Shown one piece after another: positions 1 to 64,000 of a stretch of DNA of 64,000 bases. Where the stretch lies: positions 620,001 to 684,000 of the forward strand of contig NZ_CVUA01000001.1 of NCBI RefSeq assembly GCF_001282785.1. Reading direction: 5' to 3'. A program made the position numbers and the translations under genes. The notes under the pieces were generated by a model, which made no database searches, was not told the origin of the DNA, and was given only the letters and a program-made list of their open reading frames with translations. Each line of letters starts with the position of its first letter. Within the stretch, counting starts at the first letter, position 1. Origin of the DNA: Halolamina sediminis. GTDB lineage: Archaea > Halobacteriota > Halobacteria > Halobacteriales > Haloferacaceae.

Positions 1-461
1 ATCGCGAACACCAGCACGCTCATCCCCGCGAACGCGACGGCGACGCCGCCGATCGCCTGGAGCTGGGCCTCGCTCCCGAACGTCGGGGAGGTCCCGTCGA
101 CCGACTGTACGTCGAAGCCGGCTCCTTCGGCCTGTTGCTCCAGCCGCGCGCTGTCGCTTTCGGGGCCGTAGGTCACGATGAAGCGGTTACTGTTCGCCAC
201 CGGCTGGATGTTGGCGGGGTCGGCGTCGATCGCGTCGCGGATCTGCTGCTGTGGGTTCTCGCCATCGACGGCGACCCGTATCTCCGTCCCGCCGGTGAAC
301 TCGACCCCGAGATCGACCGGCGCCCCGGTCGTGAGCCAGACGCCGCCGATGATCAGGAGGGCCACCACCAGCACCGCGAGCGGAACCGCCACCAACTGCC
401 GGTTCGAGTAGTCGGCGTAGTCAACCTCCGGGAGCCCGAAGGGGAGATCCACACCGGGCAC
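1..461 (-). CDS. secF: Protein-export membrane protein SecF (3' part beyond window)
   Basis: SecF works with SecD as the membrane accessory of the Sec translocon. About 153 residues are visible. The N-terminal cytoplasmic stretch contains EVDYADYSNRQ, followed by a hydrophobic segment at about residues 24-43. The family's extracytoplasmic motif LGVEFTGGTEIRV follows, and a second membrane segment begins at the window edge. The chosen start is GTG at 461, which has a strong Shine-Dalgarno-like GGAGGTGA a few bases upstream; the in-frame codon just before it is TAA, so the protein cannot start earlier. A second GTG lies three codons inside. secD would be expected downstream, outside the window. 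Family assignment is firm; the exact start is slightly uncertain. Confidence 0.88.
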   Translation of the reverse strand, partial: MPGVDLPFGLPEVDYADYSNRQLVAVPLAVLVVALLIIGGVWLTTGAPVDLGVEFTGGTEIRVAVDGENPQQQIRDAIDADPANIQPVANSNRFIVTYGPESDSARLEQQAEGAGFDVQSVDGTSPTFGSEAQLQAIGGVAVAFAGMSVLVFA

Positions 462-491
462 TTACCTCACCTCCCGGACGAACTGATTCAT
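462..491 (-). other. Nine-codon leader mini-ORF abutting secF
   Basis: An ATG at 491 opens a frame of nine codons (MNQFVREVR) that ends in TAA immediately before the secF GTG, in the same frame. The secF Shine-Dalgarno sequence lies inside it. A TATA-like CTTATT (about 517-522, minus strand) sits 27-28 bases upstream of the ATG, where a leaderless transcript would begin. Either this is a short leader peptide coupled to secF, or it is a chance ATG at the transcript start. Expression cannot be told from sequence. Confidence 0.4.
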
Positions 492-560
492 ACCGCCGAG
501 TTCCCCACGCGTCCCGAATAAGCCTTCTCTTACCGATCGCCGCTGAAGGGCCGTCGCCGC

Positions 561-2168
561 CTACCCCTGCCCGACCATCGAGTCCTCCTCGGCCCACTCC
601 TCCTCGCGGAGTTCGTACTTCTGGACTTTCCCGGTCGCAGTCGTCGGGAGATCCGTGACGAACTCGACACGCCGGATCGCTTTGTACGTGGCGAGGTTCT
701 CGCGGGTGAACGCGACGAGGTCGTCCTCGGTGACGCCCGGATCCTCGGGATCCCCGGACTCGGGGACGACGAACGCCTTCGGCGTCTCCCCCCACTCGTC
801 GTGTGGCGACGGGATGACCGCGACGTCGCTCACGTCCGGGTGCTCGAAGAGCGTGTCCTCGAGTTCGATGCTGGAGATGTTCTCGCCCCCGGAGATGATG
901 ATGTCCTTCTTCCGGTCCTGAATGGAGAGGAACCCGTTCTCGTCGACGACCGCGAAGTCCCCCATGTGGTAGTAGCCTTCGAGCCGTTGGTTGAAGGCTT
1001 CCTCCGTAGCGTCGGGCTTGTTCCAGTACCCCTCCATCACCTGGTTCCCGCTGACGACGATCTCGCCGATCGTCTCGTCGTCCCAAGGGACGTCCTCGCC
1101 GTTCTCGTCGACGACGCGGACCTCGGTGCCGAGGAAGCCGACCCCCTGGCGTTTCTTCAGCGAGTAGCGGTTCTCGTCGTCGAGGAGTCGTTCGGCTTCC
1201 GACGTGGTGATGAGGGGACCGGTCTCGGTGGCGCCGTAGACGTGGACGAGGTCCCAGTCGAACTCGTCCTCGACGGTACGGATCGTCGCCTCGGGCGGCG
1301 CGCTGCCGGCGGTCGCGGCGCGAACGTCCGCGTCCCCGGTGGTCTCGACGTCGTTGTCCGCGTAGTAGTCCTGGAGCATGTTCAGGACCGTCGGCGCCGC
1401 ACAGAGATACGAGACGTCCTCGGTTCGGACGGTCTCGAAGATGTCGGCAGCGTCGACGCCGCGAGTGCAGACGTGGACCGCGCCGGCGCCGGTGATCGAG
1501 AAGATGTGTCCCCAGCCGTTGACGTGGAACATCGGGAGCGTCCAGAGGTACGTGTCGGTGTCCCGGATGTTCTGGTGATAGGAGACGAGGAAGGAATGCA
1601 GCGTCTCGTTCCGGTGCGTGCGGCAGACGCCCTTCGGATCGCCCGTCGTCCCCGACGTGTAGTTGATGGTGATGACGTCGGTCTCGTCCATCTCCGGGCG
1701 GTCGTACGACGGTGACGTCTCCGCGAGGGGGTCGTCGACGTCCTCCCAGTCACCCTCGACGGCGTCCGCGTCGTTCGTGAGGAACGTCTCCACGGGAACG
1801 TCGTCCCGGACCGCTTCGATCTTCTCTGCGTACGCGTAGTCCGCGTAGATGGCGGTGACGCCGGCGTCGTTCAGGATGTACTCGAAGTCCTCGGGCGTGA
1901 GGCGGTAGTTGAGCGGGGTGTGGACGGCGCCGATCTGCATCGCCCCGTAGGCGGCTTCGAGGTGGTAGTGCGTGTTCGGGTCGAGGACGGCGACGCGATC
2001 GCCCTTCTCGACGCCACGCTGCTGGAGGAGTGCGGAGAAGCGGTCGACGCGGTCGCCGAGCTCGTCGTACGTGTATCGCTCCCCGGTGGTCGCGACGACG
2101 CCGGTCTCGTCGCCGTAGTACTTGCGTGCGCGATCGAGAAAGTCCGTGACGAGGAGTGGTCGCTCCAT
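561..2168 (-). CDS. Medium/long-chain acyl-CoA synthetase (AMP-forming)
   Basis: This enzyme of the ANL superfamily activates a carboxylic acid (probably a fatty acid) with ATP and CoA to give acyl-CoA, in the cytoplasm. It has 535 residues, a normal family length. The phosphate-binding motif YTSGTTGDPKG lies at about 170-180. GYWNKPDATEEAF and the adenylation hinge YYHMGDFAVVDENGFLSIQDRKKDII follow. The C-terminal lid contains the catalytic-lysine motif TATGKVQKYEL near residue 515. The ATG at 2168 was chosen over an upstream in-frame TTG at 2183. It is transcribed alone, divergently from the nfeD gene. The exact chain length cannot be read from sequence. Confidence 0.9.
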   Translation of the reverse strand: MERPLLVTDFLDRARKYYGDETGVVATTGERYTYDELGDRVDRFSALLQQRGVEKGDRVAVLDPNTHYHLEAAYGAMQIGAVHTPLNYRLTPEDFEYILNDAGVTAIYADYAYAEKIEAVRDDVPVETFLTNDADAVEGDWEDVDDPLAETSPSYDRPEMDETDVITINYTSGTTGDPKGVCRTHRNETLHSFLVSYHQNIRDTDTYLWTLPMFHVNGWGHIFSITGAGAVHVCTRGVDAADIFETVRTEDVSYLCAAPTVLNMLQDYYADNDVETTGDADVRAATAGSAPPEATIRTVEDEFDWDLVHVYGATETGPLITTSEAERLLDDENRYSLKKRQGVGFLGTEVRVVDENGEDVPWDDETIGEIVVSGNQVMEGYWNKPDATEEAFNQRLEGYYHMGDFAVVDENGFLSIQDRKKDIIISGGENISSIELEDTLFEHPDVSDVAVIPSPHDEWGETPKAFVVPESGDPEDPGVTEDDLVAFTRENLATYKAIRRVEFVTDLPTTATGKVQKYELREEEWAEEDSMVGQG

Positions 2169-2269
2169 CTCTAGGCTATTCAATCGACGTTTGTGTCATA
2201 ATCTTTCGGGTCGGGACGAATCCCGGACGGAGCCAACGTTGATACGTGGCCGGGTCCATACCTAGCACG

Positions 2270-2938
2270 ATGCTGCTCCAGTCCGGGCTGCTCGGCCCAG
2301 AGGCGCTCCCCCTGCTGCTGGTCGCGGCGGGGATCGCGCTGTCGATCGCGGAGGCGCTGGCGCCGGGGGCCCACTTCGTCGTCGTCGGCGTCTCCCTGCT
2401 CGGGGCGGGGCTGGTCGGCCTGCTGCTCGGTCCCGTGGCGACGCCGTTCGTGCTCGCCGGCCTCGTGCTGCTGTTCGGCATCGTCACGCTGTACGGCTAC
2501 CGCGAGTTCGACATCTACGGCGGGAAGGGACAGGCTCAGACCAGCGACTCGACCGACTTGAAGGGCCAGACCGCCCGCGTTACCTCACGAGTCACCCCGA
2601 GCGAGGGCGAGGTCAAGATCGAGAACGGCGGCTTCAGCCCCTACTACTCCGCCCGCACTATCGAGGGGGAGATCCCCGAGGGCGAGGCGGTGATGGTGAT
2701 CGACCCCGGCGGCGGCAACGTCGTCACCGTCGAGTCGCTGGGCGCCGTCGAGGGGAGTCTCGACCGCGAGATCGAACGAGCCCGCGCCGAGAACGCCGAA
2801 CGGGAGGTCGAGGGGGAACGCCCGGACGACGTCGCTGCCGACGAGACCGGGCGGGCGTCGGCAGACGAGGAGGGTTCGAACACCACGGACGGCGTCGGGT
2901 CGGACGACGAACCGGAACGGGAGCGGGAGACGAACTGA
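2270..2938 (+). CDS. NfeD-like membrane protein
   Basis: A 222-residue member of the NfeD family, which partners with SPFH (stomatin-like) proteins. Residues 1-80 contain two to three hydrophobic membrane segments. A soluble OB-fold-like domain follows (about 90-165, around LKGQTARVTSRVTP and EGEAVMVIDPGGGNVVTVES), then an acidic, probably disordered tail. The ATG at 2270 was preferred to a GTG eight codons upstream because the hydrophobic segment starts directly after it. The SPFH gene begins 63 bases downstream in the same direction, which is the classical NfeD/stomatin pairing. It has its own promoter-like sequence, so the two may be only partly co-transcribed. Confidence 0.88.
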   Translation: MLLQSGLLGPEALPLLLVAAGIALSIAEALAPGAHFVVVGVSLLGAGLVGLLLGPVATPFVLAGLVLLFGIVTLYGYREFDIYGGKGQAQTSDSTDLKGQTARVTSRVTPSEGEVKIENGGFSPYYSARTIEGEIPEGEAVMVIDPGGGNVVTVESLGAVEGSLDREIERARAENAEREVEGERPDDVAADETGRASADEEGSNTTDGVGSDDEPERERETN

Positions 2939-2970
2939 CGGCGCCGGCTCGCGGTTTTCTCGCGGGAAAC

Positions 2971-2976
2971 TATTAA
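2971..2976 (+). promoter_or_regulatory. TATA box for the SPFH gene
   Basis: TATTAA preceded by GGGAAAC lies about 27 bases upstream of the ATG at 3002. This is the spacing expected for a leaderless haloarchaeal transcript that starts at or next to the start codon. Confidence 0.55.
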
Positions 2977-3001
2977 GCCGCCGACAGCCCAACCCCGGGG
3001 T

Positions 3002-4138
3002 ATGGTCATTCCACCGCTTCAGGCCGGCGCCGTCACGGGCGTCGTCGGCTTGCTGTTTCTCTTCGTCGTGGTCGCCGCGGTCTGGCAAGCCGTCGAGATC
3101 GTCGACGCCACGGAGAAGAAAGCCCTCACCGTGTTCGGCGAGTACCGCAAGCTGCTCGAACCGGGGATCAACTTCATCCCCCCGTTCGTCTCCCAGACCC
3201 ACGCGTTCGACATGCGAACGCAGACGCTCGACGTGCCTCGACAGGAGGCGATCACCCGGGACAACTCCCCGGTCACCGCCGACGCCGTCGTCTACATCAA
3301 GGTGATGGACGCCCGGAAGGCGTACCTCGAAGTCGAGGACTACAAGACCGCCGTCTCCAACCTCGCTCAGACCACCCTCCGTGCGGTGCTGGGCGACATG
3401 GAGCTCGACGACACGCTCAACAAGCGTCAGGAGATCAACGCCCGGATCCGGAAGGAACTGGACGAGCCCACCGACGAGTGGGGGATCCGCGTCGAGTCCG
3501 TCGAGGTCCGCGAGGTCAACCCCTCGAAGGACGTCCAGCAGGCGATGGAGCAGCAGACCTCCGCCGAGCGCCGCCGCCGTGCCATGATTCTCGAAGCGCA
3601 GGGGGAGCGACGCTCCGCCGTCGAGGAAGCCGAGGGGGAGAAGCAGTCCAACATCATCCGCGCACAGGGGGAGAAGCAGTCCCAGATCCTCGAAGCACAG
3701 GGTGACGCGATCTCCACCGTGCTCCGTGCGAAGTCCGCCGAGTCCATGGGCGAGCGCGCCATCATCGACAAGGGGATGGAGACGCTGGAGAACATCGGGC
3801 AGGGCGACTCCTCGACGTTCATCATGCCTCAGGAGCTCACCTCGCTGGTCGGCCGCTACGGCCAGCACCTGACCGGCAGCGACACCAAGACCAAGGAGAG
3901 CCTGAACTCGCTGGACTTCGACGAGGAGACCCGCGAGATGCTGGGTCTCGACGATATCGAGGACATCCTCGGTCAGATCGACGAGGCCGCCGAACTCGAC
4001 ACCGAAGCGATGGAGCAGGAGGCCGAGAAGATCATGTCCGGCGACACCGAGCCCGACATCCAGTCGGCCGACGATGTCGTCGCCGACGCCGACGAGGAGA
4101 TGGGCGACGTCGAGATGGAGAGCGAAGAGTCCGGCTGA
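3002..4138 (+). CDS. SPFH/stomatin-prohibitin family membrane protein
   Basis: A 378-residue stomatin-like scaffold protein. One N-terminal membrane segment lies at about residues 8-28. The SPFH (band 7) domain spans about 30-200 and includes EKKALTVFGEYRKLLEPGIN and SVEVREVNPSKDVQQAMEQQ. An Ala/Glu-rich coiled coil with repeated EAQGE/EKQS units occupies about 190-260. The acidic C-terminal tail is longer than in bacterial relatives. Such proteins oligomerise at the membrane and are linked to membrane microdomains or protease control; which applies here is unknown. The upstream NfeD gene is its usual partner. Confidence 0.92.
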   Translation: MVIPPLQAGAVTGVVGLLFLFVVVAAVWQAVEIVDATEKKALTVFGEYRKLLEPGINFIPPFVSQTHAFDMRTQTLDVPRQEAITRDNSPVTADAVVYIKVMDARKAYLEVEDYKTAVSNLAQTTLRAVLGDMELDDTLNKRQEINARIRKELDEPTDEWGIRVESVEVREVNPSKDVQQAMEQQTSAERRRRAMILEAQGERRSAVEEAEGEKQSNIIRAQGEKQSQILEAQGDAISTVLRAKSAESMGERAIIDKGMETLENIGQGDSSTFIMPQELTSLVGRYGQHLTGSDTKTKESLNSLDFDEETREMLGLDDIEDILGQIDEAAELDTEAMEQEAEKIMSGDTEPDIQSADDVVADADEEMGDVEMESEESG

Positions 4139-4186
4139 GCGCCGGATCACTCTCACGAATCGGCAATCCTCTCATAATTTCCAAGG

Positions 4187-4196
4187 GGTATATACC
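4187..4196 (+). promoter_or_regulatory. Palindromic TATA box for the thiB-type operon
   Basis: GGTATATACC is a perfect 10-bp palindrome centred about 27 bases before the ATG at 4219, the correct position for a leaderless promoter. It is the likely promoter of the three-gene ABC importer. No thiamine-pyrophosphate riboswitch motif is visible between it and the gene, and there is no room for one. Confidence 0.5.
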
Positions 4197-4218
4197 GACC
4201 GGATAGTAACGGGTAATC

Positions 4219-5358
4219 ATGAAGCGACGTAGCTATCTTCGAACCGCCGGCGTCGGCGCGGCGGCGCTGTTGGCCGGCTGTTCCGCCGAATCGGTGGACA
4301 CCGACTCTCCCACCGACGCGAGCACCGAGACGACGACGGGGACGCAGGTCGGGACGACCGAGGGGACGCCGACGCTACGGGTCGGCACGTACACTTCGTT
4401 CATCGACGCACCCAGCACCAGCCCCGGTGAGTGGGTCAAAGAGCAGTTCGAGTCCGAACACGACGCCACCCTCGAGTGGTTCGCGCCCGACGGCGGCATC
4501 GACTACTTCCTCCAGCGCCGTAATCAGGGTGTCACCGTCGACACCGACCTGTTCGCCGGCCTCACCCCGGAGAACATGGTTCGAGCCGACGACAACCTCG
4601 AGGACGGGGACTCGCTGTTCGACGCGGTGGACTCGAGCGCCATCTCGAACGCGGACCACATCGTCGAGGACTACCAGTTCGACCCGCAGGGGCGGGCGTT
4701 CCCCATGGGAGCGGCGTACATCAGTCTCGTGTACAACCAGAACATGCTCGACGAGCGCGGCGTGGGCGCCCCCGAGACGTTCGAGGACCTCACCACCGAC
4801 GACTACAGCGACGCGCTGCTGATCCCGAATCCACAGAACAGCGAGACGGGGCTTGAGTTCCTGTTCTGGACGATCAACGAGTACGGCGAGGACGGCTACC
4901 TCGACTACTGGCAGCGCCTCCTCGACAACGGCGCGCGCATTCTCGAAGGCTGGGGCGCCGCCTACGGCGCCTACAGCGAGGGCGAGGCGCCCGCGGTGGT
5001 CTCCTACTCGACTGACCAGGTGTTCGCCGACATGTCCGACGCCGACATGGCCGAACACCAGATCGGCTTCCTCAACGGCGAGGGGTACGCCTATCTCGAA
5101 GCGATGGCACGGTTCTCGGACACCGACCAGCCCGAACTGGCCGGGTCGTTCATGTCGTTCATGCTCCAGCCCGAGATCCAGGCCGAGGTCGCCCAGCGCA
5201 ACGTCGCGCTGCCGGCCGTCGACAACGCCGAACTCCCCGAGAAGTTCGACGAGCTGACGCCCGAACCAGAGACGGTGGTCTCGTTCGACTACGATCGCCT
5301 CTCCGGCAACGTGGACACGTGGCTGGACGAGTGGTCCCGGCAGGTCGCCTCACAGTAG
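4219..5358 (+). CDS. ABC transporter substrate-binding lipoprotein, thiamine-binding (ThiB/TbpA) type
   Basis: A 379-residue exported solute-binding protein. The N-terminus carries a Tat-like RRSYLRT motif and a lipobox ending at Cys21 (LLAGC), so it is probably lipid-anchored outside the membrane. A Thr/Ser-rich linker follows. The mature part has the iron/thiamine-binding fold, with the family-like opening TLRVGTYTSFIDAPS and a segment VDTDLFAGLTPENM. The permease GTG begins one base after its stop, so the genes form an operon. Thiamine (or a phosphate ester) is the best substrate guess from family resemblance; iron(III) or a polyamine are alternatives. Confidence 0.8.
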   Translation: MKRRSYLRTAGVGAAALLAGCSAESVDTDSPTDASTETTTGTQVGTTEGTPTLRVGTYTSFIDAPSTSPGEWVKEQFESEHDATLEWFAPDGGIDYFLQRRNQGVTVDTDLFAGLTPENMVRADDNLEDGDSLFDAVDSSAISNADHIVEDYQFDPQGRAFPMGAAYISLVYNQNMLDERGVGAPETFEDLTTDDYSDALLIPNPQNSETGLEFLFWTINEYGEDGYLDYWQRLLDNGARILEGWGAAYGAYSEGEAPAVVSYSTDQVFADMSDADMAEHQIGFLNGEGYAYLEAMARFSDTDQPELAGSFMSFMLQPEIQAEVAQRNVALPAVDNAELPEKFDELTPEPETVVSFDYDRLSGNVDTWLDEWSRQVASQ

Positions 5359-5359
5359 C

Positions 5360-7165
5360 GTGACGGTCCTCCGCGAACGGTTCGAGGCCGCCGCCCTCCC
5401 GCTGGCCGCGGTCGCCACGCTCGCGCTGCTGACGCTGCTGTTCTACTACCCGGTGGGGCGAGTGCTCTCCGAAGCCGTGCTGCGCGAGGGGCGGCTCACG
5501 GTTGAGCCGCTGGTCGCCGTGCTCACGGACCCGTTCTTCTTCGGCGTCCTCGCACAGGCCGCCCAGGACCCGTCGGTACTCTGGACTGCATTCGAGCCAC
5601 ACACACTCCGACTCTCGCTCCCGCTGACCGATCTGGGGGTCGCGGTCACCTACCCGTTCCCGAACTACCGGCTGGGGCTGTTCGGGTTCACCGCGTATCA
5701 GGCGCTGCTGTCGACGCTTGCGAGCGTCGCGCTCGGGCTCCCGGGGGCGTACGTGCTCGCACGCTTCGAGTTCCCGGGCCGGAAGACGATCCGGTCGCTG
5801 ACCGCGGTGCCGTTCGTGATGCCGTCGATCATGGTCGCGATCGGCTTCATCGCCACGTTCGGCGCGAACGGGTTCGTCAACGACGCACTGGCCGCGCTGG
5901 GGCTCCCCCGGATCGAACTGCTGTACACGCTGCCGATCATCGTCCTCGCCCACGCGTTCTACGACGCGCCGCTGGTGGCCCGCGTGACGGCGACGGCGTG
6001 GGAGAGCGTCGACGCCGGCACCGCCGAGACTGCCCGGAGCCTCGGCGCCTCGCCGCGGCAGGCGTTCCTCGACGTGGTGCTCCCCCAACTCCTGCCGGCG
6101 ATCCTCACCGGCGCGCTGCTGACGTTCATCTTCTCGTTCATGTCCTTCGCTATCGTGCTCGCGCTGGGCGGGCTCTCGCTGGCGACCGTCGAGGTGTGGG
6201 TGTACCACAAGGTGTCCCAACTCGACTACGCCACCGCGTCGTCGCTCGCGACGCTCGAGATGCTGTTCTCGCTCGTGTTGACGTACGCCTACCTGCGGTA
6301 CGAGGCACGCCAGCGCGCCGAGAGCGCCGCCCGGCCGGCGCCCCGGAAGCAGTTGGTCGGCCGGCTCGACCTCGACCGACTGGTGGTCTGGGGGTACGTC
6401 GCCGTCGCGCTGCTGGTGTTCGTCACGCCGATGGCGAGCATGATCATCGAGAGCGTCACCGGCCCGAACGGGTTCACGCTCGACTACTACCGCTTCCTCG
6501 TGGACCGGCAGGCGACCGCGGCGTCGTTCCAGATCAAGCCGCTGACCGCGGTCCAGAACTCGCTGCTCTACGGGGTCGCGAGCCTCGCGATCGCCGTCCC
6601 GATGGGGGTGTTGCTGGCGGTCGTCTCGACCCGTGACGTGCCGGGCAGCAAGCTGATCGACACGCTGTCGATGGCGCCGTTCGCCGTCTCGGGGGTCGTC
6701 GTCGGCCTCGGCCTGCTCCGCGGACTCGTGTTCGGCACGACCGCGTTCGGCTACCGATTCACCGTCACCGGTGCCGTCGCGGTCGTCGCCGCCCACGCCG
6801 TCAGCGCGTACCCGTTCGTCACCCGGAACGTCGCGCCGCTTCTGGCCACGATCGACCGGTCGGTCGTCGAGTCCGCCCGAACGCTCGGCGCCTCGCGGTT
6901 CCGGGTGCTGCTCGACATCGAACTCCCGCAGGTGTTCGCCGGCGTCGTCGCGGGCGCGGCCTTTGCGTTCGCCATCAGCATCGGGGAGTTCGATTCGACG
7001 GTGATTTTGGCCAGCGGGAGTTCGGCCTACACCATGCCGGTCGCCATCGAACGCTTCCTCGGTCGACGGCTCGGCCCCGCGACGGCGATGGGCTGTGTCC
7101 TCCTGTTCGTCACCGCCGTCAGCTTCCTCGTCATCGACCGCCTCGGCGAAGGGAGGGGGATGTAG
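5360..7165 (+). CDS. ABC transporter permease, fused two-module (ThiP/FbpB type)
   Basis: A 601-residue inner-membrane permease made of two homologous halves, each with about six membrane helices. Each half has an EAA loop that docks the ATPase: GTAETARSLGASPRQAFLDV at about 220-239 and VVESARTLGASRFRVLLDIE at about 501-520. The GTG start at 5360 lies one base beyond the preceding stop, and its TAG is followed directly by the ATPase ATG. The fused architecture is typical of thiamine and iron importers. It should form the membrane channel for the substrate-binding protein encoded upstream. Confidence 0.87.
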   Translation: MTVLRERFEAAALPLAAVATLALLTLLFYYPVGRVLSEAVLREGRLTVEPLVAVLTDPFFFGVLAQAAQDPSVLWTAFEPHTLRLSLPLTDLGVAVTYPFPNYRLGLFGFTAYQALLSTLASVALGLPGAYVLARFEFPGRKTIRSLTAVPFVMPSIMVAIGFIATFGANGFVNDALAALGLPRIELLYTLPIIVLAHAFYDAPLVARVTATAWESVDAGTAETARSLGASPRQAFLDVVLPQLLPAILTGALLTFIFSFMSFAIVLALGGLSLATVEVWVYHKVSQLDYATASSLATLEMLFSLVLTYAYLRYEARQRAESAARPAPRKQLVGRLDLDRLVVWGYVAVALLVFVTPMASMIIESVTGPNGFTLDYYRFLVDRQATAASFQIKPLTAVQNSLLYGVASLAIAVPMGVLLAVVSTRDVPGSKLIDTLSMAPFAVSGVVVGLGLLRGLVFGTTAFGYRFTVTGAVAVVAAHAVSAYPFVTRNVAPLLATIDRSVVESARTLGASRFRVLLDIELPQVFAGVVAGAAFAFAISIGEFDSTVILASGSSAYTMPVAIERFLGRRLGPATAMGCVLLFVTAVSFLVIDRLGEGRGM

Positions 7166-8215
7166 ATGGTGGCCATCGATCTCGACTCGGTGCGCAAGGC
7201 GTTCGACGACGCCGTCGCGCTGGAGAACGTCTCCCTCGCCGTCGAGGAGGGGGAGTTCTTCACGCTCGTCGGCCCCTCGGGCTGTGGGAAGACGACGACC
7301 CTCCGGACGATCGCGGGGCTCTCCTCGCCTACCGACGGGACGGTTCGCTTCGACGCCGAGGACGTGAGCGACACGCCCGTCGAGGACCGCAACGTCGGCG
7401 TCGTGTTCCAGAGCTACGCGCTGTTCCCACATATGACCGTCGCGGAGAACGTCCGCTACGGCCTGCGCTTTACCGACCCACCCCGCGGGCTCACCGCCGA
7501 CGAGCGTGTCGAGGAGCTGCTCGAACTGGTCGACCTGCCGGAGATGGGCGACCGCGAGCCGGACGAGCTCTCCGGCGGACAGCAACAGCGGGTCGCCCTC
7601 GCCCGGGCGCTCGCCCCCGAGCCGGACGTGCTGCTGCTCGACGAACCGATGAGCGCGCTCGACGCCCGGCTGCGCGAACAGCTCCGCCGTGAGATCAAAC
7701 GCATCCAGCGCGAACTCGGCGTCACGACTGTCTACGTCACCCACGATCAGGAGGAGGCACTGGCGGTGTCGGACCGCCTCGCGGTGATGCACGACGGCGG
7801 CGTCGAGCAGGTCGGCACGCCCGTCGAGGTGTACGAACAGCCCGCGACGGAGTTCGTCGCCTCCTTCGTCGGCGAGAACAACGTGTTCTCCGGCGTCGTC
7901 GTCGGCCGCGACGGCGACGAGCTGGCGATCGAGATCGACGAGACGGCGCCCGCGGACCACCAGTTCCACGTCGTCGACGCCGCCGACCACGCCGTCGGCG
8001 ACCACGTAACGTTCTGTGTCCGCCCGATCCATCTCGACCCCGACGCCGGCCACAACCGGTTCCCGATGGCACTCGGCGCCGCGGAGTATCTCGGCGGCAC
8101 CACCCGGCTCTACGGCGAGTGGGCCGGCCGGGAGATGGTGCTCCGACTGCCCGAACCGCCGGCCGACGACACCCTCACGGTCGGGTTCGATCCGGACGCG
8201 GCGACGATCCTCTGA
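7166..8215 (+). CDS. ABC transporter ATP-binding protein of the same importer
   Basis: A 349-residue cytoplasmic ATPase. Walker A is GPSGCGKTTT at about 35-44, the Q-loop is VVFQSYALFPH, the signature is LSGGQQQRVALARAL near 134, and Walker B is LLLDEPMSALD near 155. The switch histidine lies in YVTHDQEEAL. A C-terminal TOBE-like domain (about 235-349) makes it resemble PotA/FbpC in length rather than the short ThiQ. The ATG directly abuts the permease stop codon, so it is translationally linked. It energises uptake by the two upstream gene products. Confidence 0.9.
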   Translation: MVAIDLDSVRKAFDDAVALENVSLAVEEGEFFTLVGPSGCGKTTTLRTIAGLSSPTDGTVRFDAEDVSDTPVEDRNVGVVFQSYALFPHMTVAENVRYGLRFTDPPRGLTADERVEELLELVDLPEMGDREPDELSGGQQQRVALARALAPEPDVLLLDEPMSALDARLREQLRREIKRIQRELGVTTVYVTHDQEEALAVSDRLAVMHDGGVEQVGTPVEVYEQPATEFVASFVGENNVFSGVVVGRDGDELAIEIDETAPADHQFHVVDAADHAVGDHVTFCVRPIHLDPDAGHNRFPMALGAAEYLGGTTRLYGEWAGREMVLRLPEPPADDTLTVGFDPDAATIL

Positions 8216-8253
8216 ACCGACAGTTTCAGACCACGCCCACACGACCTAGCAGT

Positions 8254-9021
8254 ATGATCACGCTCGCATCCGACTTCGGCACGCCGTACCCCGCAGCGAT
8301 GAAAGGCGTCATCCTCCGGCAGTCCGACGCCCGACTGGTCGATATCGCTCACGACTTCCCCCGGCAGGACGTCCGCTCGGCAGCGTTCTGGCTCCGGGAA
8401 GTGCTGCCCGAGTTCCCGCCGGCGACCCACCTCGTCGTCGTCGACCCTGGCGTCGGCACGGGCCGCGGCGCCGTCGTCGTCGAAGTCGGCGCCCACCGGA
8501 TCGTCGCGCCGGACAACGGCGTCGCGCTCCCGGCGGCCCGACGGCTGGCCGACCGCGCGGCCGGCACGCCCGAGATCCGCGTGTACGACGTGGCGTACGA
8601 CGACGATACCACCGCGAGCAACACGTTCCACGGCCGGGACGTGTTCGCCCCCGCCGCCGCGCGAGTCCACGAGGCGGAGTCGGTCGCCGACGCCGACCGC
8701 GTCACTTCGACCGACGAGTGGGTCGATCTCGCGTTCCCGGATCCCGAGACCAACGACGATGGGGCGACCGGCGAAGTCCTCGTCGTCGACGACTTCGGCA
8801 ACACGATCACCAACGTCCCCGGCCGCGTGCTCGACGGCCTCGACGCGGTGACGGTGAACGGCGAGTCCGCGCCCGTCCGGGACGCCTACGCGGAGATGGA
8901 CACCGGCGAGCGCCTCGTCACCGTCGGCAGCCACGGCAACGTCGAGCTCTCGGTGAATCAGGGTCGCGGCGACGACGCGTTCGGCCTCGCGGTCGGCGAC
9001 GACGTGTCGATCGACTGGTGA
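8254..9021 (+). CDS. S-adenosyl-L-methionine hydrolase (DUF62 / SAM hydroxide adenosyltransferase family)
   Basis: A 255-residue relative of the bacterial fluorinase/chlorinase fold that instead hydrolyses SAM to adenosine and methionine. The family triad that activates water is visible: Asp64 and Arg71 in VVDPGVGTGRG, and His126 in NTFHGRDVFAP. The N-terminal ITLASDFGTPYP and the C-terminal half are also typical. The ATG at 8254 follows a 38-base gap after the importer ATPase, so it may be co-transcribed. The physiological reason for SAM hydrolysis in archaea is not established. A halogenating role is unlikely given the DxxxxxxR...H triad. Confidence 0.9.
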   Translation: MITLASDFGTPYPAAMKGVILRQSDARLVDIAHDFPRQDVRSAAFWLREVLPEFPPATHLVVVDPGVGTGRGAVVVEVGAHRIVAPDNGVALPAARRLADRAAGTPEIRVYDVAYDDDTTASNTFHGRDVFAPAAARVHEAESVADADRVTSTDEWVDLAFPDPETNDDGATGEVLVVDDFGNTITNVPGRVLDGLDAVTVNGESAPVRDAYAEMDTGERLVTVGSHGNVELSVNQGRGDDAFGLAVGDDVSIDW

Positions 9022-9082
9022 GAACCCCCCACGTGTCGCCGGCACCGGACAGTTTTCACCCCGCAAGCCGGAGTAACGGGAC

Positions 9083-11008
<1,926 letters not shown>

Positions 11009-11052
11009 CGGGGCCCGAACCTTTTCGGTGGCCGGCGCCGAACCAGGAAATT

Positions 11053-11340
11053 ATGGGTACGTACATGGCGCTGGTCGACGTGACCGACGAGACCGTCCAG
11101 AACGTGCAGGACCTCGCGACCGTCTGGGCCGACCTCACCGGCGACATCGAGACGCTGGGCGGGGAGCTGGTCGACGCCTACGCGATCCTCGGCGAGCACG
11201 ACTACCTCGTCATCTTCGAGGCCGACGGCCGCGACGAGGCGTTCCAGACCTCGGTGTCGATCGAACGCTACGGTCTCGACACCCAGACGATGGAGCTCAT
11301 CCCGGTCGACGATCTGGGCGAACTCGTCCAGGACATCTGA
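11053..11340 (+). CDS. GYD domain protein
   Basis: A 95-residue single-domain protein of the GYD family. It has the family-like beta-alpha-beta layout and the segment LGEHDYLVIFEADGRDEAFQ. Members are small cytoplasmic proteins resembling dimeric alpha-beta barrels; their function is unknown. The start ATG at 11053 lies 44 bases after the ABC exporter. A tandem hairpin array begins about 55 bases after its stop codon. Confidence 0.82.
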   Translation: MGTYMALVDVTDETVQNVQDLATVWADLTGDIETLGGELVDAYAILGEHDYLVIFEADGRDEAFQTSVSIERYGLDTQTMELIPVDDLGELVQDI

Positions 11341-11395
11341 GTCAGACGGCGAGTAGTCTTCTCAGGGTCGCGACGAGCTTATCGACGAGGTGTGG

Positions 11396-11515
11396 CGCCG
11401 CCTTCTACGCCGACACCGGCGGCTGCTCGTCGCCGCCTTCTACGCCGACACCGGCGGCTGCTCGTCGCCGCCTTCTACGCCGACACCGGCGGCTGCCCGT
11501 CGCCGCCTTCCACGC
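11396..11515. repeat. 35-bp tandem repeat array (three copies plus a partial fourth), each with a hairpin
   Basis: The unit CGCCGCCTTCTACGCCGACA... recurs with ends at exact 35-base steps: the CCTTCTACGC core starts at 11401, 11436 and 11471, and a variant CCTTCCACGC starts at 11506. Every full unit contains CGCCG-ACAC-CGGCG, a perfect five-base-pair hairpin. Copies are nearly identical, so the array is young or maintained. The period is not a multiple of three and no frame runs usefully through it. It separates the GYD gene from the amidohydrolase promoter. There are no spacers, so it is not CRISPR. Confidence 0.85.
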
Positions 11516-11519
11516 ACGA

Positions 11520-11528
11520 ACCCTTTTT
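11520..11528 (+). promoter_or_regulatory. Putative TATA-like promoter element of the amidohydrolase gene
   Basis: A T-rich element CCTTTTTCG lies about 27-30 bases upstream of the GTG at 11553, directly after the tandem array. The position fits a leaderless promoter. The T-run could alternatively end transcription coming from the repeats. Confidence 0.35.
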
Positions 11529-11552
11529 CGCTCACGGAAACACGGAACAGCC

Positions 11553-12953
11553 GTGAGCAAACAGGCCCTGTTCGACGACATCGCCGACGACGCCGATTGG
11601 CTGACCGATCTCGCCGAACAGCTCTGGGCGAACCCCGAACTCTCCCTGCAGGAGCACGACTCCGCGGCCCTTCTCCGGGACGCGCTCCGCGAGGAAGGGT
11701 TCACTGTCGAGTCCGGCGTCGCCGGCATCGAAACCGCGTTCGTCGCGCGCTACGGCGACGACGATCCCGTCGTGGGCACGATGGGGGAGTTCGACGCGCT
11801 GCCGGGGATGAGTCAGGCGCCGAGAGCCCAGCGCGAACCGATCGAGGCGGGCGCGCCCGGCCACGGCTGCGGACACAACCTGTTCGGCGTCGGCAGCCTC
11901 GCGGGCGCGATCGCGGTCAAGCGCGCGATCGAGCGCGGCGACTGCGAGGGGTCGGTCGTCTACCTCGGCACGCCCGCCGAGGAGGTCGGCGCCGGCAAGG
12001 TGTACATGATCCAAGCCGGCGCGTTCGAGGCGGTCGACGCCGTGATCACGTGGCACCCCGACTGGTACAACGCACCCAACGAGTGCTCCACGCTCGCGAT
12101 GGACGCCTTCGACGTGCGGTTCACGGGCGAGAGCGCCCACGCTGCCAAGTCGCCGGAAGCCGGCCGGAGCGCGCTCGACGGCGTCCAGCTGCTCGGCACC
12201 GGGATCGAGTACATGCGGGAGCACGTCCCGGACCCGGTCCGTATCCACTACGTCGTCACCGAGGGCGGGGAGGCCGCCAACGTCGTCCCGGAGGAAGCAG
12301 CGATGGAGGTGATGGTTCGCGCGCCCGATCGTGCGGCCATCGAGCGCGTGTCCGATCGCGTGCGCGACGCCGCCGAGGGCGCGGCGCTGATGTCCGGCAC
12401 CGACGCCGACGTAACACAGACCACCGGGATGTACGGCGTGCTCCCCAACGGCGCGCTCGCGGACTCGATCCGCGAGAACATGGCGGCCGCCGAGTTCCCC
12501 CTCACCGACGAACAGGCCTCGTTCGCGGCCGACCTGCACGCGACGCTCGAAGAGCCGTCCTACGACTCCGTCCTGCCGGAGCACCGCGACGAGGCTGCCG
12601 AGGCGACGATGTTCACCGACCCCATCGACGCGCCCGATACGGGAGAGACCGCCGCCTACTCCACAGACTCCGGGGACGTGTCGTGGAACGCTCCCCTCGG
12701 GCGCTTCCGCGCGGCGACGTGGCCGGCGGGGACGCCGCTGCACTCGTGGCAAGCCGTCGCCGCCGGGAAGGATCTCGGCACTGCGGGGATGCTGTTCGCG
12801 GGGAAGGTCGTCGCCGGCTCGCTGTACGACCTGCTGACCGACGAGGAGCTGCTCGCCGAAGCCCGCGCGGAGTACGAACAGCGCAAAGGGGATCGCGAGT
12901 ACGAGTCGCCGCTGCCGCCCGACGCCGACCCGTACGACTTGGCCGAGCGGTGA
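11553..12953 (+). CDS. M20 amidohydrolase, p-aminobenzoyl-glutamate hydrolase subunit B-like
   Basis: A 466-residue zinc peptidase-family amidohydrolase resembling AbgB. The metal-binding region [16 protein letters not shown] lies near residues 103-118, and the catalytic-Glu segment [11 protein letters not shown] near 140. [18 protein letters not shown] and the C-terminal [10 protein letters not shown]-like segment (here [19 protein letters not shown]) are also typical. AbgB with AbgA cleaves p-aminobenzoyl-glutamate, a folate breakdown product; no AbgA is visible here, so the true substrate may differ. The GTG at 11553 is chosen because it begins the conserved region and a promoter-like element sits in front of it. 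Confidence 0.85.
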
Positions 12954-13017
12954 GCCGGGGGCCGACTGTCGAGTCGGACCCAGTAACTTAAACCCGAGAG
13001 CGGGCAACTCTCTCTCA

Positions 13018-15414
13018 ATGAAGCCGACGGAGCTGTCGGGACTCCCCGACGGCGTCGCAGCCCACCTCGAGGGCGAGGGCGTCGAGGCGCTCTACCCGCC
13101 ACAGGCCGAGGCCGTCGAGCGCGGCGTGACCGACGGCGAGAACGTCGTCGCCGCGGTGCCGACCGCCTCCGGTAAGACGCTGATCGCCGAGCTCGCGATG
13201 CTGTCGGCGGTCGAACGCGGCGGCACCGCGCTGTACATCGTTCCGCTGCGTGCGCTGGCCAGCGAGAAGAAGACCGAGTTCGAGCGCTGGGCGGAGTACG
13301 GGATCGACGTTGGCGTCTCGACGGGGAACTACGAGTCCGACGGCGAGTGGCTGGGCTCGCGGGACATCATCGTCGCCACCAGCGAGAAGGTCGACTCCCT
13401 CGTCAGGAATGGCGCGCCGTGGATCGACGATCTCTCCTGTGTCGTCAGCGACGAGGTCCACCTCGTCGACGACCGCGAGCGCGGGCCCACGCTGGAGGTC
13501 ACGCTCGCGAAGCTCCGGCGCATCAACGCGAACCTCCAGACGGTCGCGCTGTCGGCGACGGTCGGCAACGCCGGTGAGATCGCCGACTGGCTCGACGCCG
13601 AACTGGTCGACTCCGACTGGCGCCCGATCGACCTGAAGACGGGCGTCCACTTCGGGAACGCCATCAACTTCGCCGACGGCTCCCAGCGCGAGGTCCCCGT
13701 TGACAGCGGCGGCAAGCAGACGCCCGCGCTCGTCGACGACACACTCGAAGAGGGGGGATCGAGTCTCGTCTTCGTCAACTCCCGGCGGAACGCCGAGTCC
13801 GCCGCCAGCCGACTGGGCGGCGTCACGCGCGATCACCTCACCGACGAGGAACGCGGTGAACTCCGCGAACTCGCGACGGCGATCCGCGATGTCTCCGACA
13901 CCGCGACCAGCGACGATCTCGCCGACTGCGTCGCGAAGGGGGCGGCGTTCCACCACGCTGGCCTCTCCAGCGAGCACCGCGACCTAGTGGAGGGCGCGTT
14001 CCGCGACCGCCTGATCAAGGTGATCGCGGCGACGCCGACGCTCGCCGCGGGCGTGAACACCCCCTCACGCCGGGTGATCGTTCGTGACTGGCGGCGCTAC
14101 GACCCGGAGTTCGGCGGCATGAAGCCGCTGGACACGCTCGAAGTCCACCAGATGATGGGCCGGGCCGGCCGGCCGGGGCTCGACCCCTACGGCGAGGCGG
14201 TGCTGCTCGCGTCGAACGTCGACACGAAGGACGAACTGTTCGAGCGCTACGTCGACGGCGAGCCCGAGCCGGTGCGCTCGAAGCTGGCGGCGGAGCCGGC
14301 CCTGCGGACCCACCTGCTCGCGACCGTCGCGTCCGGCTTCGCGAACACCCGCGAGGAGCTGCTATCCTTCCTCGACAACACGCTGTACGCCGTCCAGAGC
14401 GCCGGCAGCGCCCAGTTGGAGTCGGTGACCGACACGGTGCTCGACTACCTCGCGGCCAACGAGTTCGTCGAGCGCGAGGACGGGACGATCACCGCTACCG
14501 AGATCGGCCACACCGTCTCGCGGCTCTACCTCGACCCCATGAGCGCCGCGGAGATCATCGACGGCCTGCGCGACGCCGAGGGCGGCCGTTCCGGCGGACA
14601 GTACGGCTCCCGCAGCGCCATGGACGCCGACGACGCCGACGAGTCGGCCGGGTTCGTCTCCGGAAACGAACTGCTCGACGACGACACGCTGGCCGACGCC
14701 GATGGGGAGGGCGGCGAGACGGCGGAAACCGACGCGGACGAGGACGCCGACGACATCTCTGCGATCGGGCTCTACCACCTCGTCTCCCGCACGCCGGACA
14801 TGTACCAGCTCTACCTGAAGTCCGGCGACCGCGAGGAGTACGAGGAGGTGCTGTTCGAGCGCGAGACGGAGCTACTGGGGCGCACGCCGTCGGAGTACGA
14901 CGACGTGGCGTTTGAGGAGTGGCTCGCCGCGCTCAAGACCGCCCGGATGCTCGAGGACTGGGCCAGCGAGGTCGACGAGAGCCGCATCGCGGAGCGCTAC
15001 GGGGTCGGCCCGGGCGACATCCGTGGCAAGGTCGACACCGCCGAGTGGCTGCTCAACGCCGCCGAGCGGCTGGCGGGCGAGCTCGACCTCTCGAACGTCG
15101 TCGCGGTCCGGGAGGCGAAAAAGCGCGTCGAGGACGGCGTCCGGGAGGAGCTGCTCGACCTCACGGGCGTCCGCGGCGTCGGTCGCAAGCGCGCGCGGCG
15201 GCTGTTCGAGGCCGGCATCGAGTCCCGCGCGGACCTCCGCGAGGCCGACAAGTCGGTCGTGTTGGGCGCACTGCGCGGAACGAAGACCGCCGAGACCGTC
15301 CTCGAGAACGTCGGCCGCGAGGACCCGTCGATGGACGGCGTGACCGCCGACGCCGACGCGGAGCGTGCCGGTCGTGAGGAGGAAGGTGGGCAGGCCTCGC
15401 TGGGTGATTTCTGA
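13018..15414 (+). CDS. hel308: ATP-dependent DNA helicase Hel308
   Basis: A 798-residue superfamily 2, 3'-5' helicase that acts at stalled replication forks. The Q-motif region is [10 protein letters not shown]. Walker A is AVPTASGKT (about 46-54), the DEVH box lies near 144-147, motif III is ALSATVGN, and motif VI is [13 protein letters not shown] near 376. A winged-helix and ratchet domain follow, then the C-terminal helix-hairpin-helix [15 protein letters not shown]. An acidic insert at about 535-580 is typical of halophiles. Its TGA overlaps the start of cgi121, so the two genes are translationally coupled. Confidence 0.96.
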
Positions 15415-15917
15415 TGCGGCTGCTCGACGGGACGGCGACGGTCGACGACCTCGACGCGTTCCTCGGGGTGCTCGACCACGCCGCCGAGGCGACCGGAACG
15501 ACTGTGCAGGCGTTCGACGCCGACTACGTCGTCTCCGCGGCGCACCTCGAACGGGCGCTCGACCGCGCCGACCGGGCGATCGCCCGCGGCGAGAACGTCG
15601 CCCGGGAGCGGGCGGTGGAGCTGCTCTGCTACGCGGCGGGGCGCCGGCAGATCAACCGCGCGCTGGAGATGGGCGTCGCCGAGGGCGAGAACCGCGTCGT
15701 CGTGCTCGTTGACTCGCCGGCCGGCGACGACGAAGCGGAGGCGGAGGCCGTCGACCGGCTCCGCGACCACGTCGAAGAAGCGCCGATACTGGGGGCGTAC
15801 GACGAGCCGACCGTTCGCGAGTTCTTCGACGTCTCCGACGCGGAACTCGGCGCCGTCGACGGCGACCTCGCGGATCTCGTGCTCGAACGCGTCGCGCTGC
15901 TGGACGTGGAGAAGTAG
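15414..15917 (+). CDS. cgi121: KEOPS complex subunit Cgi121
   Basis: A 167-residue subunit of the KEOPS complex, which installs the universal t6A base at position 37 of ANN-decoding tRNAs. Cgi121 binds the tRNA 3' CCA end and regulates Bud32. Recognisable segments are AAHLERALDRADRAIARGEN, LLCYAAGRRQINRALEMG and PILGAYDEPTVREFF. The ATG overlaps the last base of the Hel308 stop codon. The other KEOPS genes (kae1, bud32, pcc1) are not in this window. Confidence 0.9.
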   Translation: MRLLDGTATVDDLDAFLGVLDHAAEATGTTVQAFDADYVVSAAHLERALDRADRAIARGENVARERAVELLCYAAGRRQINRALEMGVAEGENRVVVLVDSPAGDDEAEAEAVDRLRDHVEEAPILGAYDEPTVREFFDVSDAELGAVDGDLADLVLERVALLDVEK

Positions 15918-15985
15918 TCCCGCAGGGCGTCTCCGGCGCTGCCAGAACGACTCCGCGACGCAGCGCCGAACGATCAACCACGGAC

Positions 15986-16186
15986 GTGGAGACGGTCGTC
16001 ATCCGGACTAGCGACCCGAACTGTCCCGTCTGTGGCAAGCGGGTCGACCTCGTCGAAGCACAGGAGGAGGGCGTCGGCGACGAGTGGCGCTGTGCGGAGT
16101 CACTGGTCGAAGATGAAGCGACTCGTGGAGTTGGAGTAGTTCGACGCCGCTGGCGCTTCTCGAAGGGTTCCGGAAGAAGTGAGTAG
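15986..16186 (+). CDS. Small single-knuckle zinc protein or truncated zinc-ribbon gene
   Basis: A 66-codon frame starting at GTG 15986. Residues 13-16 form one CPVC knuckle, followed by GKRVDLVEAQEEGVGDEWRCAE, which looks like the beginning of a small haloarchaeal zinc-ribbon protein. The second CxxC expected after WRCAE is absent and the remaining 25 residues are basic and unremarkable. The stop overlaps the 3' end of tRNA-Gln on the other strand. It may be a shortened remnant of a two-knuckle protein or a non-functional frame. I do not recognise it. Confidence 0.35.
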   Translation: METVVIRTSDPNCPVCGKRVDLVEAQEEGVGDEWRCAESLVEDEATRGVGVVRRRWRFSKGSGRSE

Positions 16187-16256
16187 TTCCACCAGGATTC
16201 GAACCTGGGTCGGAGCCCCCAGAAGGCTCCAGGATTGGCCGCTACCCCATGGAACT
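16184..16256 (-). tRNA. tRNA-Gln (anticodon CTG)
   Basis: A 73-base cloverleaf on the minus strand. The acceptor stem pairs AGTTCCA with TGGAACT and has discriminator A. The anticodon arm GAGCC/GGCTC carries loop TTCTGGG, giving anticodon CTG. The T arm is CCAGG-TTCGAAT-CCTGG. No intron is present and CCA is not encoded. In archaea this tRNA is first charged with glutamate and then amidated by GatDE; gatD lies at the other end of the window. Confidence 0.95.
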
Positions 16257-16365
16257 ATTCTGACACGTTCGCCATCCCTGCCGGGTGGCGATCTTCGCAA
16301 CTACAGGTAGTCCGTTGGGAAGTATGAGTGTTTCGGAGTCGACCACGGAGCCGGTGGTCGGTGTG

Positions 16366-17232
16366 CTACCCCTTCCGGTGGCGCTTCCGATGGCAGTTCG
16401 CACAGAGGACCTCACACCGCTGGATCTCGCGGTACACCCGTGGCGTTCCGTACCCCTCCGAGATGAGCCGGCTCACGGTGAGATCCTTCTCGGCCTCGTC
16501 GACGTGGTGGAAATCCAGTACGGCCCCGTCTTTCACCCCACAGCTCGCACAGCCGCGTGCCTCCTTGTACTCGTTCGCCCAGATTCGGCGCCTGTCGGGA
16601 CTGACGACTTCGAACGTCTCCCCGTTTGGTCGTTCGCCGACGAGACGAGCGGGCTCTTTCCGAAGCTCGATATCTATCCTGAGGTTCGACGGGCTGACGT
16701 GCTCGCGGCGGTGACAGTTGGCACAGAGCACCTCACACTTCTCGATCTCCGACCGAAGCCGCTCTTTTGACACCTCCTGTAGAACCAGACGACTCACTTT
16801 CTCGTCTTTTCGGTCGGTATCCTGATGGTGAAAGTCGAGAACGTCGGGGTCAGATTCACCACATCTGGCACAGCCTTTCGAGGCTTTTCGCTCGGCGACC
16901 CACTCGCGGCGTTCCGTACGCCTGCGCCGCGTCCGCTCGGTGTTCCACTCCCGGTTCCGGTAGTGCCAGCGTTGATCGACCGACAGCTCTCCCCATCGCT
17001 CGCGAACCTCGTCGTCGATCCCCTCCGGCGGCGGCCCGACCCGACTGCCGGTCGAGGCGTTGGTCGACAGCCCGGCGCGTTCCTTCGCGTCGTTCCAGCC
17101 GCCGATGGTGCGGATGATCGTCGCCGACGCCGGCGTCAGCCCGAGCGCCTCGTACTCGGCTTTCGTCGGCGACGCGCCAAGTTCCCGCGCCGCCTCGCGG
17201 AGGGCGTCGATGCAGTCCTCCTCGTCGACCAT
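16366..17232 (-). CDS. Double-HNH endonuclease-like protein
   Basis: A 288-residue protein with two complete HNH-type zinc/metal modules. Module 1 (about 121-178) runs from CARCGESDPDVLDFHHQD to CEVLCANCHRREH. Module 2 (about 228-285) runs from CASCGVKDGAVLDFHHVD to CEVLCANCHRKRH. The close match between them indicates internal duplication. Residues 1-55 (ALREAARELGASPTKAEYEA, TIIRTIGGWNDAKERAGL) resemble the helical DNA-binding repeat found with homing endonucleases. The middle is very basic. The start is ATG at 17232. Its position next to tRNA-Gln suggests mobile-element ancestry, but no partner genes or att duplication are seen. Nuclease activity is inferred, not shown. Confidence 0.75.
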   Translation of the reverse strand: MVDEEDCIDALREAARELGASPTKAEYEALGLTPASATIIRTIGGWNDAKERAGLSTNASTGSRVGPPPEGIDDEVRERWGELSVDQRWHYRNREWNTERTRRRRTERREWVAERKASKGCARCGESDPDVLDFHHQDTDRKDEKVSRLVLQEVSKERLRSEIEKCEVLCANCHRREHVSPSNLRIDIELRKEPARLVGERPNGETFEVVSPDRRRIWANEYKEARGCASCGVKDGAVLDFHHVDEAEKDLTVSRLISEGYGTPRVYREIQRCEVLCANCHRKRHRKG

Positions 17233-17277
17233 GGATTCGCAATGACCGACTACAAGAAAAAGCCTACTGCGAGGGTG

Positions 17278-17832
17278 CTACCCGAGCAGGTAGCGCATCC
17301 ACGGGTAGCGCTCGATCAACGCTCGGCCGTCGATCTCGTACTGCTCGATGTAGGCGTCCAGCCCGAGGATCCGGCCCGCGCCGAAGGCGGCGACGGCCAG
17401 GAACACGAGCATGTACGCGAAGTCGCCGTTGATGTAGCCGTGGTCGACGCTCCAGTTGCCCAGGTAGAACATGAGCATCATGAACGCGCCCCAGAACGCG
17501 GCGAGGCGGGTGAGGCCGCCGACGAGCAGGCCCAGCCCGATGAGCACCTCACCCCACGGGACCGCGACGTTCACGAAGTCGAGGAACAGCCCTGACGAGC
17601 CCATCGCCTCGAACAAGCCGGCGGCGGGACTGCCGTTCGCCGCGGGGGCGTTGTTGAGGTAGCCGGCGGCCGAAAAGCTCCCGCTGAGGACCTTGTCGAT
17701 GCCGCTCTGGAGGAACGCCAGCCCCATCATCAACCGCAGCGCGAGGATGAACCACACGCTCAGGGTGTGGAGTTTCCCCTCCGCGGTGAACCCTGCGACC
17801 GTACTTCGGAGTCGGACTTCCTGTGTTGCCAT
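17278..17832 (-). CDS. DoxX/DoxD family membrane protein
   Basis: A 184-residue integral membrane protein with about four hydrophobic segments, including [39 protein letters not shown] and [20 protein letters not shown]. It matches the DoxX-like family, some members of which are thiosulfate:quinone oxidoreductase subunits; most haloarchaeal members have no known role. The ATG at 17832 is chosen over an in-frame start 11 codons upstream because the latter would extend into the shared promoter of purO, which is divergently transcribed. Confidence 0.82.
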
Positions 17833-17959
17833 ATCTGGACGTTCGGCCCGTACGGGCTTAGCCAAGATGGCGGTTCCCGACAGGTGGGAACCACCGTACT
17901 CCCGGTTTTCGCCGATCGAGAATCACCACCTACTTGCCGGTCTACCCCACAGAGACGGT

Positions 17960-18541
17960 ATGTACGTCGGCCGCTTCCTCGTCGCCGCCCCGGGACTGGC
18001 AGCCTACCGCGTCTCCTCGCGTTCGTTCCCGAACCGGAAAGTCATCGAGCGCGACGGCAGCCTCACCGTCGTCCCGACCGACGACGCCGAGCCCACGGAC
18101 AACCCCTACGTCTCCTACAACTGCGTCCGGACGGTCGACGACCGGGGGATCACGGTCGTCGGCAACGGCTCCCACGTCGACCCGGTGGCGGAGAAGCTCG
18201 GGCTGGGCTACCCCGCCCGGGACGCGCTCGTGAGCGCGCTGTTCGCGCTGGACTTCGAGAAAGACGACTACGACACGCCTCGGATCGCTGCGGTCGTCGG
18301 CGCCGACTCCGCGGTCGTCGGCACCGTCCGCCGGGACGCCCTGCTCGTTCGCGAGGTCGAGGAGCCGACGCTGGTGGCGACGTACGAGAAGGACGACCCC
18401 GAGCCGTTCGCGCTCGCCGCCGACGGCGCCGCGGCAGCCGCCCGTGAGCTGTACGACCACGCGTTCGAACACGCCGTCTGTGCGGCGGGCGTGAGCGTCG
18501 ACGCCGCGGGGATCGAGACGGCGATCCACAACGGCGAGTAG
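17960..18541 (+). CDS. purO: Archaeal IMP cyclohydrolase PurO
   Basis: A 193-residue cytoplasmic enzyme that closes the ring of FAICAR to give IMP, the last step of purine synthesis. It is unrelated in sequence to bacterial PurH. Typical segments are [20 protein letters not shown] near the start, [10 protein letters not shown] and [13 protein letters not shown]. The length is near the usual 200 residues. The start is ATG at 17960. It is divergent from the DoxX gene and sits 37 bases before the phosphoesterase, with which it may be co-transcribed. Confidence 0.92.
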
Positions 18542-18578
18542 CGCGACGCTTTTCCCGATCGCGCTGTTTTCGCCCCCC

Positions 18579-19238
18579 GTGCAACTCGGGGTCATCTCTG
18601 ACGTACACGGCAATCTCCCCGCGCTGGAGCGGGTGCTCGAAGCGATGCCGTCGGTCGACATGCTCGTCTGTGCTGGCGACGTGGTCGGCTACAACCCCTG
18701 GCCGGCGGCCTGTGTCGACGCGGTTCGGGACCGCGGGGTCCCGACGGTGCAGGGAAACCACGACCGCGCGGTCGCCAACGCCGACGCCGCCGGCTTCAAC
18801 GGGATGGCGAAAGCCGGCGTCGACTACGCCCGCGAGCAGCTCGGCGCGGAGGCCGTCGACTGGCTCGGCGCGCTGCCGACCGAGCGTCGCGTGGCCGACG
18901 GCCGGGTGAAGATCGTCCACGGCCACCCCGACGACCCGGACCACTACACGTATCCGCGCGAGTTCGCGGCCGGGCTGCTCGACGACGAGGAGCTCCTGAT
19001 CATGGGCCACACGCACGTCCAGCACCACGCCGTGTTCAGTGAGGGAATCGTCCTCAATCCCGGTAGCGTCGGGCAGCCGCGTGACCGCGACTCCGACGCG
19101 GCGTACGCGGTCGTCGACCTCGACGACCGCTCGGTCGCGGAGTACCGCGTGAGCTACGACGTCGACCGGGTCGTCGACGCTGTCGAGGACACCGGTCTCC
19201 CGACCGATATCGGCGAACGGCTTCGAGAGGGCCGCTGA
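18579..19238 (+). CDS. Metallophosphoesterase (YfcE/MJ0936-like)
   Basis: A 219-residue calcineurin-like phosphoesterase. All family metal motifs are present: GVISDVHGN (Asp8, His10), CAGDVVGYNP, QGNHDRAV, VHGHPDD and GHTHVQ. Members are cytoplasmic and hydrolyse phosphodiesters or nucleotides; the natural substrate is unknown. The GTG start at 18579 is the first codon that gives a complete MQLGVISDVHG-type N-terminus. Confidence 0.88.
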   Translation: MQLGVISDVHGNLPALERVLEAMPSVDMLVCAGDVVGYNPWPAACVDAVRDRGVPTVQGNHDRAVANADAAGFNGMAKAGVDYAREQLGAEAVDWLGALPTERRVADGRVKIVHGHPDDPDHYTYPREFAAGLLDDEELLIMGHTHVQHHAVFSEGIVLNPGSVGQPRDRDSDAAYAVVDLDDRSVAEYRVSYDVDRVVDAVEDTGLPTDIGERLREGR

Positions 19239-19328
19239 CGCTCGTTCTTCCGACACACTGCGCTCGTTCTCCCCGCCAGTTCTCGCCGAACAGCGACGCG
19301 TCGACCCGTCTACCCGCCGTTAGTAAAC

Positions 19329-19335
19329 TATATTT
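19329..19335 (+). promoter_or_regulatory. Putative TATA box upstream of the nrdA leader
   Basis: TATATTT preceded by GTAAAC is the best TATA-like element between the phosphoesterase and nrdA. It predicts transcription starting near 19355-19360, which would leave a leader of about 130 bases before the nrdA ATG. That is long for a haloarchaeal gene. Confidence 0.5.
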
Positions 19336-19356
19336 GCACTACTACAATCTAACTGG

Positions 19357-19488
19357 GAAACGCTTAACCCGGTCGCCGAAAAGCGGGCATACGGCGAGAC
19401 CCGGTTCGCGGGAGCGAGCCGAAACCGACAGATGGCGATGCCGTAAGTGGCAACGCTGTCGGTCGCTTCCGGCGGGTCCGCCGCGGAC
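19357..19488 (+). promoter_or_regulatory. Structured 5' leader of the ribonucleotide reductase operon (candidate cis-regulatory RNA)
   Basis: Two extensive stems can be drawn. In stem 1, GGT-CGCCG (19371-19378) pairs with CGGCG-AG-ACC (19392-19401), with a two-base bulge. In stem 2, ACCGACAG (19424-19431) pairs perfectly with CTGTCGGT (19456-19463). Stem 2 extends through GCCGAA (19418-19423) with TTC-C-GGC (19467-19473), and encloses an inner TGCC-GTAAGT-GGCA hairpin. An alternative in-frame GTG start (19447) lies in the inner loop. I do not see a cobalamin-riboswitch core or B12 box, nor any other known riboswitch. Function is inferred only from structure and location. Confidence 0.5.
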
Positions 19489-21933
19489 ATGACCCAGGCA
19501 AACCCATCGACGACTGACCGAATCGAGGACCGACTCGCCGCGGCGACAGCGGATCTCGACCTCGCGAGCGACCGCGAGGCGCTCGCCCGCGCGGCCGAGC
19601 GCGACAGCTACGACGGCGCCGACGCCGACGAGATCGACGAGGCGCTGATCGGCGTGCTGACCGCGCGTACCGAGCGCGACCCCGCTCACGACGACGCGGC
19701 CGCGCGGGTCGCGCGCTGGCGCCACGCCCGGAACGTGACCGGCACGGACGGCCCGCTCTCGGGCGAGATCTACCGCGCGTCGTTCGTGGACGCGATCGAG
19801 ACCGGCGTCGAGCGCGGCCTGCTCGACGGGCGGATGGCTGAGTACGACTTGGAGTCGCTCGCCCACGCGCTCGTCCCCGAGCGCGACGAGCAGTTCGGCT
19901 ACATGGCCGTCTCGACGCTGGTCCAGCGCTACTTCCTCCGGACTGTCGAGGAGGACGACCCCCTCGAACTCCCACAGGCGTTCTGGATGCGCGTCGCGAT
20001 GGGCGTCGCCCTCGCGGAGGACCCCGAGGACCGCGAGGCCCGCGCGGTGGAGTTCTACGACGCGCTCTCGACGCTACGTTTCGTCCATTCGACGCCGACC
20101 CTGTTCCACGCCGGCACCACCCACCCACAGCTCTCCTCCTGCTACCTCACGACGGTACAGGACGATCTGGCGGACATCTTCGACTCCTACAAGGCCCACG
20201 CGAAGCTCTCGAAGTGGTCCGGCGGGCTCGGCAACGACTGGACGAACGTCCGCGCCGAGGGGTCGCTGATCGAGTCCACCGGCGTCGAGTCGACGGGCGT
20301 GATCCCGTTCCTCAACATCTCCGACGACGTGACCGGCGCGATCAACCGCTCCGGGAAGCGCCGCGGCGCCGCCTGCGCGTACCTCGCGGCGTGGCACCTC
20401 GACTTCCCGGCGTTTCTCGACCTGAAGCGCAACACGGGCGACGAGCGCCGGCGCACCCACGAGATGAACACCGCGGCGTGGGTGCCGGACCTGTTCATGA
20501 AGCGCGTCCGGGCCGGCGAGCAGTGGACGCTGTTTTCGCCCGACGAAGTGCCCGAGCTCCACGAGGCCACGGGGCGAAAGTTCGAGGAGCTGTACGAGCA
20601 GTACGAGCAGGCGGCCGACGACGGCGAACTCCGGCAGTACGAGCGCGTCGAGGCCGAGGAGCTCTGGCGGACGATGCTCACCCGGCTGTTCGAGACGGGT
20701 CACCCGTGGATCACGTTCAAGGACCCCTGTAACGTCCGCTCGCCGCAGGACCACTACGGGACGATCAACAGCTCGAACCTCTGTACGGAGATCACGCTCA
20801 ACACCTCACAGGACGAGACGGCGGTCTGTAACCTCGGTTCGGTCAATCTCGCGAAACACGTCGACGGCGACGGACTCGACGACGACGCACTCGAAGACAC
20901 CGTCGAGACGGCGATGCGGATGCTCGACAACGTCGTCGACCTGAACTTCTACCCGACCGACCGCGCCGAGCGCGCGAACACGCGCCACCGACCCGTCGGC
21001 CTCGGCGTGATGGGGTTCCACGAGATGCTGACCGAACGCGGCGTCGGGATGGCCAGCGACGAGGCGCTCGACGTGGCCGACGAGACGATGGAGCGGGTCG
21101 CCTACCACGCGATTCTGAACTCCTCGCGACTCGCGAAGGAACGCGGCACGTACGACTCCTACGAGGGGTCGAAGTGGGACCGCGGGCTGCTCCCGCAGGA
21201 CACGATTTCGTTGCTGGAGGAAGAGCGCGGCGAGCCCGTCGACGTAGAGCCCGAGGAACGCCTCGACTGGAGCGAGGTGCGCGAGCACGTCGCCGAGCAC
21301 GGGATGCGCAACTCCAACACCACCGCGGTCGCGCCGACGGCGACCATCTCGACCATCGCGGGCACCACTCCCTCGATCGAGCCCCGGTACTCGAACCTCT
21401 ACGTGAAGTCGAACATGAGCGGCGACTTCACGGTCGTCAACGAGCACCTCGTCGAGGAGCTGGACGAACTGGGGCTCTGGACCGACGAGATGCGCGACGA
21501 GATCAAGTTCCACGACGGCGCGATTCAGGAGATCGAGTCGATCCCGCCGGCGATCCGGGAGCACCACCGCGGCGCCTTCGAGATCGACCCGCGCCACCAG
21601 CTCGAACTCACCGCCCGGCGGGCGATCTGGGTCGACCAGTCCCAGAGTCACAACGTGTTCTTCCCGTCCACGGACGGCACGCTGCTGGACGACGTGTACC
21701 AGCGCGCGTGGGAGCTCGGCCTGAAAACGACGTACTACCTGCGCACCCTCGGCGCGAGCCAGTTCGAGAAGTCGACGCTGGACATGGAGGAGTACGGCCG
21801 GACCCAGCGCCGCGACGCGGACGGCGACGGGAGCGAAGACGACCCGACCGAGCCGGCCACCGACGGCGGCGAATCGAACGACGGCTCGGAGCTCCCGAGC
21901 GTCGAGGACCCAACCTGCGAGGCCTGTCAGTAA
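19489..21933 (+). CDS. nrdA: Ribonucleoside-diphosphate reductase class I, large (catalytic) subunit
   Basis: An 814-residue enzyme that reduces ribonucleotides to deoxyribonucleotides together with NrdB. All catalytic residues are visible. The radical cysteine is Cys432 in the NLCTE segment, with Asn430 and Glu434. The redox pair is Cys218 (SSCYLTT) and Cys447 (AVCNLGS). The C-terminal CEACQ supplies Cys810/Cys813 for re-reduction. No clear ATP-cone is seen in the acidic N-terminal 90 residues, so overall activity control by dATP may be absent. The ATG at 19489 is preferred; GTG 19447 lies within the leader hairpin. Its TAA overlaps the nrdB ATG by one base. Confidence 0.92.
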   Translation: MTQANPSTTDRIEDRLAAATADLDLASDREALARAAERDSYDGADADEIDEALIGVLTARTERDPAHDDAAARVARWRHARNVTGTDGPLSGEIYRASFVDAIETGVERGLLDGRMAEYDLESLAHALVPERDEQFGYMAVSTLVQRYFLRTVEEDDPLELPQAFWMRVAMGVALAEDPEDREARAVEFYDALSTLRFVHSTPTLFHAGTTHPQLSSCYLTTVQDDLADIFDSYKAHAKLSKWSGGLGNDWTNVRAEGSLIESTGVESTGVIPFLNISDDVTGAINRSGKRRGAACAYLAAWHLDFPAFLDLKRNTGDERRRTHEMNTAAWVPDLFMKRVRAGEQWTLFSPDEVPELHEATGRKFEELYEQYEQAADDGELRQYERVEAEELWRTMLTRLFETGHPWITFKDPCNVRSPQDHYGTINSSNLCTEITLNTSQDETAVCNLGSVNLAKHVDGDGLDDDALEDTVETAMRMLDNVVDLNFYPTDRAERANTRHRPVGLGVMGFHEMLTERGVGMASDEALDVADETMERVAYHAILNSSRLAKERGTYDSYEGSKWDRGLLPQDTISLLEEERGEPVDVEPEERLDWSEVREHVAEHGMRNSNTTAVAPTATISTIAGTTPSIEPRYSNLYVKSNMSGDFTVVNEHLVEELDELGLWTDEMRDEIKFHDGAIQEIESIPPAIREHHRGAFEIDPRHQLELTARRAIWVDQSQSHNVFFPSTDGTLLDDVYQRAWELGLKTTYYLRTLGASQFEKSTLDMEEYGRTQRRDADGDGSEDDPTEPATDGGESNDGSELPSVEDPTCEACQ

Positions 21934-22928
21934 TGCCGATCGACTACCTCACCGACGGCGACACGCACGACCCGAACAAGATCCTGCCCATCGACTACGA
22001 GTGGGCCCGCGAGTACTACGAGGCGGGCGTCGACAACAACTGGGTGCCCGAGGAGATCCCCATGGGCAACGACGTGACCCAGTGGAACGGCGACGAGCTC
22101 AGCGACGCCGAGCGCCGGCTGGTCGAGTGGAACCTCGGCTTCTTCTCGACTGCGGAGTCGCTGACCGCGAACAACATCGTGCTCGCGGTGTACGACCACG
22201 TGACGGCGCCGGAGTGTCGGCAGTATCTCCTGCGGCAGGCGTACGAGGAGGCGGTCCACACGGACACGTTCATCTACTGCTGTGACTCGCTGGGGTTCGA
22301 CCCCGACTACCTCTACGGGATGTACGACCGAATTCCCGCGATCGAGGCCAAAGACGAGTTCGTCGTCGACCTCACGCGGGTCGTCGACGACCCCGAGTTC
22401 ACGATCGACGACGAGGCCGACGTGCGGGCGTTCCTCCGGGACCTGATCGGCTTCTACGTCATCATGGAGGGGATCTTCTTCTACGCCGGCTTCGCGATGA
22501 TGCTCGGACTCAAGCGGCAGGGCAAACTGGAGGGGATCGGCCAGCAGTTCGAGTACATCATGCGCGACGAGTCGCTGCACCTCGGCTTCGGGATCGAGCT
22601 GATCGACGCGATCCGAGGGGAGACCGACGCGTGGACCGACGAGTTCGAGGCGGAGATTCGGGAGCTGATTCTCGACGCCGTCGAGCTCGAACAGCAGTAC
22701 GCTCGCGAGGCCTGCCCCGAGGAGATCCTCGGGATGGGGCCGACGCAGTTCGCGGAGTACGTCGAGTACGTCGCCGACCGGCGGCTCACCCAACTCGAGA
22801 TGGACGAGGCCTACGGCACCGAGAACCCGTTCCCGTGGCTCTCGGAGGCGGCCGACCTCAACCGCGAGAAGAACTTCTTCGAGACGCAGGTGACGGAGTA
22901 CCGCTCCGGGGGGTCGCTCGAATGGTGA
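21933..22928 (+). CDS. nrdB: Ribonucleoside-diphosphate reductase small subunit, class Ic-like (Phe in place of radical Tyr)
   Basis: A 331-residue ferritin-fold R2 protein that holds a dimetal cofactor and starts the radical in NrdA. The metal ligands are visible: Glu75 (FFSTAESL), Glu106 and His109 (YEEAVHTDTF), Glu179 (YVIMEGIFF), and Glu213 and His216 (RDESLHLGF). At the position of the E. coli radical Tyr122 (His+4) there is Phe113. The first ligand is Glu instead of Asp. Both are hallmarks of class Ic R2 of Chlamydia trachomatis, which uses a Mn/Fe centre without a tyrosyl radical. The gene overlaps nrdA by one base and the thioesterase by seven. Confidence 0.92.
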   Translation: MPIDYLTDGDTHDPNKILPIDYEWAREYYEAGVDNNWVPEEIPMGNDVTQWNGDELSDAERRLVEWNLGFFSTAESLTANNIVLAVYDHVTAPECRQYLLRQAYEEAVHTDTFIYCCDSLGFDPDYLYGMYDRIPAIEAKDEFVVDLTRVVDDPEFTIDDEADVRAFLRDLIGFYVIMEGIFFYAGFAMMLGLKRQGKLEGIGQQFEYIMRDESLHLGFGIELIDAIRGETDAWTDEFEAEIRELILDAVELEQQYAREACPEEILGMGPTQFAEYVEYVADRRLTQLEMDEAYGTENPFPWLSEAADLNREKNFFETQVTEYRSGGSLEW

Positions 22929-23371
22929 GGCTGATCGACTCCTACACCGAGACCAGCGAGGTAGTGATGCCGGACGCGACCAACAACCTCGGGCGCGCGC
23001 TCGGCGGCTGGGTGCTCCACCGCATGGACCTCGGCGGCGTCGTCGCCGCCCGGCGGTTCGCCCGCTCACAGGTCGTCACCGCCAGCATCGAGCGCGTCGA
23101 CTTCCACGCGCCGATCGACCTCGGCGACATCGCCGTCCTGACCGCCTACGTGTACGACACGGGCGAGACGAGCATGCAGGTGCGCGTCGACGTGACCGCG
23201 GAACGCCCGAGCGAGGGCATCGAGCGCGAGACCGCCTCCTCGCATCTCACGTTCGTCGCGATCGACGGCGAGGAGTCGGTCCAGCCCGTCCCGGACCTCG
23301 CAGTCGAGACCGACGAGGAACGGCGGCTCCGGGAGGCGGCGATGGACGCGGAGTCGCCACCGGTGCCGTAG
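22922..23371 (+). CDS. Acyl-CoA thioesterase, hotdog fold (YciA/ACOT type)
   Basis: A 149-residue hotdog-domain protein that should hydrolyse acyl-CoA to free acid and CoA. Typical segments are MPDATNNLGRALGGWVLHRM, which includes the catalytic-region Asn and Gly-rich helix, and VVTASIERVDFHAPIDLGD. The ATG at 22922 overlaps the end of nrdB by seven bases, so it is translated from the same mRNA. A link between a thioesterase and nucleotide reduction is not obvious; the coupling may be only organisational. Confidence 0.87.
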   Translation: MVRLIDSYTETSEVVMPDATNNLGRALGGWVLHRMDLGGVVAARRFARSQVVTASIERVDFHAPIDLGDIAVLTAYVYDTGETSMQVRVDVTAERPSEGIERETASSHLTFVAIDGEESVQPVPDLAVETDEERRLREAAMDAESPPVP

Positions 23372-23396
23372 GCGGCCACGGACCGACGCTTCGACG

Positions 23397-23401
23397 TTTT
23401 T
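23397..23401 (+). terminator. Oligo-T tract after the nrdA-nrdB-thioesterase operon
   Basis: TTTTT in the context GACGTTTTTACC lies 26 bases beyond the thioesterase stop. Archaeal RNA polymerase terminates at oligo-T runs without needing a hairpin, so this is the likely end of the operon. Confidence 0.45.
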
Positions 23402-23511
23402 ACCTCGACGATCGATTCAGTCTGCTCGGCAACTCCGGCGGGAGCGGTTACTCGAGGTCCACGCCGGATCAGATTAACACATATATCCGCACCCGTGTCT
23501 TCCGCTCCTCT

Positions 23512-23829
23512 ATGAAATTCTGCGACGCGTGCGGGTCGATGATGCGCACGGCGGGCGACACGTGGGTGTGTCGCTCCTGTGAGAACGAGGAGCCGCGGGA
23601 CTCGCAGGCGGAAGCGGCGATGACGACGCAGAACGAACAGGAGGACGGCGGGGAACCCCCCGTCGTCGACGGAACCACGAACGCCAACGAGACGGTGGAG
23701 GAGTCCTGTCCGGCGGACGACTGCGACAGCGACCGGGCCTACTACGAAACACGGCCGAAGCCCGGCGGCTCCTACGAGGTTCGAGTGTTCACCTGCATCG
23801 ACTGCGGGCACACGTGGCGCGGGTCCTGA
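23512..23829 (+). CDS. TFS/RpoM-like zinc protein lacking the catalytic acidic pair
   Basis: A 105-residue two-zinc-ribbon protein of the TFS (archaeal TFIIS-like) / RPB9 family. The N-terminal ribbon uses Cys4, Cys7, Cys20 and Cys23. The C-terminal ribbon uses Cys66, Cys71, Cys95 and Cys98 and ends CGHTWRGS as in TFIIS. In cleavage-competent TFS, the hairpin between the zinc knuckles carries Asp-Glu (QTRSADEP-like). Here it reads ETRPKPGGSYE, without the acidic pair. It is therefore probably not a transcript-cleavage factor and could be an RPB9-like or inhibitory paralogue. The start is ATG at 23512, with a TATA-like CATATAT about 30 bases upstream. Confidence 0.8.
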   Translation: MKFCDACGSMMRTAGDTWVCRSCENEEPRDSQAEAAMTTQNEQEDGGEPPVVDGTTNANETVEESCPADDCDSDRAYYETRPKPGGSYEVRVFTCIDCGHTWRGS

Positions 23830-23841
23830 CGGGGTCGGTTT

Positions 23842-25020
23842 TCAGAACTGCTCGTGGACGATGTCCAGCGTCTCCTCGCGGTCCTCCCACGCGACGAAGA
23901 TCGCGACGGAGGTCGCGGAGGTGATCAGGTCGTGGATGTTGATCCCCGCCTCCGCCAGCGGATCGACCAGCGAGCGGATCACGCCCGGCTGGTTCGGGAG
24001 CTCGCCGCCGGTCACGCGGATCACGGCGATCTCGTCCTCGACGGTGACCGAGGAGAGCGAGTCGTCCTCGACGACGGCGTCGTGCAGCGTCGCCTCCGCC
24101 GCCTCGGCGACCTCGCTTTCGACGTAGTACGTCAGCGAGTCCATTCCGCTGGCGACCGCGTCGATGTTGATACCGGCGTCGCCGAGCTTCTGTGAGACCT
24201 CCGCGAGGATCCCCGGCCGGTTCCGGATCGCCCGGCCGGCGACGGTGAGACAGGACAGCGGCGCCTCCTCCATGTCGATCAGGTGCTCGAAGCTCCCCTC
24301 GACGCTGGTGCCGCCGGAGAGCAGGTCGCCGTGCTGGTAGTGGACCACTCGAACGCCGAGATCCTCGTCCTTGTAGACCAGCGCGGAGGGGGCGACCACC
24401 TCGGCGCCGCGGAACGAGAGGTTCCGGAGCTCGTCGACGGTGATGGAGCCGACGTTGCGCGCGCCCTCGACGACGCGGGGGTCGCCGGTCATGACGCCCT
24501 CCACGTCGGTGACGATCACTACCTCGTCGGCGTCGAGATAGTTCCCCAGCATCATCGCGGTGGTGTCCGAGCCCCCGCGGCCCAGCGTCGTCACGTTGCC
24601 GTCGGGATCCTCCGCGAGAAAGCCCGTGATGACGGGGACGGTGTCGTCAAGCGTCGCCGCGAGCGCGTCGACCCGCCGTTTGGTCCCCGCGACGTCGATC
24701 TCACCGCGGTCGTTGGTGACGACCGGCCAGTCCTTGTCGCCCGGTTCGAGGAACGTCGCGTCGACCCCGCGGGCGCCGAGTGCAGCCTTCAGCATCCGGA
24801 CCGAGGTGCGTTCGCCCATCGAGACGATCTCGGCGCGGTCCTCGTCGCTGGCGTCGAAGGCGATCTCGTCGAGCAGCTCGTCGGTCTGTGAGCCCATCGC
24901 GCTCGCGACGACGGCGATCTCGTGGCCCGCTGCGACGGCGTCGGCGACGGAGTCGGCCGCCCGGTCGACCCGGTCGCCCGAGCCCAGCGAGGTGCCGCCG
25001 AACTTCGCGACTACGCGCAC
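23842..25020 (-). CDS. lysC: Aspartate kinase
   Basis: A 392-residue cytoplasmic enzyme that phosphorylates aspartate, the entry to lysine, threonine and methionine synthesis. The N-terminal kinase motif is [11 protein letters not shown]. The catalytic domain includes [15 protein letters not shown]. Two ACT domains follow (about 245-320 and 325-390) and typically bind feedback inhibitors. The start is taken as GTG at 25020, since the conserved family N-terminus begins exactly there; the open frame continues upstream but adds non-conserved residues that would cross the promoter of aIF1A. It converges with the TFS paralogue. Confidence 0.92.
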
Positions 25021-25174
25021 CGGCGGACACCCCCGATGTCGTGCGTTCCGTTCATACGCCCGCTTCTCGGACCGTCGGGTTAACGCTGTCTCTCTCGGTG
25101 CTTCGACCGGGGTGTGTGACTCCGTTTCGGGGACGTATCCCACGGCTTATCTGTGGGTGTGCCGTACTACCCGT

Positions 25175-25462
25175 ATGAGCGACGATTCATCAGGCCGGAA
25201 GAACCTCCGGATGCCAGACGACAACCAAGTGTTCGGTGTCGTCACCGAGCACCTCGGCGGCAACCACGTCCGGGTTCGGTGTGCCGACGGCGAGACGCGG
25301 CTCGGGCGCATCCCGGGTCGAATGAAGTACCGCACGTGGATCAACGAGGACGACGTGGTCATCCTCGAACCCTGGGACTGGCAGGACGAGAAGGGGAACA
25401 TCGAGTGGCGCTACGACGAGCAGGACGCCGAGCAGCTCCGCCGCGAAGGCCACATCGACTGA
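25175..25462 (+). CDS. eif1A: Translation initiation factor aIF1A
   Basis: A 95-residue single S1/OB-fold protein that occupies the ribosomal A site during initiation. The core reads [40 protein letters not shown] and [19 protein letters not shown], all highly typical of archaeal aIF1A. The ATG at 25175 was chosen as the first ATG before a short polar N-terminus. It is divergent from aspartate kinase, so the 150 bases between them hold both promoters. Confidence 0.95.
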
Positions 25463-25596
25463 TCTGCGGCTTTCTGTGGTTTCTGCGTTTCGGTGACAGC
25501 GCCCGCCGAACCGACTGCTGTTTTCCCGGTGAACTGTTTCACATTCAAGAGGAATTTACGTAAGCTTTTAGCGATCGGTTCTGCCATACCGTGTGG

Positions 25597-27060
25597 ATGC
25601 GTAACAGTAGCAGACGAACGTTCCTCAAGGGTACAGCGGGCGTGATCGGCGGCACGGCACTGGCGACGGGCAGCGCTGTCGCGACCGGCGACGGCGAGAC
25701 CGGACGGTTCCTCATCAATCTCCGGAAGGTCGATCGCAGTGAGATTCCCGACGACGTGGAGATCATCCACGACCTCTCGGCGGCGGACGTACTGGTCGCA
25801 CGTGGTGACCAGTCCCGCGTCGGCAGCGCGACCGCGACCGCGCCGGACGTGAAGATCGACCGCAGCGATGACGAGGCCGGGGCAGTTGTCGAAGCCGAGG
25901 GGCCGGCGGCCGCCGGCGACTCCGCGAGCCACAACCACGACGGAGCCCCGAGTAACACCGAGCTCCAGTGGGACAAGCGCGAACAGGCGGTCGCCGGCGA
26001 ACTCACCGACAAGCCCGGCGGCGGAAAGTTCGTCCACGACACGGCGACGGGTGAGGGCACCCGCGTCGCGGTCGTCGACTCTGGCGTGTACGACCCCCAC
26101 CCCGACCTCGAAGATGTGGTCAACACGGAGCTCTCGATCAACATTACCGGCGACGGTCGGGGCGACGACGGAACAGCCCACCGCCCCAACGGCGCGGGCA
26201 ACCACGGCACCCACGTCGCGGGCACGATCGCCGCGACCAACGACAACGACGGTCCAGCCGGCGGCGTGCTCGGGACGGCGCCGGACACCGAGATCGTGGC
26301 GGTCCGGATGTTCTCCGGGAAAGAGGGGTTCGCGGGCGACGGCCTCGCCGGCTGGGAGTACGCCGCAGCGATCGGCTGTGACGCGATCAACTACAGCGTC
26401 GGCTACACGGTCTCCGACACCGTCGAGTACCCGGGCCTGATCGCGCTGGAGCAGATCATCAGTCAGGTCGCGGCGTACGTCCGCTCACAGGGCACCGTGA
26501 TCGTCAACTCCGCCGGCAACGGTTCGCTGGACATGGACGCCGAGAACACGCTCAGCCTCCCGACGGAGGCCGACGGCGTGTTCGGCGTGAGCGCGACCGG
26601 TCCCCTCGGCTACGGCTGGGGCGGCAAGCACAGCGACAACGAGGCCAAGTGGCTCACCGGCAACCGCCTCGACGAGCCGACGACCGACCCCGCGCCGTAC
26701 ACGAACTACGGCTCGGCCGTCGACGTGAGCGCGGGCGGCGGGAACTACGATCTGGAGGCTATCGTCGGCGGCAACGACGCCGCGTACAACGATCTCGTCT
26801 ACTCCACGATCAACACCACCGGCCCGGATGGCGAGCAGACCGCGTCCTACGGCTGGAAGGCCGGCACCTCGATGGCGGCCCCGCAGGTCGCGGGCGCCGT
26901 CGCACTCGTCCGCTCGCTCCAGCCGGACGCCAGCGTCGAGGAAGTCGAGTCGCTGATCCAGGAGACGGCGTCGATGCCCGACGAGGGCGAGACGTACCAC
27001 GGCGCCGGCCACCTCGATCTGGAGGCGCTCGTCGACGCCGCGAGCGGCACGGGCGCGTAA
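25597..27060 (+). CDS. Tat-exported subtilisin-like serine protease (S8 family)
   Basis: A 487-residue secreted protease. The N-terminus has a Tat signal (SSRRTFLKG followed by a hydrophobic Gly/Ala stretch). A pro-region of about 120 residues follows. The catalytic triad is visible: Asp in VAVVDSGVYDPHPDL, His in GNHGTHVAGTIAA, and Ser in GTSMAAPQVAGAVAL. The oxyanion-hole Asn lies in VNSAGNGS. The catalytic domain runs nearly to the C-terminus, so there is no long C-terminal extension of the halolysin type. The ATG at 25597 is chosen; a GTG two codons earlier is possible. A TATA-like CTTTTAGC lies about 30 bases upstream. Confidence 0.9.
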   Translation: MRNSSRRTFLKGTAGVIGGTALATGSAVATGDGETGRFLINLRKVDRSEIPDDVEIIHDLSAADVLVARGDQSRVGSATATAPDVKIDRSDDEAGAVVEAEGPAAAGDSASHNHDGAPSNTELQWDKREQAVAGELTDKPGGGKFVHDTATGEGTRVAVVDSGVYDPHPDLEDVVNTELSINITGDGRGDDGTAHRPNGAGNHGTHVAGTIAATNDNDGPAGGVLGTAPDTEIVAVRMFSGKEGFAGDGLAGWEYAAAIGCDAINYSVGYTVSDTVEYPGLIALEQIISQVAAYVRSQGTVIVNSAGNGSLDMDAENTLSLPTEADGVFGVSATGPLGYGWGGKHSDNEAKWLTGNRLDEPTTDPAPYTNYGSAVDVSAGGGNYDLEAIVGGNDAAYNDLVYSTINTTGPDGEQTASYGWKAGTSMAAPQVAGAVALVRSLQPDASVEEVESLIQETASMPDEGETYHGAGHLDLEALVDAASGTGA

Positions 27061-27105
27061 CGCCGCTGCCCACCAGTTTCGGTCAGCAACCGTTCCGCGA
27101 TCACG

Positions 27106-27111
27106 TTTTTT
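27106..27111 (+). terminator. Oligo-T tract downstream of the subtilase gene
   Basis: TTTTTT in the context TCACGTTTTTTCGG lies 46 bases after the subtilase stop and is the likely transcription end point for an archaeal polymerase. Confidence 0.45.
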
Positions 27112-27170
27112 CGGCCTGTTCCCACCGCGAGCCTTGCAGCTGTGGCCGTCAGATTCTTGTGTGTTACTCT

Positions 27171-27323
27171 CTAACGTGCAACTGAACCCCGTTGAGGCGG
27201 GTTCCGACGGAAACTACCGTCGTAGCGGACGGGAGGCGTACCGGCGACCGACTGATTAGACCCAGCGACGCCGAGCACGCACGTCGACGCGGCCGGGCGG
27301 TCGGTGTTGGCCGCCCGGCGCGA
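27171..27323. other. Hairpin-rich intergenic stretch before the PIN-ATPase-KH gene
   Basis: The 312-base gap 27061-27372 has no convincing gene. It contains three potential hairpins: AACCC/GGGTT around 27185-27203, CGACGG-AAACTA-CCGTCG at about 27207-27224, and a strong one, GCCGGGCGG (27292-27300) with CCGCCCGGC (27311-27319), which extends through CGCG on both sides with one bulge. The last lies about 15 bases before a TATA-like GTATACACC, so it could be an operator or a small-RNA terminator. I cannot assign a function. Confidence 0.4.
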
Positions 27324-27372
27324 CTCACTCGATGGTATACACCCTTTTGAGCCTCCGCCGTCTATCTCCCGT

Positions 27373-29238
27373 GTGAACGTCGTTCCCGACACCAGCGTCG
27401 TCGTCGACGGCCGCGTCTCCGAGCGCGTCGCCGACGGGCGCTACGAGGGTGTCACCGTCTACGTCCCCGAAGCCGTCGTCGGCGAGCTCGAAGCCCAGGC
27501 CAACGCGGGGTACGACCCCGGCTGGAAGGGGCTGGAGGAGCTCCAGCGGCTCGCCGACTACGCCGACGAGGGGGAGATCGAAGTCGAGTACGTCGGCCGA
27601 CGACCCAACGCCGCGGAAACCGAGGGCGCCGGTGAGGGCGACATCGACGCGCTGATCCGCGACATCGCCGCCCAGCAGGCCGCGACGCTGCTGACCAGCG
27701 ACGGCGTGCAGGCCGAGGTCGCCCGCGCGAAGGGGCTCGACGTGGACTACGTCGAGCCCGTCGTCGACACCGACGCCGCCGAGCCCGAGAGCGAGGGGCT
27801 GGCCATCGAGCAGTTCTTCACCGAGGACACGATGAGCCTCCACCTCCGCTCGGACACGCGACCCAAGGCGAAGCGGGGCGACATCGGCGAGATGCGCTAC
27901 GAGCACATCGGCGACGAGCCCACCAGCGACGAGCAGATGGAGGAGTGGGCGACCGAAGTGATCGAGACCGCCCGCGCCTCCTCGGATGGGTTCATCGAGC
28001 TCAGCGAGGAGGGGATGGACATCGTCCAGTACCGCGACTACCGGATCGCGGTCGCCCGCCCGCCCTTCGCGGACGCGATCGAGATCACGGCCGTCCGGCC
28101 GGTCGCGAAGACCACGATCGAGGACTACGCGATGGCCGACGAGCTCAAGGACCGCTTCACCGAGCGCCAGCGCGGCGTGCTCATCTCGGGCTCGCCCGGC
28201 GCCGGGAAGTCCACGTTCGCACAGGCGGTCGCGGAGTATCTCAACGACAACGACTTCGCGGTCAAGACGATGGAGAAACCCCGGGACCTGCAGGTCGGCC
28301 CCGAGATCACCCAGTACACCGAGCTCGGCGGCTCGATGGAGAACACCGCCGACTCGCTGCTGATGGTCCGGCCGGACTACACCGTCTACGACGAGGTCCG
28401 GAAGTCCAGCGACTTCGAGACGTTCGCGGACATGCGGCTCGCGGGCGTCGGCATGATCGGCGTCGTCCACGCGACCCGCGCGATCGACGCGCTCCAGCGG
28501 CTCGTCGGCCGCGTCGAGCTCGGGATGATCCCGCAAGTCGTCGACACCGTCGTCTACATCGAAGCCGGGCAGATCCACACCGTGTTCGACGTGGAGACCG
28601 AGGTGAAGGTGCCCGCCGGCCTGACGGCGGAAGACCTCGCACGCCCGGTGATCATGGTCTCGGACACCGAGACGGGCGAGCCCAAGTACGAGATTTACAC
28701 GTTCAACCGACAGGTCGTCACCGTCCCGCTCGACGACGAGGGCGAGGAAACCTCCGGCGTGAACCAGATCGCGAAACAGGAGATCGAACGCGAGATCCAC
28801 TCCGTCGCCCGCGGCCACGTCGAGGTCGAACTCCAGGGGCAGGACCGCGCCGTGGTGTACGTCGAGGAGGACGACATCTCCTACGTGATCGGCAAGGGCG
28901 GCGGCCGGATCAGCGAGATCGAGGATCGCCTCGGAATCGACATCGACGTGCGGACCCACGAGGAGAACCCCGCGCCGGCGACCGCCAACGGCGGCACGGA
29001 GAGCGTCGGCTCGCCCCAGGGCGAGGTGGTCGAACCGGAGATCACCGCCCGCCACGTCGTGCTCCGACTCGACGAGCACGTCGGCGAGACCGTCGAGGTC
29101 CGGGCAGACGGCGACTACCTGTTCACGGCCACCGTCGGCCGCGGCGGCGACGTGCAGGTCTCTCGCGGCTCGGCGATCGCCGAGGAGCTCGAGGACGCGA
29201 TCGACCGCAAACAGCAGATCACGGTCGTTCCCGCCTGA
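27373..29238 (+). CDS. PIN domain, VirB11/PilT-type ATPase and KH domain protein (COG1855)
   Basis: A 621-residue archaeal protein of three parts. Residues 1-135 form a PIN domain, with Asp-rich nuclease signature VPDTSVVVDGR and later LLTSDGVQAEVA. The middle is a secretion-type ATPase with Walker A ISGSPGAGKSTFAQ near 270 and VRPDYTVYDEVRKSSDFE. The C-terminal KH-like RNA-binding segment is YVIGKGGGRISEIEDRLGI (about 495-515). The combination suggests an ATP-driven RNA-processing factor. It is conserved across archaea but not functionally established. The GTG at 27373 starts the conserved VNVVPDTS; a TATA-like GTATACAC precedes it. Confidence 0.87.
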   Translation: MNVVPDTSVVVDGRVSERVADGRYEGVTVYVPEAVVGELEAQANAGYDPGWKGLEELQRLADYADEGEIEVEYVGRRPNAAETEGAGEGDIDALIRDIAAQQAATLLTSDGVQAEVARAKGLDVDYVEPVVDTDAAEPESEGLAIEQFFTEDTMSLHLRSDTRPKAKRGDIGEMRYEHIGDEPTSDEQMEEWATEVIETARASSDGFIELSEEGMDIVQYRDYRIAVARPPFADAIEITAVRPVAKTTIEDYAMADELKDRFTERQRGVLISGSPGAGKSTFAQAVAEYLNDNDFAVKTMEKPRDLQVGPEITQYTELGGSMENTADSLLMVRPDYTVYDEVRKSSDFETFADMRLAGVGMIGVVHATRAIDALQRLVGRVELGMIPQVVDTVVYIEAGQIHTVFDVETEVKVPAGLTAEDLARPVIMVSDTETGEPKYEIYTFNRQVVTVPLDDEGEETSGVNQIAKQEIEREIHSVARGHVEVELQGQDRAVVYVEEDDISYVIGKGGGRISEIEDRLGIDIDVRTHEENPAPATANGGTESVGSPQGEVVEPEITARHVVLRLDEHVGETVEVRADGDYLFTATVGRGGDVQVSRGSAIAEELEDAIDRKQQITVVPA

Positions 29239-29391
29239 TCGGGGACCGCCACGCTGCCGGCAGCAGTTCTCGAACCCCGTCTGCGGTTGTTTCCGGACTC
29301 GCACAGCGACGCGACGGATCTTCTCCCCTGACTGTGATGGTTGTGAACTATGCACAGGGATTTATGCTGCTCGCCCCCCAACTCCCACGGT

Positions 29392-29595
29392 ATGGCCACG
29401 AACAACCGCGGCATGAACCCCCTCGACACGCTCCGGGACCGCTACGACACCGTCGAGACGGTCTGTCCGGCGTGTGGGTACGACGACGCCGACGGGAAGT
29501 GGACCGGCGAGACCGACGGCGCGGAGGTCCGGTACGAGCACGCCTGTCCGAGCTGTGGGCACGTGGCGGTCCGCCGGATCACGATCGGGCGCTGA
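29392..29595 (+). CDS. Small zinc-ribbon protein
   Basis: A 67-residue protein with two CxxC knuckles (CPACG near 28-32 and CPSCG near 53-57) separated by an acidic linker, and a basic C-terminus VAVRRITIGR. This is a typical haloarchaeal zinc microprotein of the HVO_0649/HVO_2753 kind; some have roles in motility, biofilm or stress. A TATA-like GATTTATGC lies about 30 bases before the ATG at 29392, in keeping with a leaderless transcript. It precedes uvrA by 88 bases on the same strand. Confidence 0.78.
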   Translation: MATNNRGMNPLDTLRDRYDTVETVCPACGYDDADGKWTGETDGAEVRYEHACPSCGHVAVRRITIGR

Positions 29596-29683
29596 ACCGC
29601 GCGGCGCTCGCGCCCGCTCCCGCGTGCGGGGACATCCCCGGGACCGACGGGTTCAACCCTGCCGACTCCGTAGCCCGCGCTGA

Positions 29684-32674
29684 ATGAGTAAGGACTTCAT
29701 CGAGGTCCGCGGGGCCGAGGAGAACAACCTCGCGGATCTCGACGTGGAGATCCCGCGGGAGGAGTTCAGCGTCGTCACCGGGCTCTCGGGGTCGGGGAAG
29801 TCCTCGTTGGCGTTCGACACCGTCTACGCCGAGGGACAGCGCCGCTACATCGAGAGCCTGTCGGCGTACGCCCGGAACTTCCTGGGGCAGATGGACAAGC
29901 CGCAGGTCGAGTCCGTCGAGGGGCTCTCGCCGGCCATCTCGATCGACCAGAAGAATGCCGCGAACAACCCCCGATCGACGGTGGGGACGGTCACGGAACT
30001 GCACGACTATCTCCGCCTCCTGTACGCCCGCGTCGGTACGCCCCACTGTCCCGAGTGCGGCCGCGAGGTCGGCACCCAGAGCGCCCAGCAGATGGTGCGC
30101 CGGGTGTTCGAACTGCCCGAGGGCACGCGTGCGAAGATCGCCGCGCCCGTCGTCCGCGACCAGAAGGGCGCGTTCGAGGACCTGTTCGAGGAACTCGTGA
30201 GCGAAGGCTATGCTCGCGTCGAGATCGACGGCGAGCGCTACGACCTCACCACCGACGACCCCGACCTCGACGAGAACTACGACCACACGATCGACGTGGT
30301 GGTCGACCGCGTGAAAGTCAGCGAGGAGGACCGCTCCCGGATCACCGACTCCGTCGAGACCGCCCTCGAAGAGGGCGACGGCGTGCTGAAGGTGATCCTC
30401 CCGTCGCCGCCCGAGGAGCTGCCCGAGTCGTTCGGCGGTAACGTCTCCCGGAGCACCGGCGACCTCGCCGACGACGAGGCGGACGCCGACGCGAACGAGC
30501 GACTGGTCGTCGAGTTCTCCGAGGAGCTCGCCTGCACCCACTGCGGCATCGACTTCTCGGAGATCGAGACGCGCTCCTTTTCGTTCAACTCTCCCCACGG
30601 CGCCTGCCCGGAGTGTGAGGGGATCGGCGAGACGAAGGAGGTCGACGAGGACCTCGTCGTCGTCGACCCCGAGAAGCCGATCAAGGACGTGTTCGAGGCC
30701 TGGAGCTACAACCGTTCGTACTACCAGACCCGGATCGACAGCGTCGCCGCCCACTTCGGCGTCGACGTGACGACGCCGTTCGCCGAGCTCACCGACAAGC
30801 AGCAGCGGCAGTTCCTCTACGGCACCGACGAGCAGGTGGTGTTCCAGCGTCAGACGAAAAACGGCACCCGGCGCAAGGAGAAGCGGTTCGAGGGCGTCAT
30901 CCCCAACCTCGAACGCCGCCACGTCGAGACTGACAGCGACTCGACCCGCGAGCACATCGAGGAGTACATGGCCGTCACCACCTGTCCGGCCTGCGAGGGG
31001 ACCCGGCTCAAGCCACAGTCGCGCTCCGTCCTCGTCGACGGCACCGACATCACCGAGGTCAATCGGCTGAGTATCGCCGACGCCCGTAAGCACTTCGAGG
31101 GGATGGAGGCGAACCTCTCCGAGCGCGATCGCACGATCGCCGAGGAGATCCTGAAGGAGATCCGCGCCCGGCTGGGCTTCATGGAGGAGGTCGGCCTCGA
31201 CTACCTCACGCTCGACCGCGAGGCCTCCACCCTCTCCGGCGGCGAGAGCCAGCGCATCCGGCTCGCGACGCAGGTCGGCTCCGGCCTCGTCGGCGTGCTG
31301 TACGTGCTCGACGAGCCCTCGATCGGGCTCCACCAGCGCGACAACGACCGTCTGCTGGACACGCTTGAGGGGCTCAGAGATCTCGGCAACACGCTGCTCG
31401 TCGTCGAACACGACGAGGAGACGATGCGCCGGGCCGACCACGTGATCGACATGGGCCCCGGCCCGGGCAAGCGGGGCGGCGAGATCGTCGCACAGGGCGA
31501 GTTCGACGACATCGTGAACACCGAAGCGTCGGTCACCGGCGACTATCTCGCCGGCCGGAAGACGGTACCTGTCCCCGACGAGCGTCGCGAGAGCGACGCG
31601 GCGCTCACGATCGTCGGCGCCCGCCAACACAACCTCGAGGACGTCGACGTCGACCTGCCGATCGGGCAGTTCACCGCCATCACGGGCGTCTCCGGCTCCG
31701 GGAAGTCCACGCTGATGCACGACGTGTTGTACAAGGGGCTGGCTCGGAAGATGAACGACAACACGAGCGTCGACCCCGGCGAGCACGACGCGATCGAGGG
31801 GACCGACGAGATCGAGACGGTGCGACTGATCGACCAGTCACCGATCGGTCGGACCCCCCGCTCGAACCCCGCGACGTACACGGGCGTGTTCGATCACATC
31901 CGCGAGGCGTTCGCCCAGACGAAACTCGCCCAGCAGCGCGGCTACGACAAGGGGCGGTTCTCGTTCAACGTCAAGGGCGGCCGCTGTGAGGAGTGTGGCG
32001 GGCAGGGGACGGTCAAGATCGAGATGAACTTCCTCTCGGACGTGCACGTCCCCTGCGAGGAGTGCGGCGGGGCCCGCTACAACGACGAGACGCTCGACGT
32101 GGAGTTCAAGGGGAAGACCATCGCCGACGTGCTCGACATGGACGTGGCCGAGGCGTACGACTTCTTCGAGGCCAACAGCCAACTGCGCCGCCGGCTCAAG
32201 CTCCTGAAGGACGTGGGGCTGGGGTACATGAAGCTCGGCCAGCCCTCGACCACGCTCTCCGGTGGGGAGGCCCAGCGCGTCAAGCTGGCCGAGGAGCTCG
32301 GGAAGAAGCAGACCGGCGAGACGCTGTACCTGCTCGACGAGCCGACGACCGGCCTCCACAAGGAGGACGAGCGCAAGCTGATCGAGGTGCTCCAGCGCCT
32401 GACCGACAACGGGAACACCGTCGTGGTGGTCGAACATGAGCTTGACCTGATCAAGAACGCCGACAACGTCGTCGACCTCGGCCCCGAGGGCGGCGAGGGC
32501 GGCGGCGAGATCGTCGCGAGCGGGACGCCCGAGGACGTCGCCCGGATCGACGACTCCCACACTGGGCGCTACCTCCGTGACTACCTCCCGAGCGTCGACA
32601 TGGAGGGACCGCGTGCGGACCGCCGGAAGCCGGCGAAGGAGGAGGCCGAAGCGCCCGCGGCCGACGACGACTGA
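29684..32674 (+). CDS. uvrA: Excinuclease ABC subunit UvrA
   Basis: A 996-residue damage-recognition ATPase of nucleotide-excision repair. It contains two ABC ATPase modules with Walker A motifs GLSGSGKSS (about 33-41) and GVSGSGKST (about 668-676), and signatures [14 protein letters not shown] and [14 protein letters not shown]. Zinc-binding CxxC pairs include [16 protein letters not shown]...CPEC and CEECGGQG...CEECGGAR. This bacterial-type NER system was acquired by many archaea; uvrB and uvrC are not in this window. Its TGA overlaps the ATG of the following lipoprotein gene. Confidence 0.97.
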
Positions 32675-33132
32675 TGCCCGAACTCTCCCGCCGCCGACTG
32701 CTCGCCGCCGGCGCGACGGCGACGCTCGTCGGCACCGCCGGCTGTACGGCCGCCGAGCGCGCCCGACTCAACCCCTTCGCCGAGCCGCCGGTGTCGATGA
32801 CGGCCATCCGGGCCAGCGGTGACGAGACGGAGACGAACTGCAGCCTCGATGCCGAAGCAGTTTCCGAGATCCCGGAGCTACAGAACCCCCTCGACGAGCT
32901 CGCCGACGCCGATGACGGCGACCGCGTCGAACGCGGGCTCTCGATCGCGACGGGGCGGCAGATATCGAACCTGTTCACCCGCCAGTGTGACGGCGACGTG
33001 GGCGGGATCTACCGCTACGACGGTGCCGCCTACCTGATCGGGCTGACCTACCGCGATCAGGCCGACCACCAGGACCACCACGACCACTTGGCCGAGAGCG
33101 CGACCGAGACCGAAACGCCGAGCGAGCAGTAA
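32674..33132 (+). CDS. Tat-type lipoprotein with His-rich tail, unknown function
   Basis: A 152-residue exported protein. The N-terminus has SRRRLLAAG and a lipobox ending at Cys24 (GTAGC). The mature part has two cysteines (NCSLDAEAV and TRQCDGDVGG), predicted to form one disulfide pair, and a His/Asp cluster DQADHQDHHDHLAE near 129-142 that could bind metal. I recognise no family. Its ATG overlaps the uvrA stop (TGATG), so the two are translated from one mRNA, which is odd for an excision-repair enzyme and a surface lipoprotein. Confidence 0.75.
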   Translation: MPELSRRRLLAAGATATLVGTAGCTAAERARLNPFAEPPVSMTAIRASGDETETNCSLDAEAVSEIPELQNPLDELADADDGDRVERGLSIATGRQISNLFTRQCDGDVGGIYRYDGAAYLIGLTYRDQADHQDHHDHLAESATETETPSEQ

Positions 33133-33172
33133 CGGCCCTACCTTTTCGACGCTCCACGCCTTCTCCCCGATT

Positions 33173-34180
33173 ATGTCCACCGCCTACGCCGTCTACGAGG
33201 ACGCGCTGTTCGTCGTCGACACGGCTCGCGAGACGGTCGTCCACGAGGAGCCGTTCGACTCCCGAACCGAGTGCGTCGCCGTGACCGACGGCACTCTCCT
33301 CGTCGGCACGTTCGAGGAGGGCCTCCAGCGCTCGACTGACGAGGGTGCGTCGTGGGAGCGCGCTGCTGGGATCGAGCAGGACGCGGTTACCTCGCTCGCG
33401 GTCGCGCCCCACGACCCCAAGACGGTCTACGCCGGCACCGAGCCCAGCCGTCTCTACCGGAGCACCGACGGCGGGGAGACGTTCGAGCGACTGCCGGGCC
33501 TCACGGATCTCCCCTCGTCGGCGGAGTGGTCGTTCCCGCCGCGGCCAGACACCCACCACGTTCGCTGGATCGAGCCGGATCCGGGTGATCCGGACCTCCT
33601 GCACGTCGCGGTCGAGGCCGGCGCGCTCCTACGCGCTCACGTCGACGCCGACGGGAGCGTCGACTGGACCGATCGCGTTTCGAGCGCTCGCCGGGACGTG
33701 CACACGATCGCGACCCATCCCGAACGGCCCGCCCACGCGTGGGTTGCCGCGGGCGATGGATACGCCGAGACGACGGACGCTGGCGAGTCGTGGCAGCATC
33801 CGCAGGACGGCCTCGATCACACGTACTGCTGGAGCGTCGCGGTTGGACTGCCTCCCGAACGGCCCGACGGCTCGACGCCGCGGATCCTGCTCTCGGCGGC
33901 GACGAGCGCGCGCGAGGCACACCGTGTCGGCGAGTCCTACCTCTACCGGCGAGACGGTGGTGAGTGGGAACGACTCGACGATCGCGGAATCCCGACCGGA
34001 GAGGGGGTGTACCGCGCGGTACTGGCACGCGGCGACGACGAAACGACGTTCTGGGCGGCGAACAACCACGGACTGTACTGCACCGACGACGGCGCCGATT
34101 CGTGGACCGGGATCGACGTGTCGTGGGCAGATCGCGTCGGCGAGCAGACGTGCCGTGGACTCACGATCGTCGTTGACTGA
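33173..34180 (+). CDS. BNR/YCF48-like beta-propeller protein
   Basis: A 335-residue repeat protein. Several Asp-box-like turns (STDEGASWERA, STDGGETFERL, TTDAGESWQHP, CTDDGADSWTG) are spaced about 45-90 residues apart and mark blades of a beta-propeller. It has no signal peptide, so it is probably cytoplasmic. Similar haloarchaeal proteins are annotated as glycosyl hydrolase or photosystem II assembly (YCF48) homologues only by fold. The catalytic residues of sialidases are not evident. The start is ATG at 33173, 40 bases after the lipoprotein gene. Confidence 0.75.
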   Translation: MSTAYAVYEDALFVVDTARETVVHEEPFDSRTECVAVTDGTLLVGTFEEGLQRSTDEGASWERAAGIEQDAVTSLAVAPHDPKTVYAGTEPSRLYRSTDGGETFERLPGLTDLPSSAEWSFPPRPDTHHVRWIEPDPGDPDLLHVAVEAGALLRAHVDADGSVDWTDRVSSARRDVHTIATHPERPAHAWVAAGDGYAETTDAGESWQHPQDGLDHTYCWSVAVGLPPERPDGSTPRILLSAATSAREAHRVGESYLYRRDGGEWERLDDRGIPTGEGVYRAVLARGDDETTFWAANNHGLYCTDDGADSWTGIDVSWADRVGEQTCRGLTIVVD

Positions 34181-34351
34181 TCCCGCAACCTGAACTTCAA
34201 GTACCGGAACGCGACCACCACCGTCGATGCAGTAACCGACAGCGCGGGTCGAACACGGCCGGAGTCCGACGTACCGGCCCGCGATAGGGAAGCGCGTCGG
34301 CTGTCAGCCCCAACCACGAGACATATGTCCCGAGCCCGGGTAGCCGGGGGT

Positions 34352-35440
34352 ATGTACGACTTCGCCGTCGTCGGCGTCGGGCCCGCCGGCGCGCGCGTCG
34401 CCCGCCGTGCGGCTGAGGCGGGCTACGACGTGGTCGCCTTCGAGCAGGGGGAGATCGGGACGCCACTCGCCTGCTCGGGACACGTCTCGAGGGACATCTG
34501 GGAGTACACCCCCGCGGGTGCCCGCGAGGAACTGCTCCAGAACGAGGTGTACGGTGCCGACTTCCACGTCGGCGGCGCCGAGAGCGACGCCTACCCGTTC
34601 TACAAGGACGAGCCCGTCTCGAACGTGATCGACCGCGAGGAACTGGACCGCATCCTCGCTGAGGCGGCCAGCGACGCGGGCGCCGAGATCCACGACGGCC
34701 ACACCGTCACGGGTGTCGACGAGCGGACCGACAGCGTCGAACTCACGGTCTCGCCGGACGACGGCGACGCGTTCACCGTCGAGGCGCGGATGCTTGCCGG
34801 CTGTGACGGCCCGGTCTCTCGGACCAGACGCGCGGTCGACCTCCCCGAACCCGACGAGAAGCTCCACGGCGTGCTGGGGTTCGACTCTGCCCCCGACCAC
34901 GGCGACTTCGTCGACGTGCACCTCACGGTGCCGAGCTTCTTCGCGTGGCGCATCCCGCGTGGCGAAGCCGGCGTCGAGTACGGGCTCGCGGTCCGGCCGG
35001 ACGCCGACAGCGACGCCCGCGCCCGGTTCGACCGCCTCGTCGACGCCTACGGCGCCGAGATCGACCGGTTCTGTTCGGGTGCGATCCCGATCGGGCCGCC
35101 GGACTCCGTCACGTCCCACCGCGTGTTTCTGGTCGGCGACGCGGCCGCACAGACGAAACCGTTCACCGGCGGTGGCATCCTCTATGGAATGCGCTCGGCG
35201 GACCACGCGGTCAGGGCGATCGATCCCGACGATCCGGCCACGCTGTCGGCGTACGAGGCGGCGTGGCGCGACGAGCTCGCAACGGAGATCCGGCTCGGTC
35301 ACTGGCTGCGCCGCGCCTACTCGCTCCCGGAGCCGATCCAGCGGTTCGGACTCCGGCTCACGTCGGGCGAAATCGGGGTCCACATGGACCGCCCGACCAC
35401 GCTGTTCTCCCGGGAGCACCTGCGGAGCTACCTTCCCTGA
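34352..35440 (+). CDS. Geranylgeranyl reductase family flavoprotein
   Basis: A 362-residue FAD-dependent reductase that saturates isoprenoid double bonds, most likely in archaeal ether lipids or quinone side chains. The FAD-binding N-terminus is FAVVGVGPAGARVARRAAEA. The GGR cysteine motif is in LACSGHVS. The substrate-site segment FFAWRIPRGEAGVEYGL corresponds to the family's YxWxFP region, and VFLVGDAAAQTKPFTGGGIL is the second FAD motif. The ATG at 34352 is preferred to an ATG nine codons upstream because the FAD-binding strand starts at once. It converges with the GcvT-like gene. Confidence 0.87.
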   Translation: MYDFAVVGVGPAGARVARRAAEAGYDVVAFEQGEIGTPLACSGHVSRDIWEYTPAGAREELLQNEVYGADFHVGGAESDAYPFYKDEPVSNVIDREELDRILAEAASDAGAEIHDGHTVTGVDERTDSVELTVSPDDGDAFTVEARMLAGCDGPVSRTRRAVDLPEPDEKLHGVLGFDSAPDHGDFVDVHLTVPSFFAWRIPRGEAGVEYGLAVRPDADSDARARFDRLVDAYGAEIDRFCSGAIPIGPPDSVTSHRVFLVGDAAAQTKPFTGGGILYGMRSADHAVRAIDPDDPATLSAYEAAWRDELATEIRLGHWLRRAYSLPEPIQRFGLRLTSGEIGVHMDRPTTLFSREHLRSYLP

Positions 35441-35448
35441 CTACCCGC

Positions 35449-36492
35449 TCAGTACGACGGGAGCCGCCCGGACTGCTCGCCACCCTCGACGAACGGGAGC
35501 GACGACCGCGTCGCTCTGACCTCCCCGCGATCGGTCCGGACGGCACGAACCGACGCGTCCCGATCGATCCGCGCGAACGCGATCGGTTCCGACAGCGACG
35601 GGCTCCACCCTGCCCGCGTCACGCGGCCGATCGGGGCGTCCGAACCGAGCACGGCGGCCCCGCTTCCGGGGATCCGGTCGTCGTCCGCGGCGTCGATCCG
35701 GAGGCCGACGAGCCGGTGGCTCGGCTCCTCCGTGGTCTCCCCGACGCCGGCGACGCGAGCCAGCCCGGTCGATTCCGGGGACTCGCCGCGGATGTCGGGG
35801 TCGAACAGCGGCGTCCCGGCTTCGAGGGTGAGCGTCTCGTACGTCCGGTAGCCGAAGGGGGCGGCGCCGTTGCCCCGCGAGAGCAGCGTCATCCACACCT
35901 CCCCGGCGTCGTCGGCGGCACAGATCACCTCGTAGCTCTCCTCGCCGCCCGGCGCGTCCCCGGCGACGACGGAGACGCCGGCGTCGCCCATCGACCCACG
36001 GACGAACGAGTACGCCCCCGTCGGCGCGCCGGCGTTGTGCAGCACCGACGCGATCTTCTCGGTCGCCATCGGGCCGTGGACGCCGAACACGCCGAACTCG
36101 GTCGTCGCCTCGCGGGCGGTCACATCGCGGTCGGCGGCGGCCAGCCGGCGGGCCAGCGGCTCGGCACGCCCCGGCGGCGTGAACAGCAACAGGCGCTCGC
36201 CGGCGTCGTAGACGAACAGTTCGGCCTCGATCGTTCTGCCGTCGAGTACTAGCGCGTAGCAGCCCCCGCCGTCCGTGCCGGGCAGCTCGTTGGTGACGGC
36301 CTCGCCGACGACGGTGTGACGATCGCTCCCCGTCACGACGACGACGCCGTACCCCATCTCGATGGCGCCGACGCCGTTGCGGACTGCCCGGACCGTCCGG
36401 TCGGGGCGCCCGTACTCTTCGACCACTTCGCGGCCGCCGCGCTCGCCGAACGTCGCGCCGTGATCGGCGTGGCTCCCGCCGACTAGCGTCAT
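35449..36492 (-). CDS. GcvT/YgfZ-like folate-binding protein
   Basis: A 347-residue protein of the aminomethyltransferase/YgfZ fold. The C-terminal half shows the GcvT-like segment YRTYETLTLEAGTPLFDPDI and a late barrel-like domain (GRVTRAGWSPSLSEPIAFARI). The family either handles the glycine-cleavage methylene group or, as YgfZ, supports Fe-S cluster repair. The bacterial YgfZ motif KGCYxGQE is not present, and no gcvP or gcvH lies nearby, so the role is open. The start is ATG at 36492. A winged-helix gene in the same direction lies 48 bases upstream. Confidence 0.78.
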   Translation of the reverse strand: MTLVGGSHADHGATFGERGGREVVEEYGRPDRTVRAVRNGVGAIEMGYGVVVVTGSDRHTVVGEAVTNELPGTDGGGCYALVLDGRTIEAELFVYDAGERLLLFTPPGRAEPLARRLAAADRDVTAREATTEFGVFGVHGPMATEKIASVLHNAGAPTGAYSFVRGSMGDAGVSVVAGDAPGGEESYEVICAADDAGEVWMTLLSRGNGAAPFGYRTYETLTLEAGTPLFDPDIRGESPESTGLARVAGVGETTEEPSHRLVGLRIDAADDDRIPGSGAAVLGSDAPIGRVTRAGWSPSLSEPIAFARIDRDASVRAVRTDRGEVRATRSSLPFVEGGEQSGRLPSY

Positions 36493-36540
36493 TGCCCGAC
36501 GGTTCGGCGCCCGCGGGAAAAACTCCGCCGGTTCCGCGGC

Positions 36541-36840
36541 TCAGAACCCGAACCGGTCCCGGATGATCTCCAGCACGCTCGGTTCCTCCTCGTCGAGATC
36601 CTCGGGGTCGGCGACGACTCCCTCCGCGGGGTAGAGCACCACCCCGTCGCCGTTGCTTTCCACCTCGATCAGCCCCGCATCCTTGAGGTCACCGAGCGCG
36701 GGCTCGAGCCGGTCGATGTCGGCGTCGACCGCCGCGCGCAGTTCGAGTACGCTCATCCCCTCCTCGGCGCGGTCGGCCAGCGCCGCGAGCACCTCGAACT
36801 CCACTTCGTCCCTGTCGCGATGCTCCGGACTGACGGCCAT
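36541..36840 (-). CDS. Small winged-helix protein, halobacterial
   Basis: A 99-residue acidic protein with a predicted winged-helix fold (about 12-70: FEVLAALADRAEEGMSVLEL, DIDRLEPALGDLKDAGLIEV). It resembles MarR/HTH domains and could regulate transcription, but the surface is acidic and no target is visible. It is the first gene of a possible two-gene unit with the GcvT-like gene. It is divergent from the zinc-ribbon gene at 36974. Confidence 0.7.
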   Translation of the reverse strand: MAVSPEHRDRDEVEFEVLAALADRAEEGMSVLELRAAVDADIDRLEPALGDLKDAGLIEVESNGDGVVLYPAEGVVADPEDLDEEEPSVLEIIRDRFGF

Positions 36841-36940
36841 ACCCGACCGTGGGAGTGCGAACGGCTTACCTCTACCGGCGACTGGCGGCCCGACCGGCGT
36901 GCTGTGGGGACTCGCACGGCCACCACGGCAGGTGGCGGGG

Positions 36941-36949
36941 TATTTTTAG
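36941..36949 (+). promoter_or_regulatory. TATA box for the double zinc-ribbon gene
   Basis: TATTTTTAG lies about 28-30 bases before the ATG at 36974 and is the clearest haloarchaeal TATA element in the window. It implies a leaderless transcript. Confidence 0.65.
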
Positions 36950-36973
36950 CCTTCCGCCCGTCTAACTCGGGTA

Positions 36974-38296
36974 ATGGGACTCAGGTGTCTGCTCGGACAC
37001 GACTTCGGCGAGCCGGAGACCGAGCGTGAACGCAACGAGGAGGGTAACGAGGTGGTCGTTACCGTCCGGGAGGTCAAGACCTGCGAGCGCTGCGGTGAGA
37101 AGCAGGTAGTCAGCGAGAACAAGGAGATCACGTCGATCGATCAGCTCCGCGACTCGGCTGCCGGCGAGCAGTCCCGAGAGGAGTCGGCCCCGAAAGTCGG
37201 GATCGGAACCGACGCCGAGGAGGAGTGGGGCGACGACGACCCCGCGGCCGGGCAGCCCGAACCGGCGACAGCCGGGACGGAGCCGGAACAGCCCGCCGAG
37301 GAGACGGCCACCGTCGAACCCGACGAGGACCCGATCGAGCGCGGCGTCGCCGACATCATCGAACAGGCCGAGAAGGACGACGACATGCTGGAACAGGCGC
37401 CCGGGGAGCCGGCGGCCGAGCCCGAACCGGCGGCTGATGCGGCTTCCGACGAGTCGGAGCCGGCCGAGAGTGAGGACGACGAGCCGGTCCACCCCGGCCA
37501 GCGCTCGGCGGCGGCCGAGGAGTCCGACGCCCCCGACCCGGCGGAGGACGACGGTGTGATTCTCGACGACGACGCGTCCCCGCCCGAGGAGGGCCGCCAC
37601 CAGTGGGAGGAAGAGGCCAGCCCCGAGGAGGTCCCCGGTGACGAACGGAACGTCGGCGACGCCTCGGCGCCCGAGGAGTCGGAGGAGGACGACGCCGAGA
37701 TCATCGACGCGAGCGATTCGTTCCCGGAACCGTCGTCCGCCGAGCCCTCGTCGGAGCCGTCGACTCCCGAGGACGAATCGCAGCAGTCCTCGACGCCGTC
37801 GGCCGTCGAGTCCGAGGACGCCGAGATCGTGGACGCCGATCCCGAGCCCGCCACGGGCACCTCGGATCCCGCGCCCGAGTCCGGCGTGAGTCAGTCCGAG
37901 GCCGCCGACGCCTCGACCGAGCGCGAGGAGACCGACGAAGGGCACATGCCGTGGCCCGAGGGTCCCGGCGAGGACGAGGGCCACGACGCGACGGCGCCCG
38001 AGGGTGAGCCCGCGGACGTGGACTTCGGCGACTTCGCCCCGGCCGAGGAGCAGTCGAGCGACGCCGAGACCGACCGCGCGAATGGCCACCGGACCGACGA
38101 AGGCGAGTCCAGCGAGCAGTCGACGGCGCCGACCGCGAACGTCGATCTCGAACGGTCGAGCCGCGACGCCGAACTGGAGTATTTCTGCCCCGAGTGCGGG
38201 CTGACCCGCGACGTGGGTACCTCCTCGATGCGGGCCGGCGACATCTGCCCAGAGTGTCACGCTGGGTACATATCGGAACAGCAGAAGGCGGAGTAG
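36974..38296 (+). CDS. Protein with terminal zinc ribbons and a long acidic disordered centre
   Basis: A 440-residue haloarchaeal protein. The N-terminus (about 1-55) has MGLRCLLGHDFGEP and CERCGEKQVVSENKEI, one split zinc site. The C-terminus (about 398-435) has a second, YFCPECGLTRDV...DICPECHAGYI. The 330 residues between are Glu/Asp/Ser/Pro-rich with no predicted fold and include weak repeats such as DDAEIIDA and EDAEIVDA. A zinc-binding scaffold or nucleic-acid-associated role is possible. I recognise it only as a conserved halobacterial family of unknown function. Confidence 0.82.
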   Translation: MGLRCLLGHDFGEPETERERNEEGNEVVVTVREVKTCERCGEKQVVSENKEITSIDQLRDSAAGEQSREESAPKVGIGTDAEEEWGDDDPAAGQPEPATAGTEPEQPAEETATVEPDEDPIERGVADIIEQAEKDDDMLEQAPGEPAAEPEPAADAASDESEPAESEDDEPVHPGQRSAAAEESDAPDPAEDDGVILDDDASPPEEGRHQWEEEASPEEVPGDERNVGDASAPEESEEDDAEIIDASDSFPEPSSAEPSSEPSTPEDESQQSSTPSAVESEDAEIVDADPEPATGTSDPAPESGVSQSEAADASTEREETDEGHMPWPEGPGEDEGHDATAPEGEPADVDFGDFAPAEEQSSDAETDRANGHRTDEGESSEQSTAPTANVDLERSSRDAELEYFCPECGLTRDVGTSSMRAGDICPECHAGYISEQQKAE

Positions 38297-38338
38297 CGAC
38301 CCACAACTCGTAAACCGACCGCTCGCAAACGCCCGGGT

Positions 38339-38719
38339 ATGAAGGAGTACAAGATGCGCCGCGGCGAGACGCTCGAGGAGCGCATCCCGGATATGGAGGC
38401 GACCGTCGAGGAGTACTTCGGCGAGATCACCGACACCGAGGAGTACAAGGGGAGCGACCTCTACGTCGTCGAGAATCCGGACAACCCCGTGTTCGAGCGC
38501 ATCGTCGCCGGGGCGGTGAAGTACTCGGGCAAGAAGGACTGGCTCGGCGTGGAGTTCGAGGAGCGCGACCCCACCGAGCTCGGCCCCGACGAGCTCGAAG
38601 CCGCCGGCGACGCCGTCGACACGAAAAACGAGTTCCTGCTCGAAGCCACCGCGCGTGACGCCAAGTCCCGCCGCGACTCGCTGAAGCGCGAAGTCGAGGA
38701 CGACGCGCCGGACTACTAG
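38339..38719 (+). CDS. DUF5611 family protein
   Basis: A 126-residue acidic cytoplasmic protein starting MKEYKMRRGETLEERIPDME, which I associate with the halobacterial DUF5611 family. It is a single alpha-beta domain with no membrane segment, cysteines or recognised catalytic motif. It follows the zinc-ribbon gene by 42 bases and is probably co-transcribed. Its TAG shares bases with the stop of the convergent SDR gene. Confidence 0.78.
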   Translation: MKEYKMRRGETLEERIPDMEATVEEYFGEITDTEEYKGSDLYVVENPDNPVFERIVAGAVKYSGKKDWLGVEFEERDPTELGPDELEAAGDAVDTKNEFLLEATARDAKSRRDSLKREVEDDAPDY

Positions 38720-39453
38720 ATCTCTTCGGGCAGCCAGCCCCCGTCGATCTCGACGTTCTCACCCGAGACGTAGTCGCTATCGGACCGACAGAAAAACAGC
38801 GCCGCGTTCGCCACGTCCTCGACGGTCGCCCAGCGCCCGCGCGGCGCCTCCTCGGGGAACTCGTCGCTGGTCTCGATCACGTACGGCGACACCGCGTTGA
38901 CCGTAATCCTGTCCTCTTGCGTGTCCGCCGCGAGCATCCGAGTGAACATCAGTACGCCCGTCTTCGCGACGAAGTACGGGAAGTTCGTCGGCCCGACCAG
39001 CGCCTTCTCGCTGCTGGCGTAGCCGACGTTGACGATCCGGCCCCACGCCTGCTCGCGCATCGCGGGCAGCGCGCGGCGTGAACAAAGCATCGTTCCGTTC
39101 AGGTTCGTCTCGATCACGCGGTTCCACGTGTCGAGGTCGATCGCTTCCCAGTGGTCCGGGGCGAAGTCGCCGACGTTGTTCACGAGCACGTCGACCGGCC
39201 CCAGTTCGGCCTCCACCTCCTCGAACAGCGCGTCGACGCTCTCGGGATCGGTCACGTCGCCCTGGACGGTCGTCGCGTCGGCGCCGAACGCCCGCGCGTC
39301 GGCCGCCGTCGTCGCCGCCTCGTCGTCGCTGCTGTAGTAGTGGACCGCCACGTCCGCCCCGGCGTCGGCCAGCGCGAGCGCCAGCCCGCGACCCAGCCCC
39401 GCGGCGCTCCCGGTCACCAGCGCGACCCGCCCGTCGAGATCAGCGTTCTCCAT
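38716..39453 (-). CDS. Short-chain dehydrogenase/reductase (FabG-like)
   Basis: A 245-residue NAD(P)-dependent oxidoreductase. The cofactor motif is VALVTGSAAGLGRGLALALA near the start. NNVGDF is the NAG-like stabilising motif. The catalytic Ser is in NVGYASSEK and the active-site Tyr-Lys in YFVAKTG (YxxxK spacing). The C-terminal SDSDYVSGENVEIDGGW is typical of FabG relatives. The ATG at 39453 starts the conserved domain; the frame runs further upstream without conservation. The substrate is unknown; 3-oxoacyl-thioesters or sugars are possible. Confidence 0.88.
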   Translation of the reverse strand: MENADLDGRVALVTGSAAGLGRGLALALADAGADVAVHYYSSDDEAATTAADARAFGADATTVQGDVTDPESVDALFEEVEAELGPVDVLVNNVGDFAPDHWEAIDLDTWNRVIETNLNGTMLCSRRALPAMREQAWGRIVNVGYASSEKALVGPTNFPYFVAKTGVLMFTRMLAADTQEDRITVNAVSPYVIETSDEFPEEAPRGRWATVEDVANAALFFCRSDSDYVSGENVEIDGGWLPEEI

Positions 39454-39516
39454 AGCGCACCGTTCGTCGCGACCCCCAAGCGGGTTTCGCCCGCCCCTCG
39501 GCCGACCCCGCCGCTT

Positions 39517-40971
39517 ATGGGCACACGTCGCCTCCCAGGAGCCATGCGCAGGCGCGAGGCGCTGTCGCTGCTCGGCGGCGCCGCCCTCCTCTCCGGACGT
39601 GTCGCCGGCCACCCGACGCCGCCGGCTGGCGACCCCGACGGAACGCCGCCGACGCGGACCGACACGGGGTATGGCCCGCTCGCCCGGCTCCCGATCGAGG
39701 GCGCCACCGAGGCGGTCGTCTCCGACGATGGGACGACCGCCTACGTCGCCGCGACGACGGGGTACGCGGTCGTCGACGTCTCCGACCCCGACGAGCCGCG
39801 CGTGCTCGCCGAGCGCCGCGACCCGCTGGCCGACCGCGAGGGGGGGCCGCTCGCCGGAATCTACGACGTGAAACTCTCCGGGGAGACGCTACTGGTCGTC
39901 GGCCCCGCCAACCCCGGGATGAGCGAGCTCTCGGGCGCGCTGTTCGTCGACGTCTCCGACCCCGAATCGCCCGAACGACGGGCGTTCTTCGAGACCGACT
40001 ACCCGATCCACAACGCCGACCTCGACGGCGAGCGGGCGTACCTGACTGCCAACGACGGCGCCGATCGCGGGCTCGCGATCGTCGACGCCGCCGGTGAGCC
40101 GAGCCGTCTCGGCGGCTGGTCGCTCACCGAGCACGACGAGCGCTGGACCGCCGTTCCGCCGCTGCCGCGCACGCTCCACGACGTGTTCGTCCAGGACGGC
40201 GTGGCGTACCTCGCCCACTGGGACGCCGGGACGTGGCTGCTGGACGTGACCGACCCGAGCGCGCCGACGGTGATCGCCCACATCGGTCGCGGACCGAGGA
40301 CGGTCGCCGACGAGTACGAGTCCGGGGCGGACGTCTACGACGGGCTGCCCGGAAACGCACACTACGCCGCGGTCGACGAGGCCGGCGACCTGCTCGCGGT
40401 CGGCCGCGAGGCGTGGGCGACCGAGGAGCGTCCGGAAGGCGGGCCGGGCGGGATCGACCTGTACGACGTGTCCGACCCCTCGGAGCTGATCCACCGCTCG
40501 ACGATCGACCCCCCGCCCACCCCTGACCCGACGCAGGAGGGGACGTGGACGACCGCCCACAACTTCGAGTTCCGGAACGGCATCCTCTACAGCTCGTGGT
40601 ACCGCGGCGGCGTGAAACGCCACGACGTCTCCGACCCGTCGGCGCCGCGGGAGCTGACGTGGTGGGCCGACCGCCCCCACGCGGAGTTCTGGACCGCGCA
40701 GGTCGCCGTCCCCGGATCGACGTTCGTCGCCACCTCGCGGGCGACGCTCGACTCGCCCGCCGCGCTGTACGTCTTCCCCGACGCCGACGGACGGACGCTC
40801 TGGGGGTACGACGACCTCGTGACCCCGACCGCGACGCCGACGAGTGTCGAGACGCCAACCTCGACCGATGCCACCCCCCGCGTCGACGCGCCGGGGTTCG
40901 GGCCGCTGGCAGCGCTTGCGGGCCTCGGGCTGGGCTCGCTCGCGTGGCTGCGCGGCCGAGATCAGACCTGA
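39517..40971 (+). CDS. LVIVD-repeat surface protein with Tat signal and C-terminal sorting anchor
   Basis: A 484-residue exported protein. The N-terminus contains RRREALSLLGGAALLSG, a Tat-like signal. The body has repeated blades of the form VDVSDPDEPRVL, VDVSDPESPERR, LDVTDPSAPTVI, YDVSDPSELIHR and HDVSDPSAPREL, marking an LVIVD/beta-propeller. A Thr/Pro stretch and a C-terminal APGFGPLAALAGLGLGSLAW plus basic tail follow, as in PGF-CTERM proteins processed by archaeosortase. It is probably cell-surface anchored; function unknown. An ATG nine codons in (39544) is an alternative start that would still keep the Tat motif. Confidence 0.8.
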   Translation: MGTRRLPGAMRRREALSLLGGAALLSGRVAGHPTPPAGDPDGTPPTRTDTGYGPLARLPIEGATEAVVSDDGTTAYVAATTGYAVVDVSDPDEPRVLAERRDPLADREGGPLAGIYDVKLSGETLLVVGPANPGMSELSGALFVDVSDPESPERRAFFETDYPIHNADLDGERAYLTANDGADRGLAIVDAAGEPSRLGGWSLTEHDERWTAVPPLPRTLHDVFVQDGVAYLAHWDAGTWLLDVTDPSAPTVIAHIGRGPRTVADEYESGADVYDGLPGNAHYAAVDEAGDLLAVGREAWATEERPEGGPGGIDLYDVSDPSELIHRSTIDPPPTPDPTQEGTWTTAHNFEFRNGILYSSWYRGGVKRHDVSDPSAPRELTWWADRPHAEFWTAQVAVPGSTFVATSRATLDSPAALYVFPDADGRTLWGYDDLVTPTATPTSVETPTSTDATPRVDAPGFGPLAALAGLGLGSLAWLRGRDQT

Positions 40972-41011
40972 GAGAGGTCCGGACTGAGCAGCAGGAACGA
41001 CCGTGACACAG

Positions 41012-41017
41012 TTTTTT
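41012..41017 (+). terminator. Oligo-T tract after the LVIVD-repeat gene
   Basis: TTTTTT in GACACAGTTTTTTCGCG lies 40 bases beyond the stop codon, before the NifU-domain gene, and is a likely transcription end. Confidence 0.45.
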
Positions 41018-41079
41018 CGCGCCCGTCGGCGTGCAGGAAAACCGCAAGCTACCAGTGTCCCCGTCCCGAAAGGGGAACG

Positions 41080-41406
41080 ATGAGCGAGGAGAGCCTGAAA
41101 CAGCGCGTCGAGGACTGGATGACCGGGCAGATGCCCATCATCCAGATGCACGGCGGGCGGAGCGTCGTCCGGGAGGCCGACCCGGAGACGGGCACCGTCA
41201 CTGTCGAGCTCGGGGGGTCCTGTGCCGGCTGCGGGATCAGCGACCTCACCGCACAGAACATCAAACGCGACATGATCGTGGCGTTCGACGAGGTCGACGA
41301 GGTCCACGTGCTGGTCCCCTCCACCGGCGAGCAGGGCGACGCGACCGTCGAGGGCGGCCGGGGTGGTGAGCTCCAGCACGGCACCGAACACCCCAACCAC
41401 TTCTGA
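41080..41406 (+). CDS. NifU C-terminal domain protein (Nfu type)
   Basis: A 108-residue stand-alone Nfu domain, which carries and delivers Fe-S clusters through a CxxC pair. The motif reads [18 protein letters not shown], preceded by the family-like [17 protein letters not shown]. The His-rich C-terminus is short. No isc/suf genes are next to it. The start is ATG at 41080. Confidence 0.88.
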
Positions 41407-41465
41407 GCGCCCGCCAGCGGCTCCCCTCGCGGTGAATTGATACTGGCCCCGTGAGACCGGCCAGT

Positions 41466-41996
41466 ATGAACCGACGACAGTTCCTCCCAGCTACGGGGCT
41501 CGCGGTCGCGGTTCCGGTCGCAGGCTGTGCCGCACCGACCGACGGCACGGAGACACCCGGCCCGCAGCGCGTGACGGTGAACTTCCGCAACGACGGCGAC
41601 CGGAGGCTCGTGTTCACCGCCGCCGTGGTGGCCGAGGGGTTCGGCGGCGTCGAACTCACATACGCCGACGACGAGACGGCGGCGTTCCCCGACGCCGAGA
41701 CGGTCGACGACGTGCCGGCGAAGGCGTGGGAGCAGGCGGTGACGTTCACCCCGCTGGGGGACGCTCAGCGCCGGCAGTTCGGCTCGACGGCCGGCTCGGC
41801 CACCGGGATGGAGTTCCAGCCGATGCCGTACGGCAGCACCGTCGTCACCGCGGTCGCCGATCCCGACGCCGAGCCACCGATGCTGAGCATCGGCTCCGGG
41901 AGCTGCGGGCAAAGCGAAGAAGCGGCGCTCGAGCTGTCCGTCGACGCCGGGGGAGTCGTCCACCAGTCGACCGCCTGTACGGACACGTCGCCGTAA
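41466..41996 (+). CDS. Tat-type lipoprotein, unknown function
   Basis: A 176-residue exported protein with signal NRRQFLPATG and a lipobox ending at Cys21 (PVAGC). The mature part looks all-beta (RVTVNFRNDGDRRLVFTAAV) and contains a C-terminal cysteine pair (GSGSCGQ, STACTDT) that could form a disulfide. I recognise no family. It lies 60 bases after the Nfu gene and converges end to end with the FAU-1 gene, whose stop codon starts at the next base. Confidence 0.72.
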   Translation: MNRRQFLPATGLAVAVPVAGCAAPTDGTETPGPQRVTVNFRNDGDRRLVFTAAVVAEGFGGVELTYADDETAAFPDAETVDDVPAKAWEQAVTFTPLGDAQRRQFGSTAGSATGMEFQPMPYGSTVVTAVADPDAEPPMLSIGSGSCGQSEEAALELSVDAGGVVHQSTACTDTSP

Positions 41997-43427
41997 TCAG
42001 ATCGCACGCTCGATGCCCGCGGCGACGCTGCGTGCCTTCTCTGCCAGTTCCTCGGACACCTCCCCGGCGTCGACCGCCGCGTCGAGCTCGTCGTCGTCGA
42101 CGCGCTCGACCGTGCCGTCGGGCTGTTTGATCACGTCGACGTGGAGGTCGACGTAGCACACCGAGTCCGGGAACAGCTCGACGGGCGTACAGACGTTGAC
42201 GTACGTCCCCTTGTGCTCGCCGTCGGCGCTCCGGTAGGTGGTCGGGTACCACCAGCGCCCCTCGCGGAACTTCGTCTGCGCAGTGTCGCCGGACGCCCGG
42301 CGGGTGCCGAGTGCGTCGTACGTCCCGCCGCCGCTCATCTCCCGCTCGACCGTGAGCTGGTCGCCGTCGCGCTCGACAACCTCGCCCTCGCCGAGCACGA
42401 TCCGCCGCCCCGCGGGCTTCCCGTGGTCGATTCGGACGCGATCCCCCTCGGTCGGCCCGAACTGGTCGGCGACGACGGCGAACGGGAACTCCCCGCCGAG
42501 ATCGTCGCCGCACAGTGCCTCCGCGAAGTCGACGCCCGCGCTGGCAGCCTCGGTGCCGGCCTTGGTCCGGTGGTGGCCCGGCATCGTCGCCGTCACCTCG
42601 CGCCTGCGATCGTCGAGGGCGAAGCGGGACTCGCGGCCGAACCAGACCCACGCCCCTGCTGTGGGTGTCGCGACTTCACGGACCGGCTCGGGGTCGCCGG
42701 CGTCGTCGACGGCCCGATCCAGTTCAGCGGCGCGTTCGTTCGCCCGCTCCAGCGCGTCGCCCAGTGTCCCCATCTCGGCGTCGCGGGCGTCGCGTGCCCA
42801 CTCCAGTCCCCAGCCGTCCGCGGGCTCGGTGTCGAGCAGGTCAGTCAAGCCGGCGAGTTCGCGGCCGGCAGCGTCGTCGCGGCCGGCGACGCGGACGCCC
42901 GAACGCCCGCGGACGAGCGTCGCGAGGCCGGCCTCGACCCGCAGGCCGGTGTCGAGCACCGGGCGGTCGTCGCCCCACGGCGCCGCGGCCCCGACGACCT
43001 GTCCCCGGACTACGTCGCCGTCGTCGATATCGCCATCGACGTTGCGGTACGGGAGAAACCCGTCCCCCCCGCCTAGTTCGACGACCGCGCCGCTGCCGAG
43101 CGTCTCGGTCACGCGGCCGTCGAACACCGCGCCGACGGGGGCGGGGTCGTCCCACGCCAGCGTGTCGATCCCCCTGTCGACGAGCAGTTCCCGAACCGAC
43201 GCGACGGCGTCGGGCTCGCCGGCGACGTTGACGCCCTGTCGGTCCGGCCCGGTCTCGATCGCGGCGTCGTGGTCCGCGGCGGGGAGCTCGGCGTCGAAAC
43301 GCCGCTCGATCGGCGGCGAAGCCTGTACGACACGGTGGCCGGCGTCGAGTAGTACTCGGGTGAGGGCGGTGGCGTAGATCCCCCGGACCCGGACGCTCGA
43401 CGCGCTGCCGGCCGCATCCTCGGTCAT
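41997..43427 (-). CDS. RNase E/G-like protein FAU-1 (DUF402 domain)
   Basis: A 476-residue protein of the archaeal FAU-1 family, described as binding AU-rich RNA and acting as a ribonuclease on rRNA precursors. The N-terminal half contains an S1-like region (APVGAVFDGRVTETLGSGAV, GDVVRGQVV). The C-terminal third is a DUF402 domain with the acidic active-site-like segment VCYVDLHVDVIKQPDGTVER near 415-434. The length and domain order are as expected. The start is ATG at 43427. It lies downstream of sepF on the same strand, about 115 bases away in the antisense direction of travel. Confidence 0.85.
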   Translation of the reverse strand: MTEDAAGSASSVRVRGIYATALTRVLLDAGHRVVQASPPIERRFDAELPAADHDAAIETGPDRQGVNVAGEPDAVASVRELLVDRGIDTLAWDDPAPVGAVFDGRVTETLGSGAVVELGGGDGFLPYRNVDGDIDDGDVVRGQVVGAAAPWGDDRPVLDTGLRVEAGLATLVRGRSGVRVAGRDDAAGRELAGLTDLLDTEPADGWGLEWARDARDAEMGTLGDALERANERAAELDRAVDDAGDPEPVREVATPTAGAWVWFGRESRFALDDRRREVTATMPGHHRTKAGTEAASAGVDFAEALCGDDLGGEFPFAVVADQFGPTEGDRVRIDHGKPAGRRIVLGEGEVVERDGDQLTVEREMSGGGTYDALGTRRASGDTAQTKFREGRWWYPTTYRSADGEHKGTYVNVCTPVELFPDSVCYVDLHVDVIKQPDGTVERVDDDELDAAVDAGEVSEELAEKARSVAAGIERAI

Positions 43428-43541
43428 GGACGGAGGTTCGATCGGGGGGAACAGGTAGGTGACGGTCTCCGGCGGCGCAGTGTCGACCCTGCCGCCGCTC
43501 GCCGTGGTTCTGCAGCGAATCGAGAGAGAAAGGGGAGCGCG

Positions 43542-43898
43542 TTAGTTCAGCTTCTCGCGGGCGATCCCGACGCCGGTAGGGGTGACGACGATCTGATCGT
43601 CGCCCTTCTTCACGATGTCGCCGTCGACCTCGTTAGCGACCTGTCGGAGCTCCTCGACGATACGGTCGCTGGCGGTGTCTGTCGTCGAGTGACGGGTGAT
43701 GTCCGCGATCACGAGGTCGCCGTCGTAGACGGCGTCCTTGATCTCGATCACGTCCTGCTGGCCACCGATCTCGGCGAAGTGGACGCTCATCGTCCCGGCG
43801 GCGCCGGGGCTCTCGAAGTCCTCCTCGAGGTCGAGCGTGGCGTAGTCCTCGGTGCTGCGATCGCCGCCGCCGCCGAGGATCTTACTCATGATTCCCAT
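43542..43898 (-). CDS. sepF: Archaeal cell-division protein SepF
   Basis: A 118-residue SepF that anchors FtsZ to the membrane at mid-cell. The N-terminal GIMSKILGGGG is the short amphipathic/membrane-associated region. The core (about 35-118) contains HFAEIGGQQDVIEIKDAVYD, GDLVIADITRHS and IVVTPTGVGIAREKLN, closely matching characterised haloarchaeal SepF. The start is ATG at 43898. It is divergent from the DUF1028 gene. Confidence 0.92.
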   Translation of the reverse strand: MGIMSKILGGGGDRSTEDYATLDLEEDFESPGAAGTMSVHFAEIGGQQDVIEIKDAVYDGDLVIADITRHSTTDTASDRIVEELRQVANEVDGDIVKKGDDQIVVTPTGVGIAREKLN

Positions 43899-44017
43899 GC
43901 CAGAACGCTCCGGGGCTGCGGCATTAGTTCTTGCGCCGTCCGCTCGCGAGCCGGCGGCGGACCGCCCGTTTCGCCGGGAGAGGACGACTTTTCCCCGCTC
44001 CGGACACAGCGACGCCC

Positions 44018-44734
44018 GTGACCTTCAGCATCTGCGTGCGCGAGGAGTACGAGGACGAGGACGGGAACGAACAGCGGCGGTTCGGCGTCGCCGTCACCAC
44101 GCGGCTGCCCGCGGTGGGGACGCTCTGTCCGTTCGTCTCCGAGAACGGCGCGGTCGCGACACAGAGCCTGGTGAACGTCGAACTCGGGGAGCGCGGAATC
44201 GAGTACATCGACGACGGGCTCGCCGTCGAGGATGCGCTCCAGTCGCTACTGAACGCCGACGACGGCGCCGAGAACCGCCAGCTCCACGGTGTCGACGCCG
44301 AGGGGGCGTTCACGTTCTCCGGCGAGGAGTGTCACGGCTGGTACGGCCACCGCGAGGGCGAGAACTACACCGTCGCGGGCAATCTCCTCACCGGCGAGGC
44401 CGTGATCGAGCGCGTCGCCGAGACGTACGCGGAGTCGGAGCGGGACGCGCCGCTGGCCCAGCGCCTGATCGACGCGCTCGGGGCGGGCTACGCCGAGGGC
44501 GGCGACAAGCGCGAGGAGCTCCACGTCCAGAGCGCCGCGCTGAAGGTACGCAGCACCGAGGACGGCGACGAGCCGTACTACAACGACCTGCGCGTCGACG
44601 CGACGGAGACGCCGATCCAAGAGCTGCGGGAGACGTACCGACTGGCCAGCGACGGGTTCGAGCAGGCCATGGCGCGCTACGAGGAAGCGATGGCGGCCGA
44701 CGATCTCGACGCGGCCGACGAGGACGGGGAGTAG
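44018..44734 (+). CDS. DUF1028 family protein
   Basis: A 238-residue member of the DUF1028 family, which has an Ntn-hydrolase-like fold. Family-typical parts are the N-terminal TFSICVREE, the LPAVGTLCPFVSENGAVATQS and the central YTVAGNLLTGEAVIERVAET. The activity is not known. The start is GTG at 44018; if the enzyme is an Ntn hydrolase, the Thr or Ser just after the start would be the nucleophile (VTFS). A haloarchaeal acidic tail follows the domain. Confidence 0.8.
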   Translation: MTFSICVREEYEDEDGNEQRRFGVAVTTRLPAVGTLCPFVSENGAVATQSLVNVELGERGIEYIDDGLAVEDALQSLLNADDGAENRQLHGVDAEGAFTFSGEECHGWYGHREGENYTVAGNLLTGEAVIERVAETYAESERDAPLAQRLIDALGAGYAEGGDKREELHVQSAALKVRSTEDGDEPYYNDLRVDATETPIQELRETYRLASDGFEQAMARYEEAMAADDLDAADEDGE

Positions 44735-44804
44735 CGGGTCGAACGCTCGGTTCGTCGACTGCCGGCTCCCGGGGTTTGATAGGCGCTCGGGGCTATGCCA
44801 GCCT

Positions 44805-46325
44805 GTGTCTATCGAGGAACCCTCCGAGGACGCACCTGACGCGTACCGCGACCTCATCGAGCAGAACCGACGTATCTCCTACCTCAACGACGCCGGCGGC
44901 GTGCTGGGCTGGGACCAGCAGGTCACCATGCCCGAGGGCGGCGCGCCCGCCCGGTCGAAACAGCTCTCGGCGCTGTCTGCGGTCACCCACGACCTGATGA
45001 CCGACGACGAGTTCGAGGCCGCGCTCGTCGGCGCCGAGGACGCCGCAAACGAGCTCGACGACCGCCAGCAGGCCAACGTCCGCGAGATCCGGCGGAGTTA
45101 CGATCGGACCGCCGACGTGCCCGGCGACCTGGTCGAGGAGCTCTCCGAGGTCCAGAGCGAGAACCAACAGATCTGGCAGGAAGCGAAGGCCGAGAACGAC
45201 TTCGAGCTGTTCGCGCCGCGGCTGGAGACGCTGCGCGACCTTTCGATCGACCGCGCCGAGCACATCAGCCCGGATCAGGCGCCCTACGAGGTGCTGTACG
45301 AGGACGGCCTCCCGTACATCTCCCGGGAGCGGATCCAGGAGATCTTCGACCGACTGAAGACGGAGCTGGTGCCGCTGATCGAGGAGATCGAGCAGCACGG
45401 CGACGAGCTCGCCTCGCCGTACGAGGGCGGAGAGTACGCCGAGGAGAACCAGCGTGCGCTCTCGGAGGCCGCACTCGACGCGATCGGCTACGACCGCGAC
45501 CACGGGCGGCTGGACATCTCCGCCCACCCGTTCACCTCCGGCAACCAGTTTGACGCCCGCGTGACGACGCGATACAAGCCCGGAAATCCGATGGACGCGC
45601 TGACGGCGACGATCCACGAGTACGGCCACGCGAGCTACATGCTCGGGCTGCCGGAGGAGCACTACGGCACGCCGCTGGGGCAGTCGCTCTCCTCGGGCGT
45701 CCACGAGTCACAGAGCCGCTTCTGGGAGAACCACGTCGGCCGCACGAAGCCGTTCTGGGACTTTTTCCTCCCCGAGGTGAAGGAGCACCTCGACGGAGTC
45801 GACGACCTCACCGCACAGGAGGCGTACGAGGCGGTCAACCGCATCTACCCGAACAACCTGATCCGGGTGGAGGCGGACGAACTTACCTACCACCTCCACA
45901 TCATCCTCCGATGTGAGATCGACAGCGCGTTCGTCGCGGGAGAGATCGACGTGGAGGAGATCCCCGAGCTCTGGAACGAGAAGATGGAGGAGTACCTCGG
46001 CGTCACGCCCGACGGCGTCGGCGAGGGCTGCCTGCAGGACATCCACTGGTCCTCGCGGTTCGCGGGGTTCCAAGGGTACACGATCGGCAGCGTGCTGGCG
46101 GCACAGTTGGACGCGGCGATGCGTGACGATCTCTCCGACGTGGACGGGAAGATCCGCAACGGGAACTTCGAGCCGATGCGAGAGTGGATGAACGAGAACG
46201 TCCACAGTCACGGCCGCGCCTACAAGTCCGACGACCTGATCGAGGAGGTGACCGGCGAGCCGCTGACGGCGGATTACTTCCTCGACTACGTGGAGGAGAA
46301 GTTTACGGACCTGTACGGGCTGTAG
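44805..46325 (+). CDS. Carboxypeptidase M32 (Taq type)
   Basis: A 506-residue zinc metallocarboxypeptidase. The zinc motif HEYGH lies at about 271-275, followed by the family segment GTPLGQSLSSGVHESQSRFW. Further motifs are RIYPNNLIRVEADELTYHLH and the C-terminal FEPMREWMNENVHSHGR. M32 enzymes release C-terminal residues from peptides in the cytoplasm. The start is GTG at 44805, about 40 bases after a TATA-like TTTGATAG. Length agrees with the family. Confidence 0.93.
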   Translation: MSIEEPSEDAPDAYRDLIEQNRRISYLNDAGGVLGWDQQVTMPEGGAPARSKQLSALSAVTHDLMTDDEFEAALVGAEDAANELDDRQQANVREIRRSYDRTADVPGDLVEELSEVQSENQQIWQEAKAENDFELFAPRLETLRDLSIDRAEHISPDQAPYEVLYEDGLPYISRERIQEIFDRLKTELVPLIEEIEQHGDELASPYEGGEYAEENQRALSEAALDAIGYDRDHGRLDISAHPFTSGNQFDARVTTRYKPGNPMDALTATIHEYGHASYMLGLPEEHYGTPLGQSLSSGVHESQSRFWENHVGRTKPFWDFFLPEVKEHLDGVDDLTAQEAYEAVNRIYPNNLIRVEADELTYHLHIILRCEIDSAFVAGEIDVEEIPELWNEKMEEYLGVTPDGVGEGCLQDIHWSSRFAGFQGYTIGSVLAAQLDAAMRDDLSDVDGKIRNGNFEPMREWMNENVHSHGRAYKSDDLIEEVTGEPLTADYFLDYVEEKFTDLYGL

Positions 46326-46394
46326 GAGTTCGAGTCTTCCTTTCGGTTTTCAGGCGTTTCTTTGGGTGTGTCGGTGAGCGTGATCGATCGAATA

Positions 46395-46748
46395 GCGACG
46401 GCAACAGCATCTCTATCGTTGGCCACTTGCGACCGCACCGCCCCGCACAGCCCTCAGGCCTCCCCAACCGACTCCTTCGTTCACTGTGTTCACTCAGTCG
46501 TCCCTCGCGCTGGCTCGTCCCCGGAGGGACTCGCGCTTCGCGCCGACAGCGACCGCGGTGCGGTTGCAGTGGACGCGAGCGCTCGCCCCCGGTCGGCGAA
46601 CCCGTGGGGAGGATGGCGCGGCCGACCGACAGGAGGCCGCGGGAAACCGAGCGGGGAACGGAGTGACCCGCGAGGAGAGGGGAAGACCATCGCGGTGCTG
46701 GGCGGTGGCGGTACAAGTGGTCATGCTTCGAGACGCTGTTGCTGTCGC
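46395..46748. mobile_element. 354-bp element with imperfect 56-bp inverted ends (MITE-like or structured RNA)
   Basis: The 550-base gap 46326-46875 has no convincing gene. The first 56 bases (46395-46450) and the reverse complement of the last 56 (46693-46748) agree at about 41 of 56 positions. They share GCGAC-GCAACAGC-TCTC at the edge and CCACTTG further in. The interior is G+C-rich, with a further GGTCGGC/GCCGACC pair (about 46599-46640). No direct target duplication is obvious. It could be a non-autonomous transposable element or a long-stem RNA. 46326-46394 and 46749-46875 hold nothing else I can name beyond the promoter of the next gene. Confidence 0.5.
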
Positions 46749-46875
46749 CGTTGCAGTCCTGGCACCCGAGAACGGAGGTCCCGTCGCTGTCACAGTAGAC
46801 GTCTCGTCCAACACCGACAGAAACGACCACCCAACGGGCGAAGAAGCAAAGAGTCGCCCCACCCAACCACGCGCC

Positions 46876-47319
46876 GTGAAGGAGTACGAGCGCAAACAAC
46901 TGCTCGAACGGGTCGGCCGCGAAGCCGCCACCATCGGCGCCGACATCCCCGAGGAGATCGAGGTGCAGGGCGAGCCCCTCGAGCTCCGGCAGTTCGTCTT
47001 CGAGATCAAGCGCCGCGACACCGTCCCCGCCGAGGAGCGCGAGCGCGTCGACGACGCCAAGCGGAACCTCCGCCGGGAGCGTAACGAGCGCCTCGAACGG
47101 ATCGAGGAGGGCGAGATCAGCTTCGCGGAGGGTGAACGCCTCGCCGCCAGCATCATCGGGATCGACCGCGCGCTGAACGCCCTCGAACAGCTCGACCCCG
47201 TCGACCTCGAGAGCGAGGCCGCCCGGCAGGAGGCCGCCGACCAGAAGCGCTGGATGAACTTCCTCCAGCAGGCGCTGGGCCACGACGACGACGGCAGTCA
47301 ACGACGCGGGTCGCTCTGA
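46876..47319 (+). CDS. DUF5788 family protein
   Basis: A 147-residue, highly charged helical protein starting KEYERKQLLERVGREAATIG, which I associate with halobacterial DUF5788. The C-terminal half is predicted helical/coiled (RNLRRERNERLERIEEGEIS). No catalytic motif is visible. GTG at 46876 starts it. It precedes polX by 52 bases, and the DUF5788-polX-Mut7-C order suggests a shared nucleic-acid maintenance context. Confidence 0.78.
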   Translation: MKEYERKQLLERVGREAATIGADIPEEIEVQGEPLELRQFVFEIKRRDTVPAEERERVDDAKRNLRRERNERLERIEEGEISFAEGERLAASIIGIDRALNALEQLDPVDLESEAARQEAADQKRWMNFLQQALGHDDDGSQRRGSL

Positions 47320-47371
47320 CGACCGCCCCGCCCCGACCGAGACACGACCAAATCACCCTGGAACCCACCTC

Positions 47372-49141
47372 ATGCCCACGAACGACGAACTCGCAACCCT
47401 ACTCGAAGAGATGGCCGACCTGTTGGACGCCCGGGACGTGGAGTACAAACCCACGGCCTACCGGCGCGCCGCGGAAAACGTCCGAGAGTACCCCGAGCCG
47501 GTCGAGGAGCTCGCCGAAGAGGGCGAGAACGCCGTCGCGGAGATCAACCGCGTCGGCGACGCCATCGCCGCGAAGCTGGTCGAATACGTCGACACCGGCG
47601 AGATCGAGGAGCTCGAAGAACTCCGCGAGGCGCTCCCCGTGGAGATGGCCGCGCTCACGAGCGTCGAGGGCGTCGGCCCCAAGACGGTCGGCACCCTGTA
47701 CGAGGAACTCGGCGTCACTGACCTCGACGAGCTCGAAGCTGCCGCCCGGAACGGCGAGATTCAGGAGGTTCCGGGGTTCGGGCCCAAGACGGAGCAGAAC
47801 ATCCTCGGGGGGATCGACTTCGCCCGGCAGGCCCACCAGCGCACGCTGCTCGGCACCGGGCGCCCGCTGGGGGAGGCCGCCCGCGACTTCCTCGCGGGCA
47901 TCGACGCCGTCGAGGCGGCCGAACTCGCGGGGTCGAACCGACGCTGGAAGGAGACGATCGGCGACGTGGACGTGCTCGCGGCCAGCACCGACGGCGAGGC
48001 GGTCGTCGACGCCTTTCTCGACTGGGAGGACTCCGCCGAGACCATCGAGTCCGGCACCACGAAGGCCAGCCTCCGGACCGGCGACGGCGTTCGCGTCGAC
48101 CTGCGGGTCGTCGACCCCTCGGAGTTCGGCGCCGCGCTGCAGTACTTCACCGGCAGCCGCGACCACAACATCCACCTGCGCAACGTCGCGATCGACCGCG
48201 ACCTGAAGCTCAACGAGTACGGCTGCTTCGACGTTTCGACGGTCGAGAACCCCGATTCGGGCCAGCGCGTCGGCGAGCGCGTCGCCGGCGAGACGGAGGC
48301 GGCGATGTACGAGGCGCTCGACCTCCCCCTGATCCCGCCGGAGCTCCGGGAGAACACGGGTGAGATCGAGGCCGCCCGCGATGGCGACCTGCCGGACCTG
48401 ATCGAGGAGGACGAGATCCGCGGCGACCTCCACGCCCACACCGAGTGGTCCGACGCCGACGCGACCGTCGAGGAGATGGCCGTCGGCGCGGCGGCGGTCG
48501 GTCACGACTACCTCGCGATCACCGACCACGCGGAGGGGCCGGGCGTGTTCGGCAACACCGGCCTCTCGCCCGAGGAAATCCGCGAGCAGATGGCGGCCGT
48601 CGAGGCGGCCCGCGACGCCCTCGACGACGCGGGCCAGGACCTCGAACTGTTCCACGGCATCGAGACGAACGTCGATCCCGACGGCGAGCTCTCGACCCCG
48701 GACGAACTGCTCGCGGACCTCGACATCGTCGTCGCTTCTCCTCACGCCGCGCTGGGGCAGGACCGGGCCGAGGCGACCGAGCGGCTGGTCGCCGCGATCG
48801 AACACCCCGAGACGGACATCCTCGGCCACCCGACGGGGCGACTGATCAACGAGCGCCCGGGGCTCTCCCCCGACTTCGAGGAGTTGGCCGAAGCCGCGGC
48901 CGACGCTGGGACGGCGCTGGAGCTCAACGCTAACCCCAGTCGGCTCGACCTCCCCGACTCCGCGGTCCGGGTGGCGGTCGAGGCCGGCGCCACGATCGCG
49001 ATCGATACCGACGCCCACCGGCCCGGCGCGTTCTCGGAGGTGCGCTTCGGCGTCCACACCGCACGCCGGGGCTGGGCGGAGACCGACGACGTGCTCACCG
49101 CACGCGGCGCCGACGGTGTGCGGTCGTTCCTCGACCAGTGA
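47372..49141 (+). CDS. polX: Family X DNA polymerase with PHP exonuclease domain
   Basis: A 589-residue repair polymerase. Helix-hairpin-helix DNA-binding motifs (LTSVEGVGPKTVGTLYEELG, VPGFGPKTEQNIL) lie at about 92-150. The polymerase palm has the catalytic Asp pair in GDVDVLAAS near 197-202 and a third Asp in VDLRVVD. The C-terminal PHP phosphoesterase (about 349-589) has DLHAHTEWSD, AITDHAEGPG, GIETNV, SPHAAL, GHPTGR and DTDAHRPG, so its metal ligands look complete and 3'-5' exonuclease/AP-site processing is likely. It overlaps the Mut7-C gene by four bases. Confidence 0.94.
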   Translation: MPTNDELATLLEEMADLLDARDVEYKPTAYRRAAENVREYPEPVEELAEEGENAVAEINRVGDAIAAKLVEYVDTGEIEELEELREALPVEMAALTSVEGVGPKTVGTLYEELGVTDLDELEAAARNGEIQEVPGFGPKTEQNILGGIDFARQAHQRTLLGTGRPLGEAARDFLAGIDAVEAAELAGSNRRWKETIGDVDVLAASTDGEAVVDAFLDWEDSAETIESGTTKASLRTGDGVRVDLRVVDPSEFGAALQYFTGSRDHNIHLRNVAIDRDLKLNEYGCFDVSTVENPDSGQRVGERVAGETEAAMYEALDLPLIPPELRENTGEIEAARDGDLPDLIEEDEIRGDLHAHTEWSDADATVEEMAVGAAAVGHDYLAITDHAEGPGVFGNTGLSPEEIREQMAAVEAARDALDDAGQDLELFHGIETNVDPDGELSTPDELLADLDIVVASPHAALGQDRAEATERLVAAIEHPETDILGHPTGRLINERPGLSPDFEELAEAAADAGTALELNANPSRLDLPDSAVRVAVEAGATIAIDTDAHRPGAFSEVRFGVHTARRGWAETDDVLTARGADGVRSFLDQ

Positions 49142-49602
49142 CCGGCGCTGGGAGCGAGTCCCGGGAACACCGGTTCCTGCTCGACGCGATGCTCGGCAAG
49201 CTCGCGACGTACCTCCGGATGTGCGGCTACGACGCCGCGTACGCGCTGGACCGAGGGATCGAGGGTGACGATACGATCCGGACTCTCGCCGAGGCGGAGG
49301 GCCGAACGCTGCTCACCCGGGACGAGACACTCGCGGCCTCGGCGGACGATGCCGTACTGCTCACCGAACGCGGTATCGAGGCACAACTCCGGGAGCTCCG
49401 GGCCGCCGGGGTCGAGCTCTCGCTCCCCGACCGGCCACGGCGCTGCAGCGCCTGCAACGGGGAGCTCGTGCCCGCGGCCGCCCACGAGCCGCCCGAGCAC
49501 GTCCCCAACGACGTGGAGCCGTACCGCTGTCGGGACTGTGGACAGTGGTTCTGGAGAGGATCGCACTGGGACGACGTCGTCGAGACGCTCGCCGCGCTGT
49601 GA
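49138..49602 (+). CDS. Mut7-C RNase-domain protein with zinc ribbon
   Basis: A 154-residue protein. The N-terminal PIN-like Mut7-C domain reads RFLLDAMLGKLATYLRMCGYDAAY with further acidic residues in DDTIRTLAE and LLTRDETLA. The C-terminal zinc ribbon has CSACNGEL and CRDCGQWFWRGSHW. The family is predicted to be an RNase; direct evidence in archaea is lacking. The GTG start overlaps the last bases of polX (GTGA), so expression is coupled to the repair polymerase. Confidence 0.87.
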   Translation: MTGAGSESREHRFLLDAMLGKLATYLRMCGYDAAYALDRGIEGDDTIRTLAEAEGRTLLTRDETLAASADDAVLLTERGIEAQLRELRAAGVELSLPDRPRRCSACNGELVPAAAHEPPEHVPNDVEPYRCRDCGQWFWRGSHWDDVVETLAAL

Positions 49603-49603
49603 G

Positions 49604-50719
49604 CTACTTCCGCGGGCTGTACTCGTCGCAGGCGTCCATGTCGTCCATGACCTCGTCGTGGAAGCCGCAGTAGGGCTGCATTCCCTTATCGGTCTGGACG
49701 TACTCGAACTGCTTACAGGAGCCGCAGTAGCTGTCCCGGTCGGGCCCGCTCGCGGCGTTCTCGGGGGTCGAGCCGGTCGGCGTCCAGTCGTCCTCGCGTC
49801 GGGGGGAGCCCTCGGTTCCGGCCCCGTTCACCTCGCCCGCTGACTCGCTCCTGCTACTTCCCGACCGCCCGGCGGCGTCGTCGCGGTGCTCCCGTCGCGG
49901 GGGTTTGGAGCCGACGGAGTCGTCGGTGTCGGATCGCGGATCGGTCGTCGACGGGTCACTCGGCCCGCGGTTCGACGTCGAGGCGGAGCTACTGGAGGTG
50001 CCCGGCCCGACGTCGGGGATTTCGGACCCGTCGACGAACGCGCCGCCGGTGCCCACGTCGTCGATCGTGTTCGTCGACGCGCCGCCGTCGCTGGCGACGC
50101 TACTGTCGCTTCCCCCACCGGCGCCCGGGCGATCCGGGGAGTCCACGTCGGGCGTCCCGCCGAGGACGCCCATGCTGCCGGAGAACTTCGAGAGCTCGGA
50201 AGTCGGCACTTCGATCACCTTCGTCTCGCCCTGCGTGGTCACCTCCACTCGGGCGGTGCCGCCGGGGCTGTTCCGGGACTCGAAGTTGACGATTCCGGTG
50301 AACAGACACCAGAGCGTCGTGATGATCCCGGCGGAGTACAGCAGCGCGACGGGGAGGGTGAGCAGCGATCGGTCCCCGAGGCAGTTGCTCCCCACCCACT
50401 GACAGGGGTAGGCGTGGGCGAACAGCGCGACCCCGAGGATGGAGAGCGCGGCACCGATCACGGCCGCGACACGGGTCCGCCGGCCCGAGGGGAGCACGAT
50501 GAACACGCCGAGGATCGCTGCTGGCACGCCGAGCCCGGCGAGGATGCCCGCCCACTCCCACGAGGCGGTGAGCGAGCCCAGCGGCGTCGTCGCCCCCACG
50601 ACGACCCCGGCGATCGCGAGGAGGCCGCCGAGCGCGAACAGCCCCAGCCCAGCGTACAGTCGGCGGAGGCTGGTCTGGAACTCCGCGTCGGCCGTGTACA
50701 CCTCCGAGAGACTGGTCAT
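49604..50719 (-). CDS. Four-helix membrane protein with disordered linker and Cys-rich C-terminal tail
   Basis: A 371-residue halobacterial membrane protein. About four hydrophobic helices fill residues 20-140 (LGLFALGGLLAIAGVVVGAT, VPAAILGVFIVLPSG, AAVIGAALSILGVALFAHA, LPVALLYSAGIITTLWCLF). A Ser/Gly/Asp-rich disordered region spans about 185-325. The C-terminal tail DSYCGSCKQFEYV...PYCGFHDEVMDDMDACDEY forms a likely zinc site. I know of similar halo-specific proteins of unknown function. The ATG at 50719 begins MTSLSEVYT; a start seven codons upstream is less likely. Confidence 0.78.
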   Translation of the reverse strand: MTSLSEVYTADAEFQTSLRRLYAGLGLFALGGLLAIAGVVVGATTPLGSLTASWEWAGILAGLGVPAAILGVFIVLPSGRRTRVAAVIGAALSILGVALFAHAYPCQWVGSNCLGDRSLLTLPVALLYSAGIITTLWCLFTGIVNFESRNSPGGTARVEVTTQGETKVIEVPTSELSKFSGSMGVLGGTPDVDSPDRPGAGGGSDSSVASDGGASTNTIDDVGTGGAFVDGSEIPDVGPGTSSSSASTSNRGPSDPSTTDPRSDTDDSVGSKPPRREHRDDAAGRSGSSRSESAGEVNGAGTEGSPRREDDWTPTGSTPENAASGPDRDSYCGSCKQFEYVQTDKGMQPYCGFHDEVMDDMDACDEYSPRK

Positions 50720-50840
50720 ATTGAGAGTAACAGAGCCCACGGACTAAAAGCCGTACGTCAGACATCTGTTCGCGAACGGAGATGTCCCCGCCGTCGACGC
50801 CATCGAAAGCGTTACCGTCCGGACGGGCGATGTGCCGGGT

Positions 50841-51149
50841 ATGAGCGAAGAGGAGACCGAGGAGGAAGCAGAGCCGGCCGTCGAACTCGGCGAGGGGACC
50901 GATATCGAGGGCGCCCCCGTCGCTCGGGTGGCCGCACGACTCACGTGGCCACAGGAGCGCAGCCGTATCGTCGAGAAGGAGGGCGAGGCGAGAATCCGGA
51001 CGCCCCACGGCGCGCGGATTCTCGGGAACGTGCTGGAGGAGACCGACACCACGTACTTCGACACTCGACAGTCCTTCGTCGAAGCCGTGAAGGACGTCGT
51101 CGGGCACGGGCCCGTCGAGACCGACGAGGAGCAGTCAGAACTCCCGTAG
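50841..51149 (+). CDS. DUF5789 family protein
   Basis: A 102-residue acidic protein with a single small domain (ARLTWPQERSRIVEKEGEARIRTPHG) that I associate with halobacterial DUF5789. There is no signal, membrane segment or catalytic motif. The ATG at 50841 is preferred to an ATG-like codon three positions earlier. Its last 15 bases overlap the convergent end of nreA. Confidence 0.78.
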   Translation: MSEEETEEEAEPAVELGEGTDIEGAPVARVAARLTWPQERSRIVEKEGEARIRTPHGARILGNVLEETDTTYFDTRQSFVEAVKDVVGHGPVETDEEQSELP

Positions 51150-52394
51150 ACTCGACTGAAGCCCCGTCGCCATCGTCGACTTTCGTCGCAGACGTGCCTC
51201 AGGGACCGGCAGGTGGCTCCCGACCTCGCTGATCGCCCCCGACAGCGTCTCCGCGGTGCCGTGTTCCCCCTCGAAGGCGTGACGGACAGCCTCCCGGACT
51301 TGCCAGACGCCGACCGGGCCCCAGTAGTCGTCGGAGACGTGCCGCAGGACGAGCGCCTTCGCCTGTCGCCCGATATCGGAGAGGTGTTCGAGCACACCGA
51401 GCCGGGCGGCGTAGTACGCACCGGCGGTCTCGTCGACGTAGCCCGTCCGGCCCTCGAACGACTCGTGGGCGCTCGCGAGATACGTGCCCGCCTCCGGGTC
51501 GGGGTTCCAGATGCTGCCCGGCGCCTTCATCTCGACGAGCTCGTACTCCCAGTTGCCCGGCGCGAGGATCACCCAGAAGCTGTTGCCGAGATACTCGTTG
51601 TGGTGGACCTCCACGCTGTCGACGCTCTGGGTCCCACGGAGCGTCCCGCGGAGGTACTGCCCGACGGTGTCGTCGACGGCCGTGATCGACCACCGCGTAG
51701 GGACGAGTTTGCGGTTCTCCGCCTGCCCGAGCGCGCCCGCCGAGAGGATCGTGTTGATGTCGTACACGTCGAACCCGCGGCGGTAGAGGTAGTTGATCGC
51801 GCCCTGGGCCTGCCAGTCGTCGTCCTCCAGCGTCTTCTCCACGGGGCGGGGGACGTGCGGGTTCTCGGTGAGGTCCGCGGACTGGGCGGTGGCTCGCGGC
51901 CCCACGGGCGTCGCCACGTCGTCGCGGGAGACGTCGTAGTCCACGTCCGGGCGGCCGTCGAGCCCGACCTCCACGCCGACGGGCCGGTCGGCGATCGCGA
52001 TCTCGCGCTGGACGCCGGTGAACCCGTCCCACGCGTCGTGGACGTCGACGCCAACCCCCGTGCGATTCGAGTTCAGCAGGCTGGTCCGGCGCTCGAACAC
52101 GTCCGCGATCCCGACGCCCTCGTCGTACCACTCGCCGCTGGTCTCGAAGCGCCCGGCGTCGTCCTCGTGACCCACCGGCGAGAGGATGCCCGTCGACACT
52201 TTCGGGTAGTCCGACCGACCGACGAAGATCGAGGGGGAGACGCTGCCGACGAGCGCGTCGTCGGTGACGTGTTCCTCGAAGCGGCTCTCGAACTGCTCTA
52301 AGTGGTCGAGTATCTCGTAGTTCTTCTCCTCGGCGAGGCGGCGGCGTTCGGCCGCCTCGTCCGCCTCGTACTCGAGATACTCGTCCAGTCGCAT
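51135..52394 (-). CDS. nreA: DNA-repair protein NreA
   Basis: A 419-residue archaeal repair protein of the Nre family, which interacts with the sliding clamp PCNA and helps resistance to DNA-damaging agents such as mitomycin C. Recognisable segments are the N-terminal PSIFVGRSDYPKVSTGIL, the central HVPRPVEKTLEDDDWQAQGA with LYRRGFDVYDINTILSAGAL, and the C-terminal PIP box QSSLREF as the very last residues. The start is ATG at 52394. It is divergent from RNase HI; the 233 bases between hold both promoters and no gene. Confidence 0.93.
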   Translation of the reverse strand: MRLDEYLEYEADEAAERRRLAEEKNYEILDHLEQFESRFEEHVTDDALVGSVSPSIFVGRSDYPKVSTGILSPVGHEDDAGRFETSGEWYDEGVGIADVFERRTSLLNSNRTGVGVDVHDAWDGFTGVQREIAIADRPVGVEVGLDGRPDVDYDVSRDDVATPVGPRATAQSADLTENPHVPRPVEKTLEDDDWQAQGAINYLYRRGFDVYDINTILSAGALGQAENRKLVPTRWSITAVDDTVGQYLRGTLRGTQSVDSVEVHHNEYLGNSFWVILAPGNWEYELVEMKAPGSIWNPDPEAGTYLASAHESFEGRTGYVDETAGAYYAARLGVLEHLSDIGRQAKALVLRHVSDDYWGPVGVWQVREAVRHAFEGEHGTAETLSGAISEVGSHLPVPEARLRRKSTMATGLQSSLREF

Positions 52395-52627
52395 CACCAC
52401 GAACTCGGCGCTACGTCGGCTTGAAAGTTCTGTGCGCGGCAGCCTCGGCTACCACCCACAGGAACGAACAGGTGTCACGAGCGCCTCCCGACCGGTGTGT
52501 CACGCTCCCGTCTCGGCCGAGCCGGGGCCGTTCTCAGCGCATACCGTCGGTGGTCCCGTTCTGACACTTGAGCGTCGGGGTGACACAGAACAGAGGCGTC
52601 TTTACGCGCCCGGGAGGTAGCCTACCC

Positions 52628-53221
52628 ATGCCGACGGTCACTGTCGACCCCGCGGACGCACGCGAGCGCCTCCGCGAGGCCGGCGTCGAGATCCGGGAGG
52701 GGAACACCGAGCACGAGCGCTGGCGGGCCGAACGCGGCGACGCCGTCGCCGTCGCCTACGACGACAAGGTCGTCGTGCAGGGCGGGTCGCCGACGGACCT
52801 CACGCTTCTGCTGGAGGACGGCGGCGGGCGCGCCCACGTCTACTTCGACGGTGCCAGCCGGGGGAACCCCGGGCCGGCAGCCGTCGGCTGGGCGATCGTC
52901 AGCAGCGACGGCGTCGTCGCCGAGGGCGGCGAGGAGATCGGCCGCCGGACGAACAATCAGGCGGAGTACGAGGCGCTGCTGCGGGCGCTCCGGGCCGCGC
53001 GGGATCTCGCGCTCGACGAGATCGACGTTCGGGGGGACTCCCAGCTGGTCGTCAAACAGCTCCGGGGGGAGTGGGACACCAACGACCCCGAACTCAGGGA
53101 GCTGCGCGTGACCGCCCGGGAGCTGCTCCGCGAGTTCGACCGCTGGGACGTCGAGCACGTTCCACGGGAGATAAACGACCGCGCCGACGATCTGGCGAAC
53201 GAGGCACTCGATGACCGATAG
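52628..53221 (+). CDS. rnhA: Ribonuclease HI (archaeal, with N-terminal extension)
   Basis: A 197-residue enzyme that removes the RNA strand of RNA-DNA hybrids. The catalytic Asp is in YFDGASRGNPGPAAVGW (about 71-87), the Glu in NQAEYEALLRAL (about 113), and further Asp residues in VRGDSQLVVKQL (about 136) and DRADDLANEAL. About 70 residues precede the catalytic core, longer than in E. coli, and resemble the halobacterial type. The ATG at 52628 follows a TATA-like TCTTTACG. The downstream gene overlaps it by 11 bases. Confidence 0.93.
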   Translation: MPTVTVDPADARERLREAGVEIREGNTEHERWRAERGDAVAVAYDDKVVVQGGSPTDLTLLLEDGGGRAHVYFDGASRGNPGPAAVGWAIVSSDGVVAEGGEEIGRRTNNQAEYEALLRALRAARDLALDEIDVRGDSQLVVKQLRGEWDTNDPELRELRVTARELLREFDRWDVEHVPREINDRADDLANEALDDR

Positions 53222-53837
53222 CGAGCCCGAGACAGTCGACCGAACCGAGGGGGAAGAGCGCGTGCCGGACATCCCGGCCGATGCCGTCGACGAGACCGAA
53301 CGGCTGACCCGACTGGCGCGTGCGGCCGAGCGCCGTGAGGACGATGCCGCGGCCGAGGAGGCCTCGGTGTACCGGGGGCGACGCGAGGAACTGGTCGAGA
53401 GGCACGACTACGAGACGCGGCTCCGCGACGGGGACGATACGCTGGTCCTCTACCCCGAGGAGTGGCTGGAAAACGGCGTCGTCCAACTGGACCGCGTCGA
53501 AGAGACCGACCGCGCAGTCGAGATCTCTCTCTCCGGCCCGGGCGACCCCGAGCACTGGCAGGAGATCGCGGACCACAACGACGAGCTGGTCGAGGAAGTC
53601 GCCGAGGAGTATCCGGACCACGAGGCCAACGCCCGGGCGGTGGCGGACTTCGCGAGCAACCACTACGCCAAGCCCGTCGAGAAGCTGACCGCCGAGGAGG
53701 TCGAACTGTTCCTCGACGAGTACTACCCGCGAAACGCTTGGCCCAGCGAGACGGACGCGTCGCTGGTCGAGGCGTCGGTTCGAAAGCTGTTCACGGCTGC
53801 CGGCAGCGAGCCGCCGGCACCGGTCAGCGAGGAGTGA
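53211..53837 (+). CDS. RnhA operon protein (halobacterial family)
   Basis: A 208-residue acidic protein that is commonly found directly after rnhA in haloarchaea and is named for that position. It is mostly helical (LTRLARAAERREDDAAAEEA, VADFASNHYAKPVEKLTAEE, LFLDEYYPRNAWPSE). I see no catalytic motif or metal site. Its ATG lies 11 bases before the rnhA stop, so translation is coupled. A role in RNA-DNA hybrid metabolism is inferred only from this linkage. Confidence 0.82.
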   Translation: MTDSEPETVDRTEGEERVPDIPADAVDETERLTRLARAAERREDDAAAEEASVYRGRREELVERHDYETRLRDGDDTLVLYPEEWLENGVVQLDRVEETDRAVEISLSGPGDPEHWQEIADHNDELVEEVAEEYPDHEANARAVADFASNHYAKPVEKLTAEEVELFLDEYYPRNAWPSETDASLVEASVRKLFTAAGSEPPAPVSEE

Positions 53838-53843
53838 CTGCCG

Positions 53844-54206
53844 TCAGTTCTGTTCGTCGACGATCTCGCGGACCTCGTCGGCGCGGCTCTCGTCGGTGAC
53901 GTACCGGGAGAGCGTCCACTCGAGCGTGTCGAGAACCGCCTCGTGGCCCTTCTCGGTCAGCGCGTACTGGTTGGTTCGCTTGTCGAGTTCGCTCTTCTCG
54001 ACCAGCCCGAGCTCGACCAGATCGTCGAGGTTGGGGTAGAGTCGGCCGTGGTTCACTTCCGCCCCGTAGAACTCCTCGAGTTCGCGTTTGATCGCGAGCC
54101 CGTACATCGCCTCTTCGGAGAGGATGACGAGGATGTTCTGCTGGAACGCTGTGAGGTCTCGTGCGATACCTGGCTCTTCGTCGGTGACTGCTTCTGCCTC
54201 TGACAT
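53844..54206 (-). CDS. PadR-family transcription regulator, RosR-like
   Basis: A 120-residue winged-helix repressor. The core reads LTAFQQNILVILSEEAMYGL, EVNHGRLYPNLDDLVELGLV and TNQYALTEKGHEAVLDTLEW, as in the PadR family. The gene lies beside inorganic pyrophosphatase and close to nreA, the same neighbourhood I recall for RosR, the haloarchaeal regulator of the oxidative-stress response. RosR identity is likely but rests on memory of synteny. The start is ATG at 54206. It shares a 200-base divergent promoter region with ppa. Confidence 0.82.
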   Translation of the reverse strand: MSEAEAVTDEEPGIARDLTAFQQNILVILSEEAMYGLAIKRELEEFYGAEVNHGRLYPNLDDLVELGLVEKSELDKRTNQYALTEKGHEAVLDTLEWTLSRYVTDESRADEVREIVDEQN

Positions 54207-54409
54207 TGTTAGGGTGTGGCACTGTCCGCTCTCCCCACAACCGTGGAGACGGCCGACCCCCCTTCCCGGGGTGCGGCCGCCGAAAGCACACAGTAGGGTG
54301 TTCGTCCAGTGCTCGTGACAGATGATACTCGTCCCTGCCTAAAAGCGTTTTCGCCCGGACAGGAACGTCCCGAAAAGCATTTGCCCGGCTTGGCGGAACC
54401 TCAGGAGGC

Positions 54410-54940
54410 ATGACGAACCTCTGGGAAGACCTCGAAACCGGGCCCGACGCGCCCGAGCAGATCTACGCGATCGTGGAGTGTCTCAAGGGCGAGCGGAACA
54501 AGTACGAGTACGACAAGGACGTGCCGGGCGTCGTGCTCGACCGCGTGCTGCACTCGAACGTCCACTACCCCTACGACTACGGCTTCATCCCGCAAACCTA
54601 CTACGACGACGAGGACCCCTTCGACGTGATGGTGATGGTCGAGGACGCGACGTTCCCCGGTTGCGTGATCGAGGCCCGCCCGGTCGCGATGATGAAGATG
54701 GACGACGACGGCGAGCAGGACGACAAGGTGATCGCCGTCCCCAGCGAGGACCCCCGCTTCGACCACATCGACGACCTCGACGACATCCCCCAGCAGACCC
54801 TCGACGAGATCGACGAGTTCTTCGAGACGTACAAGAACCTCGAGGAGGGTAAGGAGGTCACCACCCTCGGCTGGGAGGACAAGGACGCGGCGCTCGACGC
54901 CATCGAGCACGCACAGGAGCTGTACGACGAGAACTTCTAA
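54410..54940 (+). CDS. ppa: Inorganic pyrophosphatase (family I, soluble)
   Basis: A 176-residue cytoplasmic enzyme that hydrolyses pyrophosphate to phosphate and pulls nucleic-acid synthesis forward. Family residues are visible: NKYEYDKDVPGVVLDRVLHS, YPYDYGFIPQTYYDDEDPFD, the metal-binding DGEQDDKVIAVPSEDPRF and HIDDLDDIP. The length matches bacterial-type family I enzymes. The ATG at 54410 is preceded by AGGAGG. A 73-bp tandem array begins just after its stop codon. Confidence 0.95.
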   Translation: MTNLWEDLETGPDAPEQIYAIVECLKGERNKYEYDKDVPGVVLDRVLHSNVHYPYDYGFIPQTYYDDEDPFDVMVMVEDATFPGCVIEARPVAMMKMDDDGEQDDKVIAVPSEDPRFDHIDDLDDIPQQTLDEIDEFFETYKNLEEGKEVTTLGWEDKDAALDAIEHAQELYDENF

Positions 54941-54948
54941 CCAGTCAC

Positions 54949-55178
54949 GGCTCGCGAGCGGCGAACGACGCTATGTCGTTCGCTCGGAGCGTGTTGCCGT
55001 GACTGTGTGACGACAATTCCGGCTCGCGAGCGGCGAACGATGCTATGTCGTTCGCTTGGAGCGTGTTGCCGTGACTGTGTGATGACTGATTACGGCTCGC
55101 GAGCGGCGAACGACGCTATGTTGTTCGCTTGGAGCGTGTTGCCGTGACTGTGTGATGACTGATTCCGGCTCGCGAGCG
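54949..55178. repeat. Tandem array of 72-73-bp units (three plus partial), each with two palindromes
   Basis: Units begin GGCTCGCGAGCG at 54949, 55021, 55094 and (partial) 55167. Each holds the perfect palindrome GCTCGCGAGC and a nine-base-pair hairpin GCGAACGAC-GCTAT-GTCGTTCGC (first copy 54961-54983), then CTTGGAGCGTGTTGCCGTGACTG-like sequence. Copy 2 changes the left arm to GAT and copy 3 the right arm to GTT; both keep pairing as G-U if the plus strand is RNA. There are no spacers, so it is not CRISPR. The following 55179-55390 has no other gene that I can support. Confidence 0.85.
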
Positions 55179-55390
55179 ACCGCGACTGCCGGCGTCGTTT
55201 CGCGCGCACCCTCCAGGCCCGCGAGCGCGTCGAGTCGACGTGGCGTCGTCGCCGTCGATGCGTTCCAGTTCTCAGCCGAGACCGACCGATACCCCACGAA
55301 CATAGATATGTCCCGGAGGTATCGCTCGACGCTCGGCGATACGTTATGCGTATGGGTAATCTCTTGGGTGTCCCGGCCCACCTAGTAGAT

Positions 55391-55492
55391 ATGGCCACGA
55401 AACAGCACTCCGTCGGTATCGACCACGTGACCGTCGTGCCCGGGCCGGCGGCGACGGCCGACGACGGCGACGACGACGAGGACGAGAACTAA
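55391..55492 (+). CDS. Possible 33-residue acidic small protein
   Basis: A short open frame ATG-TAA encodes MATKQHSVGIDHVTVVPGP followed by an acidic tail. It is below usual gene-length limits. Its final bases overlap the end of the convergent aminotransferase gene. A weak TATA-like TTATGCGTA lies about 40 bases upstream, slightly far for a leaderless start. The Asp/Glu-rich tail fits haloarchaeal coding bias. I do not recognise it, and it may be non-coding. Confidence 0.35.
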   Translation: MATKQHSVGIDHVTVVPGPAATADDGDDDEDEN

Positions 55493-56565
55493 CGGTTCTC
55501 GATCACGTCGCCGACCCGGTCCAGCCCCTCTCGGAGCTCCGGGGTCGGGAGGCCGAACCCGATCCGGAAGCGGTTCTCGTAGGGGCCGAACAGGTGCCCT
55601 GGCGCCAGCACGACCGAGGCCTCCTCGACCACGACGCGGCAGAACTCCTCCGCATTCTCGAACCCGTCGGGGACTGTCACGAACCCGTTGACGCCGACCG
55701 GCTCGTGCCAGTCGAGGCCGTGCTGGTCGATCCAGTCGGCGACGATTTTGCGGTGTTTCGTGGCGAGGTCGCGGTTCTCGCGTAGGATATCCTCCTCCTG
55801 CTCGCCCAGCGCCTGTTTCGCGACGTGCTGGCCGAACAGTGTCGGCGAGATGGTCGTGTAGTCCTTCCAGCGCCACGCGCGCTCGACCACGTCCGCGTCG
55901 CCAACGACCCAGCCGAACCGTAGCCCCGCCAGCCCGTACGCCTTCGTGAGGCTGGTCGTGGAGATGCCGTACTCCCCGAGCGCCGCTGCCGGCGTGATGG
56001 GCGCCTCGGCGAGCAGCCGGTACACCTCGTCACAGAGCAGGTACGCGTCGTGCTCGGCCGCGAGGTCGTACAGTTCGCGAACGCTCTCCTCGTCGTGGTA
56101 GTTCCCGGTGGGGTTGTTGGGGTTGTTGAGCACCACGACCGCGGTGTCGTCGCGGATCGCTTCCTGGACCCCGGCCACGTCGACGCTCCAGTCCTCACGG
56201 TTCAGGGGAACGCGGGTCACCTCCCCGAACGCCTCGGGGACGGCGTGCAGCGCCTGGTACGTCGGCGTGACGACGACCGCGTGGTCGCCGTGCTCGGAGT
56301 TCAGCAGCGAGAGGAACGTGAGGAAGTTCGCCTCCTGCGTGCCGACGGTGAACAGCACCTCCTCGGCGCTCCGCCCGTAGCGTTCGCCCACGTCGGCGCG
56401 GAACTCGGGGTCGCCGTTGGTCGGGATTACGTACCCCAGCTTCCCGGGGTCGAGGTCGAAGCGGTCGGCCGGCAGCGAGCGGATCCCGCTCTCGGCGAGC
56501 ATGATGTCGGCCTCGTGTTCGTACTCCGCGAACCAGCGTTCGAGGCCGAACGGGGAAACGTCCAT
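55489..56565 (-). CDS. Class I/II PLP-dependent aminotransferase
   Basis: A 358-residue aminotransferase of fold type I. The conserved Asn-Pro motif is in VVLNNPNNPTGNYHDEES, the Asp that pairs with the PLP nitrogen in LLCDEVYRLL, and the Schiff-base Lys in SLTKAYGLAGLRFGW near residue 208. The substrate-carboxyl Arg is probably in NRFRIGFGLPT near the C-terminus. The amino-acid substrate cannot be read from sequence. The start ATG at 56565 begins MDVSPFGLERWFAEYEHEAD; an upstream start would add only basic residues. Confidence 0.88.
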   Translation of the reverse strand: MDVSPFGLERWFAEYEHEADIMLAESGIRSLPADRFDLDPGKLGYVIPTNGDPEFRADVGERYGRSAEEVLFTVGTQEANFLTFLSLLNSEHGDHAVVVTPTYQALHAVPEAFGEVTRVPLNREDWSVDVAGVQEAIRDDTAVVVLNNPNNPTGNYHDEESVRELYDLAAEHDAYLLCDEVYRLLAEAPITPAAALGEYGISTTSLTKAYGLAGLRFGWVVGDADVVERAWRWKDYTTISPTLFGQHVAKQALGEQEEDILRENRDLATKHRKIVADWIDQHGLDWHEPVGVNGFVTVPDGFENAEEFCRVVVEEASVVLAPGHLFGPYENRFRIGFGLPTPELREGLDRVGDVIENR

Positions 56566-56614
56566 ACGGGTTCTGTGTCGCCGGCCGGCAAAAACCACCT
56601 GCTGCCGGCGACCG

Positions 56615-58282
56615 TTACTTCTGCTCGCGCTCCCGCATGTTCTGGCGGGTGAACTGCGGCGTCGCCCGGACCGACCGCTGCTTGCGCCGGAACGAGCGCC
56701 ACAGCGCGAACACCAGCGGTGCGATCACCGCGAGGATGCCCGCGGAGACCCGCCAGTCCTGTCCGAACGCGTAGATCAACGCCGCCGAGAGCACGCCCGC
56801 GGCGACGAAAATCCCCAGGATCAGCCGCTTCGCGAGGTCCCGGAACACGTCGTCGCCGTCCTCGACGTTGATGTTGACCGTGAGGTTCTCCCCCTCGATC
56901 CCGTCGAGCACGCGGTCGAGCTTCGGGGGAACCGACACCAGCGCGCCCGCGGTCTCCTGAGCCCGGTCGGCGGCGTCGCTCGCGATCCGGCGGGCGGTCT
57001 GCTCGCGGTACCCCTGCTCGGTGAGGTAGTCGGTCGCGACGCTGATGAAGTCGAACTCGGGGTCGAGCGTGACACACACCCCCTCGACGACGGTCGCGAC
57101 CCGGAGCACCAGCGCGAGGTTCCGCGGCAGCCGTAGCGGGAACTCGTAGATCGTCCCCTCGACCTGCTCGATGATCTGCTGGACGCGGTACTGCTCGATG
57201 TCCTCGCCCCGGGCGTCCTGGATCGCGAGCTCCATCACCCGGCCCATGACCTCGCGGTCGGCCTCCGGCGAGAGCGTCCCCATCTCGACCAGCGCGTCGA
57301 GGATCGCGTCGGTGTCCTGCTCGGCGATCGCGACGTAGAACTCCACGATCTTCTCCTGGATGTACGGGTCGACCCGCCCGCTCATCCCGAAGTCGTAGAA
57401 GATCACCGCGCCCTCGTCGTCGACCGCGAGGTTCCCGGGGTGGGGGTCGGCGTGGAACACGCCGTCCTCGATGATCATCTGGAGGTAGATGCGCTGGAGT
57501 CGCGTCGCGAGTTCGGTACGGTCGATCCCCTTCGCGTCGAGCTCGTCGATATCGTTGATCTTCGTTCCGGGCAGGTACTCCATCGTCAGTACCGACTCCC
57601 CGGAGGCTGCCTCGTGGGTGTCGGGGATGCGGATATCCTCGTTGGCCGCGAAGTTCTCGCTGATCTCCTCGAGCATCACGCGCTCGCGGCCGTAGTCCAT
57701 CTCCTGTCGGATCGTCTTCGAGAACTCCTCGGCCAGGTTCGACAGCGAGAACGAACTCGACTCGTTGACGAAGAACACGATCACGGGCAGCGACCAGCGA
57801 AGCACCTTCAGATCGGCGTTGACCAACGGGACGATTCCCGGTCGGCGCACCTTCACGGCCACCTGCTTGCCGTCGTGCACTGCGCGGTACACCTGTCCGA
57901 GACTGGCGCCGCTGATCGCCTCGCTGTCGAACTCGTCGAACGTCTCCTCGACCGGACCGAGCTCGTCTTCGAGCACCTCCTTTGCCTCCGCCCAGTCGGC
58001 GGGCGGCACCTCGTCCTGCAGGCTCGAGAGCACGTCGACGTACTCCGGCGGGAGGATGTCCGGCCGCGTCGACAGCAGCTGGCCGAGCTTGATGAACGTC
58101 GGGCCGAGCGTCAGCAGCGTTTCGAGTAGCGCCTCGGCCCGCCGGACGCGCGTCTCGCTGTCGACGCTGCGGCTCCGCCCGAACAGGAGGAACCGCTTGC
58201 GATCTCTCGCCCACGCGAACAGCAGGGGGAAAAAGCCCTTGAGGACGACGAGGAACCGCCAGTAGGCACGGAGAGAGACCAG
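56615..58282 (-). CDS. UbiB/AarF (ABC1) family atypical kinase, apparent CTG start
   Basis: About 555 residues of the UbiB/ABC1 atypical kinase family, implicated in quinone or lipid homeostasis. The family KxGQ motif FIKLGQLLSTRPDILPPEY lies near residues 66-84. The ATP-binding AVKVRRPG, the catalytic HADPHPGNLAVDDEG and FYDFGMSGR follow. Two hydrophobic helices sit at the C-terminus. The first canonical start (GTG 58033) would cut off the KxGQ region. The frame is open upstream to a TGA without any ATG, GTG or TTG. CTG at 58282 gives the normal N-terminus LVSLRAYWRFLVVLKGFFP and has a Shine-Dalgarno sequence in front. Confidence 0.82.
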   Translation of the reverse strand: MVSLRAYWRFLVVLKGFFPLLFAWARDRKRFLLFGRSRSVDSETRVRRAEALLETLLTLGPTFIKLGQLLSTRPDILPPEYVDVLSSLQDEVPPADWAEAKEVLEDELGPVEETFDEFDSEAISGASLGQVYRAVHDGKQVAVKVRRPGIVPLVNADLKVLRWSLPVIVFFVNESSSFSLSNLAEEFSKTIRQEMDYGRERVMLEEISENFAANEDIRIPDTHEAASGESVLTMEYLPGTKINDIDELDAKGIDRTELATRLQRIYLQMIIEDGVFHADPHPGNLAVDDEGAVIFYDFGMSGRVDPYIQEKIVEFYVAIAEQDTDAILDALVEMGTLSPEADREVMGRVMELAIQDARGEDIEQYRVQQIIEQVEGTIYEFPLRLPRNLALVLRVATVVEGVCVTLDPEFDFISVATDYLTEQGYREQTARRIASDAADRAQETAGALVSVPPKLDRVLDGIEGENLTVNINVEDGDDVFRDLAKRLILGIFVAAGVLSAALIYAFGQDWRVSAGILAVIAPLVFALWRSFRRKQRSVRATPQFTRQNMREREQK

Positions 58283-58286
58283 TCTA

Positions 58287-58295
58287 GATCACCCC
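58287..58295 (-). promoter_or_regulatory. Shine-Dalgarno sequence for the UbiB-family CTG start
   Basis: GGGGTGATC (minus strand) matches the anti-Shine-Dalgarno end of archaeal 16S rRNA and lies four bases before the CTG at 58282. The upstream hsp20 gene ends 43 bases earlier in the same direction, so this gene is internal to an operon and would need such a site. Confidence 0.65.
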
Positions 58296-58338
58296 ATCCT
58301 CGGGCGCGTCGGTTCGGGGCTGGCGGTCGGTCCGAGCA

Positions 58339-58692
58339 TCAGGCGTCGTCGATGTCGATCGACTCGGCGGGGCCGGCCGAGCGCTTGGGGACGGTGACGG
58401 TGAGCACGCCGCGCTCCATCGACGCCTCGGCGTCGGTCCCGGCGTCTGGCGGGAGCGGGATCTCGGCGTCGAGGAAGAGTGGCCGATCCTCCCGGACGTA
58501 GTCGAACTCGCCGCCGAACGCCTTCTCGCGGCGCGCTTCGACGTGGAGCCGACCCCCCTCGCTCCGCAGATCGGTCGTCTCGGCTGTCGCCCCCGGCAGG
58601 TCGATCACGAGCCGGTAGGCGGACTCGCTCTCGAGCAGGTCGGCGAACACCGCATCTGGGAGCTCTTGGAGCGCCTCGCGAACTGTGTCCAT
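58339..58692 (-). CDS. Hsp20/alpha-crystallin small heat-shock protein
   Basis: A 117-residue small heat-shock protein that prevents aggregation of unfolded proteins. The alpha-crystallin domain spans about 24-105 with YRLVIDLPGATAETTDLRSE, LHVEARREKAF and the late AEASMERGVLTVTVPK, which matches the A-x-x-x-n-GVL-T-V-P consensus. The N-terminus is short. The start is ATG at 58692. The UbiB-family gene follows in the same direction and is probably co-transcribed. Confidence 0.9.
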   Translation of the reverse strand: MDTVREALQELPDAVFADLLESESAYRLVIDLPGATAETTDLRSEGGRLHVEARREKAFGGEFDYVREDRPLFLDAEIPLPPDAGTDAEASMERGVLTVTVPKRSAGPAESIDIDDA

Positions 58693-58851
58693 GCTCGGAG
58701 TATGGGGCGGAGTGTCGAAAAAGCCGGCGGTGGTGGCGCGACACCACGTTGGCGGACAACCGTGGTGGTGGTGCGACTGAGCGACGATGTTCAGCCGTGA
58801 CGATGGCCCGACGAAGCAGCGACGGATCGAGAGAAAAGTGGCGAGACCGCG

Positions 58852-59757
58852 TCAGGTCGACGGCGTCATCTCGATGTTGAGCGCCTTCTGGATGATCTGG
58901 ATCGACGCCGTCGAGCAGAGGAAGTACCAGAAGATCCACGGCCGGATCGGCCCGAGCATCGGCTCGGTCCACTCCAGCGTGCCCCAGATCGGGAACACGA
59001 CCTCTGTCAGCACGTGGTGGCTGCTCGCGCCCCGGGCGCCGATCGCCCAGTACATCCAAAGGAACACCGGGATGGTGAGGAACATGATCCACGCCATCGG
59101 GCGGAACTGCTCTTTGAACATGCCGAGCTGGTCGCCCATGGCCTCCATCTGCTCCTCCTGGATCTCCTGCATCGCGGCGTCGTCACCGCGCTCCTTGGCC
59201 TCCTTCCGGCGCTCTTGGATGTCCTTCATCCGGTCCTGGTAGGCGCTCATCTTGTCCATATCCATCAGGAGCGCGCGCAGTACCGTGGAGTAGAGGCCGG
59301 TGGTCATCGCCAGCAGCAGCACGACCGCGTAGAACGGCAGCACGTCGAGCAGCGGGCCGAGCCCGAGGTCCAGCGTCTCGCCTACGGCGTTCCGGATCGG
59401 GGTGTACGCGTACCCGACCATGAACAGCAGCGTGCCGACCCCGGCCAGCTTGTCCCACTTCGACCAGGACGTGCTCTCCACGTCGTCGAGGTCGACCGAG
59501 GAGCTGGTGAGGTCGTCGTCGTCACCCTCGAGCGCCTCACGGACGGCGTCGGGGTCGTCGATCCGGAACCCGGTGTCGCCCTCGACGAGCACCTCCTTCT
59601 CGATCAGCCGGCCCCACTGGCCGCTCTCGATCTCGCCTTTCACGTCCGTCCAGCCCACCTCGCCGTCGTCGGCGCGGTCGAGCACCGTCTCGAGGACGTC
59701 CCGTATCTCGGGGTCCTCCGAGACGAGTTCGCGGACGCGCTTCTCGGTCCGTACCAT
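58852..59757 (-). CDS. DUF106 membrane protein (Oxa1/YidC/EMC3 superfamily)
   Basis: A 301-residue protein. The first 95 residues are soluble and acidic. Three membrane segments follow: LAGVGTLLFMVGYAYTPI, LLDVLPFYAVVLLLAMTTGL and MAWIMFLTIPVFLWMYWAIG, plus a further hydrophobic stretch near IRPWIFWYFLCS. A helical hairpin (MKDIQERRKEAKERGDDAAM) lies between. This is the layout of archaeal DUF106, a relative of YidC/EMC3/Get1 insertases, so membrane-protein insertion is likely. It is downstream of adk in the same direction, a common archaeal arrangement. Confidence 0.9.
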   Translation of the reverse strand: MVRTEKRVRELVSEDPEIRDVLETVLDRADDGEVGWTDVKGEIESGQWGRLIEKEVLVEGDTGFRIDDPDAVREALEGDDDDLTSSSVDLDDVESTSWSKWDKLAGVGTLLFMVGYAYTPIRNAVGETLDLGLGPLLDVLPFYAVVLLLAMTTGLYSTVLRALLMDMDKMSAYQDRMKDIQERRKEAKERGDDAAMQEIQEEQMEAMGDQLGMFKEQFRPMAWIMFLTIPVFLWMYWAIGARGASSHHVLTEVVFPIWGTLEWTEPMLGPIRPWIFWYFLCSTASIQIIQKALNIEMTPST

Positions 59758-59842
59758 TGACTCGGCCTTCGCTACCAGGCGTTATGAAGCTTTTACTTGT
59801 CGCTGCAGAACGGCGGCGGCGAGAAAGCCGCGCCCGGCCGGC

Positions 59843-60475
59843 TCAGTCGTCGCCGTCGACCGCGTCGGTCAGCCGCCCGAACACGTCCTCGGGTGCACCC
59901 TCGCCGTCGATTTCGACGAGCTCGCCGGCGTCGCGGTACTGTTCGATCACCGGCTCGGTGTTCTCCTCGTACACTTCGAGGCGCTCGCGGACCACGTCCT
60001 CCTCGTCGTCGTCGCGCTGGTGGAGGTCGCCGCCGCAGGCGTCACAGACGCCTTCCTCCTCGGGCGGGGCGAACTCGACGTGGTAGTTCTCGCCGCACTC
60101 CGTACAGACCCGCCGGCCCGTCAGGCGATCGACCAGCGTCTCCCGGTCGACGTCGAGGAAGAACACGTAGTCGAGCTCGGTCGCGTCGTCGAGATACTCG
60201 ACCTGGTCGAGGTTGCGCGGGTAGCCGTCGAGGACGTAGCCGTCTGCATCCTCGAGTGCGGCCGCCAGCACCTCGTTGACGACCTCGTCGGGGACGAGTT
60301 CGCCCGCCTCCATGAAGCTGCGGGGCGTGCCGTACTCCGTCTCCATGTCTTTGTTCGCCCGCAGGGCGTCGCCCGTCGAGACGTGGTCGAGGTCGTACGT
60401 CTCACAGAGCTTCTTCGCCTGCGTTCCCTTGCCGGCGCCCGGCGGCCCCAGCAGCAGAATGTGGTGGTCGGCCAT
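59843..60475 (-). CDS. adk: Adenylate kinase (zinc-type LID)
   Basis: A 210-residue enzyme interconverting ADP with ATP plus AMP. The P-loop is GPPGAGKGT at about 10-18, the AMP site [13 protein letters not shown] and [13 protein letters not shown], and the LID contains a Cys4 zinc site, [10 protein letters not shown] and CDACGGDLH. The size and zinc LID agree with the bacterial-type kinase found in haloarchaea. The start is ATG at 60475. It is divergent from the methyltransferase gene and upstream of the DUF106 gene, 85 bases away. Confidence 0.95.
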
Positions 60476-60567
60476 ATCGAGTCGGACTCGGGCCGAGCAT
60501 AAAGGCTTGAAGAAAGCGGCTGGCGACGGCGCGGTAGCGTTTTGGTCCCGTCCGTCGAGATGGCCCT

Positions 60568-61203
60568 GTGACCGACAGTCCGCGACGGATCGACGACGAG
60601 GACGTCGACGTAGCTCCGACAGTCGAGACGTACGCCGCCAACGCCGAGCGGTTCGTGGAGAAGTACCGCGAGTGGAGTCTCACGGCGCTGCACGGCGAGG
60701 CGTTCCGCGACGCGCTCCCGAATCTTGCCGGCCGGCCGCCGCGCGTGCTCGATCTCGGCTGTGGCCCGGGCGCCGACAGTGCAACGTTCGTTGATGCCGG
60801 CCTCGATGCGGTCGGACTGGATATCACCCGGCCGTTCCTCCGTGCGGCTCGCGACGACGTGTCCCGGGCGCGCTTCCTGCAGGGCGACATGCGGCGGCTC
60901 CCGGTCCGGGACGACGCCGCAGACGGCCTCTGGAGCAGCGCCGCGTTCCTCCACCTCCCGCGCTCGGACGCGGCGTCGACCCTCCGCGAGTTTGCTCGCG
61001 TCCTGCGTCCGGGCGGGCCGCTGCTGCTGTCTGCGAAGGCACGGGAGGCCCACGAGCAGGACGCGATGGAACTGGCCGACGGGCGACGGTTCACACTCTG
61101 GCGGGAGGCGCCACTCGAACGGCAGCTCGCCGACGCCGGGTTCGAGCCCGAGCAGATCAGCGACGAAGAGGAGTGGCACACGTTCCTCGCGGTCCGGGAC
61201 TGA
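60568..61203 (+). CDS. Class I SAM-dependent methyltransferase
   Basis: A 211-residue Rossmann-fold methyltransferase. Motif I is [15 protein letters not shown] near residue 57, motif [14 protein letters not shown], motif [11 protein letters not shown] and the later segment [20 protein letters not shown]. The acceptor substrate is unknown. The GTG at 60568 was selected as the first start that leaves the short acidic N-terminus before [15 protein letters not shown]. The next gene in the same direction is a halobacterial hypothetical 27 bases downstream. Confidence 0.87.
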
Positions 61204-61230
61204 TTAGTCGCCGGCCGCCCGAGAGCCGGT

Positions 61231-61656
61231 ATGACCCGCTTCGACGCCGATACGCCGACCGATCGACGGAAGCTGTTCGCCGACGCCGTCACCGCCCACC
61301 GCACCCGCGGCAGCGCGTTTCTCACGATCGAGGCCGCCCCGCCGGAATCGCCCGCGTTCGATCCGGACGGGGAGGACGAGGGGGACGAAGAGGAGCCCCA
61401 GCCGTGGCTTCAGTTCGCCGAGAAGACGTTCAACCTCGACGTGACCGACGCCGAACTCGACCGCATGAAGGCGCTGGTCGACGAGTTCCCGGAGTTCCGT
61501 ATCGACGAACTGGAGTCGCCCGACACCGCCGAGGGAACCAACGTCCGGATCACCGCCCGCTCGGACGCCAACCGCCTCGCGGACTTCGCGGACCGGGTGT
61601 TCCGCGACGTGTACGAGCGCGAGGAGGGGTACCGCGCGTGGGTCGTAGCGGTCTGA
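61231..61656 (+). CDS. Conserved halobacterial protein, unknown function
   Basis: A 141-residue acidic cytoplasmic protein. It has an alpha-beta pattern (RGSAFLTIEAAPPESP, an acidic loop at about 48-58, PWLQFAEKTFNLDVTDAELD, RLADFADRVFRDVYEREEGY). There are no cysteines, signal or membrane segment and no motif that I recognise. It follows the methyltransferase by 27 bases and is probably co-transcribed. The start is ATG at 61231. Confidence 0.72.
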   Translation: MTRFDADTPTDRRKLFADAVTAHRTRGSAFLTIEAAPPESPAFDPDGEDEGDEEEPQPWLQFAEKTFNLDVTDAELDRMKALVDEFPEFRIDELESPDTAEGTNVRITARSDANRLADFADRVFRDVYEREEGYRAWVVAV

Positions 61657-61671
61657 TCGCGGACCGACGCG

Positions 61672-62694
61672 CTACGCCCAGTGGCGCTCGGTCAGGTCCG
61701 CCCGCATCACGAAGTCGGGCTCGTCGCCCACGTCGACGCCCGCTAGCGCGGCGTCGCTGACCCACTCGACGGATTCGGGAATCAGCACGCGCGTCGTGTC
61801 GGCGCCGACCGCGGCGGCGTCACGACTGATCGCCGCCAGCAGCGCGTCGCAGGAGTCGGGTCCTTCCCACGCTGCCACGCCGTATTCTCCGCGGACCGTG
61901 GTCTCGCCGTCGTCGTCCTCGCGCTCGCTGGTCCGGGCGCGGAACGCGAAGCCGCCGACTCCGCCGTCGGGCGCCGAGACGACGAGCAGGCGATCGTCCG
62001 CGGCTGCCTGCCGCAGTCGGTCCCGGGTCAGCTCCGACAGCGCCCACGATTCCGAGTCGTCGAGCGCGAGCCCGTCGAGCGCGTCGCGGGCGCCCGCGTC
62101 GGTCCAGAACCCCCACGTGGCGTCGGGGTCGGCGCCGGTCTCGCCCGCTGCGTCGGTCCGTGCGGTCGCTTCCGGGTCCGGGTCGGGCTGCACCCACCGG
62201 AACTCGGTACCGGGGTCGAAACCGTTGAACCGCGAGGCACCCAGCCCGCCCGTGTTCCACGAAAAGACCATGTTCCGGGCGACGCGTCGGCCCGTCTCGT
62301 ACAGCCAGTGGAAGCCGGCGTCGTTCAGCGCCCGGGAGAGCCCCCGGCCGCGGTACTCGGGATCGACCCGCATCGCCTGCATCCATCCTTCGTGTTCGCT
62401 GAGCCCGACCGCCTGACAGATTCCCACTGCGCGGTCGTCGGCTACCTCGTCGACGTCGTCGGGGTCGACGGCATCCACGTCCTCGGGCGCCGGCGGCGAC
62501 GCGGTCGTGTCGACGGCGACGAAGGTTCGCGTGTCCGGGTCGTCGGACTCCATCCACCGCGGGAACGCGTCGGGGATGTAGTCGCCGCTCTCCCACGTGT
62601 CGGCGGTGAACGCGGCGACTGCGGGGTAGTCGCCGGGGACCGCTTCCCGGACCACGATCTCGTCGTCGTCGGCGTAGTCGATTCCCCCAGTCAC
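61672..62694 (-). CDS. GNAT-family N-acetyltransferase
   Basis: A 340-residue protein. The N-terminal GNAT domain (about 10-180) carries VGICQAVGLSEHEGWMQAMRV and the acetyl-CoA pyrophosphate loop EYRGRGLSRALNDAG. The C-terminal half (about 215-340) looks like a second, degenerate GNAT fold (VSAPDGGVGGFAFRARTS). The acceptor is unknown. The GTG at 62694 is chosen because it overlaps the gatD stop in a GTGA arrangement; the open frame extends upstream within gatD but without homology. Expression is thus coupled to gatD. Confidence 0.82.
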   Translation of the reverse strand: MTGGIDYADDDEIVVREAVPGDYPAVAAFTADTWESGDYIPDAFPRWMESDDPDTRTFVAVDTTASPPAPEDVDAVDPDDVDEVADDRAVGICQAVGLSEHEGWMQAMRVDPEYRGRGLSRALNDAGFHWLYETGRRVARNMVFSWNTGGLGASRFNGFDPGTEFRWVQPDPDPEATARTDAAGETGADPDATWGFWTDAGARDALDGLALDDSESWALSELTRDRLRQAAADDRLLVVSAPDGGVGGFAFRARTSEREDDDGETTVRGEYGVAAWEGPDSCDALLAAISRDAAAVGADTTRVLIPESVEWVSDAALAGVDVGDEPDFVMRADLTERHWA

Positions 62695-63959
62695 GTCCAG
62701 GGCTGTGACTCCTCGGTGAGCTCGCCTTCCAGATCCCGGCCCATCGCGTCCGCGGGGTTGTTCGTGTTCGCGAGCGCCCACATCAGCTTCACCTTCGCGG
62801 TGCCGGGGAGCGTGTCGCCCGACTCCACGACGCCGGCGTCGAGCAGGTCCCGCCCGGTGTCGTACACGCGGTCACAGACCCGCCCCTCGAGACACTGGGA
62901 GGTCATCGCGACGGTCGTGCCGTCCTCGACCAGTTCTTCGAGCCGCGGGATGATGTCGGTGTGGACGTGGCCGAGCCCGGTCCCCTCGACGATCACGCCG
63001 TCCTTCCCGTCGAGGTAGTCCCACGCCGCCGGATCCATCCCCGGCGTCGGCTTGACGAGCTCCACGTCGGTCGCGAGCTCGGAGTGGATCGCGAGCTCCC
63101 CCTCTCCGCGGGCGGTGTAGTCGTCGTGGAAGGAGACGCCGGCAGCGTCGCCCTGCCCGTCTTTCGCTCTCTCGTAGTCGACGGTGCCGAGCGGCTCGCC
63201 GCCGACGGTCTCGAAGGCGTCACGGCGGGAGGTGTGGTTCTTCCGGACGCGCGTGCCGCGGTGGAGCGCGCAGTCGTCGTCGGAAGGGGTGGCGTGCATG
63301 CAGACCATCACCTCGGCGGCGTCGGCGGTCGCCGCCTCGACGGCACAGACCGCGTTCATCACGTTGTCCGAGGAGGGCCGGTCCGCCGAGCGCTGGCTGC
63401 CGGTGAACACGATCGGGACCGGCGTGTCGAGCATGTACGACAGCGCGGCCGCGGAGAACTGCATCGTGTCGGTGCCGTGCATCACGACCACGCCGTCGGC
63501 GCCGGCCTCGATCTCCTCTTTCACGGCTTCGGCGAGCTCCTGCCAGATCGCGGGGGTCATGTTCTCGCTCAGGATGTCCGCCACGACCCGGCCGCGGTAG
63601 TTCGCCCGCCCCGCGAGTTCGGGGACGGCCCGCAGCACGTCCTCGGCGTCGAAGCGCGCGGTGACGGCGCCGGTGCGGTAGTCGACGGTGGAGGCGATGG
63701 TGCCGCCGGTCGAGACCAGCGCAACCGTCGGCAGGTCGGCGTCGAACTCGATCTCGGAGGCTTCGCCGCCGGCCTCGCTCTCTTCGATGTCGTACACGCC
63801 GGACTCGACAACCTCGACGTCGGCTTCCTCCCGGCTGATCCCGACGTTGTAGCCGCCGTCGAGCTTGAGCACGAGATGGTCCTCGTCGGTCGTGGGCATC
63901 AGGACGCCCTCGTCGGTCGCGTCGTCGTGTTCGACGCGGACACGGTCCCCTGGGTTCAT
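62691..63959 (-). CDS. gatD: Glutamyl-tRNA(Gln) amidotransferase subunit D
   Basis: A 422-residue subunit that supplies ammonia for making Gln-tRNA from Glu-tRNA, together with GatE. The N-terminal beta-barrel domain (about 1-75) includes NPGDRVRVEHDDATDEG. The asparaginase-like part has TVALVSTGGTIASTVDYRTG, VVMHGTDTMQFSAAALS and VFTGSQRSADRPSSD with the catalytic Thr, Thr-Asp and Lys-region residues. The ATG at 63959 is favoured over an upstream codon ten residues earlier. gatE is not in the window; a tRNA-Gln is present at 16184-16256. Confidence 0.94.
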   Translation of the reverse strand: MNPGDRVRVEHDDATDEGVLMPTTDEDHLVLKLDGGYNVGISREEADVEVVESGVYDIEESEAGGEASEIEFDADLPTVALVSTGGTIASTVDYRTGAVTARFDAEDVLRAVPELAGRANYRGRVVADILSENMTPAIWQELAEAVKEEIEAGADGVVVMHGTDTMQFSAAALSYMLDTPVPIVFTGSQRSADRPSSDNVMNAVCAVEAATADAAEVMVCMHATPSDDDCALHRGTRVRKNHTSRRDAFETVGGEPLGTVDYERAKDGQGDAAGVSFHDDYTARGEGELAIHSELATDVELVKPTPGMDPAAWDYLDGKDGVIVEGTGLGHVHTDIIPRLEELVEDGTTVAMTSQCLEGRVCDRVYDTGRDLLDAGVVESGDTLPGTAKVKLMWALANTNNPADAMGRDLEGELTEESQPWT

Positions 63960-64000
63960 GGGCGGAACTTTCCGTCGGTCGGACTTCAAACTGCTTCTTT

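Follow-up and report, generated by a model that had tools for sequence, protein, structure and literature searches.

Cobalamin riboswitches precede ribonucleotide reductase (RNR) operons in some bacteria, and the leader described here is like them in being a structured RNA in front of RNR genes. However, it has neither a cobalamin core nor a match in Rfam, and the enzyme encoded behind it is an archaeal one of class I. A second well described system is NrdR, a repressor that senses ATP and dATP and binds to NrdR boxes (PMC9110341). NrdR also controls RNR operons, and in some haloarchaea nrdR lies directly before nrdA. However, NrdR is a protein acting on DNA near the transcription start, whereas the motif of the nrdA leader lies inside the predicted transcript. 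Structured leaders are not typical of haloarchaea, and 72% of the protein-coding transcripts of H. volcanii are leaderless (PMC4983044). With the structured 5'-UTRs that haloarchaea do have, the nrdA leader shares a leadered transcript and possible translational control.

The window analysed here is a stretch of 64,000 nucleotides from Halolamina sediminis (contig NZ_CVUA01000001.1, positions 620,001 to 684,000), and all coordinates below refer to it unless another contig is named. With moderate confidence, close to an even balance, we suggest that the nrdA leader (about 19391-19488) acts in cis as a structured RNA and controls expression of nrdAB after transcription start. The best reading is that this control would act on nrdA translation or mRNA stability in haloarchaea that lack NrdR. 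Such an element would be a structured cis-regulatory leader. Leaders of this type are regarded as rare among haloarchaea, and in the literature that we searched there was no account of how deoxynucleotide supply is controlled in haloarchaea lacking NrdR, nor any published nrdA leader element of this kind.

The nrdA promoter and the limits of the leader

We compared about 90 haloarchaeal nrdA upstream regions, to which named loci were added; the features of the window are collected in Table 1. The nearest named NrdA proteins are those of Halolamina pelagica (95%) and H. rubra (93%). The ATG at 19489 is the start of nrdA, as its MSQ/MTQ N-terminus is kept in dozens of orthologues (MTQ here, MSQTT.. 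elsewhere). Because conservation of NrdA begins at this ATG and none was found at the protein level 5' of it among the orthologues compared, the region upstream is a leader and not an extension of the protein.

A promoter module, TTGGAAA-n2-TTTATnC (BRE/TATA), was common to about 50 orthologous leaders, and its counterpart in the window is TGGGAAAcgCTTAAC (19354-19368). Across genomes the order is TTGTACTACTGAAA, six bases, TTGGAAA (BRE), two bases and TTTATnC (TATA). The palindrome-like site directly 5' of the BRE (TTGTAnTnCTACAA / TTGTACTACTGAAA; consensus TTGTAcTACTgaAA, with TTGTAGttCTACAA in some genera) is common to the promoters of stand-alone nrdA and of many nrdR genes, and is probably a transcription-factor site. 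The spacing from TATA to the start is usually about 25 nt, so the TATA-like element places the predicted transcript start at about 19391. The sequence-only reading of this locus had let the leader begin at 19357, which falls inside the core promoter. It had described an untranslated, unusually long leader of about 130 bases; the leader is indeed untranslated, stably folded and long for a haloarchaeon, but the promoter alignment predicts about 98 nt (19391-19488) and not 132 nt. A start downstream of 19463 is not predicted.

Table 1. Positions of the genes, promoter elements and leader features in the window.
Feature	Positions	Strand	Basis or remark
Palindrome-like site TTGCACTACTACAA	19334..19347	+	Kept in almost every nrdA promoter and in many of nrdR
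BRE-like element TGGGAAA	19354..19360	+	Aligned with TTGGAAA kept in about 50 leaders
TATA-like element CTTAAC	19363..19368	+	Aligned with conserved TTTATnC
P1 5' arm, closing stem, at predicted transcript 5' end	19392..19403	+	RNAalifold and pair counts, five Halolamina leaders
P1 3' arm	19473..19483	+	Ends five bases before the ATG
H1 local hairpin CGGUUCGC-GGGA-GCGAGCCG	19402..19421	+	Mutually exclusive with P2
P2 5' arm CGGGAGCGA	19409..19417	+	Consensus fold; alternative to H1
P2 3' arm	19463..19471	+	Consensus fold
P3 5' arm	19430..19437	+	Consensus fold
P3 3' arm	19454..19461	+	Consensus fold
P4 5' arm	19439..19443	+	First P4 pair: U-A/C-G compensatory change
P4 3' arm	19448..19452	+	Consensus fold
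Deep motif AGTGGCAACGCTGTCG (consensus AGTGGCRACGCTGTC)	19446..19461	+	Forms the 3' side of P4-P3 in the window
nrdA, class I ribonucleotide reductase large subunit	19489..21933	+	Pfam PF02867, PF00317
nrdB, small subunit	21933..22928	+	Pfam PF00268; ATG overlaps the nrdA stop codon

Folding of the leader in Halolamina and other genera

The segment 19391-19500 folds more stably than expected (z -2.89, one of 200 shuffles as good), and the longer span proposed before was ordinary in this respect (z -1.53, 12 of 200 shuffles as good). The five Halolamina leaders share one closed-domain consensus fold, P1-P4, according to RNAalifold and pair counts, and 94.5% of the cells pair in it, compared to 33-52% with the partner slid. 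The optimum fold of single sequences varies among the species, and the five sequences alone do not settle the fold because the shuffle control of the consensus-fold tool was only weakly exceeded. The perfect 8-bp arm ACCGACAG/CTGTCGGT noticed earlier is present in this species, but we rejected it as a conserved helix because two of the eight pairs are disrupted in each of the four Halolamina relatives. The conserved pairing uses another register and adds the closing stem P1. Covariation among the relatives was found, although it is modest, with few compensated pairs in five sequences: two in P1 and one in P4. In the local hairpin H1, all eight pairs are retained in the five species, with one compensatory change of G-C to A-U in H. 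pelagica.

H1 and P2 might be two alternative folds of a new class of nucleotide-sensing riboswitch (for dATP/ATP, for example) that replaced NrdR in haloarchaea, which we consider very unlikely. The architecture of the leader would suit ligand sensing, and no ligand came to light in the analysis. With regard to known RNA families, a cmscan of Rfam to E=10 over 17000-22000 returned one unrelated sub-threshold match and no family above its gathering score, and a scan of 20 related loci gave no match in any leader. In neither scan did a leader give a cobalamin match, in agreement with the earlier observation that a cobalamin core is missing.

Stable stems come easily in DNA of 70% GC. Against column shuffles, which do not preserve dinucleotides, the consensus-fold z was -5.8 in Halolamina, -3.8 in Halalkalicoccus, -4.3 in group g5 and -4.1 in group g59, with coding and upstream controls in the same four genera between +1.0 and -1.9. 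The signal was weak or absent in Halococcus (-1.2), Halorubrum (-1.1) and Halorussus (-2.1), the last having coding controls that were also low, down to -3.5. When a covariance model was built on the Halolamina fold, it gave no confident match in other genera.

The stem between the 5' end and the stretch before the ATG is found more widely. When duplex energies were compared with those of dinucleotide shuffles in 49 leaders, a P1-type stem reached p<0.05 in 15 of them (mean z -1.23; p 8e-5 in a Fisher test that used a single leader from each genus group), although the pairing was first noticed in the same leaders and then tested, and these statistics are not from an independent set. The controls, in which the 5' end was set against coding sequence or upstream sequence against the 3' stretch, gave 2-3 of 49 leaders and mean z of 0.00 to -0.30, and among nrdR leaders such a stem was found in none of 19. 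The arms differ by genus (CGGC/GCCG; CGGTTC/GAACC; GCCGAGGAG/CTCCTCGGT), and in Halorubrum a U-A pair is exchanged for C-G. The closing stem and the motif described below are common across genera, and the interior fold differs. The proposal that a conserved structured RNA precedes nrdA is supported by the consensus folds of four genera, the compensatory pairs and the closing stem shared between genera.

The conserved motif and its relation to NrdR

The sole deeply conserved sequence of the leader is AGTGGCRACGCTGTC (19446-19460 in the window), present in about 53 of 60 stand-alone nrdA leaders. A protein, an RNA or a ligand likely recognises the leader at this sequence. A profile search of the motif-bearing leaders found it in the sense orientation in 41 of 53, in antisense in none of 53 and in the upstream control in 2 of 53. 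How far the motif lies from the promoter and from the ATG differs greatly between leaders, which is expected of a transcribed element. In some other genera the predicted folds show it as an AGUG-GCRA-CGCU mini-hairpin. However, a covarying GNRA hairpin was rejected because the changes are one-sided, without covariation. Pairing of its 3' side with upstream sequence was also rejected as a universal rule, since it occurs in a minority of leaders, those of Halolamina included, and complementarity to 16S rRNA was no better than that of shuffled motifs.

It is possible, but in our view unlikely, that the motif serves as a DNA operator within the leader, bound by a repressor that took over from NrdR, and that the RNA structure is a by-product of GC-rich DNA. 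The strong conservation of the motif sequence with little covariation would suit an operator, as would the two motif copies found in several leaders. The nrdR operons themselves apparently are under DNA-level control: by eye, nrdR leaders have, close to the predicted start, pairs of CCACATAT(T/A)G sites separated by about 29-31 bp (nrdR loci among L036-L092, and L254, L255, L257 and L281-L306). These are probably the NrdR boxes of an operon that regulates itself, and no such paired sites were noted by eye in the stand-alone nrdA leaders inspected. However, the motif is non-palindromic, always on the same strand, and 75-183 bp downstream of the BRE in nearly all leaders. An operator also leaves the stem between the 5' end and the pre-ATG stretch unexplained, as well as the copies after transposase genes of two insertion sequence (IS) families.

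NrdR was found in 10 of 60 genomes with a class I nrdA (or a remnant of it). In 8 of these 10, nrdR lies directly before nrdA and the motif is absent from the nrdA leader; the leader and nrdR are nearly mutually exclusive. The H. sediminis genome itself has no TIGR00244 match for nrdR. The two exceptions are G170, where nrdR is located elsewhere, and G210, of the same genus as the window, in which nrdR is also elsewhere and the nrdA promoter and leader remain. At this G210 locus (L149), most of nrdA has apparently been deleted and its start apparently joined to nrdB.

This exclusion bears on a simpler explanation, that the leader is a plain stable 5' hairpin giving constitutive mRNA protection or lower translation, and that the motif serves an unrelated host factor. 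The structure is stable yet variable among genera, no conserved ligand pocket was found and Rfam has no match, all of which would agree with a plain hairpin. However, the near exclusion with nrdR, the conservation of the motif over many genera and the position before class I RNR genes suggest regulation, and we regard the plain hairpin as quite unlikely.

The motif also resembles the beginning of nrdR. Haloarchaeal nrdR genes begin with AGTGACAACYATG and their probable start is a GTG that follows GGAGG at a distance of 8 nt; the motif, read as GTG GCR ACG CTG, is similar to their start GTG ACA ACY ATG. In L044, from a genome that has no nrdR, the leader reads VTTTNYPDCGN where nrdR has VTTMNCPDCGN, and that of L062 reads VPTMHC. 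The L044 leader is clearly what is left of an nrdR start, so the loss of nrdR gave rise to at least some of the stand-alone leaders. The motif might then be a relic or a reused translation start of the lost gene, giving at most a short upstream frame coupled to nrdA. However, there is no coding signal 3' of the motif (4, 8 and 3 stops, counted frame by frame, and no excess at the third position), and coding sequence or a leader peptide was rejected on this ground. The leaders keep no common frame relative to nrdA, the GTG is missing in 10 of 53 of them, and none of the motif-bearing leaders has C as the third letter of GCR. Moreover, a functionless remnant would not persist over some 20 genus groups. 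We are doubtful of the relic and give it a low probability.

Returning to the structured cis-acting RNA that we prefer, we propose that P1 joins the 5' end of the transcript to the pre-ATG stretch and thereby closes a domain that would present AGUGGCRACGCUGUC. P1 and the helices stacked on it may hold the region before the AUG shut, or they may shield the 5' end. Because P1 closes to five bases before the AUG, ribosome access or decay from the 5' end could depend on the fold. A trans-acting protein, RNA or small ligand might bind the motif and shift the fold, and translation or the life of the mRNA would change. In haloarchaea lacking NrdR, the leader may in this way replace the nucleotide-sensing repressor. 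The closing stem and the 16-base motif make the element a defined and mutable target, in genera near to genetically tractable haloarchaea.

Motif copies elsewhere in genomes

The exact motif AGTGGCRACGCTGTCG was also found 30 or 37 bases past the stop of transposase genes, in the sense orientation, in two apparently unrelated IS families (L129-L148, L096, L113 and L153-L160), often with many copies per genome. In one of these families the motif runs into a long hairpin. The sense orientation behind transposase genes, with surroundings that are otherwise diverged, favours recognition at the RNA level and points to a common RNA-level factor. Near one IS copy, L143:247-411 matches Rfam sot0042, a sense overlapping transcript RNA.

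In the H. sediminis genome the exact 16-mer AGTGGCRACGCTGTCG occurs once, in the nrdA leader, and a looser form is found at two further sites, of which the first lies between convergent genes and the second apparently within a gene; a motif regulon in this genome was thus rejected. The near copy between convergent genes, AGTGGCGACGCTGGC (G000:C1:2045055-2045069, L127), may be due to chance; it lies 3' of a gene whose end resembles a ribosomal P1/L12 protein. The DNA matches L003, L004 and L006 were dismissed as chance, lying inside apparent coding sequence. Matches to the motif also occur on viral contigs, and viral NrdA loci were found as well.
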